From: Ruminococcus sp.
GTDB taxonomy: Bacteria; Bacillota; Clostridia; Oscillospirales; Ruminococcaceae
DNA: 35,090 nucleotides
Reading direction: 5' to 3'
NCBI GenBank assembly: GCA_017960805.1
Contig: JAGCYM010000002.1
Location: 1-35,090 of the forward strand
Numbering within the stretch: position 1 is the first letter of the stretch; every line of letters starts with the position of its first letter. The notes under the pieces were generated by a model. That model was not told where the DNA came from. It was given only the letters and a program-made list of their open reading frames with translations, and did no database searches. Shown here piece after piece: positions 1 to 35,090 of this stretch. The position numbers and the translations under genes were made by a program.

Positions 1-492
1 ACCACAACAACTCAGTCTACGACTACGAGCACAGCTGAATCTACAACCACAACAACTCAACCTACGACTACGAGTATAGCTGAATCTACAACCACAACAA
101 CTCAGTCTACGACTACGAGCACAGCTGAATCTACAACCACATCAACTCAGCCGACGGCTACGAGCTCTGCTGCTCCTACAACCACAACGACTCAGGTAAC
201 TACCACGAGTACAGCTGAACCTACAACTACAACAACTCAGGTAACTACTACGAGCACAGCGGCGCTTACAACCACATCGACTCAGCCGACGACAACGAGC
301 ACAACTGCATCTACTATATCTACTCAGTCGACGGCTACAAGCTCTGCTGCTCCTACAACCACAACGACTCAGGTAACTACCACGAGTACAGCTGTTCCAA
401 CAACTTCAACAACTCAGGCGACAACTACAAGTACAGCTGTGCCTACCACTACAACAATCCAGCCAACGACTACGAGTACGGCTAATTCAACA
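1..492 (+). repeat. 45-bp tandem repeat encoding the Thr-rich linker
   Basis: About eleven imperfect units of 45 bp (15 codons) run head to tail. Units start at 1, 46, 91, 136, 181, 226, 271, 313, 358, 403 and 448; one unit is 42 bp, missing a codon. Each begins with an ACC-ACA-ACA-ACT-CAG-like run. Units 1 and 3 are almost identical, while later ones have diverged, mainly at the residue after Gln (S, P, V or A) and near the unit end (AES, AAP, AEP). The array continues to the left edge, so its real length is unknown. Such arrays change copy number easily by slippage. Confidence 0.95.
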
Positions 493-885
493 TCGTTGAC
501 AGGAACTGCAGTCACAACTTCATCAGTTGCATCCACAACATCAGATGCTTTGTCGTCATCAAGTGAATTACAAACCACAACAGCTTCCTCTACAGAGACT
601 CAGCCGGTTACTACTGAAACAACAAAAACATTTGACTTTGGTGATACAACCGGAGATTCGAAGATCGATGCGAAGGATGCATCCAGGGTGCTTGCTATTT
701 ATGCCGCATATTCAACTGGTTCTGTTCCTGAAGGAATGACCGAAGAACTGATAGCGGCGGCAGATGTTAATTGTGACGGTCAGCTTGATGCTAAGGATGC
801 TTCAGATATACTTAGTTATTATACATTCCTGTCAACAGGAGGAAAACTTGAATTCAAGGAATATCTGAAACTCAGAAAAACATAA
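1..885 (+). CDS. Dockerin-bearing secreted protein, 3' end only (5' end outside window)
   Basis: The frame is open from base 1 to the TAA at 883-885, so only the last 294 codons are present. Codons 1 to about 165 are a low-complexity Thr/Ser/Gln/Pro linker of 15-residue units (pattern TTTQxTTTSTAExTT). A shorter Ser/Thr stretch follows, then a C-terminal dockerin from about codon 214. The dockerin has two Ca-binding repeats, GDTTGDSKIDAKDAS and AADVNCDGQLDAKDAS, each followed by a helix. Dockerins plug extracellular enzymes or structural proteins into cohesins of the cellulosome. The catalytic or binding module must lie upstream, so the activity cannot be named. The dockerin closely resembles that of the adaptor scaffoldin at 1533-2456 (shared DAKDASD and YYT.LS.GG), suggesting the same cohesin partner. 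A strong terminator follows at 944-973. Confidence 0.9.
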   Translation, partial: TTTTQSTTTSTAESTTTTTQPTTTSIAESTTTTTQSTTTSTAESTTTSTQPTATSSAAPTTTTTQVTTTSTAEPTTTTTQVTTTSTAALTTTSTQPTTTSTTASTISTQSTATSSAAPTTTTTQVTTTSTAVPTTSTTQATTTSTAVPTTTTIQPTTTSTANSTSLTGTAVTTSSVASTTSDALSSSSELQTTTASSTETQPVTTETTKTFDFGDTTGDSKIDAKDASRVLAIYAAYSTGSVPEGMTEELIAAADVNCDGQLDAKDASDILSYYTFLSTGGKLEFKEYLKLRKT

Positions 886-896
886 TACACTCCCAG

Positions 897-973
897 AAAA
901 AAGATCGGCTGTTCTGTAATGCGGATGCCAATATAGAAGTTTTGCCCCGAAGCGTTTCAATACGCTTCGGGGC
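897..973 (+). repeat. Conserved 47-nt box plus hairpin, copy B
   Basis: Positions 897-943 match about 36 of 47 bases with the reverse complement of 1406-1452 (hand alignment). Both run from a block of six A, through GAYCGGYTGTT, to an identical end ATATAGAAGTTTT. A hairpin starts immediately after the box: here the 11-bp perfect stem 944-954/963-973. The hairpin sequence differs between the two copies while the box is kept. Confidence 0.6.
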
Positions 974-980
974 ATTGTGT
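944..980 (+). terminator. Intrinsic terminator after the dockerin gene
   Basis: A perfect 11-bp GC-rich stem (GCCCCGAAGCG, 8-nt loop, CGCTTCGGGGC) is followed by ATTGTGTTT. It lies 59 bp after the stop codon of the upstream dockerin gene. Confidence 0.8.
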
Positions 981-1009
981 TTACTTATGTTGCTAAGATA
1001 AATCAGAAT

Positions 1010-1291
1010 TTATAACTTTTTTATATATTCAACAATTCTATCATGAAGTTCAATATTGGGGTTTTCCTTTAATGATTCTCCTGTACTCCTTTTCACAATA
1101 TCAATTTTTCCGACTTTGTCATCTCCATACCCGTCTAATAACTCCATAATACGATAAATTACGTCGTAAGTTATAGAATATAGAGTTTCTTCTTTGGACT
1201 TGGCTTCGGTATTATCGCACATAGCAATACCTACACTGTCCTCTTGAATATCTTTTATAGCCCTCAAAAAATCAACTTGAAAATTATTCAT
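1010..1291 (-). CDS. Small hypothetical protein (93 aa)
   Basis: I do not recognise this protein. It has 93 residues, is soluble and rather acidic in its first half, with no signal peptide or membrane segment. A helical centre (YSITYDVIYRIMELLDGYGD) and a C-terminal helix ending in EYIKKL are apparent. An AGGAG ribosome site lies 7 nt before the ATG, which makes expression credible. The gene sits alone between the terminator of the dockerin gene and the hairpin at 1363-1405, on the same strand as the downstream-facing adaptor scaffoldin. It is flanked by the two inverted copies of the 47-nt box. Size and position next to a secreted protein would fit an immunity- or antitoxin-like role, but nothing in the sequence proves this. 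Confidence 0.7.
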   Translation of the reverse strand: MNNFQVDFLRAIKDIQEDSVGIAMCDNTEAKSKEETLYSITYDVIYRIMELLDGYGDDKVGKIDIVKRSTGESLKENPNIELHDRIVEYIKKL

Positions 1292-1362
1292 GATCTACTC
1301 CTATAAAATTCGATTTATGTTAGCAAAAATTATAGCATAACATCGCTGCGTTGTCAATAGAA

Positions 1363-1452
1363 AAGCCATAGTACTTCTGACCGCATATCAGAAATACTAT
1401 GGCTTAAAACTTCTATATCAGCATCGCACTTAAGAAACAACCGGTCTTTTTT
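1363..1452 (-). repeat. Conserved 47-nt box plus hairpin, copy A
   Basis: Read on the minus strand, 1452-1406 is the partner of the box at 897-943. It is followed by an 18-bp stem with one mismatch, 1363-1380 with 1388-1405 (AAGCCATAGTACTTCTGA on the plus strand). The box also contains TTGTTT-17 nt-TATAGA, promoter-like in spacing, and copy B has CTGTTC-17 nt-TATAGA. A short transcript beginning at the hairpin is therefore possible. Confidence 0.55.
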
Positions 1453-1467
1453 CCTTATATACAAAAA

Positions 1468-1492
1468 CCGGAAGGCTTTTCAGCCTTCCGAT
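1468..1492 (-). terminator. Intrinsic terminator of the adaptor scaffoldin gene
   Basis: On the minus strand a 9-bp perfect stem CGGAAGGCT-gaaa-AGCCTTCCG is followed by GTTTTTG. It lies about 40 bp downstream of the stop codon at 1533. Confidence 0.85.
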
Positions 1493-1532
1493 TTTAAATA
1501 TGTTTGGAGGTTAGGATTTATCATGAAACTAC

Positions 1533-2456
1533 TTATTGAGCCAGGAATGCTTCTATTGTTAGAGTTCCGCCTATTGATAAGTAAGTGTAGTAACGGAGTG
1601 CGTCAGATGCGTCTTTAGCGTCTACCTTACCGTCCTTGTTTATGTCTGCTGCTGTGATCTGAGCTTCTGTCAGTGGAATATCTCCGCCAACCTGAACCAG
1701 TGAATAAGTTGCGAGTATCTGAGAAGCGTCAGAAGCGTTTATGATCTGGTCACCGTTGATGTCACCAATGATCATTTCTTCTTCGGGCTCTTCTTCTGGG
1801 ATTTCTTCGATCTCAGGCTCTGTGATCTCTATGTATCCTTGCTCGATTCCGTTTGTGAATACCCAAGCTTCCATGAGGTGGCTTGCGTCGTCATTTTCGA
1901 GGCTTGCAAAGATATCGCCTGTACCGTTAACGTTTCTGTAGAGAACTTCAATCGGGAACTTATCACCAACTTCGAGGTTCTCGGGGAGCTGGAACTGGAA
2001 TGTCCAGAGGACACCGTCTATTCCTAAGTTTTCGCTGCACATTGTGGAGATGAATAAATCGTTGTTGCTTCCTAAAGCGTCTTTCTTACCAAGCTTTTTG
2101 CCTGCAGGTCCCATATTGGCGCAAGAACCGAATTCGTCAAGAACTACTGTTAATCTTTCGTCGTAACCAATGTGGAAACCAGTTGAACAATACTTAAGCT
2201 TAGCGCCTGTGATTGTCATCTCTACTTCCTGAACTGGATTTTCCTGAGCTACATTCAGGGGGAGCTCTATGTGGCTGAGTGATACTGTAGGCTTTGTCTC
2301 TGCCATATTAGGATCCATACCCTTAAGGTTGTATTCCTGATATTCGCCTGTCACACCTGTTGCAGAACCTGCAAATGCTGTCATAGCTGTTGTTGTAGCT
2401 GCTGTTATAGTCATTACAGCTGTTATGATAGTAGCAATTACCTGATTCTTTTTCAT
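1533..2456 (-). CDS. ScaC-like adaptor scaffoldin: one cohesin, one dockerin
   Basis: The 307-aa protein has a Lys-start signal peptide of about 30 residues (MKKNQVIATIITAV...AFAG). Residues about 45-205 form a cohesin-like beta domain (VEMTITGAKL, STGFHIGYDERL, WTFQFQLPENLEVGDKFPIEV). A Glu/Pro linker follows at about 212-228, then a C-terminal dockerin with two Ca loops, GDINGDQIINASDAS and AADINKDGKVDAKDAS. One cohesin plus one dockerin in a small secreted protein is the architecture of the R. flavefaciens adaptor scaffoldin ScaC. ScaC docks into a larger scaffoldin and swaps in a different cohesin specificity. The ATG has a GGGAGGTG site 7 nt upstream. The cohesin call rests on motif resemblance and the architecture; the ScaC assignment by name is inference. 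Confidence 0.85.
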   Translation of the reverse strand: MKKNQVIATIITAVMTITAATTTAMTAFAGSATGVTGEYQEYNLKGMDPNMAETKPTVSLSHIELPLNVAQENPVQEVEMTITGAKLKYCSTGFHIGYDERLTVVLDEFGSCANMGPAGKKLGKKDALGSNNDLFISTMCSENLGIDGVLWTFQFQLPENLEVGDKFPIEVLYRNVNGTGDIFASLENDDASHLMEAWVFTNGIEQGYIEITEPEIEEIPEEEPEEEMIIGDINGDQIINASDASQILATYSLVQVGGDIPLTEAQITAADINKDGKVDAKDASDALRYYTYLSIGGTLTIEAFLAQ

Positions 2457-2494
2457 AAGAGCACCTCCCGATTTGTTTTCCTTTTGTTGATATT

Positions 2495-2523
2495 ATTATA
2501 CCATAGATTTACAGAAAAAGCAA
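2495..2523 (-). promoter_or_regulatory. Sigma-A promoter of the adaptor scaffoldin gene
   Basis: On the minus strand TTGCTT (2523-2518) and TATAAT (2500-2495) are 17 bp apart, with the start codon about 40 bp further on. The remaining gap up to the sigma factor gene (2524-2770) is AT-rich, and I see no gene or stable hairpin in it. Confidence 0.75.
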
Positions 2524-2770
2524 TACAAAACGGATAATTATACAGTCTGCAATTAACGAATTAAGAGGTGCGTATTTGTGCATAAGGCACAAATTGTGAA
2601 TCAAATATTATCAAAACAAGCAGAAAATGATGATTTTTTGTTGATTTGGAGGTGAATATACAGTTTGTCATATTTACAGACTGTGATATATTGAATCAAA
2701 ATATTATAACGATTCGGAGAAGACTTGAAGAAATAATACGCTGCGTATACAATTTGGAATGCTGGAATAG

Positions 2771-2799
2771 TTGACGGAATAAATATATAATTGTATAAT
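2771..2799 (+). promoter_or_regulatory. Sigma-A promoter of the first ECF sigma operon
   Basis: TTGACG (2771-2776) and TATAAT (2794-2799) are separated by exactly 17 bp, about 88 bp before the sigma factor start at 2887. Confidence 0.7.
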
Positions 2800-2886
2800 T
2801 AAGAAAGTTTTCCTATGGATGCAATGTTTGTGTATTGTTTTCTTAGTAGAATATCAGAAGCTTCTAAAAACAAACGGAGGTACAGC

Positions 2887-3444
2887 ATGGATGACAAAAG
2901 TATATTAGAGCTATTCCTTGCTAGAGATGAAAACGCTATAGCTGAAGTAAAAGAAAAGTATTCAGCTTACTGCGGATCTGTTGCCAATAACATATTGAAA
3001 GACAGCTCTGATATTGAGGAGGCGTTGAACGATACATGGTTTGCGGCCTGGACTACTATACCGCCTTTTTTACCTCAGTGCCTGCGAACATATCTTGCAC
3101 GTTTAATCAGAAACATAAGTTTCAATAAGCTTGACCATGATAACGCAAAGAAGAGAGGTTCCGGTGAGTATAAAATCGTTCTGGATGAAGTATCAGACTG
3201 GCTCGTATCAGATAATGACAATGTAGAGGATAGTGTTGATGAGAGAATACTCACGGATCTCCTTAATAATTTTCTGGCTGGTCTTAATGAAACTGAACGG
3301 AATGTATTTGTTCGCCGCTATACATACTTTCAGTCTATAAGTGAAATTTCAAAGGCGTTTGGATTCTCTAAAAGTAAGGTTAGTTCGATGCTTCTCAGGC
3401 TGAGAAAAAGGTTGCGTAAAGAATTGGAGGAAAACGATATATGA
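2887..3444 (+). CDS. ECF-type RNA polymerase sigma factor
   Basis: The 185-aa protein has the two-domain ECF layout. Region 2 covers about residues 10-95 (acidic DIEEALNDTWFAAW followed by a basic LARLIRNISFNKLDHDNAKK). A variable acidic link follows, then region 4 at about 120-182 with LNETERNVFVRRY and a helix-turn-helix (SISEISKAFGFSKSKVSSML). It directs core polymerase to a dedicated promoter set. The frame extends upstream to 2815, but GGAGG at 2876-2880 fits only the ATG at 2887. Its last codon overlaps the ATG of the next gene (ATGA at 3441-3444), so the two are translationally coupled. That is the usual pairing of an ECF factor with its membrane regulator. Confidence 0.92.
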   Translation: MDDKSILELFLARDENAIAEVKEKYSAYCGSVANNILKDSSDIEEALNDTWFAAWTTIPPFLPQCLRTYLARLIRNISFNKLDHDNAKKRGSGEYKIVLDEVSDWLVSDNDNVEDSVDERILTDLLNNFLAGLNETERNVFVRRYTYFQSISEISKAFGFSKSKVSSMLLRLRKRLRKELEENDI

Positions 3445-4454
3445 AACCTGATACTTTTTTGAAAGCAATGGGTAATATAGAAGATAAATATCTTGATGCT
3501 GACTTGCCTAAGAAAAATATAAAGCGTAGTTTTGGTAAATGGTTTGCAGGTATAGCTGCAGCTGCTGTTCTGCTTGCGTGTCCGTTGCCTGCCATGACGG
3601 CACTTGGTTCGGATTCTGCTTACAGTGTGCTCTATAAGATAGCCCCGACAATAGCTCAGAATTTTAAACCCGTACAGAAATCATGTACTTATGACGATAT
3701 CGAGATGACGGTCATCTCTGCCAAGTGTGACGGCAGTAAGGCTGAGGTATACCTTGCTATGCGTGACACGACAGGTGAGTGTCCCTACGGCGACTGGGAT
3801 CTGTATGACAGCTACTATATCAATGTCCCACGTGATATGAATGGTCACTGCTCTTTCTCAGAATACGACGAAGACACTCATACCGCATATTTCGTGGTTG
3901 AGCTTGAGACAATGAACGGAAGTAAAATGCCAAAGAAAAAGGTGACTTTTTCAGTCAGTGAGCTTCTTATAGGAAAGAAAAAAACTGAGGGTACGGTAAA
4001 TGTGGATATGTCCGCTATACCAATTGAGCCCGAGACAGTCCGCCGAGACGATATCGGAAGCGGAACCGGTTGGGGAGAGCTGCCTGACTGTCGCGATTAT
4101 CGCTTTCTTGTTCCTTCAGAGGAGCCAATACTTCGCCCCGCCGACAATGTCTCTATGGAGGCAATAGGCTACTTGGATGGCGCTCTTCATGTCCTCATGC
4201 GCTATGAGGATAACTTCCACACCGACAGCCACGGCTGGGTTCACCTCGTTGACAAAAACGGTTTATCTGTTGTATCCGAAGAAAATGTCATCTCGTTCAG
4301 TTACTGGTACAACGAGGAACACACGGATATGTGCTACGAGTATATTTTGCCTGTTGAATATGAAAAGCTCTTGAATTGTTCACTTTACGGCGAATTCAGT
4401 ACAGCTCTCGAGTATAGGTCGGGTAAATGGCAGGTTACGTTCCCACTCGAATAA
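3441..4454 (+). CDS. Membrane-anchored anti-sigma-like protein with exported C-terminal domain
   Basis: The 337-aa protein starts with about 35 cytoplasmic residues. One membrane segment follows at about 36-57 (WFAGIAAAAVLLACPLPAMTAL), and then roughly 280 residues outside the cell. This topology, and the 4-bp overlap with the ECF sigma gene, point to an anti-sigma factor that holds the sigma factor at the membrane and releases it on an external signal. No zinc anti-sigma motif (HxxxCxxC) is visible in the short N-terminus, so the binding mode is not the classical one. The exported part is beta-rich and resembles DUF4179-type domains of Firmicute anti-sigma-like proteins, a weak assignment. 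Neighbouring scaffoldin and xylanase genes suggest, without proof, that the signal may be polysaccharide. Confidence 0.75.
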   Translation: MKPDTFLKAMGNIEDKYLDADLPKKNIKRSFGKWFAGIAAAAVLLACPLPAMTALGSDSAYSVLYKIAPTIAQNFKPVQKSCTYDDIEMTVISAKCDGSKAEVYLAMRDTTGECPYGDWDLYDSYYINVPRDMNGHCSFSEYDEDTHTAYFVVELETMNGSKMPKKKVTFSVSELLIGKKKTEGTVNVDMSAIPIEPETVRRDDIGSGTGWGELPDCRDYRFLVPSEEPILRPADNVSMEAIGYLDGALHVLMRYEDNFHTDSHGWVHLVDKNGLSVVSEENVISFSYWYNEEHTDMCYEYILPVEYEKLLNCSLYGEFSTALEYRSGKWQVTFPLE

Positions 4455-4460
4455 ACGCAA

Positions 4461-4492
4461 AAAAGCAGCAACCGAAAGGTTGCTGCTTTTTC
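4461..4492. terminator. Bidirectional intrinsic terminator between convergent genes
   Basis: A 13-bp perfect stem AAAAGCAGCAACC-gaaa-GGTTGCTGCTTTT lies between the anti-sigma-like gene ending at 4454 and the xylanase gene ending at 4504. The A and T runs at both ends let it serve both strands. Confidence 0.9.
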
Positions 4493-4503
4493 GTAAGAAG
4501 TGA

Positions 4504-6951
4504 TTATTTGAATAGGTATCTCATGAAGTTATACATATGAGGCTCTACAGTAGCATTGCCGTGGTCACCCTGTGGAATTACATTCCAGAGATGCTCTACG
4601 TTGTTGTTCTGAAGTGCCTTGTGGTAAGACTCTGGATAAGTACCAACAACGCTGTCATTAGCAGCTGCTGAGATGAGGATGAGGTTAGGCATTACTGAAG
4701 GCTTGAACTGGCTTTCCTGCTTGAGTGAACCTTCGTGAGTCATGAACATATCAGTTGTCGGGAAGATTCCTGGAGCTGGGCAAGCGCCGCCTACATAACC
4801 ATAAAGCTCAGAATTTGTTATACCTGTGTAGAGAGCCTCTCGACCTCCGAGTGAGAAGCCTGAGATAGCAGTATTCTCTCTGCCTGTTGCTACGGAGTAA
4901 TTCTGCTCCATGTAAGGCATGATGCTGTTCTTGATATCCTCACGGATTAGATCGTTGTGACGCATGAATTCCTGCGAGAACATATTACCGTTGCTGCCTC
5001 CTGTTACCATGTTACAGCTTACGATGATCATTGGCTCGCAGAGTCCGTCAGCAAGAAGGTTGCCGAGCATTGTCTGCATACCCATCTGAATCATTGAATC
5101 TTCGTTACCGCCGATACCGTGGAGAACATAGAATACAGGATACTTCTTGCTGGTTGTGTAACCTGCAGGAAGGATAACATTTATGCTCTTTGTTCCGCCG
5201 CCGTCCTTGGACTGGTATGTCTTCTTTTCAACCTTACCGTAATCAACACCGCCACGCTTTGTGTTGAATCCGTTAGGAGCACTTGTCTTCATGTCGTTAG
5301 CAATGCTTGCCATTGTATAACCGCCTGAAGATGGAGTGCCACCGCTTGTGGATGTGGTTGTTGTATTGATTTGCTGTGTAGTTGTTTTTGTTGTAGTTGT
5401 TACTGTCTGCTGTCCCATGGGGAAAGCGTTTATCTGTCCGAGAATGTATTTAGAGAGATAAACGAGATCGTTTACTCCAAATGTACCGTCTCCATCAACA
5501 TCAGCAACTTCCATGCTGAGACCGTTAGAAGAACCAGCCATGTAGTTTATAAGAGCTTTTCTTGCAGCGATAAGATCGAAGGTATCGATAACCTTGTCTG
5601 AGCAGAAGTCACCCTTCATCAGTCCTGAAGGAGCTGGAGGATTGTCGATTACCTCGCCACTTCCATCAACAACGCCTTTACCGTTAACTATACCGGAAGC
5701 TGTGCCCTTAGCAGCAGCTGTAAAGCTGTCTATGTAGAAATCTGTAAGATCATCTGGTGCTTCGAAATAGAGTGTAAGACCTGTAGCTCCGGAAGGAATT
5801 GTGTATGAGGTGTTTTCGAGCTTTGTCCATTCGCCGCTCTTAGCGCTTGCAAGTGCGATCTCATCATAGTTTTCCTGTCCACCGCTTGTGTACTGGAGAG
5901 TCATTTTAAGATCAGTTGTAGAACCGCTCTTCTGAAGCGCTGCTGCGCTGAAGCTGTATGTCTCACCAGCCTTGAATGTATCGCTAGGAAGTGTTATTGC
6001 AGCACCATTCCAGTTATTTGTACGGCCTGATACGAACATAGAACCAGTACCGTCGTAATAGTTCTTTGTATCAGTATCGAGAGATGCACCGCCTCTTCCA
6101 GTCCAGCCTGAGGTTGTGCTGTCAAAGTCGTATTTAATGTATGAACCATCCGGATTAGGCTCTACCGGCTTGGATTCACTTGTTGTAGTGGGTACTGGAG
6201 TACCAGCTTTGATTATGTTCGTCTTGACATCTGCCTGACCGTCACTTTCCCAGCCTTCAACGTTGAAAGCTACTTCGTAGAGACCACCCATTTTCATGCC
6301 AAGGTCTTCCCAAGCCTTGAAGTGCTCGGAAACGCTGATTCTGCCCTTGGTTCTTGTGTCACGGCGTACACTTATATACTGCGTAAATGCCTTATTACCT
6401 TCGATAGTGTAGGAATTCATCGGGTTAGTGAATACATCGTAAACACTTCCGTCGATTGTTACCTGCTTAGCGTTGTTTGATGTAGGACGCCAGTTCTTCC
6501 AGTCCTCGATGATGTAGAACTCAACGAGAGGGTTCTGTGTCCATCCATAAATACAGATACGTGAGTTGCCTGATGTTCCGGCTGACCAGCTGCAGTCAAA
6601 GTCACAGGTGAATCCGCCGTAATCCTGCCAGTGCTTAGAATTGTTGAGTCCGTAGAAGAGTCCGCGGCGAGCTAGGAAGTTACCTTTTGAATTGTTAGGG
6701 CCGCACTTCCATGTTGTAGAGAATCCGCCTCCGTTTTCGTACAATGTCATCGTTGATGAGTTGGGTGTGTCAGCCTGCCAGATCTCGTGATGGTAATCAC
6801 CATATGTACCTGTCTCCTGAGTATGGCTGGGACTTGTTGTAAGAACCTTATCCGCCTTTGCACTCATCAAGCCGCCGAGGCTTACTGATGAAATGCATAC
6901 GATGCTTGCTATAGCACCGCTCACTAAACGCTTAAAACTGTTTAGTTCCAT
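4504..6951 (-). CDS. Cellulosomal xylanase/esterase: GH11 - CBM22 - dockerin - CE1
   Basis: The 815-aa secreted enzyme for arabinoxylan breakdown has these parts in order. A signal peptide covers about 1-34. GH11 xylanase covers about 40-245, with nucleophile Glu144 in PLVEFY and acid/base Glu232 in VEGWES. A CBM22-like xylan-binding module covers about 272-415. An internal dockerin lies at about 445-510 (DFCSDKVIDTFD and DVDGDGTFGVND loops). A Thr-rich linker follows at about 515-545, and a CE1-type esterase (feruloyl or acetyl xylan esterase) covers about 547-815, with Ser700 in GFSLGG and a likely His in QGDHGN. The frame also allows a GTG nine bases upstream, but that codon touches the AAGGAG site; the ATG at 6951 has correct spacing. 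The dockerin helices (VNDLVYLSKYIL) differ from the DAKDAS type at 1-885 and 1533-2456. Ferulate versus acetate specificity cannot be told by eye. Confidence 0.93.
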   Translation of the reverse strand: MELNSFKRLVSGAIASIVCISSVSLGGLMSAKADKVLTTSPSHTQETGTYGDYHHEIWQADTPNSSTMTLYENGGGFSTTWKCGPNNSKGNFLARRGLFYGLNNSKHWQDYGGFTCDFDCSWSAGTSGNSRICIYGWTQNPLVEFYIIEDWKNWRPTSNNAKQVTIDGSVYDVFTNPMNSYTIEGNKAFTQYISVRRDTRTKGRISVSEHFKAWEDLGMKMGGLYEVAFNVEGWESDGQADVKTNIIKAGTPVPTTTSESKPVEPNPDGSYIKYDFDSTTSGWTGRGGASLDTDTKNYYDGTGSMFVSGRTNNWNGAAITLPSDTFKAGETYSFSAAALQKSGSTTDLKMTLQYTSGGQENYDEIALASAKSGEWTKLENTSYTIPSGATGLTLYFEAPDDLTDFYIDSFTAAAKGTASGIVNGKGVVDGSGEVIDNPPAPSGLMKGDFCSDKVIDTFDLIAARKALINYMAGSSNGLSMEVADVDGDGTFGVNDLVYLSKYILGQINAFPMGQQTVTTTTKTTTQQINTTTTSTSGGTPSSGGYTMASIANDMKTSAPNGFNTKRGGVDYGKVEKKTYQSKDGGGTKSINVILPAGYTTSKKYPVFYVLHGIGGNEDSMIQMGMQTMLGNLLADGLCEPMIIVSCNMVTGGSNGNMFSQEFMRHNDLIREDIKNSIMPYMEQNYSVATGRENTAISGFSLGGREALYTGITNSELYGYVGGACPAPGIFPTTDMFMTHEGSLKQESQFKPSVMPNLILISAAANDSVVGTYPESYHKALQNNNVEHLWNVIPQGDHGNATVEPHMYNFMRYLFK

Positions 6952-7257
6952 TTTGATCACTCCTTATTTACCTGAAGTTGATATAGATGATTGCGGTCAA
7001 GTTTTTATATATCCGCCCAATTCCTTATAATATATTATTAGTATATGACGAATGTGTGAATAACACAAGTCAATAATTGCGCAAATGATATGTAAAGTGC
7101 CATTTTTTGCTTTGCATTTTTGTTTTGTTTGACGAAACACCTGTTGAAAGAAGTCTACTTTAGTTTTCAAAAGGTTTAAAATCTTTGGATATTATTGACT
7201 TTCGGACATTTATAATTTATAATTACTGTGGTCTATCAGGGATAATTGGAAGATGCT
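6952..7257. promoter_or_regulatory. Divergent intergenic region with promoter TTGACT-17-TATAAT for the HIT operon
   Basis: This gap separates the xylanase gene from the HIT operon. On the plus strand TTGACT (7195-7200) and TATAAT (7218-7223) are 17 bp apart, 35 bp before the HIT start at 7258. Toward the xylanase gene I see an AT-rich tract (about 7020-7050) but no convincing -35/-10 pair. No small gene is apparent. Confidence 0.65.
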
Positions 7258-7668
7258 ATGGAAGACTGTATTTTCTGTGGTTTGATCAATGGTGTATATC
7301 CTTGTATGAAGGTTTATGAGGATGAATATACTCTTGCATTTATGGATACGGCAAATGATGTCGATGGACACATGCTTGTTGTTCCAAAGATACATGTGAA
7401 GAGTATTCTTGACTGTTAAGATGAGACTTTGTCGCAGCTTATGAGTACAGTCAGAAAGATATCCCGCCATCTGGTTGAAAACTGCGGATATGAAGGGATG
7501 AATCTCCTTAATGCTAGTGGGGAGAGCGCGGGTCAGTCTGTTCCACATTTCCATATCCATCTGATACCACGTAGGAGTAAAGACAATATCGATGCATGGC
7601 CGCATTTTGAGGGAGCGACCAGTGATGTGAGGGATCTATTTAGAGCGATCTCTATGGAAGGGGAATAA
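7258..7668 (+). pseudogene. HIT-family protein gene interrupted by an in-frame TAA
   Basis: Ignoring one stop, 7258-7668 encodes a normal-length (136 codons) histidine-triad nucleotide hydrolase of the Hint/Fhit type. The N-terminus is MEDCIFCGLINGVYP, the beta core contains AFMDTANDVDGHMLVVPKIH, and the triad HFHIHLIPR has His97, His99 and His101. Codon 54 (7417-7419) is TAA, in the stretch KSILDC-stop-DETLSQL, with the frame unchanged on both sides. A single base change or a sequencing error would explain it. The nearest downstream ATG (7429) has no ribosome site and would give only the C-terminal half, which lacks the N-terminal part of the fold. The gene heads an operon with the two following genes; 1 bp separates it from the next. 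Confidence 0.8.
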
Positions 7669-7669
7669 T

Positions 7670-8074
7670 ATGTCAGATGAATGTAAGCTCACATTTGAGC
7701 TGTACGATCCTAGTGACGAGAAGCATAGTTGTGTTGTCAGGACAATGACTAAGCTGGTCGGCAAGGATTATTCAACAGTGAAGCAGGAACTTAAAAAGCT
7801 TGCTGAGAAAACCGGCTTTGAGACTTTTAATGATCAGAGCATATTTGAGGAATATATGTCTCGAAATGGCATATATAAGGAGCGTGACTATAATAACAAT
7901 ACACAGCTTAAGGACCTTGATCTTTCAGGTGGAGCCTATTGTGTATTCGTTACAAACAGGGTGAGTTATTTTCATCTTGTACCAGTAATAGACAATGTAA
8001 TTTATGACAGGCGAAATGAAAGCCTTGGCATGTACGTTGTAGCCACTTATAAAAAATCTGAAAATGGTGCATGA
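7670..8074 (+). CDS. Small hypothetical protein with a possible minimal cysteine-peptidase triad
   Basis: This 134-aa soluble protein is of uncertain function. The early Cys in HSCVVRTMTKLVGKDY (Cys21), a late His after a beta strand (YFHLVPVIDN, His102) and a following Asp (VIYDRRN, Asp113) match the order Cys-His-Asp of small papain/NlpC-like folds. These small proteins have a Cys-x-x-Arg helix start and a C-terminal H..V...D..IYD hairpin. This is resemblance only. The gene lies 1 bp after the HIT frame and shares ATGA with the next gene (8071-8074), so all three are co-transcribed and translation is coupled to the HD hydrolase. There is no signal peptide, so it acts in the cytoplasm. Confidence 0.75.
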   Translation: MSDECKLTFELYDPSDEKHSCVVRTMTKLVGKDYSTVKQELKKLAEKTGFETFNDQSIFEEYMSRNGIYKERDYNNNTQLKDLDLSGGAYCVFVTNRVSYFHLVPVIDNVIYDRRNESLGMYVVATYKKSENGA

Positions 8075-8643
8075 AATTGACACCTAAAGAGTTTCTTGAT
8101 ATTCTACATTTTACTGAAAGACTGAAGGATACTCCTAGGCACTGTACTACATCAGGAAGAAGAACAGAGAGCGTAGCCGAACATAGCTGGCGTGTTTCTC
8201 TTATGGCGTTTTTCCTTAAGCATGAATTTGCTGATTTGGATATAAACAGGGTCATGGAAATGTGCCTTATACATGATCTTGGTGAATGCTTTACAGGTGA
8301 TATTCCTACATTTTCCAAGTCTGATAATGACAGAATCAACGAAGATGCTCTTCTTTCTGAATGGGTTTCTTCTCTTCCGGTTGTGCTCTCATCTGAGCTT
8401 TCAGATCTGTATGATGAGATGAATGCTCAGAAAACCAAGGAGGCAAGACTATTCAAGGCACTTGACAAGCTAGAGGCACTTATACAGCACAACGAGTCGC
8501 CCCTTGATACATGGTCTGAGAATGAGTTCGATCTTAATAAGAAATATGCTTTTGATACAGTAGAGTTTTCTCAGTGGATGACTGATCTGAGAAATGAGAT
8601 ACTATCTGAAACTTTAGATAAGATCGAAAATGAAAGTAAATAA
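8071..8643 (+). CDS. HD-domain phosphohydrolase, YfbR/HDDC2-like
   Basis: The 190-aa cytoplasmic protein carries the HD metal-binding pattern: His in AEHSWRVSLMA, His-Asp in CLIHDLGECFTGDIP and a late Asp in ALDKLEALIQH. The spacing matches the HD_3 family that includes 5'-deoxynucleotidase YfbR and HDDC2, which dephosphorylate (deoxy)nucleoside monophosphates. Length (about 190-200 aa) is normal. The start ATG overlaps the preceding gene by 4 bp. With a HIT-type nucleotide hydrolase at the head of the operon, a nucleotide-cleaning role is plausible. Substrate is inference. Confidence 0.85.
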   Translation: MKLTPKEFLDILHFTERLKDTPRHCTTSGRRTESVAEHSWRVSLMAFFLKHEFADLDINRVMEMCLIHDLGECFTGDIPTFSKSDNDRINEDALLSEWVSSLPVVLSSELSDLYDEMNAQKTKEARLFKALDKLEALIQHNESPLDTWSENEFDLNKKYAFDTVEFSQWMTDLRNEILSETLDKIENESK

Positions 8644-8672
8644 ATTTTATGACTCATTTTAAAAAACGATTA

Positions 8673-8702
8673 TAGAGATCCATATGGATCTCTATTTTTT
8701 TG
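8673..8702 (+). terminator. Intrinsic terminator of the HIT-HD operon
   Basis: A perfect 22-bp palindrome, TAGAGATCCAT/ATGGATCTCTA, is followed by a run of seven T. It lies 30 bp after the HD gene. Confidence 0.85.
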
Positions 8703-8749
8703 AGTCTATTCAAGAAAAGTAAATTATAATTCATTAGCATATATAGAGA

Positions 8750-8776
8750 AAGCCCGATTTTGAGATCGGGCTTTTA
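8750..8776 (-). terminator. Intrinsic terminator of the second sigma/anti-sigma operon
   Basis: A 9-bp stem AAGCCCGAT/ATCGGGCTT (8750-8758, 8765-8773) has T-rich flanks on both sides. On the minus strand it lies about 45 bp beyond the stop of the gene at 8822. Confidence 0.75.
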
Positions 8777-8821
8777 GCTTGTTTTATTTTTTGATTTTTT
8801 TAGGCTATAGGGGTTTGATTA

Positions 8822-9964
8822 TTAGAAAAGCTTAAATGTGTAATCTCCGTTTTCAATTTCTCTTAGAATTTCTGAAGTTGTTTTAAACGCTTCCGCTTCA
8901 TTATCAAACTTATAATTTGTTACTCTGTACGTATAGGTAAGATTTCCGCTATTATCATAACTGTCATACGAAATGGTCATGCCAGTTGCTGCATCGATCT
9001 CTGCTCTATACTCATACTCATAATCGATACCTTCGTAACTTGATCCTTTTTCATGTCCGCTTACTGATAATATTGTTCTTCCGTTTTCAGTTTTTCCGCC
9101 TGTTATTTCCCAGGAATCAGGATCAGTAGTATTTAATGCCATATTACGTCCGCATGCAGAAGTGGTGAAATATACTTTATCATTATCATAGTCTTCAACG
9201 TAATACTCTTTTTGTGGTGTATCAAGGAATATTTGTCCTCCATTTACGTAATCTGTTTCTACATAATTTACAATAGCATTATGAAGCTTATTATCTTCTA
9301 TTACTCCTTGCTGTTCATATACAATCTTATTGTTTATTGTGGTTTCATCTTTAATTGTACCCTTCATATTTATTTCATCGAGGAAAATACTGCCTGAATG
9401 TGTCATGGGATCTTTGCGATACTCCATGGAAGTGTATACAGTATACGTAAAATCAGCAGAGAACTTATCAAAATAGTAAACACTATTGCTTTCTTTAGCC
9501 TTTTCTATAAGTTCTTCCTTTGTTATACTGTATTGTTTATCTGTATTATCAATAGTCGTGATCTCTGTTTCTGTTACGCTTGTAGAAGTCGTTGTAGTAT
9601 CAGTTCCTGTTTCACTTTCATTTGTTGATGTAGTATCTGTATTGGCTGATACTGTAGTTGTTGGCTCTGATACAGGATCCTGCTGTACTGGTTTTCTATG
9701 ATTCATAAAATATGCTCCACCACCAATAGAGCTTGTTATAAGAACAGCGGCTGCTGCAATACTTGCGATTCTTGTCATACTAATTCTCCTCTCATACTTT
9801 TCAACTCCGCTTACGCTATCTGCGTACTCGGAATTATTGATATTTGCTCTCTGAAGTGCTTTTGCAAATATCTCATTCTTCTTAGCTTCCTCCGCCATAA
9901 GCTTCTCGACGGAAGCTTTGTCTGCATTACGGAGGGTGTCAATTATTTTTTTCTTATTATTCAT
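8822..9964 (-). CDS. Anti-sigma-like membrane protein with Ser/Thr-rich linker and exported domain
   Basis: The 380-aa protein has about 65 cytoplasmic residues (rich in Lys, Glu and Ala). One membrane segment lies at about 66-87 (IASIAAAAVLITSSIGGGAYFM). An exported Ser/Thr/Glu-rich linker covers about 95-140, and a roughly 240-residue beta-rich C-terminal domain (repeated Tyr-rich strands such as YEYEYRAEID and TYTYRVTNYKF) follows. Placement 15 bp behind an ECF sigma gene and this topology suggest a sigma regulator. No classical zinc anti-sigma motif is seen. The outer domain resembles lipoprotein-carrier-like sheets, but I cannot name a family. The linker is very like those of secreted cellulosomal proteins, so the domain probably projects into the cell wall. 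The ATG has an AGGAGAG site. Confidence 0.75.
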   Translation of the reverse strand: MNNKKKIIDTLRNADKASVEKLMAEEAKKNEIFAKALQRANINNSEYADSVSGVEKYERRISMTRIASIAAAAVLITSSIGGGAYFMNHRKPVQQDPVSEPTTTVSANTDTTSTNESETGTDTTTTSTSVTETEITTIDNTDKQYSITKEELIEKAKESNSVYYFDKFSADFTYTVYTSMEYRKDPMTHSGSIFLDEINMKGTIKDETTINNKIVYEQQGVIEDNKLHNAIVNYVETDYVNGGQIFLDTPQKEYYVEDYDNDKVYFTTSACGRNMALNTTDPDSWEITGGKTENGRTILSVSGHEKGSSYEGIDYEYEYRAEIDAATGMTISYDSYDNSGNLTYTYRVTNYKFDNEAEAFKTTSEILREIENGDYTFKLF

Positions 9965-9979
9965 AATAACTCTCCTCCT

Positions 9980-10540
9980 TTAAAGAGTGATACCGTCAGC
10001 TTCAAGTAGCTTCTTGAGTCTTTTTATTGCTCTTCCGCAGCGCATTCTTACAGCAGTTGCGTTGAGTCCGACCATTTCAGCTATTTCCGTTGAGCTTTTC
10101 TCATAGTAGTATTTCTGAATAATTATTATTGAATCAGGAGGTCCGAGCTCAGAAACCTTTTTCAGCAGAAGATTAGAAGCTTCAGATTTGTCAGAGTTTG
10201 CCTCGATATCCTGTTCATCTGCTATTTCTGCCATATTTTCATCGTCTGCGGATATATTTTTGCCCGTCTTTGCTGCAAGTGAACGCCTCATGCTTATCGC
10301 AGAATTACGCGCTACCGCACCAATATATGACTTCAATGAACAATCATCATCGGGAACAAGCTTCATCATTACGGATGCAAATACATCAATTACGCATTCC
10401 TCCGAATCATCAGCACTTCCGAATCCGTTTATTATCCGGTTTACTATTGAGAAAACATAACTGTAGTATTTGTCAAAAAGGGCACGTTGTCCAAGTGACG
10501 GCGTTTCCCGCATCAGACTTAATATTTCATTATCAGTCAT
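9980..10540 (-). CDS. ECF-type RNA polymerase sigma factor
   Basis: The 186-aa protein has region 2 at about residues 10-95 (ALFDKYYSYVFSIVNRII, SEECVIDVFASVMMKL, SYIGAVARNSAISMRR). An acidic spacer follows at about 97-125, then region 4 at about 130-182 with LGPPDSIIIIQKYYYEKSS and the helix-turn-helix STEIAEMVGLNATAVRMRCG. The ATG at 10540 follows AAGGAGG with 7-nt spacing. It is the first gene of a two-gene operon with the membrane protein at 8822-9964. It is clearly distinct from the sigma factor at 2887-3444, with low identity outside the shared fold, so the window holds two separate ECF systems. Confidence 0.92.
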   Translation of the reverse strand: MTDNEILSLMRETPSLGQRALFDKYYSYVFSIVNRIINGFGSADDSEECVIDVFASVMMKLVPDDDCSLKSYIGAVARNSAISMRRSLAAKTGKNISADDENMAEIADEQDIEANSDKSEASNLLLKKVSELGPPDSIIIIQKYYYEKSSTEIAEMVGLNATAVRMRCGRAIKRLKKLLEADGITL

Positions 10541-11063
10541 ATGATCCCTCCTTCTGGGGTATTATTTTTCAAAGCAGATCTGTCTTTCATATATAGTAAC
10601 GCATGTAATTCCTAAAGTGTAACAGCTTTTCAAAAATTTTTTTGAAGTTTAGAAGAAGATTTATAATTTCTGTAAAAAGCATATATCACACATGTTTCTA
10701 TTCTACCAAATATAATGTAAAAAATCAAGGAATGTACATGTGAGTGAACAGACAATTATCTTACTGAATATTTAAGAGGTATATTAGATAAAGTGTTTTC
10801 AAGATTATAGAAGCAATTTGATGATATTAGAAAATAGCTGTGTATAATTGGCACAACTGCTGATTGACTTTGCAGGTACCGATTAGTATAATAATAAGTA
10901 TAGATAATTACGCTTGTTTGGCTTAGTTTTGATTCTATGCTATCATTTGTAGAATGTAGCATAATAGATTACGTTTCAGACACTGACAAAGAGAGCAGAA
11001 AAAGTCGGGATAGCAATTTCAAGATGTGATATACTGGTATTACAGCGGGAAGAGGTGAACAAA
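10541..11063. promoter_or_regulatory. AT-rich divergent region with promoter TTGACT-17-TATAAT
   Basis: No gene is seen in these 520 bases. On the plus strand TTGACT (10864-10869) and TATAAT (10887-10892) have a 17-bp spacer. They would start a transcript about 160 nt before the AraC-type gene, giving it a long leader, or a separate small RNA. Nearer the sigma gene, GTTAC occurs twice on the minus strand within about 30 bp (around 10592-10622). This is a possible, unproven, ECF recognition site. Confidence 0.5.
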
Positions 11064-11900
11064 ATGCAGGGATGGATAGACGGATTTCAGAAGTCAATCG
11101 AGTACATTGAGCAAAATCTATCTGGCGTTCTAGATATAGATGATATTGCAGCAGAAGCTGCTTTATCGTCATTCTATTATCAGCGCATCTTCGGAGCACT
11201 TTGCGGTATGACTGTCGGTGAGTATATTCGCGCGCGCAGAATGACGCTTGCCGCACAGGAACTTGTTAACTCTGATACAAAGGTGATAGATATTGCACTC
11301 AAGTATGGCTATGATTCTCCGGACAGCTTCGCGAAAGCCTTTCAGCGCTTTCACGGAGTCACACCAACTCAGGCAAAAGACTGGGGAGCAAACCTGCGAT
11401 CATTCGCTCCGCTGCATATCAAAATCACATTGGAGGGCGGAAATATGTTAGATTATCGTATTGTTGAAAAGGCACCATTTACTATTGTCGGATTCAAAAA
11501 GAGATTCAATGCTGAGACAAGTTATCAGGAGGTTCCGAAATTTTGGAATGAGTGGATGTCTGACAGAAAAGGGTTAAAGGGTATGTTCGGTGTATGTACT
11601 GACATGGATGGAAAGAACTTTGACTACTGGATAGCTGATCTGTACATTCCTTGGGAAGAGGTTCCTGAGGGTTGCAGTACCTATCAGATACCAGGAAGCT
11701 TGTGGGCACAATTTATCTGTAAAGGACCTCTGCCAGACAGTTTGCAGAAAGTTAATACACAAATCTGGTCAGAATGGCTTCCCCAATTGCAGGGATATAC
11801 ACTGGCAGGTAATTATTCATTGGAAATCTATATGCCACCTGCTGATGATCCTGATGATACTGTAAGCTATATCTGGATTCCATTGAAAAAATCTAAGTAG
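11064..11900 (+). CDS. AraC-family regulator with GyrI-like ligand-binding domain
   Basis: The 278-aa protein has two AraC-type helix-turn-helix motifs at its N-terminus, residues about 10-110: DIDDIAAEAALSSFYYQRIF and VIDIALKYGYDSPDSFAKAF with the typical FHGVTPTQAK end. A GyrI/AraC effector-binding domain follows at about 128-278 (YRIVEKAPFTIVGFKKRF, WIADLYIP, SLEIYMPP). Proteins of this build sense small hydrophobic or cationic compounds, or act as Rob/BltR-like multidrug sensors. A GTG at 11055 is in frame, but the AGAGGTG ribosome site overlaps it; the ATG at 11064 has proper spacing. The MutS-family gene starts 11 bp later, so the two form an operon. Confidence 0.9.
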   Translation: MQGWIDGFQKSIEYIEQNLSGVLDIDDIAAEAALSSFYYQRIFGALCGMTVGEYIRARRMTLAAQELVNSDTKVIDIALKYGYDSPDSFAKAFQRFHGVTPTQAKDWGANLRSFAPLHIKITLEGGNMLDYRIVEKAPFTIVGFKKRFNAETSYQEVPKFWNEWMSDRKGLKGMFGVCTDMDGKNFDYWIADLYIPWEEVPEGCSTYQIPGSLWAQFICKGPLPDSLQKVNTQIWSEWLPQLQGYTLAGNYSLEIYMPPADDPDDTVSYIWIPLKKSK

Positions 11901-11911
11901 TAGGTGATCGT

Positions 11912-13639
11912 ATGACTCAAAGCGCTGGTTTCAGTCTGTTGCAGCCGTCAGGAGCTGATATTGAATACCGCAGGCTGCCGGATAATGTTATGCATGATCT
12001 GGGCCTTGATACATTTTGTGAAAAAATATCAAATGACGGTAAAGAACGTAGAATGATCATGAATGTTCTCTCGAAAATCTCTTCAGATTCTACTGTCGCT
12101 TCATACCGTCAGCAGATTTTTGTGGATATTTTTAATATGCCTGAACTGAGAAATACAATGATGGAGCTGTTCGGAAAGATACAGTTTATGCACGATTTCT
12201 CAACTATGCACAAATCTTCTGATGAGGAGCTTGGACTTTGGCATCTTTTCCATCGTCTTGACGAGCTTGACGGATACATTAAGACTGTGGAAACCATGAG
12301 GGATTGTCTTTCAGATAAACAGATAAAGTCCGAAGGCCTGATCTCACTGAGGGATTACATCACTGAGCTTTACGAAGACGCATGTTTCGCTGATATGAAG
12401 AAGGATATCGCTGCATTGAAAGTAAAGGCGTCTGATGTAAAAAGTGTGACCCTTGGTATCAACGTGAACGAGCGCTTTGAAGCTGTAAGCATGGGACTTG
12501 TTTCCGTGAACAGTAAACCCTTTAAGAAATCCGGTATCGTCAGCAATTTTGCAGATGCTATAGCTAATAAGGACAAGATACAGGATACGTCTGACTGGGA
12601 TGGTGATATGCACTATCATCAGATCGACAGAGAGTCAAAGAGCAATATCATCGAATTTATGAAGAATGAAGGCGGAATGCTTGCAGTCGGAACAACAAAT
12701 GCTGTAGGTACACGCACAAAGACTACTGTTGTTAACGCAATGGCAGGCGATTCTTCTATGGGATCTACCTTCTATCTTGATACTGTTATCAATAAAATGC
12801 TTGGCCAGCTTGTGAAAAAGCTGCGCGATACTCTTACCAAGTATGCAAATGTGGCAATCGTGAATATTTCTGGCCTTGTACCTGAATTTGTATACTATAT
12901 TAGATGTGCTGAATTCATAGGTAGTCTGATGGATAAGGGCTGCGTTTTCAGTGCAGCAAAGCCAGTTGCTGATGGAGACTATTCTGTTGAGGCAAAGGGA
13001 TTCTACAATCTGAAGCTCGCTATGAAGATGGATATCGTCAGCGATATAGTGCCTAATGACCTTAGTTTTGATCAAAAACACACGGTCTATATACTTACAG
13101 GTGCAAACCGTGGTGGTAAGACTACAATTACGCAGGCAGTCGGTCAGCTCTTTGTCCTGGCGCAGGGTGGACTATATGTTCCTGCCGAGAGTTTCAGCTA
13201 TGTTCCGTGTGATTGCATTTTTACTCACTTTCCGGCGGACGAGGATAAGACTGTAGATCTCGGAAGACTGGGCGAGGAGTGTGTCCGTTTTAAGGAAATA
13301 TTCTCTCAGTCAACCAGCAAAAGTCTCCTGCTACTGAATGAGACTTTTTCCACAACTTCTTTTGAGGAAGGCTATTATATAGCAAGAGACTCAGTAAAGG
13401 CACTTCTTTCAAAATCCGTTCGTACAATCTATAATACTCATATGCACAAGCTAGGTGAGGATGCTGAAGAGCTTTCACATGAAAGTAAAGATGCGGGGGC
13501 AGCTTCACTGGTCATGAGAACAGATGAGGGCAAGCGTTCATTTAAGGTCGCTTTGGCTAAGCCTGAAGGTTCATCATATGCAAGGGATATTGCTGAAAAG
13601 TATGGCGTGACTTATGATATGTTAGTCAGTGGTTCATAA
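11912..13639 (+). CDS. MutS-family ATPase without mismatch-binding domain
   Basis: The 575-aa protein has a helical MutS core-like region at about 50-380 and a C-terminal MutS ATPase. The P-loop is TGANRGGKTT at 396-405, where MutS usually has TGPNMGGKST. The Walker B region LLLLNETFSTTSFEEG (about 472-487) has Asn476 where MutS has Asp. A MutS-like switch His occurs in YNTHMHKLG. The N-terminal mismatch-recognition domain, with its Phe-x-Glu motif, is missing, and so is the Smr nuclease tail of MutS2. It is therefore one of the side branches of the MutS family with no settled function. Start ATG 11912 has a weak AGGTGAT site. Co-transcription with an AraC/GyrI regulator suggests inducible expression. 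Confidence 0.85.
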   Translation: MTQSAGFSLLQPSGADIEYRRLPDNVMHDLGLDTFCEKISNDGKERRMIMNVLSKISSDSTVASYRQQIFVDIFNMPELRNTMMELFGKIQFMHDFSTMHKSSDEELGLWHLFHRLDELDGYIKTVETMRDCLSDKQIKSEGLISLRDYITELYEDACFADMKKDIAALKVKASDVKSVTLGINVNERFEAVSMGLVSVNSKPFKKSGIVSNFADAIANKDKIQDTSDWDGDMHYHQIDRESKSNIIEFMKNEGGMLAVGTTNAVGTRTKTTVVNAMAGDSSMGSTFYLDTVINKMLGQLVKKLRDTLTKYANVAIVNISGLVPEFVYYIRCAEFIGSLMDKGCVFSAAKPVADGDYSVEAKGFYNLKLAMKMDIVSDIVPNDLSFDQKHTVYILTGANRGGKTTITQAVGQLFVLAQGGLYVPAESFSYVPCDCIFTHFPADEDKTVDLGRLGEECVRFKEIFSQSTSKSLLLLNETFSTTSFEEGYYIARDSVKALLSKSVRTIYNTHMHKLGEDAEELSHESKDAGAASLVMRTDEGKRSFKVALAKPEGSSYARDIAEKYGVTYDMLVSGS

Positions 13640-13698
13640 TATCAATATCTATGTTGTTCTTAAGAATAAAGCATTGTTTGTATACGTCCTAAATCATC

Positions 13699-13821
13699 AT
13701 GGATTTGTACATTGTCATAAAAGCCCACGCTTCTGCCAGAGTGAGCAGTCGGTACATTAATCGATCGATAGGTAGTCTGGAACTTACAAATATGCTTATA
13801 GAAAATGAAATAGAATATTAA
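13699..13821 (+). CDS. Possible 40-aa small ORF before a terminator
   Basis: ATG 13699 to TAA 13819-13821 encodes 40 residues (starting MDLYIVIKAHASARVSS, ending MLIENEIEY). The stop is immediately followed by a terminator, as for a real last gene. However, no ribosome site precedes the ATG, and a TAA lies three codons upstream in frame. I do not recognise the peptide. It could be a decayed gene end. Confidence 0.2.
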   Translation: MDLYIVIKAHASARVSSRYINRSIGSLELTNMLIENEIEY

Positions 13822-13823
13822 TG

Positions 13824-13860
13824 AAAAGGCACCTTCGATTTACTCGAAAGTGCCTTTTCT
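13824..13860 (+). terminator. Intrinsic terminator downstream of the AraC-MutS operon
   Basis: The stem AAAAGGCAC (13824-13832) with GTGCCTTTT (13850-13858), extended inward by TTCGA/TCGAA past one mismatch, is followed by CTTCT. It lies about 185 bp after the MutS-family stop. Confidence 0.8.
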
Positions 13861-13868
13861 TCTGTGTT

Positions 13869-13888
13869 AACTGTACAAAATAGATGAC
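13869..13888 (-). repeat. Copy of the TGTCATCTATTTTGTACAG motif
   Basis: On the minus strand these bases read TGTCATCTATTTTGTACAG. The same motif, with one or two changes, ends both 269-bp elements (near 15570 and 21813) and lies inverted at 15581-15602. It has the look of a mobile-element terminal repeat. Confidence 0.55.
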
Positions 13889-13976
13889 AGTACCGTGAGC
13901 GAAAGCAGAGTAAGCCTTCTATAAAAAAGAAAGCGAGCTTGCGAGCGACATCGTGGAAGCCCGCGGTGCTCACCGC

Positions 13977-14031
13977 TGGTGCGGATAACAGGACTTGAAC
14001 CAGCATGAACTTATAGGCCTGAGGGATAGGT
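13977..14031 (-). other. tRNA 3'-end-like fragment (remnant or attachment-site scar)
   Basis: The minus strand ends CTGGTTCAAGTCCTG-TTATCCGC-ACCA, with a T-loop TTCAAGT, an acceptor-like strand TATCCGC, a discriminator A and CCA. The preceding part looks like a long variable arm. The T stem has a mismatch, and the required 5' acceptor GCGGATA plus D arm are absent upstream, so no complete tRNA can be folded. This is what remains when an element integrates at, or is deleted next to, a tRNA gene. Confidence 0.5.
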
Positions 14032-14100
14032 CATGATAGTGGAAAAAACAAAAATCAACTTTTGAGCATTAAGATTTCTTGCATAATTAGCCCCAGAGCA

Positions 14101-14646
14101 TTATATAAACTCTTCAATATTTAACAGCAACTTGCCTTCATAGATTTCAACGGGAACAGCTGTATCAAAGGTATATATACTTGGGAAATCGCTCTTTTCA
14201 AAAAAATATACCATAACTCGCTTGTACAAAGGGTCAACTATCCAATACTCGCGCACTCCATACTTTTTATACAATGCGAGCTTTTCAACATAATCGTGTC
14301 CGTAGTTTGAAGATGTAACTTCAATAATAAGATCCGGTGCTCCATTACAGCGCATATCGTCTATCTGAGATGGATCACATACAACAAGTACATCAGGCTG
14401 AACAACAGTGTCATCGTCGAGCTTGACATCAAACGGTGATATAAAAGATTCACACTTTCCACTATTTGATTCGATGTAGTTTCCAATTTTTCTATAAATG
14501 CCGCCTGTGATCCGCTGATGTGAGGTTGACGGTGCAGCCTGTGCAAAAACTTCGCCATTAATAAGCTCATATCTTTCGGAATCATTGTCAGGCGTTAGCT
14601 TGAAGAATTCTTCTGCTGTAATTTTATGATCTCTTGGAAACGGCAT
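14101..14646 (-). CDS. Uma2-family (DUF820) putative restriction-like nuclease
   Basis: The 181-aa protein shows the Uma2 signature of the PD-(D/E)xK fold. There is a Glu in RYELINGEVFAQAAPS, VVQPDVLVV with the catalytic Asp, DLIIEVTSSNYGHDYVEKLALY with the Glu-x-Ser/Thr motif, then YGVREYWIVDP. Full length is typical. The start has AGGAGG at the right distance. Uma2 proteins are common in multicopy families in cyanobacteria and Clostridia; their biological role is unresolved. It stands alone. An inverted repeat GAGTGA/TCACTC (14669-14674 and 14703-14708) lies just upstream and could be an operator. Confidence 0.9.
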   Translation of the reverse strand: MPFPRDHKITAEEFFKLTPDNDSERYELINGEVFAQAAPSTSHQRITGGIYRKIGNYIESNSGKCESFISPFDVKLDDDTVVQPDVLVVCDPSQIDDMRCNGAPDLIIEVTSSNYGHDYVEKLALYKKYGVREYWIVDPLYKRVMVYFFEKSDFPSIYTFDTAVPVEIYEGKLLLNIEEFI

Positions 14647-14899
14647 AATGACTCCTCCTTTATATAATGAGTGACACTATTTATGAATTTTGCTTCAAAT
14701 GATCACTCTATAATATATGTGATATTCATACAAATAAACAACGAAATACAAGAATTGTAAACGGAAAAACTCATTTATTCTTATTGATGAATTATTGAAA
14801 ATCATAGTTCATCCATGCCATTTATTGTAGCATAATTGGTCTGAAATGTCAATTGTGAATTGAAAGAACTGCTATAATATGTGCCGCTTATACTACTGT
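14647..14899. other. Gene-free AT-rich stretch upstream of the Uma2 gene
   Basis: It holds the Uma2 ribosome site and the GAGTGA/TCACTC inverted repeat (14669-14708). I see no coding frame and no hairpin with a T run. Confidence 0.4.
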
Positions 14900-15099
14900 T
14901 CATTGCTCCAGTTTATGTATAGCCTCCATTATTTTTTCCACGGACATCTCTCCAGACATTTGATCTATATTTGGGACGAGAAGGTTTTGTAGCCGATCGA
15001 AGTATGCTTCATAAGTCAGATACTTGCCCTGCTTCTCATAACTCCGCTATTATCGGATGCATTATGCGTCAGCTTACCGTTTATGTAGAATTTGTTCAT
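14900..15099 (-). pseudogene. Decayed small gene with intact ribosome site
   Basis: A strong ACAGGAGG site precedes ATG (15099). The frame starts MNKFYINGKLTHNASDNSG and stops after 27 codons. A second frame then runs without interruption to a TGA at 14900-14902 (KYLTYEAYFDRLQNLL, EMSVEKIMEAIHKLEQ). The whole span is 200 bp, not a multiple of three, so a frameshift near 15030-15045 explains it. Short proteins of this kind occur as cargo of clostridial conjugative or plasmid-like elements; I cannot name the family. Confidence 0.5.
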
Positions 15100-15285
15100 T
15101 CGCTTTTCCTCCTGTCATTTTTTTCAAAGACAGCAGATGTGATCAGATTTCTATGTATCGGCTGACAGGTGCACAAATCGCTCACAGCAACTCTCTCTGC
15201 TATCTTTTGCTTAGTTTCCCGACCTGCCATCGATGTTGCTAAAAACGGCTAACAATTCGCTGATAGGTTTGCTATCGCTTTTCTT
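15097..15285 (-). pseudogene. Decayed 3' end of an upstream gene coupled to the preceding remnant
   Basis: On the minus strand one frame reads DSKPISELLAVFSNIDGRSGN and stops. A shift gives RETKQKIAERVAVSDLC and continues to EKNDRRKSE with a TGA overlapping the ATG at 15099. Start/stop overlap of this kind is typical of a former operon. Frame changes and loss of the 5' part mark it as a remnant. Confidence 0.35.
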
Positions 15286-15301
15286 TTTGAAAACAAAAAA
15301 T

Positions 15302-15570
15302 GACTCGATTTCTGTAATTTCACAATTCGTGAAAATCATTTAATCCGAGTCTGAAACTTTGTATACTATTTTTTGCAGTCGAAATCGTGATTTGCCTGCA
15401 TTTAGACCTATATTCACTCTTAAAACAGACTTTGTGAGGGTTGAACTCCCTAAACAGCCTTAAAACACCTCAATGTCATCTATGAAAATCAGAGAAAAAA
15501 TATGAGATTTTGTTAGCAAAACAGCCCGAAAAATCGGGCTGTTTTAGTATTGCCATACATTTTGTACAGG
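15302..15570 (+). repeat. 269-bp repeat element, copy 1
   Basis: This matches 21545-21813 base for base in length and at roughly three quarters of positions by hand alignment, in the same orientation. Conserved blocks are GACTCGATTT, TTTCAC-loop-GTGAAA, GTATACTATTTTT, GATTTGCCTG, TGTGAGGGTTnAACTCC, AATGTCATCTATGAAAATCA, the hairpin and CATACATTTTGTA. Two stems are preserved. One is TTTCAC/GTGAAA near the start. The other is AAAACAGCCCGA/TCGGGCTGTTTT (15518-15529, 15534-15545), where copy 2 has a C-to-T change that keeps a G-T pair. This suggests a structured RNA or a small mobile repeat. No ORF is conserved. Confidence 0.75.
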
Positions 15571-15603
15571 TAAGATGTGTCACCTATACAAAATAGATGA
15601 CAT
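15553..15603. repeat. Inverted repeat of TGTCATCTATTTTGTACAGGT-like ends
   Basis: ATTTTGTACAGGT (about 15559-15571) and ACCTATACAAAAT (about 15582-15594) are inverted copies with one mismatch, about 10 nt apart. The right arm extends into AGATGACAT. They look like two facing terminal repeats. Confidence 0.6.
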
Positions 15604-16104
15604 AAAATTAAGGGCTATTTTACACACTTATTCTTGCCATGCACAAATAAAACGCTTTCAAATACACTCTTAGCAATATTCAAGTTTTTTTCTTACATCA
15701 TTATAATAAAAGCATTATCATTTTTATTTATAGAGTTTCCTAAAAATCGGGACGGTAAAATGACTTTTCCGCAAGCAGATATTAGAAATGTTAGAAGACA
15801 ATCATCAAGGCATATATTTGGCAGGGATTCTAAGACACTTTTCGCATTATTTGCAATGGGAGCCTGAAACTGCGAAAAAGCTAAGTTATCAATGTGAGTG
15901 TCTTCAATTATGCTAATTTCTGCATAACGGTTTCTCATTTTTTCAGGATGTGATTCGCAGGATGGCATACACAACTTTGAGGACACAGCCGCGTATGATC
16001 TTAGCAAACTTGAGGAATAAGCCTGATATATGCAGAAAAGCGGCTGCGATGACGCAGTGAAGGCTTTAGGATCAGATCTGCGTTCAATAAAAAAGGCTTT
16101 TGTA
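15604..16104. other. Region without a supported gene; possible decayed frames
   Basis: The longest minus-strand frame (15693-16007) reads plausibly in its middle (EKMRNRYAEISIIEDTHID) but has no ribosome site at its TTG start or at either internal ATG. On the plus strand a short fragment ending FEDTAAYDLSKLEE stops at 16018-16020. I take the stretch as degenerate DNA. The promoter of the next operon begins at 16105. Confidence 0.35.
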
Positions 16105-16133
16105 TTGACAGTCGTGTGACATATAGGTATAAT
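16105..16133 (+). promoter_or_regulatory. Consensus sigma-A promoter of the M13/ABC operon
   Basis: TTGACA (16105-16110), a 17-bp spacer and TATAAT (16128-16133) form a perfect consensus. The first gene starts at 16194 with GGAG 6 nt upstream, so the leader is about 55 nt. Confidence 0.9.
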
Positions 16134-16193
16134 ATATAGTAGATTAGTATAATGGTATAACTATTAATAGACTATTTTTTATCGGAGAAAACT

Positions 16194-18227
16194 ATGACGA
16201 CCAACAGAAATACTACAGGTATCGTTGCAGCGGCACTTGCGCTATGCATTTCCTTTTGCAGCTGCGCCGAAGGTGGGATATTAACAGATACAGAAAGCAC
16301 AACGCAGGAAAATGAAAAAGCATTCTCGATAGCAGACATTCGTCCCGGCGACGATTTCTATGGCTGGTGCAACGCCGCTGAGCTTATGGAAATGCACATA
16401 CCCGAAAACAGGAACAGCAGCGGTACTTTTCCTGCTGTAAATGAACTGGTGGAGGAGCAGATAAAGAGCCTTGTCAAAGACATCGCTGACAGCGGCGGCG
16501 GATACGCTTCGGGAACAAATGAGCAGTTGATCTATGACCTTTACCACCTCGCAAACGATTACTATACAAAGGGCAAGGATACGAATGCCTTTGACGAAAA
16601 GCTTGCAAATGAGGTTTTCGACGCTATAGACGACGTGGAGAGCATTGACTCGCTCTTTACGCTATGGGGGTGGCTGGACAGGGAGTACGGTGTCGCCCCT
16701 GCTATAATTCCGTCTGTCAGGCGCGACTTGTACGATACGTCCCTGAATTCTTTGTACATAAATCAGACAACAGGTATCGGTGACCTCGAAAGTGCGGTCG
16801 AGCATGAAAATAATGCGACCTATCTGCGTAACGAGCTCTCAGATCATCTTTCGCGTTCCAGCATAGAGGAGGATGACGCAAAGGAACGTGCCACGCAGAT
16901 TACATATATGCTGCTCGATATCGGCTCGGTCACAGATTTTTACGACGACGAAAAAGAAATAAAGCAGGAAGATTTCTGGTTTCCGTATACTCAGGAAAAA
17001 CTGACGGAAAAGCTGAAAAACATAAGCTCGGAAAAGCTGCTGCAAATGCTCGGTCTGTCTGGATACAAGGGCAGCATTGTGCTTGCAAATGAAAATCAGT
17101 TCTTTATGATAGACAGCCTTCTTGATGAAGACCATTTGCAGCAGTGGAAGGACTATACACGCTGCTGCTTTGTGGCTCAGTACCAGATGACGCTCCCGCC
17201 TTCCTGCGGAGGAACGTCCGAACTGATGAACACATCAAAGCAGCAAGAGCTCGCGGACAAATACTCGCTCGCGATACTTGACAACGTTCTCTCGCGCGAG
17301 ATTGGCGAGCTGTATGCGGAAAAATACTTCACTGAGGAAATACGCAGGGACGCGGAAGAAATGTGCGAAGAGATAATCGGCGAATACGCCGTGCTCATAT
17401 CCGAAGCGGAATGGCTCTCGGAAGACGGTAAGACCGCGCTGCTTTCAAAGCTGAACAATATGGAGTGCTATGTCGGTGCAGCAGAGCCGCATGAGGTCGA
17501 TTCTTCTGATGCAGCACGCATCGGAAGATCACTTCTCGAAACTCAGATCCTCGATTACAGGCGGCAGAGTCACGAGAAGCTACAAAAGCTCGGAGAACCG
17601 GCAGAAAATGACGGCTATTCCATGATGCCTCCGCAGACAGTAAATGCCTGCTATGATCCTCAGGGAAACTGCTTTGTTATCACAGCGGCAATACTGAATC
17701 CGCCGGTCTATGATCCGGCAGCCGATCACGCGGCGAATCTCGGCTCTATCGGTACTGTCATCGGACATGAGATCTCCCACGCCTTTGACAATAACGGAAT
17801 GAACTACGACCCGAACGGCTGCTACCGTCCCGAATGGATGCCCGAAGCTGACCGCAAGTCTTTTGCCGAGATACAGGCAAAGGCTGTCGACTATTACAAC
17901 GGCTTTACGGTGCTGAACAGCTACAAAGTCAAGGGAAGAAAGACTCTCAGTGAGAACCTTGCGGACATCAGCGGCGTGCAGTGTGCGCTCGCTATCGCAG
18001 GAACGCAGGATAAGCAGAAGCTCGTTTTTGAGCATTACGCCGACCTGTGGAAGGAGCTCACGCTCGACAGTGATGCGAAGGACCAGATCAGTTATGATGA
18101 ACACAGTCCCGGACCTGTGCGCGTAAATGCGGTCGTTGCGTGCTTTGACGAATTCTATGAGATTTACGGCGTGCAGGAGGGCGACAAGCTGTATGTGGCT
18201 CCTGCTGACAGAATAAAGAGGTGGTAA
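16194..18227 (+). CDS. Secreted M13-family (neprilysin/PepO-like) zinc metallopeptidase, probable lipoprotein
   Basis: The 677-aa protein cleaves peptides by zinc catalysis. The active site is HEISH (His525, Glu526, His529 in IGHEISHAFDNNGMNYDPNG), with the third ligand in ENLADISG (Glu587, Asp591). The C-terminus has the M13 ending VRVNAVVACFDEFYEIYG...RIKRW, with the final Trp. Length is that of full M13 peptidases. The N-terminus (basic, hydrophobic, then ISFCSC at about 20-25) looks like a lipoprotein signal with an imperfect lipobox, so the enzyme is likely anchored outside the membrane. PepO relatives degrade oligopeptides. It is the first gene of an operon; the permease start lies 1 bp after its stop. 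GC is visibly higher than in genes upstream of 13640. Confidence 0.92.
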   Translation: MTTNRNTTGIVAAALALCISFCSCAEGGILTDTESTTQENEKAFSIADIRPGDDFYGWCNAAELMEMHIPENRNSSGTFPAVNELVEEQIKSLVKDIADSGGGYASGTNEQLIYDLYHLANDYYTKGKDTNAFDEKLANEVFDAIDDVESIDSLFTLWGWLDREYGVAPAIIPSVRRDLYDTSLNSLYINQTTGIGDLESAVEHENNATYLRNELSDHLSRSSIEEDDAKERATQITYMLLDIGSVTDFYDDEKEIKQEDFWFPYTQEKLTEKLKNISSEKLLQMLGLSGYKGSIVLANENQFFMIDSLLDEDHLQQWKDYTRCCFVAQYQMTLPPSCGGTSELMNTSKQQELADKYSLAILDNVLSREIGELYAEKYFTEEIRRDAEEMCEEIIGEYAVLISEAEWLSEDGKTALLSKLNNMECYVGAAEPHEVDSSDAARIGRSLLETQILDYRRQSHEKLQKLGEPAENDGYSMMPPQTVNACYDPQGNCFVITAAILNPPVYDPAADHAANLGSIGTVIGHEISHAFDNNGMNYDPNGCYRPEWMPEADRKSFAEIQAKAVDYYNGFTVLNSYKVKGRKTLSENLADISGVQCALAIAGTQDKQKLVFEHYADLWKELTLDSDAKDQISYDEHSPGPVRVNAVVACFDEFYEIYGVQEGDKLYVAPADRIKRW

Positions 18228-18228
18228 G

Positions 18229-20682
18229 ATGACGCTTCTGCTAACGATTAAGAATATGCTCTCCCGACCGCTGAGGCTCATAATACTCCTCCTCTGCATA
18301 TCTGCTTCCTCGATCGCGGCCTGTTCTGCATTTGATCTGGGCAGCGCTGTCAAAAGCATAATGAATGCTGTGATCTCCAACTATACCGGAGATATGGACT
18401 CTATGGTTTTTAGCAGGACGCCTCTTACCGAGGAGAGCTTTGACGGCTGTCAGCCATGCAATATGGTGTTATATCAGACCGGCGACAAGCGTGAGGTGAA
18501 ACGCGACGAGCAGCTCTATACATACGAATTCCAGCAGTATGCCACATTCCACGGATTCTCGGATATGCATAAAGCCTATGAGATGGGAGTCATTCACGAT
18601 GAATTCGAGCTGGGCGATAACGAAGTCGCTATCGGCAGGAATTACAGTGAAAGCTACGGCTACGGTATCGGAGATACCATCACGGTGACTGATTTCAAGG
18701 GTGATACCTTTGATGTCACGGTAAAAAATATATTTCAAGAAAAGGGTATGATGTCTCCCAATTCTCTTGAGGCCATCGCGCCTGTATCCGTCACTTCAAG
18801 GATGTGCGGCACTGATGATTACAATTTTGCAATGGTCGACATCTATGACACGCCAAAGGATATATTTGAAAAGCTGGTCAGGGAGCAGATACCTGGTGCG
18901 GAAGTGAACAGTATATCTTCGGCGGATACGGAGAATATGATACGTTCGCTCAATATCGTGCTGTATCTGCTGTTCGGTCTCACGTTCCTTCTGGTCATGT
19001 TTGTGACAGTCAGCTGCACAGAAAAGATAATCCTTGAGCGAATGAGCACTATCGGTACTCTCCGCAGCATCGGTCTGAGCCGGAATCACACGACATTCCT
19101 GCTGATGCTGGAGAATGCTCTGTACGGTTTTTTCGGTGCTGCGGCAGGAGTTCTGATATATGCGCTGCTCAGAACTCCGGTGCTTAATGAGGCGATAAAC
19201 TTTACCGGTGAAACGGAATCTCAGGATATAAGAGAGGTGATCTCGCAGACCAGACCTTATATTTATGCGGCTGTTATTGCTGGAGCTGTGCTGCTTGAGC
19301 TCCTTATCCCGATAGTGTACACTCTCCGTGCAGTCCGAACACCGATACGCGATATCATTTTCTCGACGAAAGACACAGAATACAATGTTTCGATATCCAA
19401 GACGGTCATCGGCGCTGTATTTTTCGCAGTCGGACTTGTGATGACGCTAACCGTGCAGAATCCGTATCTGCTTATCGCTGCTGTAATGCTGATAGTGATA
19501 GGTACGGCTCTTGCAGTGCAGTGGATAGTAAAGGTCACAGCAGGCGGACTTCAGAAGCTGGCAGAAAAGCTGGATCTTACTGAAACTGCCTTTGCCTGTA
19601 TGGAGGCTGGAAGCAAGAAATCCAATATGGGCAATGCCGTTCTGACAGTAACGACTATCACAGCGGCAGCGGCTATCTTTATCATTGCCACTTCCGTGCT
19701 TTCGTGGTCAGACCGCCCTGTCTACAACACTGATGTGGTCGTAACGAATCTCGGAGCCAACAAGTCAGAGGAGCTTGATCATATCACAGGACACGAAATG
19801 GTGAGCGAAAGTGAATCCGTATACTGGACCATTGATATGATACGCGTAAACGATGCGGATAAGCTGTGGGAAACGGAAATGTATATGCTTCCGTCAGGCG
19901 GACAGTTCATTGCGATAACCAATCTTCCTGAATCTGTGGGTATGAATGAGATATGCATGGATCAGCTGCTTGCAAAAAAGCTCGGACTGAAGCGCGGCGA
20001 CACCTTTAAGGCGGAATTCCGCTCTGACGGTATGTTCCCGATAGTCCGCGATATGACACTCGTTTCATACTGCAACTCACTGTCTCAGTCCAGCGGCGGT
20101 TCATTTGTGATAAATCCCGACCTCTATCGCGAGCTTTACGGCGATTACCCGTCAACTCTCCTCCTTCGCAGCAACAGCGGTGCGGACGCTCTGCGTGATG
20201 AGCTTGAAAAGATACTGACCGACGGGGAATATGTCAGAACACAGGAAGAGCTCGATTCAGAAAAATCAGCCCAGACCAGATCCGAGCACCGTCTGCTGTA
20301 TGCAGCAATCGGAATGGCTATGGCGCTCAGTATGATAGGCATTTCCGGCAACCAGATGATAGGCTTCGATTCAAGAAGGCGTGAGCTGGCACTCCTTCAT
20401 TCAACAGCGATGTCGCGCCGCCAGCTGATACGCTCGCTGCTGATAGAAAACGCAGTATCGTTCGGTATCTCTATTGTGATAGCTGCCGTTGTGAGCATGC
20501 CGGTCACAGCTGCTGTATCGAACATCTTCACTCAAACCGACATCGGTTTGATAATTGTCCCACAGTACGGACCGCTTGCAGCATTTGCCTGCGTGATACT
20601 GCTTGTTGTGATGCTGACTGTTCTGTCGCCTGTCAGAAAGCTGATGCGGATGAACACGGCCAACGAGATCAAATACGAATAA
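18229..20682 (+). CDS. ABC transporter permease with two FtsX domains
   Basis: The 817-aa membrane protein has an N-terminal segment at about 12-35, followed by a large outer domain. A first FtsX block of membrane segments lies at about 235-365 (LYLLFGLTFLLVMFVTVSC, LYGFFGAAAGVLIYALL). A middle pair lies at about 385-425, and another segment at about 470-490. A second outer domain is followed by three C-terminal segments from about 690 to 800. This is the build of MacB/LolCE-like and BceB-like Firmicute transporters, which move or expel peptides, lipids or antibiotics rather than classical import substrates. The ATG follows GAGGTGG. The ATPase partner starts 14 bp downstream. The combination with an outer peptidase suggests peptide export, processing or defence; the substrate is unknown. 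Confidence 0.88.
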   Translation: MTLLLTIKNMLSRPLRLIILLLCISASSIAACSAFDLGSAVKSIMNAVISNYTGDMDSMVFSRTPLTEESFDGCQPCNMVLYQTGDKREVKRDEQLYTYEFQQYATFHGFSDMHKAYEMGVIHDEFELGDNEVAIGRNYSESYGYGIGDTITVTDFKGDTFDVTVKNIFQEKGMMSPNSLEAIAPVSVTSRMCGTDDYNFAMVDIYDTPKDIFEKLVREQIPGAEVNSISSADTENMIRSLNIVLYLLFGLTFLLVMFVTVSCTEKIILERMSTIGTLRSIGLSRNHTTFLLMLENALYGFFGAAAGVLIYALLRTPVLNEAINFTGETESQDIREVISQTRPYIYAAVIAGAVLLELLIPIVYTLRAVRTPIRDIIFSTKDTEYNVSISKTVIGAVFFAVGLVMTLTVQNPYLLIAAVMLIVIGTALAVQWIVKVTAGGLQKLAEKLDLTETAFACMEAGSKKSNMGNAVLTVTTITAAAAIFIIATSVLSWSDRPVYNTDVVVTNLGANKSEELDHITGHEMVSESESVYWTIDMIRVNDADKLWETEMYMLPSGGQFIAITNLPESVGMNEICMDQLLAKKLGLKRGDTFKAEFRSDGMFPIVRDMTLVSYCNSLSQSSGGSFVINPDLYRELYGDYPSTLLLRSNSGADALRDELEKILTDGEYVRTQEELDSEKSAQTRSEHRLLYAAIGMAMALSMIGISGNQMIGFDSRRRELALLHSTAMSRRQLIRSLLIENAVSFGISIVIAAVVSMPVTAAVSNIFTQTDIGLIIVPQYGPLAAFACVILLVVMLTVLSPVRKLMRMNTANEIKYE

Positions 20683-20696
20683 GGAGGGCACAGATT

Positions 20697-21386
20697 ATGG
20701 AACCAATTATTATCACAGAAAATGTACTCAAATCGTTCGGCAAGGGCGATGCTCTCCGTCAGGTGCTCGACGGAGCAGATCTGCGTGTGGAACAGGGAGA
20801 ATTCGTCTCGCTTATGGGAGCATCGGGCAGCGGCAAATCCACACTTCTCTATCTCATAGGCGGACTTGATACGCAGTATGAGGGCTCTATCACGGTGTGC
20901 GGTCATAAGATAGAAAAGCTGAAGGAAACGGAAATGTCAGCACTGCGCCGTGACAAGATAGGCTTTATCTTCCAGTTCTACAATCTTGTGCAGAATCTGA
21001 ATGTTGAACAGAACATAATGCTGCCTGTGAAAATGGGGCACAAGAAAATTGAAAATGCAGAAGAAAAGCTCCGTGAGATACTTGAGATAACAGGTCTGAC
21101 AGATAAGCGCAGGGCAAAGCCGGCGCAGCTCTCAGGCGGTCAGCAGCAGCGCGTCTCCATAGCGCGCGCAGTTTTCGGTGAGCCTGCGATCCTTCTTGCA
21201 GACGAGCCAACAGGAAACCTCGACAAGACTTCGACCGGTGAGATAATGGAACTGTTCCAGCAGATAAACAGGGAGAAGGGAATAACTATCCTTCAGGTCA
21301 CCCACTCGCAGTTCTGCGCTGAAAAAGGTTCACGCATCGTCCGGCTCGATAACGGAAAGCTGATAGCTTCCGAAGCGGAAAACTAA
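20697..21386 (+). CDS. ABC transporter ATP-binding protein (LolD/MacB class)
   Basis: The 229-aa ATPase is complete. Walker A is GASGSGKST (about 41-49). FQFYNLVQNLNVEQN is the Q-loop in the form typical of the MacB/LolD class. The signature LSGGQQQR is followed by Walker B ILLADEPTGNLD and the H-loop VTHSQFCAEKG. It energises the permease encoded just upstream. AAGGAGGG precedes the ATG by 8 nt. A strong terminator follows, so this ends the three-gene operon. Confidence 0.95.
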   Translation: MEPIIITENVLKSFGKGDALRQVLDGADLRVEQGEFVSLMGASGSGKSTLLYLIGGLDTQYEGSITVCGHKIEKLKETEMSALRRDKIGFIFQFYNLVQNLNVEQNIMLPVKMGHKKIENAEEKLREILEITGLTDKRRAKPAQLSGGQQQRVSIARAVFGEPAILLADEPTGNLDKTSTGEIMELFQQINREKGITILQVTHSQFCAEKGSRIVRLDNGKLIASEAEN

Positions 21387-21404
21387 GCAAAAGGTCAGAA
21401 AAAG

Positions 21405-21449
21405 AAAAATAGTCACAGGAATCAGAAATTGATCCTGTGACTATTTTTG
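21405..21449 (+). terminator. Intrinsic terminator of the M13/ABC operon
   Basis: A perfect 16-bp stem AAAAATAGTCACAGGA / TCCTGTGACTATTTTT (21405-21420, 21433-21448) starts 19 bp after the ATPase stop. Confidence 0.92.
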
Positions 21450-21474
21450 TGAATTTAAGAGTCTATCCAAATAT

Positions 21475-21520
21475 TTGTGCATACCTCTGAAGTAGTGTAT
21501 AATAAAGGAGACACTACTTC
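21475..21520 (+). promoter_or_regulatory. Orphan promoter overlapped by a 10-bp inverted repeat
   Basis: TTGTGC (21475-21480) and TATAAT (21498-21503) are 17 bp apart. GAAGTAGTGT (21489-21498) and ACACTACTTC (21511-21520) are perfect inverted copies on either side of the -10 box and the likely start point. This is either an operator or the 5' hairpin of a transcript. It reads into the 269-bp element copy 2, with no ORF behind it. Confidence 0.55.
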
Positions 21521-21544
21521 GGATGTTTTAATTACTGGAAAAAG

Positions 21545-21813
21545 GACTCGATTTCAGCGTTTTCACATTTCGTGAAAAGCACTAAAACCGAGCCTGAAAG
21601 TTCGTATACTATTTTTCGCTGACAAAATCGAGATTTGCCTGTATTTCGACCTATGCATAGCTCTAAACTTGCTCTTGTGAGGGTTCAACTCCCGTCAGAT
21701 GGCTAAAAAGCTCCAATGTCATCTATGAAAATCAAAGCAAATTTTTCGAAATTTGGGTAGCAAAACAGCCTGAAAATTCGGGCTGTTTTGGCAATGTCAT
21801 ACATTTTGTATAG
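21545..21813 (+). repeat. 269-bp repeat element, copy 2
   Basis: The partner of 15302-15570, same length and same orientation. The start stem is TTTTCAC/GTGAAAA. The end stem is AAAACAGCCTGA/TCGGGCTGTTTT (21762-21773, 21778-21789). It ends in TGTCATACATTTTGTATAG, six bases before the CCA of tRNA-Leu. On the minus strand the end stem and its T run sit just downstream of that tRNA and may serve as its terminator. On the plus strand an orphan promoter (21475-21503) reads into it, so it may be a non-coding RNA gene. Confidence 0.75.
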
Positions 21814-21819
21814 CTATCA

Positions 21820-21906
21820 TGGTGCCGGTGGCGGGACTTGAACCCGCACGGTATTGCTACCAACGGATTTTGAGTCCGTCACGTCTGCCAATTCCATCAC
21901 ACCGGC
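21820..21906 (-). tRNA. tRNA-Leu (anticodon CAA)
   Basis: The acceptor stem GCCGGTG/CACCGGC pairs fully. The anticodon arm is ACGGA-CTCAAAA-TCCGT with anticodon CAA (reads TTG). A long variable arm (TGGTAGCAATACCG) marks a class II tRNA, and the T arm is GCGGG-TTCAAGT-CCCGC. The CCA end is encoded (21820-21822). Confidence 0.95.
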
Positions 21907-21928
21907 TTATTGAAAAAAGTGAATATAA

Positions 21929-21981
21929 TTGGTAGAAATGATTATCCTAGGTCAATCAATGAATAATAACCATTCTACCAA
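21929..21981 (-). promoter_or_regulatory. Inverted repeat in the tRNA-Leu leader
   Basis: TTGGTAGAAATGATTAT and TAATAACCATTCTACCAA pair over about 16 positions with one bulge, around a CCTAGG-containing loop. They lie between the promoter and the tRNA start, in the 5' leader that RNase P removes. Confidence 0.5.
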
Positions 21982-21999
21982 CAAAAACATCACTTAAAT

Positions 22000-22028
22000 A
22001 TTATATCATAAATCGTTATTTATGTCAA
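22000..22028 (-). promoter_or_regulatory. Consensus promoter of tRNA-Leu
   Basis: On the minus strand TTGACA (22028-22023), a 17-bp spacer and TATAAT (22005-22000) match the consensus perfectly, about 95 bp before the tRNA. Confidence 0.85.
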
Positions 22029-22031
22029 GAA

Positions 22032-22844
22032 TCAGATTTTGTAGAATCGCTTGAAGTTTTCTGACAAGATCATTTTATTTTCTTCTTCAGAAAAGCCGCA
22101 TGCTAAGAAACGTTCAAGCTCTTCTTTATGTGTCCACATCGGGAAATCAACTCCAAAGAGAGTGTTTTCTACTCCGAATAGACGGATTATCTCAGCAGCT
22201 CTCTGAGGTGACATAAATGGCATTGAACTGCTTATGTCGATACAGAGATTCTCATATTTTCTAGGGAGTAGCTCTGCAGCCTGATCCCAGCATCTGTATC
22301 CTCCCATATGAGCGGCCTGAACTTTGAGTTTAGGGAAGTTTTTACAGATGTTAGCGATTCTCACAGGAGAAGAATAATCATATCTGTCATCACCGCAATG
22401 TATCATAAGCGGAAAGATTCCTTCCATTTGCTCATATATCTTGAATGCTTCAGGAGAGTCAGCGTTGAACTTCTGAAAATCCGGATGCAGTTTAACTCCG
22501 TGAAGACCAAGAGACTTGATCTGTTCGATATCTCCTTCAAGATCTTCTGTATCAGCGTGTGTGGTACCTAGACCGTAATATTCCGGATGAACAGTACATT
22601 CGGTTGATATAAAGAAGTTTATGTTCCGTATCTGATGCGGGGATGTAGCTGTTGAGCAGACGAGGTATTTTGAAACACCTATTTTACTGCCGCTTTCGAT
22701 CAGTTTGCTGCTCATACCACATCCTGTCATCGGGATACCATAAAAATGTCCGATATTCAATGTCGCATTTTCCGCTATTTTTTCGGGAAATATATGAGCG
22801 TGAGCATCAATTATCTCATATTTCTCGTATGTCTCGGGATTCAT
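22032..22844 (-). CDS. Amidohydrolase-family (TIM-barrel) metal-dependent hydrolase
   Basis: The 270-aa protein has the short amidohydrolase_2 pattern. A His-x-His metal pair lies near the start (IIDAHAHIFPEKI), GVKLHPDFQKFN on an inner strand, a His in QAAHMGGYR and the late catalytic Asp in LFGVDFPMW. Members decarboxylate or hydrolyse small aromatic or carboxylic compounds; the substrate cannot be read here. AAGGAG precedes the ATG by 8 nt. It is the last gene on this strand before tRNA-Leu and is separated by 175 bp from the DinB-like gene, a gap in which I see no gene or clear signal. Confidence 0.85.
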   Translation of the reverse strand: MNPETYEKYEIIDAHAHIFPEKIAENATLNIGHFYGIPMTGCGMSSKLIESGSKIGVSKYLVCSTATSPHQIRNINFFISTECTVHPEYYGLGTTHADTEDLEGDIEQIKSLGLHGVKLHPDFQKFNADSPEAFKIYEQMEGIFPLMIHCGDDRYDYSSPVRIANICKNFPKLKVQAAHMGGYRCWDQAAELLPRKYENLCIDISSSMPFMSPQRAAEIIRLFGVENTLFGVDFPMWTHKEELERFLACGFSEEENKMILSENFKRFYKI

Positions 22845-23019
22845 TCAAAAGACTCCTTGTATAAAAATTCCACGTTATATTATATATCAAATGAGCCTTC
22901 TTGTCAAATATGATTTTTCTATTGTCTGTTATCATCCGAGATTGCATGAAGGTCAGTGTAAAAACTATAACCTGTGTTGATATATAGACACTAATAAGAC
23001 TTTAAGATTCAGTAAATAA

Positions 23020-23544
23020 TTATGGCTGAACCTTTCCTTTTCTGTACCTTCCGAAGAATATACCATCATCAACATATTTGGATGTTTCAGAGACCCACAT
23101 CGGGAACTGTCCGGTTGCCAGTGCGGTCTGTCCGTTAAGCATTCCTGTATGGAATGAGATATGTCTGAACTGTCTGAGAACCAGTTCCATTCTTGTGAAT
23201 CTGCAGTTCTCAGGTTTTTCATAGAGCATTTCGTCTGTTAGAGTATCAAGATAGTCTAGAGTCTTCTTCTCTACGCTGTCGAGATATTCTAGAAGCTGCT
23301 CATCAGATAGTATGACATCACAAGGATTATCTGGATTATCCATACCTTCAACGTGGAAAGCCGGTTCCTCGTAAACATTAGGATTTATGAACCATTTGTC
23401 CGCCGAGTGTATAGCGTGATAAGCCCATCTCCAGCATGGAGCTCCGCAGCAGATCGCGTCTCTGTCATATGTGCGGAGTGATGTTCGAATATTAAGGAAA
23501 TTGGGAACTACAACATCCTTGATTATCATGCATAGATCATTCAT
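23020..23544 (-). CDS. DinB-superfamily-like protein
   Basis: The 174-aa, mostly helical protein carries a His-rich helix pattern, WRWAYHAIHSADKWF near residue 45 and QFRHISFHTGMLNGQ near residue 130. These look like the metal-site histidines of the DinB four-helix bundle. DinB-like proteins are thiol-S-transferases or metal-dependent enzymes of mostly unknown role. AGGAG lies 8 nt before the ATG. It follows the GNAT gene by 14 bp and is probably the end of the polyamine-cluster transcript. Family call by motif only. Confidence 0.65.
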   Translation of the reverse strand: MNDLCMIIKDVVVPNFLNIRTSLRTYDRDAICCGAPCWRWAYHAIHSADKWFINPNVYEEPAFHVEGMDNPDNPCDVILSDEQLLEYLDSVEKKTLDYLDTLTDEMLYEKPENCRFTRMELVLRQFRHISFHTGMLNGQTALATGQFPMWVSETSKYVDDGIFFGRYRKGKVQP

Positions 23545-23558
23545 AGTGTTTTCTCCTA

Positions 23559-24047
23559 TCAGAGTTTGTGGTAGTATGAACAGGTATTGGCAAATGTACC
23601 ATCTTTCATGCGAAAACCTTCAGGTATCGTGCCAAGCTGTACGAATCCAAGTTTCTCATACAGGTGTCTTGCATATACATTTGATTCAACTACCGCGTTA
23701 AACTGCAGAATGCGAAATCCAAGGTGTTTTGCATGTTTCAGACTGTCAACAACCAGCTTTTCACCAATATGATGGCCACGACTATCTTTATTCACTGCGT
23801 AGCTTGCGTTACAGATATGACCGCAGCGTCCTACATTATTAGGGTGTAAAATGTAAAGACCTAACACATCACCGTAATTATTCTTAGCGACAGCACAGTA
23901 TGTCTGTGCTCCGAAGAAGCTTTTTCCGGAGTGAGGATTAAGTATCTGTTCTTCAGGAAAAGAAATTCCTTCCTGTACAATATCATTCCAGATGCGTATC
24001 ATCTGCGGGAGGTCTTCATTATTGTACTGAACGATTGAAACGCTCAT
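23559..24047 (-). CDS. GNAT-family N-acetyltransferase
   Basis: The 162-aa protein shows the GNAT fold: IVQYNNEDLPQMIRIWNDIV at the N-terminus, the acetyl-CoA loop in VNKDSRGHHIGEKLVVDSL (R/Q-x-x-G-x-G/A variant), and LYEKLGFVQLGTIPEGF at the C-terminus. It acetylates an amine with acetyl-CoA. Placed 18 bp after nspC, it may act on a polyamine, but the sequence does not prove it; amino-acid or phosphinothricin-type acceptors are also possible. Confidence 0.88.
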   Translation of the reverse strand: MSVSIVQYNNEDLPQMIRIWNDIVQEGISFPEEQILNPHSGKSFFGAQTYCAVAKNNYGDVLGLYILHPNNVGRCGHICNASYAVNKDSRGHHIGEKLVVDSLKHAKHLGFRILQFNAVVESNVYARHLYEKLGFVQLGTIPEGFRMKDGTFANTCSYYHKL

Positions 24048-24065
24048 GTCTTCACCTTCTAAATT

Positions 24066-25205
24066 TTATAATCGTCCGCGGAAATCCTCATATCCGAATT
24101 CGCGGAGAGTTTCAATATTTCCGTCACTCTTTAATAGTAATATTGATGGTAAGGGCATACCATTGAAAGTGTTGTTCTTTACCATTGAATAAATAGCCAT
24201 ATCCTCGAATATAAGCCTGTCACCGATATTAAGAGGGGAGTCGAAGGAATATATACCGATTGAGTCTCCTGCTAGACAGGTCTGTGAGCCAAGTCTGTAT
24301 GAAAAAGCCTTTTCATCTTTTTCTCCTGAGTTGCGAAGCGGAGGACGGTATGGCATCTCAAGTACATCAGGCATATGACATGCGGCAGATGTATCTAGAA
24401 TAGCTATAGGCATATCATTCTCAGTAAGATCCAGAACTTCTGTTACCAGGTATCCTGCGTTAAGAGCAATAGCTTCGCCTGGTTCCAGAAATACTTCAAG
24501 TCCGAATCTGTCCTGAAGCATCTTAATACAGCGTTCGAGTCTTGGAATATCATAGTCAGAGCGTGTAATGTGGTGACCTCCGCCCCGGTTGATCCATTCC
24601 ATTTTCTCTAGAACATCCCCGAACTTTTCTATGACCGCATCGAGTGTCTTTTCAAGGTCGTCGGAGTTCTGTTCACAAAGTGTATGCATGTGAAGACCTG
24701 TTACGCCTTCAAGATCTTCATCACGGAAATTCTTCCTTGTGATTCCGAGCCTTGATACAGGTGAGCACGGATCATATATCTCATGACCTTCCTGAGTTGA
24801 AAATTCAGGATTTATTCTGAGTCCTATCTTTTTTCCTGCTGAAAGAACACGGTCACGTAATTTGTCTAACTGTGAGAATGAATTGAATATTATATGTCCA
24901 CAGTAGGATACGATCTCATCAAATTCATTATCTCTGTAAGCAGCTGAAAAAACATGGTTTTCCTTGCCAATTTCCTCATATCCAAGACGTGCTTCATAGA
25001 GGCCGCTGCAGGCGGTCCCATCCAGGTATCGGCTGATTAATGGGTAAGTATGATAGCATGAAAAAGCTTTTTGCGCGAGAAGGATTTTGGCACCGGTTCT
25101 TTCACGGACTCCGTGCAGTATTTCCAGATTATGGATAAGCGCCGACTCATCCACAATATAGCAGGGAGTCGGCACATTATCAATTATATTATTAAGATCA
25201 ATCAT
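24066..25205 (-). CDS. nspC: Carboxynorspermidine/carboxyspermidine decarboxylase
   Basis: The 379-aa fold-III PLP enzyme removes the carboxyl group of carboxy(nor)spermidine to give (nor)spermidine. It has the N-terminal VPTPCYIVDESAL, the PLP lysine in ILLAQKAFSC (Lys46), RINPEFSTQEG, HTLCEQN, INRGGGHHITRSDYD and LEPGEAIALNAGYL, all typical of NspC rather than of LysA or SpeA. Length is typical. Its start overlaps the stop of the YbjQ-family gene by 4 bp (ATGA), so both are coupled. The dehydrogenase that makes its substrate is two genes upstream. Confidence 0.93.
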   Translation of the reverse strand: MIDLNNIIDNVPTPCYIVDESALIHNLEILHGVRERTGAKILLAQKAFSCYHTYPLISRYLDGTACSGLYEARLGYEEIGKENHVFSAAYRDNEFDEIVSYCGHIIFNSFSQLDKLRDRVLSAGKKIGLRINPEFSTQEGHEIYDPCSPVSRLGITRKNFRDEDLEGVTGLHMHTLCEQNSDDLEKTLDAVIEKFGDVLEKMEWINRGGGHHITRSDYDIPRLERCIKMLQDRFGLEVFLEPGEAIALNAGYLVTEVLDLTENDMPIAILDTSAACHMPDVLEMPYRPPLRNSGEKDEKAFSYRLGSQTCLAGDSIGIYSFDSPLNIGDRLIFEDMAIYSMVKNNTFNGMPLPSILLLKSDGNIETLREFGYEDFRGRL

Positions 25206-25513
25206 ATGAATTTAACGGCAGTGCCGTAAGCATATACATTTACGATACTGTTTGAACTCTCTGATATTGTGCAGCGGTATCCGACAACAGCGTCTGCATT
25301 TTCTTTGATAGCCTGCTGAATAAGATGTCCTCTGGCTATCTGGCATGCATGATTAATAAGTTCTGTATATGATTCAAGTTCACCGCCGGTCCCGAATGCG
25401 TTAAGAGCTCCAAGTCCCTTGGAGAAGTTTATAAGCTGTGTACATGCTCCCTCAACGAGACCGATATCTTCAATGTTTTTATTCATTATAGAATCAGTTG
25501 TAACAATAAGCAT
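25202..25513 (-). CDS. YbjQ/UPF0145-family protein
   Basis: The 103-aa protein matches the YbjQ family. Conserved features are an N-terminal LIVTTDSI, a central helix with ESYTELINHACQIARGHLI, then ADAVVGYRC and a C-terminal VYAYGTAVKF. These small pentamer-forming proteins have no established function and are sometimes called heavy-metal-binding. Here the gene is inserted between the two carboxyspermidine-pathway genes and translationally coupled to nspC. AAGGAG precedes the ATG by 8 nt. Confidence 0.88.
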   Translation of the reverse strand: MLIVTTDSIMNKNIEDIGLVEGACTQLINFSKGLGALNAFGTGGELESYTELINHACQIARGHLIQQAIKENADAVVGYRCTISESSNSIVNVYAYGTAVKFI

Positions 25514-25536
25514 AATTTTTAGCTCCTTGAATCAGA

Positions 25537-26739
25537 TTAGTCAACGAGAACAGGATTGAAGTCCTCTTCCCAAGGAAGGCCCCACTTGTTAAGTGCGTCC
25601 ATGAAGGGATCCGGATCGAATTCCTCTATGTTGTATACGCCTGCACCTTTCCATGTACCTGTCATTATAAGCATAGCACCGATCATAGCAGGAACGCCTG
25701 TTGTGTAAGAGATTGCCTGTGATCCTACCTCACGGTAGCATTCCTGGTGGTCACAGATATTATAAAGATAATAATTCTTGTCCTTGCCATCCTTCTTACC
25801 ACGGAAGATACATCCGATATTTGTCTTGCCGACAGTTCTCGGGCCGAGTGAAGCCGGATCAGGGAGTACAGCCTTCAGGAACTGAAGCGGTACAATTTCC
25901 TTACCTTCATACATGATAGGCTCAATAGATGTCATTCCTACGTTCTCAAGACACTTGAGGTGGGTAAGGTAACTCTGACCGAATGTCATGAAGAAACGGA
26001 TACGCTTGATACCTTTTATATTGAGTGCAAGAGACTCAAGCTCTTCATGGTGGAGAAGGTACATATCCTTTTCACCAACGCCCTTGAAGTTGTAAACGCG
26101 CTTGATCTCCATTGGTTCAGTTTCAACCCACTTGCCGTCCTCTATATAGCTTCCCTTTGCGGAAACCTCACGGATATTGATCTCAGGGTTGAAGTTTGTA
26201 GCGAAAGGATATCCGTGGTCACCGCCATTGCAGTCAAGGATATCAATATAGTTTATCTCATCGAACTGATGCTTCATTGCATAAGCGGAGAATACACCTG
26301 TTACGCCTGGATCGAATCCGCTTCCGAGAAGAGCTGTGATTCCTGCTTCCTTGAATCTCTCACGATAAGCCCACTGCCACTTGTACTCGAATTTTGCAGT
26401 GTCAAGAGGCTCATAGTTTGCTGTATCTACATAGTGAGTCTTTGTTGCGAGACATGCGTCCATTATTGTAAGATCCTGATAGGGGAGTGCAAGGTTTAGC
26501 ACTACATCCGGCTTGTAGCTGTTGATGAGAGCTATGAGCTCGTCAACATTGTCAGCGTTAACCTGTGCTGTTTCAATTACAGTTTTTGTAGTAGGCTGAA
26601 GCTTCTCCTTGAGTGCATCGCACTTTGACTTAGTGCGGCTTGCAATCATAATACCCTCAAAAACATCACTGTTCTGACAGCACTTGTGGATAGCAACGGA
26701 AGCAACTCCGCCGCAGCCGATGATCATACATTTTCCCAT
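25537..26739 (-). CDS. Carboxynorspermidine/carboxyspermidine dehydrogenase (saccharopine dehydrogenase family)
   Basis: The 400-aa NADPH-dependent enzyme condenses L-aspartate semialdehyde with putrescine (or diaminopropane) and reduces the imine to carboxyspermidine (or carboxynorspermidine). The N-terminal Rossmann motif is MIIGCGGVASVAIHKC. The family-typical DVVLNLALPYQDL, HYVDTANYEP, LLGSGFDPGVTGVFSAYA and DCNGGDHGYPFATNFNPEINIREV are all present. Length and closeness to nspC separate it from true saccharopine dehydrogenases. GGAGG precedes the ATG. YbjQ follows after 23 bp. Confidence 0.92.
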   Translation of the reverse strand: MGKCMIIGCGGVASVAIHKCCQNSDVFEGIMIASRTKSKCDALKEKLQPTTKTVIETAQVNADNVDELIALINSYKPDVVLNLALPYQDLTIMDACLATKTHYVDTANYEPLDTAKFEYKWQWAYRERFKEAGITALLGSGFDPGVTGVFSAYAMKHQFDEINYIDILDCNGGDHGYPFATNFNPEINIREVSAKGSYIEDGKWVETEPMEIKRVYNFKGVGEKDMYLLHHEELESLALNIKGIKRIRFFMTFGQSYLTHLKCLENVGMTSIEPIMYEGKEIVPLQFLKAVLPDPASLGPRTVGKTNIGCIFRGKKDGKDKNYYLYNICDHQECYREVGSQAISYTTGVPAMIGAMLIMTGTWKGAGVYNIEEFDPDPFMDALNKWGLPWEEDFNPVLVD

Positions 26740-26765
26740 TTTTAATTCCTCCGTATCATAAAATG

Positions 26766-27158
26766 TTATATATTAGTTTGATGAAAAATCCATAAAAGAA
26801 ATATGCCGATCCCAAGAAAAATCATAAAAAGGAGAACTAAATGTTTTGTTTCCCTTGGACAGTAGAACCTTTCCGGTTTCTTTGAGTCAATCCTTAGGTC
26901 GACATGTTCGCCAAGTTCAAAGCGAAGTAATGGAGCAGAAAAATTGCTTTTTCTTCTATAGTCTATTCCGTTGAAATAGTAGCAGAAAACCGGATTCTTT
27001 GCAGGTACTCCATCTGTATCGTATCGTACAACTATATCTACTACTTCAGCTTCAACTCGTTCAGTGCATCTTAACTTTTTATACAGCCTTGATAATAAGC
27101 CGAAAACTCCGACGGCTACAAAGATTCCTGGCAAAAATATGCTTAAGATCTTTAACAT
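26766..27158 (-). CDS. Small membrane protein, DUF3592-like
   Basis: The protein has about 130 aa. One N-terminal membrane segment (ILSIFLPGIFVAVGVFGLLS) is followed by a beta domain of about 70 residues (VEAEVVDIVVRYDTDGVPAKNPVF, LRIDSKKPERFYCP). A C-terminal membrane segment (LVLLFMIFLGIGIFLLWIF) completes it. This sandwich is the DUF3592 layout and is shared by the 27610-28143 gene. The frame can begin at a TTG (27167) or the ATG at 27158; the ribosome site is weak for both, so I prefer the ATG. Function unknown. Confidence 0.7.
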   Translation of the reverse strand: MLKILSIFLPGIFVAVGVFGLLSRLYKKLRCTERVEAEVVDIVVRYDTDGVPAKNPVFCYYFNGIDYRRKSNFSAPLLRFELGEHVDLRIDSKKPERFYCPRETKHLVLLFMIFLGIGIFLLWIFHQTNI

Positions 27159-27179
27159 TCTGATCAATCCATTTCTATG

Positions 27180-27638
27180 TCATAAGATCAGCTTCATCGG
27201 GCTGAACGACGAAATACTGTCTATAAAACCGAGTTTTTTGTATAGCGGATAGCCATCGTCAGAGGCTTTTAGTTCTATGTAGTCAAGTTCCATTTCCCTT
27301 GCATCTGATATAAGAAGTTTCAGAAGACCGGTTGCAATGCCTTTATGTCTGTACGTTTTATCAACGAAAACATTGAGTACTGTTCCTATCTTTCCGTGAG
27401 GGAAACTTGGATTTGGCGGCATTTCTTTTGTCACAAGAAATGCTGAACCAATGATGTTTCCGTTATCTTCAGCTAAATACGCGAAAAAGTCACGATCCAG
27501 ATGCTCAGGAAAATATTTCTGGAGTCCGGACTTTAGAATTGTTTCCAGTTCTGTATTCATTTCCTGAAAGTCTTCACGAAGATAATCAATCCTTATATCC
27601 GTTAGCCCTTCAGTATTCTGTGCTCTGTATAGTTTCAT
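27180..27638 (-). CDS. GNAT-family N-acetyltransferase
   Basis: The 152-aa protein has a classic GNAT acetyl-CoA site in VDKTYRHKGIATGLLKLLI (R-x-x-G-I-A) and ends with DDGYPLYKKLGFIDSISSF, the family's terminal helix-strand. Substrate unknown; the setting inside the polyamine cluster makes a polyamine or amino-acid acceptor possible. Its start lies 29 bp inside the 3' end of the upstream DUF3592-like gene, so translation is probably coupled. Confidence 0.87.
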   Translation of the reverse strand: MKLYRAQNTEGLTDIRIDYLREDFQEMNTELETILKSGLQKYFPEHLDRDFFAYLAEDNGNIIGSAFLVTKEMPPNPSFPHGKIGTVLNVFVDKTYRHKGIATGLLKLLISDAREMELDYIELKASDDGYPLYKKLGFIDSISSFSPMKLIL

Positions 27639-28143
27639 CTGTTTTACTTTTTTTTACTTTTCTTACTGCTAGACTAATCAGAAATACCAATATGATCAGA
27701 TAAGCAATCGCCGAACCGACACGTATAATGGTTCCTTTAACCGGCAGAGCGTATGTCTTTGGATCATAGATCTTTTCAGGAGCTGAGGGATCAATGAATA
27801 TTTCTGTTTTATCGCCTGTTTTGTAGATTGCCTTGGCTGTTGATGAATTATCCTTAACACTATATTTTTTGCCATTATATTCATACTCATATGTAGCAGA
27901 ATAACTGATACCATGACGAATTCTGTGGTTCAGATATCTTGTGTTGGAATCAGATCCATAGTCTGCGATTTCAGCTGAAACACTTTGAGTATATGAGGAA
28001 TGTGCTTGTTTTTCAATGATACAGATAGCACCTTTCATGCACACTACGGATACAAGTTCATAGAAAATATAAAAACCAAGAGCAATATACATAAATACCG
28101 CGATCAGTATAAGAAAAGATTTTGGTGATGTTTTAGATTCCAT
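27610..28143 (-). CDS. Membrane protein, DUF3592-like
   Basis: The 177-aa protein has membrane segment 1 at about 10-33 (LILIAVFMYIALGFYIFYEL) and an extracytoplasmic beta domain (SYSATYEYEYNGKKYSVKD, IFIDPSAPEKIYDP). Segment 2 lies at about 140-162 (IIRVGSAIAYLIILVFLISLA), and a short Lys-rich tail follows. The KTEIFIDPSAPEKIY motif parallels LRIDSKKPERFY of the second DUF3592-like gene at 26766. The pair flanks the GNAT gene. It starts 6 bp after the agmatinase stop. Confidence 0.72.
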   Translation of the reverse strand: MESKTSPKSFLILIAVFMYIALGFYIFYELVSVVCMKGAICIIEKQAHSSYTQSVSAEIADYGSDSNTRYLNHRIRHGISYSATYEYEYNGKKYSVKDNSSTAKAIYKTGDKTEIFIDPSAPEKIYDPKTYALPVKGTIIRVGSAIAYLIILVFLISLAVRKVKKSKTDETIQSTEY

Positions 28144-28149
28144 TATCTG

Positions 28150-29001
28150 TTATGATAGTGCAAGAAGCATTTCACGGATTATTTTGCATGCAACTGCAGT
28201 CGATACACCTGACTGATCATATGTAGGGCTTAATTCGTTAACATCACATCCGACTATATTGAGGCTTCTGCAGACAAGAGTTACAGCTTTTCTCAGTTCT
28301 TCAAATGTGACTCCTCCAGCCTCTGGTGTACCAGTACCGGGGAAGATCGAAGGATCAAGGACATCAAGGTCAAGAGTGAAGTATACGTTCTTCCCTTTCA
28401 GTTTTTCAACCGTCTCCTCAAGTCCCTCAAAGCTGAAATTATGCATTTGGGTATGTTTACCAGCGAAAACAAACTCATCGCGGTCTCCGCTCCTGATACC
28501 AAACTGGAAGATGTGATTGTCTCCTACGAGTTCATGACAACGCCTCAGTACACACGCATGTGATAACTGCTGTCCGAGATATTCGTCTCTTAGATCAGCG
28601 TGTGCATCAAAATGAACTATGTGAAGATCATCATATCTTTCTTTTACTGCTTTTACGGATCCGAGAGTTACAAGATGCTCTCCGCCGATCATAAATGGAA
28701 GTTTGCCATCATCCAGTATAGTATCGGATCTCTGTTTTATATCCGCTATAGTACGCTCTACACTTCCGAAGGGAAGTTCAAGGTCTCCGCTGTCGAAGTA
28801 GCTGTAATCAAGCATATCCTTATTCTGGTAAGGACTGTATGTTTCGATTCCGAAGCTTTCACTGCGAATTACAGGTGGAGCGAATCTTGTTCCGGGTCTG
28901 AAACTTGTGGTACCGTCAAAACCGGCTCCGAATAGAACTATCTTTGAGTCTTCATATTCTGCGTCACAAGCGATAAAGGTCTGTACGTTCTTATTCAACA
29001 T
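28150..29001 (-). CDS. speB: Agmatinase
   Basis: The 283-aa ureohydrolase splits agmatine into putrescine and urea. The binuclear manganese ligands are in GGEHLVTLGS, VHFDAHADLRDEY and FTLDLDVLDPS, with the family signature FPGTGTPEAGG after the last. Length fits SpeB. Its ATG lies inside the last codons of speE (11-bp overlap). With arginine decarboxylase upstream it provides the putrescine used by both spermidine routes in the cluster. The arginase alternative is less likely because arginine decarboxylase is in the same operon. Confidence 0.93.
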   Translation of the reverse strand: MLNKNVQTFIACDAEYEDSKIVLFGAGFDGTTSFRPGTRFAPPVIRSESFGIETYSPYQNKDMLDYSYFDSGDLELPFGSVERTIADIKQRSDTILDDGKLPFMIGGEHLVTLGSVKAVKERYDDLHIVHFDAHADLRDEYLGQQLSHACVLRRCHELVGDNHIFQFGIRSGDRDEFVFAGKHTQMHNFSFEGLEETVEKLKGKNVYFTLDLDVLDPSIFPGTGTPEAGGVTFEELRKAVTLVCRSLNIVGCDVNELSPTYDQSGVSTAVACKIIREMLLALS

Positions 29002-29842
29002 CTCTGAGCATCTCCTCTACGTAATTCGGTAATGCGAAAGCGCCAGTATGGAGATGTGTATTGTAGTACTTTGTCTTTATACCTATCATGCTCCATTTTG
29101 TGGGATTGTAATCACGTACAGGATGATACTTCTTTGATGCGAAACCGAACAGCCAGTGACCTGAAGGATAAGTCGGGATATGTGCCTGGTAGACACGACT
29201 GATCGGGAAGCTTTCAACTATTCGTTTGTGCGAGCGCTGCATAGCAGCGGCATCTTCGGCATAGAAAGGACTTTCATGCTGGTTTACCATGATTCCGTCT
29301 TCTTTTAGTGCCTTAAAGCAGCTTCCGTAAAACTCTTTTGTGAAGAGTCCTTCACCAGGTCCGAAAGGATCTGTTGAGTCTACTATAATTATATCGTACT
29401 TGTTCTCACAGCGACGAATGAACTTAACACCGTCTTCATAGTAGATATGAACACGTTCATCATCGAGACGACATGCAGTAGTGGGAAGGTATTTCTTGCT
29501 TACTTCCACAACAAGTTCATCTATTTCTACAAGGTCTATGCTCTCAACCGAACTGTATCGTGTGAGCTCGCGGACAACGCCGCCGTCACCAGCACCGATA
29601 ACAAGTATATTCTTAGGATCCGGATGAACAGCCATAGGAACATGAGTTATCATTTCGTGGTAGATGAATTCGTCTTTCTCTGTAAGCATCATGTAGCCGT
29701 CCAGAGTAAGAAAACGACCAAATTCTTTTGAATCAAAAACGTCTATACGCTGGAACTCGCTGTTCCCGCTGTATAACTGGTGATCTACCTTTATAGAGAA
29801 CTTTACATTCGGCGTATGACGTTCAGTGAACCATAATTCCAT
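28991..29842 (-). CDS. speE: Spermidine synthase
   Basis: The 283-aa aminopropyltransferase moves the aminopropyl group of decarboxylated SAM to putrescine. Motifs are HHVPMA-type MITHVPMAVHPDPK, the dcSAM site VIGAGDGGVVRELTRY, VDSTDPFGPGEGLFTKEFY with the catalytic Asp, and QHESPFY. The N-terminus MELWFTERHTPNVKFSIKV is typical. GGAGG precedes the ATG by 8 nt. It is located between the membrane protein and speB. Confidence 0.95.
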   Translation of the reverse strand: MELWFTERHTPNVKFSIKVDHQLYSGNSEFQRIDVFDSKEFGRFLTLDGYMMLTEKDEFIYHEMITHVPMAVHPDPKNILVIGAGDGGVVRELTRYSSVESIDLVEIDELVVEVSKKYLPTTACRLDDERVHIYYEDGVKFIRRCENKYDIIIVDSTDPFGPGEGLFTKEFYGSCFKALKEDGIMVNQHESPFYAEDAAAMQRSHKRIVESFPISRVYQAHIPTYPSGHWLFGFASKKYHPVRDYNPTKWSMIGIKTKYYNTHLHTGAFALPNYVEEMLRDVE

Positions 29843-29858
29843 TTTATGCCTCCATAGA

Positions 29859-30377
29859 TTATTCGGGTCTTCCTGCAGGAGGTCCGCCTGCAGGAGGTCC
29901 GTCTATTCCGTTCAGCTTCATAACAAGCTTGAGGAACAGGGGAGTGACAATTAATATTATAATGAATGCAATTACAAAGCTTAGTACAAGTGAGCCAAGG
30001 AACATTACAATGAATGGTGGGAGCTCTGCGTTCCCTCCGCTTGACTTCATAGCCATTTTCCGTGCTAGAATAATCATTGCAAGAGTGATTATAGGTGAAT
30101 AAATTATATCAGATATCAGAGCAGATATAATATTTGCTGGAAGACTGCGTTCTCTCAGCCCTAGAGCTTTGGTAATACCGCCTTCGACTTTTCTCATCGG
30201 AATGATAAATCCGATTATAAGACTTATCAGAGTGCTCAGAATGAAGCTTACGATGAAAGCAACTGGTTTGAATCCGCCTTTAGCGGTAAGATTACCAGTA
30301 AGAGATAGAAAGAAACTGAGAGTGATTCCCATGAGAATATTCATCTGAATACCGACTTTTTTCATTTTCTTTTCCAT
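29859..30377 (-). CDS. Membrane protein in the polyamine operon, DUF2798-like
   Basis: The 172-aa protein has four membrane segments (about residues 12-30, 38-58, 85-105, 125-150) in two similar halves, as in DUF2798 proteins. The C-terminal tail is GPPAGGPPAGRPE, encoded by a duplicated CCTGCAGGAGGTCCG. The frame could start at a GTG (30386), but that touches AAGGAG; the ATG at 30377 is correctly spaced. Strict operon position between speA and speE suggests a role in polyamine transport or sensing. No transporter motif is recognisable, so this is a guess from context. Confidence 0.75.
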   Translation of the reverse strand: MEKKMKKVGIQMNILMGITLSFFLSLTGNLTAKGGFKPVAFIVSFILSTLISLIIGFIIPMRKVEGGITKALGLRERSLPANIISALISDIIYSPIITLAMIILARKMAMKSSGGNAELPPFIVMFLGSLVLSFVIAFIIILIVTPLFLKLVMKLNGIDGPPAGGPPAGRPE

Positions 30378-30392
30378 ACACTGCACTCCTTA

Positions 30393-31841
30393 CTATTTTA
30401 ATACGTTGAGCCGTTCAATGTTGATATCCTCAGTACCAGTCATCTGACAGCCTTTTTCCTTAGCGTATTTGATGTATTCAATTATTTCGGGAGTAATAAG
30501 CTCTCCGGGAGCAAGGATCGGAATTCCAGGAGGATAGCACATTACAAATTCCGTGCAGACTTTTCCTGCTGATTCATCAAGAGGAAGTGATACTTTCTCC
30601 GCGTAGAATGCTTTTCTCGGAGCTTCAGTAACAACAGGTGATATATACTCGTGACTAAGCATGTCTGCTCCGGTTCTGCTGAAACGGCGTTTTATCTCTG
30701 ACATAGCGCTTATAAGTCGTTCTATGTCGCGTTTCCTGTCTCCAACAGATATGTATGCGAGGATATTGCCGATGTCACCGAATTCGATTTGAATATCATA
30801 TTCGTCACGAAGCAGGTCATATACCTCGATTCCTGCAAGTCCTATCGGTAGCGTGAATACGCTGAGTTTAGAAACATCGAAGTCAAATATACTGTCTCCG
30901 TTTATTAGTTCACGGGAATACGCATAGTAACCGCCGATATCATTTATCTCAGAACGAGCGTACTCAGCCATCTCAACTGTCTGGGCAAATATTTCCTTTC
31001 CTCCGAGTGCGAGTCTCTTCCTTGAAATATCAAGGCTTGACAGCAGGAGATATGATGCGCTTGTAGTTTGCGTCAGATTTATAACTTGACGCATGTAATC
31101 TGCGTTAACTTTTTCTCCCATGAGAAGGAATGAACTCTGTGTCAGGCTTCCACCTGATTTATGCATGCTGACTGAAGCTATATCAGCTCCGGCTGCCATT
31201 GCTGTTAACGGGAAGTTATCTCCGAAATAGAAGTGAGTGCCGTGAGCTTCATCAACAAGTACAAGCATACCATGAGCATGTGCAAGATCAGTAATTCGAT
31301 TGAGATCTGAACATATGCCATAATAGGTAGGATTGTTTACCATTATCGCTTTTGCGTCAGGATTATCCTTGATAGCCTGTTCAACCTGAGATACAGACAT
31401 ACCCAGAGCAATTCCAAGCTGTTTGTTTACATCCGGATTTACATATACCGGGACAGCTCCGGTTAGAATCAAAGCATTGATAGCACTTCGGTGAACATTT
31501 CTCGGCATTATGATCTTGTCGCCTTCCTTGCAGGCATACATGATCATGCTTTGAACTGCTGATGTAGTTCCGCCAACCATGAAAAAAGCGTTAGCGGCTC
31601 CGAACGCCTGAGCGGCAAGCATTTCTGCGTCTTTAATTACTGATACAGGGTGGCAGAGATTGTCGAGCGGCTTCATTGAGTTGACATCGACATTCATGCA
31701 GTCTTCACCGAGAAATTCGGTGAGCTCCATGTTTCCTCTTCCACGTTTGTGGCCGGGAACATCAAATGGTACGACTCTCATGCGTCTGAATTTGCGGAGA
31801 GCCTCATATATAGGAGCATTTACCTGAGAGAGCTCAGTCAT
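30393..31841 (-). CDS. speA: Arginine decarboxylase (Orn/Lys/Arg decarboxylase family, fold I)
   Basis: The 482-aa PLP enzyme resembles Bacillus SpeA and makes agmatine from arginine. The PLP lysine is Lys228 in SVSMHKSGGSLTQSS. Other family marks are VPFDVPGHKRGRG, FMVGGTTSAVQSMI, MVNNPTYYGICSDL and VLVDEAHGTHFYF. Length matches the short Firmicute form. The frame runs further upstream, but the ATG at 31841 overlaps the end of speD by 8 bp and is the natural start. Specificity for arginine rather than lysine or ornithine is inferred from the agmatinase gene in the same operon. Confidence 0.92.
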   Translation of the reverse strand: MTELSQVNAPIYEALRKFRRMRVVPFDVPGHKRGRGNMELTEFLGEDCMNVDVNSMKPLDNLCHPVSVIKDAEMLAAQAFGAANAFFMVGGTTSAVQSMIMYACKEGDKIIMPRNVHRSAINALILTGAVPVYVNPDVNKQLGIALGMSVSQVEQAIKDNPDAKAIMVNNPTYYGICSDLNRITDLAHAHGMLVLVDEAHGTHFYFGDNFPLTAMAAGADIASVSMHKSGGSLTQSSFLLMGEKVNADYMRQVINLTQTTSASYLLLSSLDISRKRLALGGKEIFAQTVEMAEYARSEINDIGGYYAYSRELINGDSIFDFDVSKLSVFTLPIGLAGIEVYDLLRDEYDIQIEFGDIGNILAYISVGDRKRDIERLISAMSEIKRRFSRTGADMLSHEYISPVVTEAPRKAFYAEKVSLPLDESAGKVCTEFVMCYPPGIPILAPGELITPEIIEYIKYAKEKGCQMTGTEDINIERLNVLK

Positions 31842-32604
31842 TTCCGTACACGTTCCTTCCGCTGAATATTTCAATCATTTCTTTCCTCAGAGCATTTGTT
31901 ATATCAAGTCTGCTTCTGGGAGGAAGCTCATGGACATCCGTATTGAAGAGATAGTTCTGAAGAATGATGTCCTTGATAAGCATTTTAGTATGGAACATAT
32001 TTGCCTGATAAACATTTATGTCAACTGCATCATATTTATCAAGTATGGATGTGTCGATATAGTTCTGGATAGATGTTATATCATGGTCTATGAATAATTT
32101 TTCTCCATCGAGGTTACGCGTAAAACCACGAACACGATAATCCATTGTGATTATATCCGAGTCAAAGCTTCCAATAAGATAGTCAAGTGCGGTAAGAGGT
32201 GTGATTTTACCGCAGGTAGCAACATCTATATCTACACGGAATGTTGCAATACTTGTGTCGGGGTGATACTCGGGGTAAGTGTGAACAGTTACATGACTCT
32301 TGTCAAGATGAGCGACGATTTCGTTTCCGCCTGCAGGTACCATTGTATCGTCAGCTATCAGGAATGTTGCGGATGCACCCTGAGGGTCATAATCCTGTCG
32401 GGATACACTTAGTACCTGAGCACCTATCATCTCGGTGAGGTGAGTCATGATGTCAGTGATTCGTTCAGAGTTGTACTGCTCATCAACATATGCAATATAT
32501 TCAAGCTGGGCCTTTGGAGTCTTTGCGTAACACACATCATATATATTGAAACTGAGCGATTTTGTAAGGTTATTGAAACCGTAAAGCTTAAGTTTGTTTT
32601 CCAT
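31834..32604 (-). CDS. speD: S-adenosylmethionine decarboxylase proenzyme (E. coli SpeD type)
   Basis: The 256-aa pyruvoyl enzyme supplies decarboxylated SAM to SpeE. Self-cleavage is expected at HLDKSHVTVHTYPE, before Ser103, which becomes the pyruvoyl group. VDIDVATCGKITPLTALDYL and YRVRGFTRNLDGEK are as in the long gamma-proteobacterial-type SpeD. The frame extends upstream to 32667 through the terminator stem, but GAGGTG and the ATG at 32604 fix the real start. It is the first gene of the polyamine operon and is preceded by a long structured leader with an intrinsic terminator. Confidence 0.93.
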   Translation of the reverse strand: MENKLKLYGFNNLTKSLSFNIYDVCYAKTPKAQLEYIAYVDEQYNSERITDIMTHLTEMIGAQVLSVSRQDYDPQGASATFLIADDTMVPAGGNEIVAHLDKSHVTVHTYPEYHPDTSIATFRVDIDVATCGKITPLTALDYLIGSFDSDIITMDYRVRGFTRNLDGEKLFIDHDITSIQNYIDTSILDKYDAVDINVYQANMFHTKMLIKDIILQNYLFNTDVHELPPRSRLDITNALRKEMIEIFSGRNVYGND

Positions 32605-32908
32605 AATACACACCTCAAAAAATAAAAAACGTACAGACTGATCAGCCTGTACGTGTAAGGATAGCACTGCGATAGCGCGGCGTGACTTCCAAGTGGTTTC
32701 AGAGAGTCTATATAAGCAAAGATACCTTTTACTACTCTTATTGACCTTTCACAAGCTGAGAACTTATAAAAACAATAAGGCAACAGAAGTTGCCAGCCGA
32801 ATTGGAAATCCGGCGGTCGGCATTTGACCCGCTGTCCGTATGGCGTTTACCCCCGTTTGGCGGGAGTGGTCAAAGATCTTGCTCTGAAACCGAAGCTTCG
32901 CTGCAATT
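32605..32908 (-). promoter_or_regulatory. Structured speD leader, candidate riboswitch/attenuator
   Basis: About 300 nt separate the promoter from speD. Read as minus-strand RNA, UUUGACC (32874-32868) can pair with GGUCAAA (32829-32823) or instead with GGUCAA (32746-32741). UGCC/GGCA stems compete in the same way: GGCAAC/GUUGCC (positions 32779-32794) excludes TGCC(32791-32794)/GGCA(32819-32822). Small stems CCCG/CGGG and GCCG/CGGC lie inside. UCAGCUUGU (32759-32751) can pair, with one G-U, with ACAGGCUGA, the 5' arm of the terminator, and so act as an antiterminator. I could not match it to a riboswitch class I know. Confidence 0.6.
32617..32654 (-). terminator. Leader terminator directly before the speD ribosome site
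   Basis: A 13-bp stem with one mismatch (ACGTACAGGCTGA/TCAGTCTGTACGT) is followed by TTTTTTATTTTTT and then at once GAGGTG of speD. A terminator placed between promoter and first gene implies attenuation. Confidence 0.85.
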
Positions 32909-32914
32909 TTATTT

Positions 32915-32943
32915 ATTTTACCATAAAATGAGTTCTTTGTCAA
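32915..32943 (-). promoter_or_regulatory. Promoter of the polyamine operon
   Basis: On the minus strand TTGACA (32943-32938), a 17-bp spacer and TAAAAT (32920-32915) form a strong sigma-A promoter. The start point would be near 32908. Confidence 0.85.
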
Positions 32944-32993
32944 TAGAAAAAGTACTTTTCCTTAACAAAAAATGTATAGAGAATTATTGGTCG

Positions 32994-33284
32994 TCAGCTG
33001 CGTAAAAACTTGATCGCAAGGAATATGAGAAGTAGTATCTGCCATAAAAGACCAGCAATGTTTATCACCCAGAAATACCAGTGCTTTGTTTTGTGCCTGA
33101 AGAGCTTCATTCCGGCGAGAGCACCAGCTGCTCCTCCAAAAAAACCGAAACCAAGTAGAGTAGCTTCCTTTGTTCGCCACTTCTTCTTTTCTGCCTTGAC
33201 CTTATCGACTTTATATAGGATAAGCGCTATGAGTGACATAAGCGCAAAGAAAACTACGGCACCCAGCAATAAATACTTTTCCAT
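32994..33284 (-). CDS. DUF1294-family small membrane protein
   Basis: The 96-aa protein has membrane segments at about 3-24 (YLLLGAVVFFALMSLIALIL) and 70-92 (VINIAGLLWQILLLIFLAI). The DUF1294 centre between them reads RTKEATLLGFGFFGGAAGALAGMKLFRHKTKHWYF. Function unknown. The frame begins earlier, but AGGAGG fits only the ATG at 33284. It starts 1 bp after the stop of the cation transporter, so both are co-transcribed. Confidence 0.88.
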   Translation of the reverse strand: MEKYLLLGAVVFFALMSLIALILYKVDKVKAEKKKWRTKEATLLGFGFFGGAAGALAGMKLFRHKTKHWYFWVINIAGLLWQILLLIFLAIKFLRS

Positions 33285-33285
33285 T

Positions 33286-34446
33286 TTATTCCTCCTGTTC
33301 ACTTACACTGAAATCTGCGTCAAGAGTGCAGTAAATCTCGTATTCAGGGTAAGCGGTTTTGATTTTATTGATGACTTCATTATAAACAGCGTCTCTGTCA
33401 GGCGCGTCAAAACTAATTATGATATCGAACTGTATTCTCTTCTGTTCCTTATCAAGGTAGAATCCATGTGCTTCAAGAACGTGTTGAACTGACATAGCCA
33501 TATTGTAGATATTGCATCTCAGCTCTTTTTCATTTTCATCCAAATCATTGTATGTGTAAACGCTCAGTGCAGTAAGTATTATTCCATGACGGACGTAAAG
33601 CTCAAGTGCAATCTGGCGCTGAAGCTGATCAATTTCACGAGCGGATAGAGTATCTGGGACTTCTATATGACCTGAGCAGTTGAATTTGTCAGGACCATAA
33701 TCATGGAAGATGAGGTCGTACACTCCGCGTACCTGTGGAAATGAAAGTATGCATTCTTTTACTTTACGTGCTGTTTCAACGCTTACTCTTTGTCCCAGCA
33801 GATGCGAGATAGTTGCGGTGAGCATCTCAATACCGGTCTTGATGATTATAATTGAAATTACAGCACCGAGCCATGCTTCAAGGCTTATATGCCATATTAT
33901 GAAGATTATAGCTGCAGCAAGAGTAGAGGCGGAGATTATGGAATCCATAAGAGCATCCGTGCCGGAGTTTACAAGAGAATCAGAGTTAACACGCTTTCCT
34001 GTTTTCTTAACAAAGGTACCAAGCAGTATCTTAACTATTATCGCAACAGTTACTATAATTATTGCTGCAGCTGAATAGTCTGGAGTATCCGGATTTATTA
34101 TCTTTTTGACTGATTCTACAAATGAAGTGATACCGGCGTACAAGATGATAACTGCTATTATCATTGAGCTGAGGTATTCGGCTCTTCCATGTCCCCAGGG
34201 ATGTTTTCGGTCAGGTTGCTTTTTTGCAAGCTTTGTACCGATTATTGTGATTAGTGAAGAGGCGACGTCGCTCATATTATTAACTGAGTCAAGAGTGATG
34301 GCAATAGAATTGGACAATAGTCCGACGATCGCTTTGAATGATGCGAGAAATACGTTAGCGATAATTCCGATTATGCTGGTCCTGACTATTGTTTTTTCTC
34401 TTTTTTGTTCTTCTAGTGAGTGAGTGCTGATTATGTCCGATGACAA
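33286..34446 (-). CDS. Cation diffusion facilitator (CDF) family transporter
   Basis: The approximately 386-aa transporter has six membrane segments in the first 220 residues. CDF marks are NSIAITLDSVNNMSDVASSL with the Asn-Asp-type metal site, RKHPWGHGRAEYLSS, and DSIISASTL with a second pair near segment 5. A long cytoplasmic CDF C-terminal domain follows (VRGVYDLIFHDYGPDKF). The length beyond 300 indicates an extra C-terminal dimerisation-type domain. It exports divalent metals such as Zn or Mn by proton exchange. The start may be GTG 34455 or TTG 34446; AAGGCGG touches the GTG and is well placed for the TTG, so I chose the latter. Confidence 0.9.
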   Translation of the reverse strand: MSSDIISTHSLEEQKREKTIVRTSIIGIIANVFLASFKAIVGLLSNSIAITLDSVNNMSDVASSLITIIGTKLAKKQPDRKHPWGHGRAEYLSSMIIAVIILYAGITSFVESVKKIINPDTPDYSAAAIIIVTVAIIVKILLGTFVKKTGKRVNSDSLVNSGTDALMDSIISASTLAAAIIFIIWHISLEAWLGAVISIIIIKTGIEMLTATISHLLGQRVSVETARKVKECILSFPQVRGVYDLIFHDYGPDKFNCSGHIEVPDTLSAREIDQLQRQIALELYVRHGIILTALSVYTYNDLDENEKELRCNIYNMAMSVQHVLEAHGFYLDKEQKRIQFDIIISFDAPDRDAVYNEVINKIKTAYPEYEIYCTLDADFSVSEQEE

Positions 34447-34536
34447 TGAATTCACCGCCTTAAATTAAGTTGCCTATATTATATCAAAACAGAGTGTGTA
34501 TTTCAATAGGAAAATGTAAGCGAATACAAATAATTC

Positions 34537-34565
34537 TTGCTTTTTTTCTTATGGTGTGATATACT
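34537..34565 (+). promoter_or_regulatory. Sigma-A promoter of the AzlC-type gene
   Basis: TTGCTT (34537-34542) and TATACT (34560-34565, preceded by TGTGA) have a 17-bp spacer, about 37 bp before the TTG start. Confidence 0.65.
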
Positions 34566-34601
34566 TAAACATACTTGATTGATTGGAAAGGAAAGTTATT
34601 C

Positions 34602-35090
34602 TTGAGATCTGATTTCTTGCGAGGTATGAATCATGGAATACCTATCGCACTTGGATATTTGTCGGTATCATTTGGTTTTGGCATTCTGGCTGTTGAAAGC
34701 GGTTTGTCAGTTTTTCAGTCTTCAATGATATCTGCTACTAACCTTACTTCAGCTGGTCAGATCGCCGGTGTAGGAGTTATAGCAGCTAGTGGTACTCTAC
34801 TGGAAATGATACTTGTTCAGTTGGTTATCAATATACGATATTCACTAATGGCTTTGTCACTGTCACAGAAACTTGACAAAACCTTTACTACTCCACATCG
34901 TCTGGTTTCTTCATATGGTATCACGGACGAGATATTTGCAGTATGCTCTGCACAGCCTGGTATGATTACTCCTGCATATATGTACGGAATGATACTGATA
35001 GCTATGATCGGATGGGTGCTTGGTACGTTCCTTGGAGCATCGGCAGGGGAGATACTTCCTGATTCTGTGACCGCAGCGATGGGCATTGTA
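34602..35090 (+). CDS. azlC: AzlC-family branched-chain amino acid exporter, 5' part (runs off window)
   Basis: The frame is open from a TTG start (34602) to the window end, 163 codons. AAAGGAAAG lies about 9 nt before the TTG. The protein reads FLRGMNHGIPIALGYLSVSFGFGIL, SSMISATNLTSAGQIAGVGV, then NIRYSLMALSLSQKL and SYGITDEIFAV, all typical of AzlC/YgaZ, the large subunit of the branched-chain amino acid (azaleucine) exporter. The missing part should be about 70-80 residues, and the small partner AzlD would be expected next. Confidence 0.88.
   Translation, partial: MRSDFLRGMNHGIPIALGYLSVSFGFGILAVESGLSVFQSSMISATNLTSAGQIAGVGVIAASGTLLEMILVQLVINIRYSLMALSLSQKLDKTFTTPHRLVSSYGITDEIFAVCSAQPGMITPAYMYGMILIAMIGWVLGTFLGASAGEILPDSVTAAMGIV

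Follow-up and report, generated by a model that had tools for sequence, protein, structure and literature searches.

In the open-access literature, as far as its available parts go, the only validated spermidine riboswitch class found was a SAM-I variant with 13 reported examples, associated with ldcC, speB, speD, and speE and shown to cause spermidine-dependent termination (Salvail et al. 2023, PMC10853860). The leader analyzed here resembles that class in that it would control polyamine genes by turning transcription OFF through a terminator and an antiterminator. In contrast to the four-stem SAM-I fold, it has other helices and other conserved bases, and no SAM-family match was obtained in it at E up to 5. 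Two further motifs, speF (PMC11477304) and odc1 (PMC8632094), are likewise leader motifs before polyamine-synthesis genes according to the available parts of the reports. The leader gave no Rfam match to the speF family, and odc1 is described differently, as a single stem that carries a large loop together with a pseudoknot, under the label uORF-25-1. Tandem and modular riboswitches also have two conserved RNA domains per leader; unlike in those, one of the two domains described below lies inside the closing helices of the other and is optional.

The gene SP0916, which follows the pneumococcal founder of Rfam family RF02440, is presumably a lysine decarboxylase. In the available part of one paper, cadA is given as a putative lysine decarboxylase and the tag SP0916 was not found (PMC6727871). 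The available parts of other reports describe the pneumococcal RNA as F59, a small RNA of 82 nt between SP0915 and SP0916 (PMC3395615), as SN20, the same RNA with a length of 318 nt, a promoter, and a Rho-independent terminator just before SP0916 (PMC2887815), and as srn235/Spd_sr49 at 869478-869804 (PMC12323649); a review table files it under "Lung" (PMC4387999). A 318-nt RNA with a promoter and a terminator is as expected of an attenuated leader. SN20 was guessed to be an FMN switch from a shared sequence motif (PMC2887815), and no mechanism besides this guess was seen in the available parts of the open-access literature on the pneumococcal RNA. Rfam models 54 nt as an sRNA, whereas in the present locus they make up a single, optional domain of a longer leader RNA. 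The name ldcC RNA for this family is said to come from Weinberg et al. 2017, a work that may show more of the element than the 54 nt in Rfam. The covered part of the open-access literature contained no description of the scaffold, of the optional domain as such, of a cis-regulatory reading, or of a covarying antiterminator.

The window, that is, the whole stretch of DNA analyzed, comprises 35,090 nt of a Ruminococcus sp. contig. The leader of its polyamine operon is located on the minus strand between the promoter and the speD start at 32604 (Table 1). The promoter and the terminator whose T run abuts the speD ribosome site, both claimed in an earlier note on this DNA, were present. The window contained 15 promoter-like sites (9.4, sd 3.1, in shuffles) and three terminator-like sites (2.2, sd 1.4), counts that are not beyond chance by themselves; the two elements are credible because of their position and conservation, not their number. 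The hairpin at 32794-32779 was rejected as a first terminator, since it is the conserved internal stem P3, as indicated by the covariation described below. Downstream of the leader, other ORFs are interspersed among the minus-strand polyamine genes. The start codon of the Orn/Lys/Arg decarboxylase is uncertain and its listed ORF overlaps speD; a homologue at the locus L227 matches PF01276. Both spermidine routes occur in one region, with speD/speE at 28991-32604 and the carboxynorspermidine synthase family/nspC at 24066-26739, and a tRNA gene is found at 21823-21906 of the minus strand.

Table 1 Features of the leader and of the polyamine genes in the window.
Feature	Position	Strand	Basis or remark
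Promoter TTGACA (32943-32938), 17 nt, TAAAAT (32920-32915)	32915..32943	-	consensus score 11/12, TG ahead of -10
Whole structured RNA element, closed by P1	32695..32891	-	GGUUUCAGAG (32891-32882) with CUCUGAAACC (32704-32695), 10/10 pairs
P2 5' strand CAAGAU	32876..32881	-	read from sequence; can pair with AUCUUUG 32723-32717 (one bulged U)
Optional domain, RF02440 SpF59_sRNA (ldcC RNA): stem P1m UGACC/GGUCA, hairpins P2m and P3m	32817..32872	-	Rfam
Conserved 10-nt loop CAUACGGACA of P3m	32833..32842	-	covariation; outer stem pair C-G in the window
Scaffold domain, match to covariance model R1	32703..32806	-	70.6 bits, E 4.9e-13; this copy without hairpins P5 and P7
P3 hairpin GGCAAC/GUUGCC	32779..32794	-	terminator-like but conserved stem; in 28 of 79 sequences both bases of one pair differ
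P4 5' strand UUAUUG	32773..32778	-	pairs with CAAUAA 32743-32738; 99.5% paired in alignment A1
P6 5' strand UUUUAUAAGU	32762..32771	-	10 pairs with 32747-32756; 97.1% of cells paired over 79 sequences
Switching strand UCAGCUUGUGAAA	32747..32759	-	P6 3' strand (32756-32747) or antiterminator (32759-32750 with 32651-32642)
Near-invariant core GAGUAGUAAAAG	32726..32737	-	alignments; could form hairpin P9
Intrinsic terminator: stem 32654-32629 (11 pairs), then T run TTTTTTATTTT	32619..32654	-	terminator search
speD ribosome site GAGGUG	32611..32616	-	sequence; terminator T run ends immediately 5' of the site
speD, S-adenosylmethionine decarboxylase	31834..32604	-	TIGR03331, 392 bits, cut-off 255.8
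Orn/Lys/Arg decarboxylase family	30393..31874	-	best NCBIfam matches lysine/arginine/ornithine decarboxylases, all below cut-off
speE, spermidine synthase	28991..29842	-	TIGR00417
speB, agmatinase	28150..29001	-	TIGR01230
Carboxynorspermidine synthase family	25537..26739	-	NF043000, 409 bits, below cut-off 800
nspC, carboxynorspermidine decarboxylase	24066..25205	-	TIGR01047, 482 bits, cut-off 409

RF02440 gave the sole gathering-level Rfam match in the leader, and this match was full-length (56.3 bits against a cut-off of 37.2; model positions 1-54 of 54 over 56 nt). Nothing else credible was obtained from Rfam at E up to 5 between 32580 and 32960. The lines for InvR, mir-3149, sn3060, and RsaF in the Rfam scans were far below cut-off and were discarded, and membership in the SAM-I, guanidine, and T-box families was rejected, as none of them matched the leader at E up to 5; the absence of SAM-I and guanidine-I that the earlier note had read by eye was thereby borne out. 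Its description of the leader as undescribed was wrong in part: 32817-32872 belongs to RF02440, whereas the scaffold (32703-32806 in the window) matches no family in Rfam 15. The kind of element, a riboswitch or attenuator, is known and one of its domains is in Rfam, with the scaffold absent from it. For the scaffold in 17 loci without a recognized 14-nt core, no Rfam family reached its cut-off, and in one of them a search at E up to 1 gave nothing but RsaF, which scored 19.8 bits (cut-off 60) and lay on the opposite strand.

Reading of the RF02440 loci indicated that conservation extends more than 100 nt past RF02440, across families. The scaffold was located downstream in all 84 of these loci (L001-L084), 79 by script and five with a diverged core by eye. 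In the window, the RF02440 domain sits between P2 and P3 of the scaffold; in relatives of the same genus that RF02440 does not match, its place is taken, as read by eye, by a plain hairpin or some other sequence. The strands of P1, allowing up to two mismatches each, were recovered in 38 loci having the core, 13 of which were aligned. Judged from these comparisons, RF02440 covers one optional domain of a larger RNA at about 32695-32891. This domain may tune the affinity of the RNA, sense a second ligand, or play a structural role.

Further loci were collected with an exact 18-mer from the second half of the RNA (L085-L202, in which these 18 bases are conserved by construction) and, for 26 genomes, with R1, a covariance model of the scaffold with 154 positions. 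The 18-mer scan yielded at least 118 loci, and its carriers among the matches listed included Ruminococcus flavefaciens FD-1, Faecalibacterium prausnitzii, Flavonifractor, Gemmiger, Mediterraneibacter, Neglectibacter timonensis, Bacillus sp. V3B, and Perspicuibacillus. Among these listed matches, the 14-nt core was unrecognized in 44, of which 30 have at least 330 nt upstream (L123 aside), and 24 loci picked by eye have the scaffold without a recognizable RF02440 domain. An unrecognized core overstates true absence, because diverged domains (e.g., L061, L064, L067, L080, and L082) and contigs beginning too close are included. Two matches, the 18-mer locus L123 and the sole match in viral contigs (L255), were discarded as chance matches with no scaffold around them; unrelated ORFs follow L123, which was excluded from the terminator and gene counts. 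R1 matched 25 of 398 genomes across the phylum; in the set formed by the own genome and its relatives, it matched 87 of 149. RF02440 matched 18 and 67 genomes of these two sets, respectively. All RF02440-positive genomes were R1-positive, and R1 alone matched a further 26, at least one of which (G107) seemingly keeps a diverged RF02440 remnant (by eye). Five of the R1-only members (L223-L227) scored low (E 4.3e-10 to 3.5e-4), so that gene context is a useful check of R1. Two of them with very diverged scaffolds (L226 and L227) retain CUUGUGAA, GAG..GUAAAAG, and the UUACU partner, and are useful for locating the true minimal core.

The R1 match of the window is the only one in its own genome, and a relative assembly (G006) has two leaders, L048 on C4 and L012 on C58, one of them apparently identical to that of the window over the stretch shown; the stated contamination of this assembly is 6%, so the two leaders may reflect a mixed bin. 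A Salinivirgaceae MAG (L096, JAEEPS010000094.1) has the scaffold with clusters of decarboxylase, speE, and speB, through either horizontal transfer or wrong binning. In another locus (L013), the scaffold is broken in its P5 region, past the P3 hairpin, by an insert that looks unrelated; situated some 60-200 nt downstream from the RF02440 core, it may be a small mobile element within a loop of the RNA.

The helices of the scaffold were examined in alignment A1, which was built with MAFFT without structure information. From 202 loci, many of them near-duplicates, 33 were dropped because the P4 strand was unseen by the script (including the window, L001, and close relatives, in which P5 is missing) and 16 more because an end was missing; the 153 kept gave 112 non-redundant loci, 79 of which, of typical length and with two more excluded by name, form A1 (L001-L084 supply 21 of its rows, the 18-mer loci the other 58). 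The copy of the window and those of its close relatives, which lack P5 and P7, are therefore not part of A1. Over 33 pairs, 92.2% of the cells were paired, against 38-49% in slid controls, and 14 pairs changed on both sides. Cells changed on both sides numbered 83, against 27.4 in shuffles, and none of 500 shuffles was as high on any of five measures; kinship of the loci inflates such shuffle tests. The compensation came from P3 (six pairs), P5 (three), P7 (four, this helix being paired in just 77.9% of the cells), and P6 (one of ten). P4 contributed none, being almost invariant, and for 58 of the 79 rows the search pattern itself had dictated its 3' side. As P4, P6, and the core barely vary, pairing there rests on complementarity. 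For P2, none of 10,000 permutations reached the matched complementarity over 80 loci, nor over the 56 of them with the core, whereas 296 of 10,000 did so over 24 loci without a recognized core, a weak support. The candidate hairpin P9, in which the core pairs with UUGCU (32719-32715) and ACUC (32707-32704), is nearly invariant and overlaps P2.

The RF02440 domain also covaries. In alignment A2, which covers 65 of 76 listed loci, 93.4% of the cells were paired and 134 cells changed on both sides, compared with 40.0 in shuffles (left out were L056, L063, L068, L130, L136, L141, L156, L162, L170, L190, and L194, in some of which the 5' part is atypical; the script had already removed L031 and L193). 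The hairpin P3m is absent from the Rfam structure line of RF02440, yet its stem covaries: over 153 loci, its outer pair was G-C in 116, C-G in 14, A-U in eight, G-U in one, and unpaired in 14, and was thus standard in 139. The leader accordingly has what a conserved aptamer-like RNA has, a structure with covarying helices. The earlier note had also pointed to UUUGACC (32874-32868) as a strand that alternates between two GGUCAA copies. Both copies match in the window, whereas the alternation is not conserved over 65 loci: the end base of UUUGACC changes with the first copy (U-A 35, G-C 16, C-G 9, others 5), and the second copy shows A in every one of the 65 loci (32 of them selected with a pattern that fixed this copy, the other 33 found via RF02440 and free of that constraint). 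The alternation was therefore ruled out as a conserved device.

The other proposed alternation, a 9-bp segment able to pair with the terminator arm, held except in its length: positions 32759-32750 can form 10 pairs, one end pair being G-U, with 32642-32651 in the 5' arm of the terminator, and the strand covaries with the terminator. A terminator-like hairpin was detected in 139 of 193 assessable listed loci (eight further loci being too short), and since the simple finder saw none in the other 54, some members may act differently. The strand tested was the 19-nt P8/P6 strand ending three bases before GGUCAAUAA, and the arm was taken from this finder. Over 48 non-redundant loci, the duplex of the strand with its own arm had a mean of -11.81 kcal/mol, compared with -9.00 (sd 0.33, minimum -10.47) for permuted arms and -6.25 kcal/mol when the own arms were shuffled. 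None of 10,000 permutations was as low as the own-arm mean, in a set chosen for low similarity from which permutation does not fully remove relatedness. At most eight other arms beat the own arm in 24 of the 48 loci, and nine to 45 did so in the other 24. When 14-nt windows were moved along the RNA (32-33 loci), the own-minus-other difference was -1.3 to -2.7 at the switching strand alone and -0.8 to +0.4 elsewhere. The strand and the terminator arm thus changed in concert, though P6 is nearly fixed. A switch-like transcription attenuator for the polyamine operon, as the earlier note had proposed, is thus supported by its retention in relatives and by this covariation.

Because the antiterminator excludes both P6 and the terminator, the folded scaffold would correspond to the OFF state. 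The leader thus has the mutually exclusive expression platform of a riboswitch; equilibrium energies do not favor the antiterminator. In a plain energy model of the full window leader, the antiterminator state was at -83.7 and the terminated state at -99.1 (15 kcal/mol apart), and for the nascent RNA it was at -76.3 compared with -83.8 and -86.0 (8-10 kcal/mol higher). The minimum-energy fold of the window leader is without P2 and P4 and has UUUGACC paired to the second GGUCAA. The model cannot hold P1 and the antiterminator together, which would be a pseudoknot. As equilibrium strongly favors the terminated form, switching would be kinetic or would need the pseudoknotted form.

Gene context was assessed in 201 loci (found via RF02440 or among the 18-mer matches listed, without L123), four of which had too little sequence downstream, leaving 197. 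The next gene, taken as the first among ten polyamine proteins searched for, was speD in 107 of the listed loci, a decarboxylase in 50, pot in 25, a carboxynorspermidine synthase in 11, and none in four. A polyamine gene therefore follows in 193 of 197 listed loci (108 of 110 when non-redundant), and all 193 genes begin no more than 346 nt from a position 40 nt past the start of GGUCAAUAA. In the R1-only genomes, speD or a decarboxylase was downstream in 26 of 26, so that the association with one pathway was consistent in both sets. The uptake operons potABCD are thus preceded by the same RNA. All four gene types occurred both with the core (152 listed loci: speD 92, decarboxylase 28, pot 19, carboxynorspermidine synthase 10, none three) and with the core unrecognized (45 listed loci: 15, 22, six, one, and one, respectively); speD seemed to have a larger share where the core was recognized, perhaps owing to the many Ruminococcus loci. 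In the four exceptions, the RNA is followed by peptidases that look secreted instead of by polyamine genes, namely M28-family peptidases (L031:1845-3053, L138:239-2275, and L190:2145-4277) and a C39/C70-like protein (L162:4764-5513). A link between polyamine status and extracellular protein breakdown is possible at these loci.

Judged from the sequence-level architecture, the covariation of the helices, the exclusive pairing of P6 and the antiterminator, the terminator, and the gene set, the leader is probably an OFF riboswitch that acts in cis by terminating transcription and belongs to a large class serving polyamine genes of Bacillota, with a polyamine sensed directly. The scaffold would fold through the closing stems P1 and P2, P3, P4, P6, and the near-invariant core GGUCAAUAAGAGUAGUAAAAG..UUUGCUAUAUAGACUCU. 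While the scaffold is stable, P6 would hold CAGCUUGUGAAA, the terminator would form, and the operon would be off; when it is unstable, CAGCUUGUGAAA would pair with the 5' arm of the terminator as the antiterminator and polymerase would read into speD. A polyamine would stabilize the scaffold directly. Genes for both synthesis and uptake make a polyamine end product the likelier ligand and, together with the different spermidine routes, fit feedback OFF control by a polyamine. By this gene set, SAM, arginine, and agmatine are less likely ligands than an end product, for instance spermidine, and spermidine is the most likely of all by likeness to the SAM-I-variant class. More tentatively, the scaffold could be the sensing core of a new widespread polyamine riboswitch into which RF02440 has been repeatedly inserted, and from which it has been lost, as a second ligand-binding domain, giving single- and dual-sensor versions within a genus; we regard this as possible but doubtful.

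The same attenuator could work with no small molecule, its scaffold being sensed by a protein (a repressor or an antiterminator) or by a trans RNA. The polyamine is inferred, and large RNAs with near-invariant cores can generally be protein targets. The element precedes the same pathway in Clostridia and in some records named as Bacilli (Bacillus sp. V3B and Perspicuibacillus), as is the case for metabolite riboswitches, and the long near-invariant core with a separable conserved domain also speaks for a metabolite, although a widespread protein would still be compatible; we consider protein or trans-RNA sensing rather unlikely. It seems quite improbable that the ligand is a precursor or by-product (SAM, decarboxy-SAM, MTA, arginine, lysine, or agmatine). 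The products of speD, speE, and the decarboxylase do handle such compounds, as is generally known of their reactions, but pot genes (25 of 197 listed loci) and the carboxynorspermidine route (11 of 197) leave the polyamine as the common denominator. To our knowledge, pot uptake and carboxynorspermidine-route operons use no SAM, and their position under the same RNA argues against SAM as the ligand.

A trans-acting small RNA, as which Rfam (type 'Gene; sRNA') and the pneumococcal catalogues in their available parts (PMC3395615, PMC4387999, and PMC12323649) file the RNA, is very unlikely, since polyamine genes follow it immediately in 193 of 197 listed loci and its terminator and antiterminator covary, which argues for cis action; a terminated leader would itself appear as a short RNA. 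Polyamine control by ribosome-stalling leader peptides exists elsewhere, as in speFL of E. coli according to the available part of the report (PMC10319736), yet such an attenuator is hardly credible for the present leader, in which the distance between the P4 strands takes values such as 78, 79, 80, 81, 82, and 83 with no steps of three and conservation tracks helices and loops.

If the reading as a polyamine-sensing riboswitch is true, it would account for an Rfam family that is classed as a small RNA. The switching strand makes the mechanism directly testable, and the presence or absence of the extra domain within one genus provides natural pairs for what a modular RNA domain adds. Polyamines bind RNA everywhere. 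A second, commoner, and structurally unrelated class of polyamine riboswitch would show how RNA achieves polyamine specificity.
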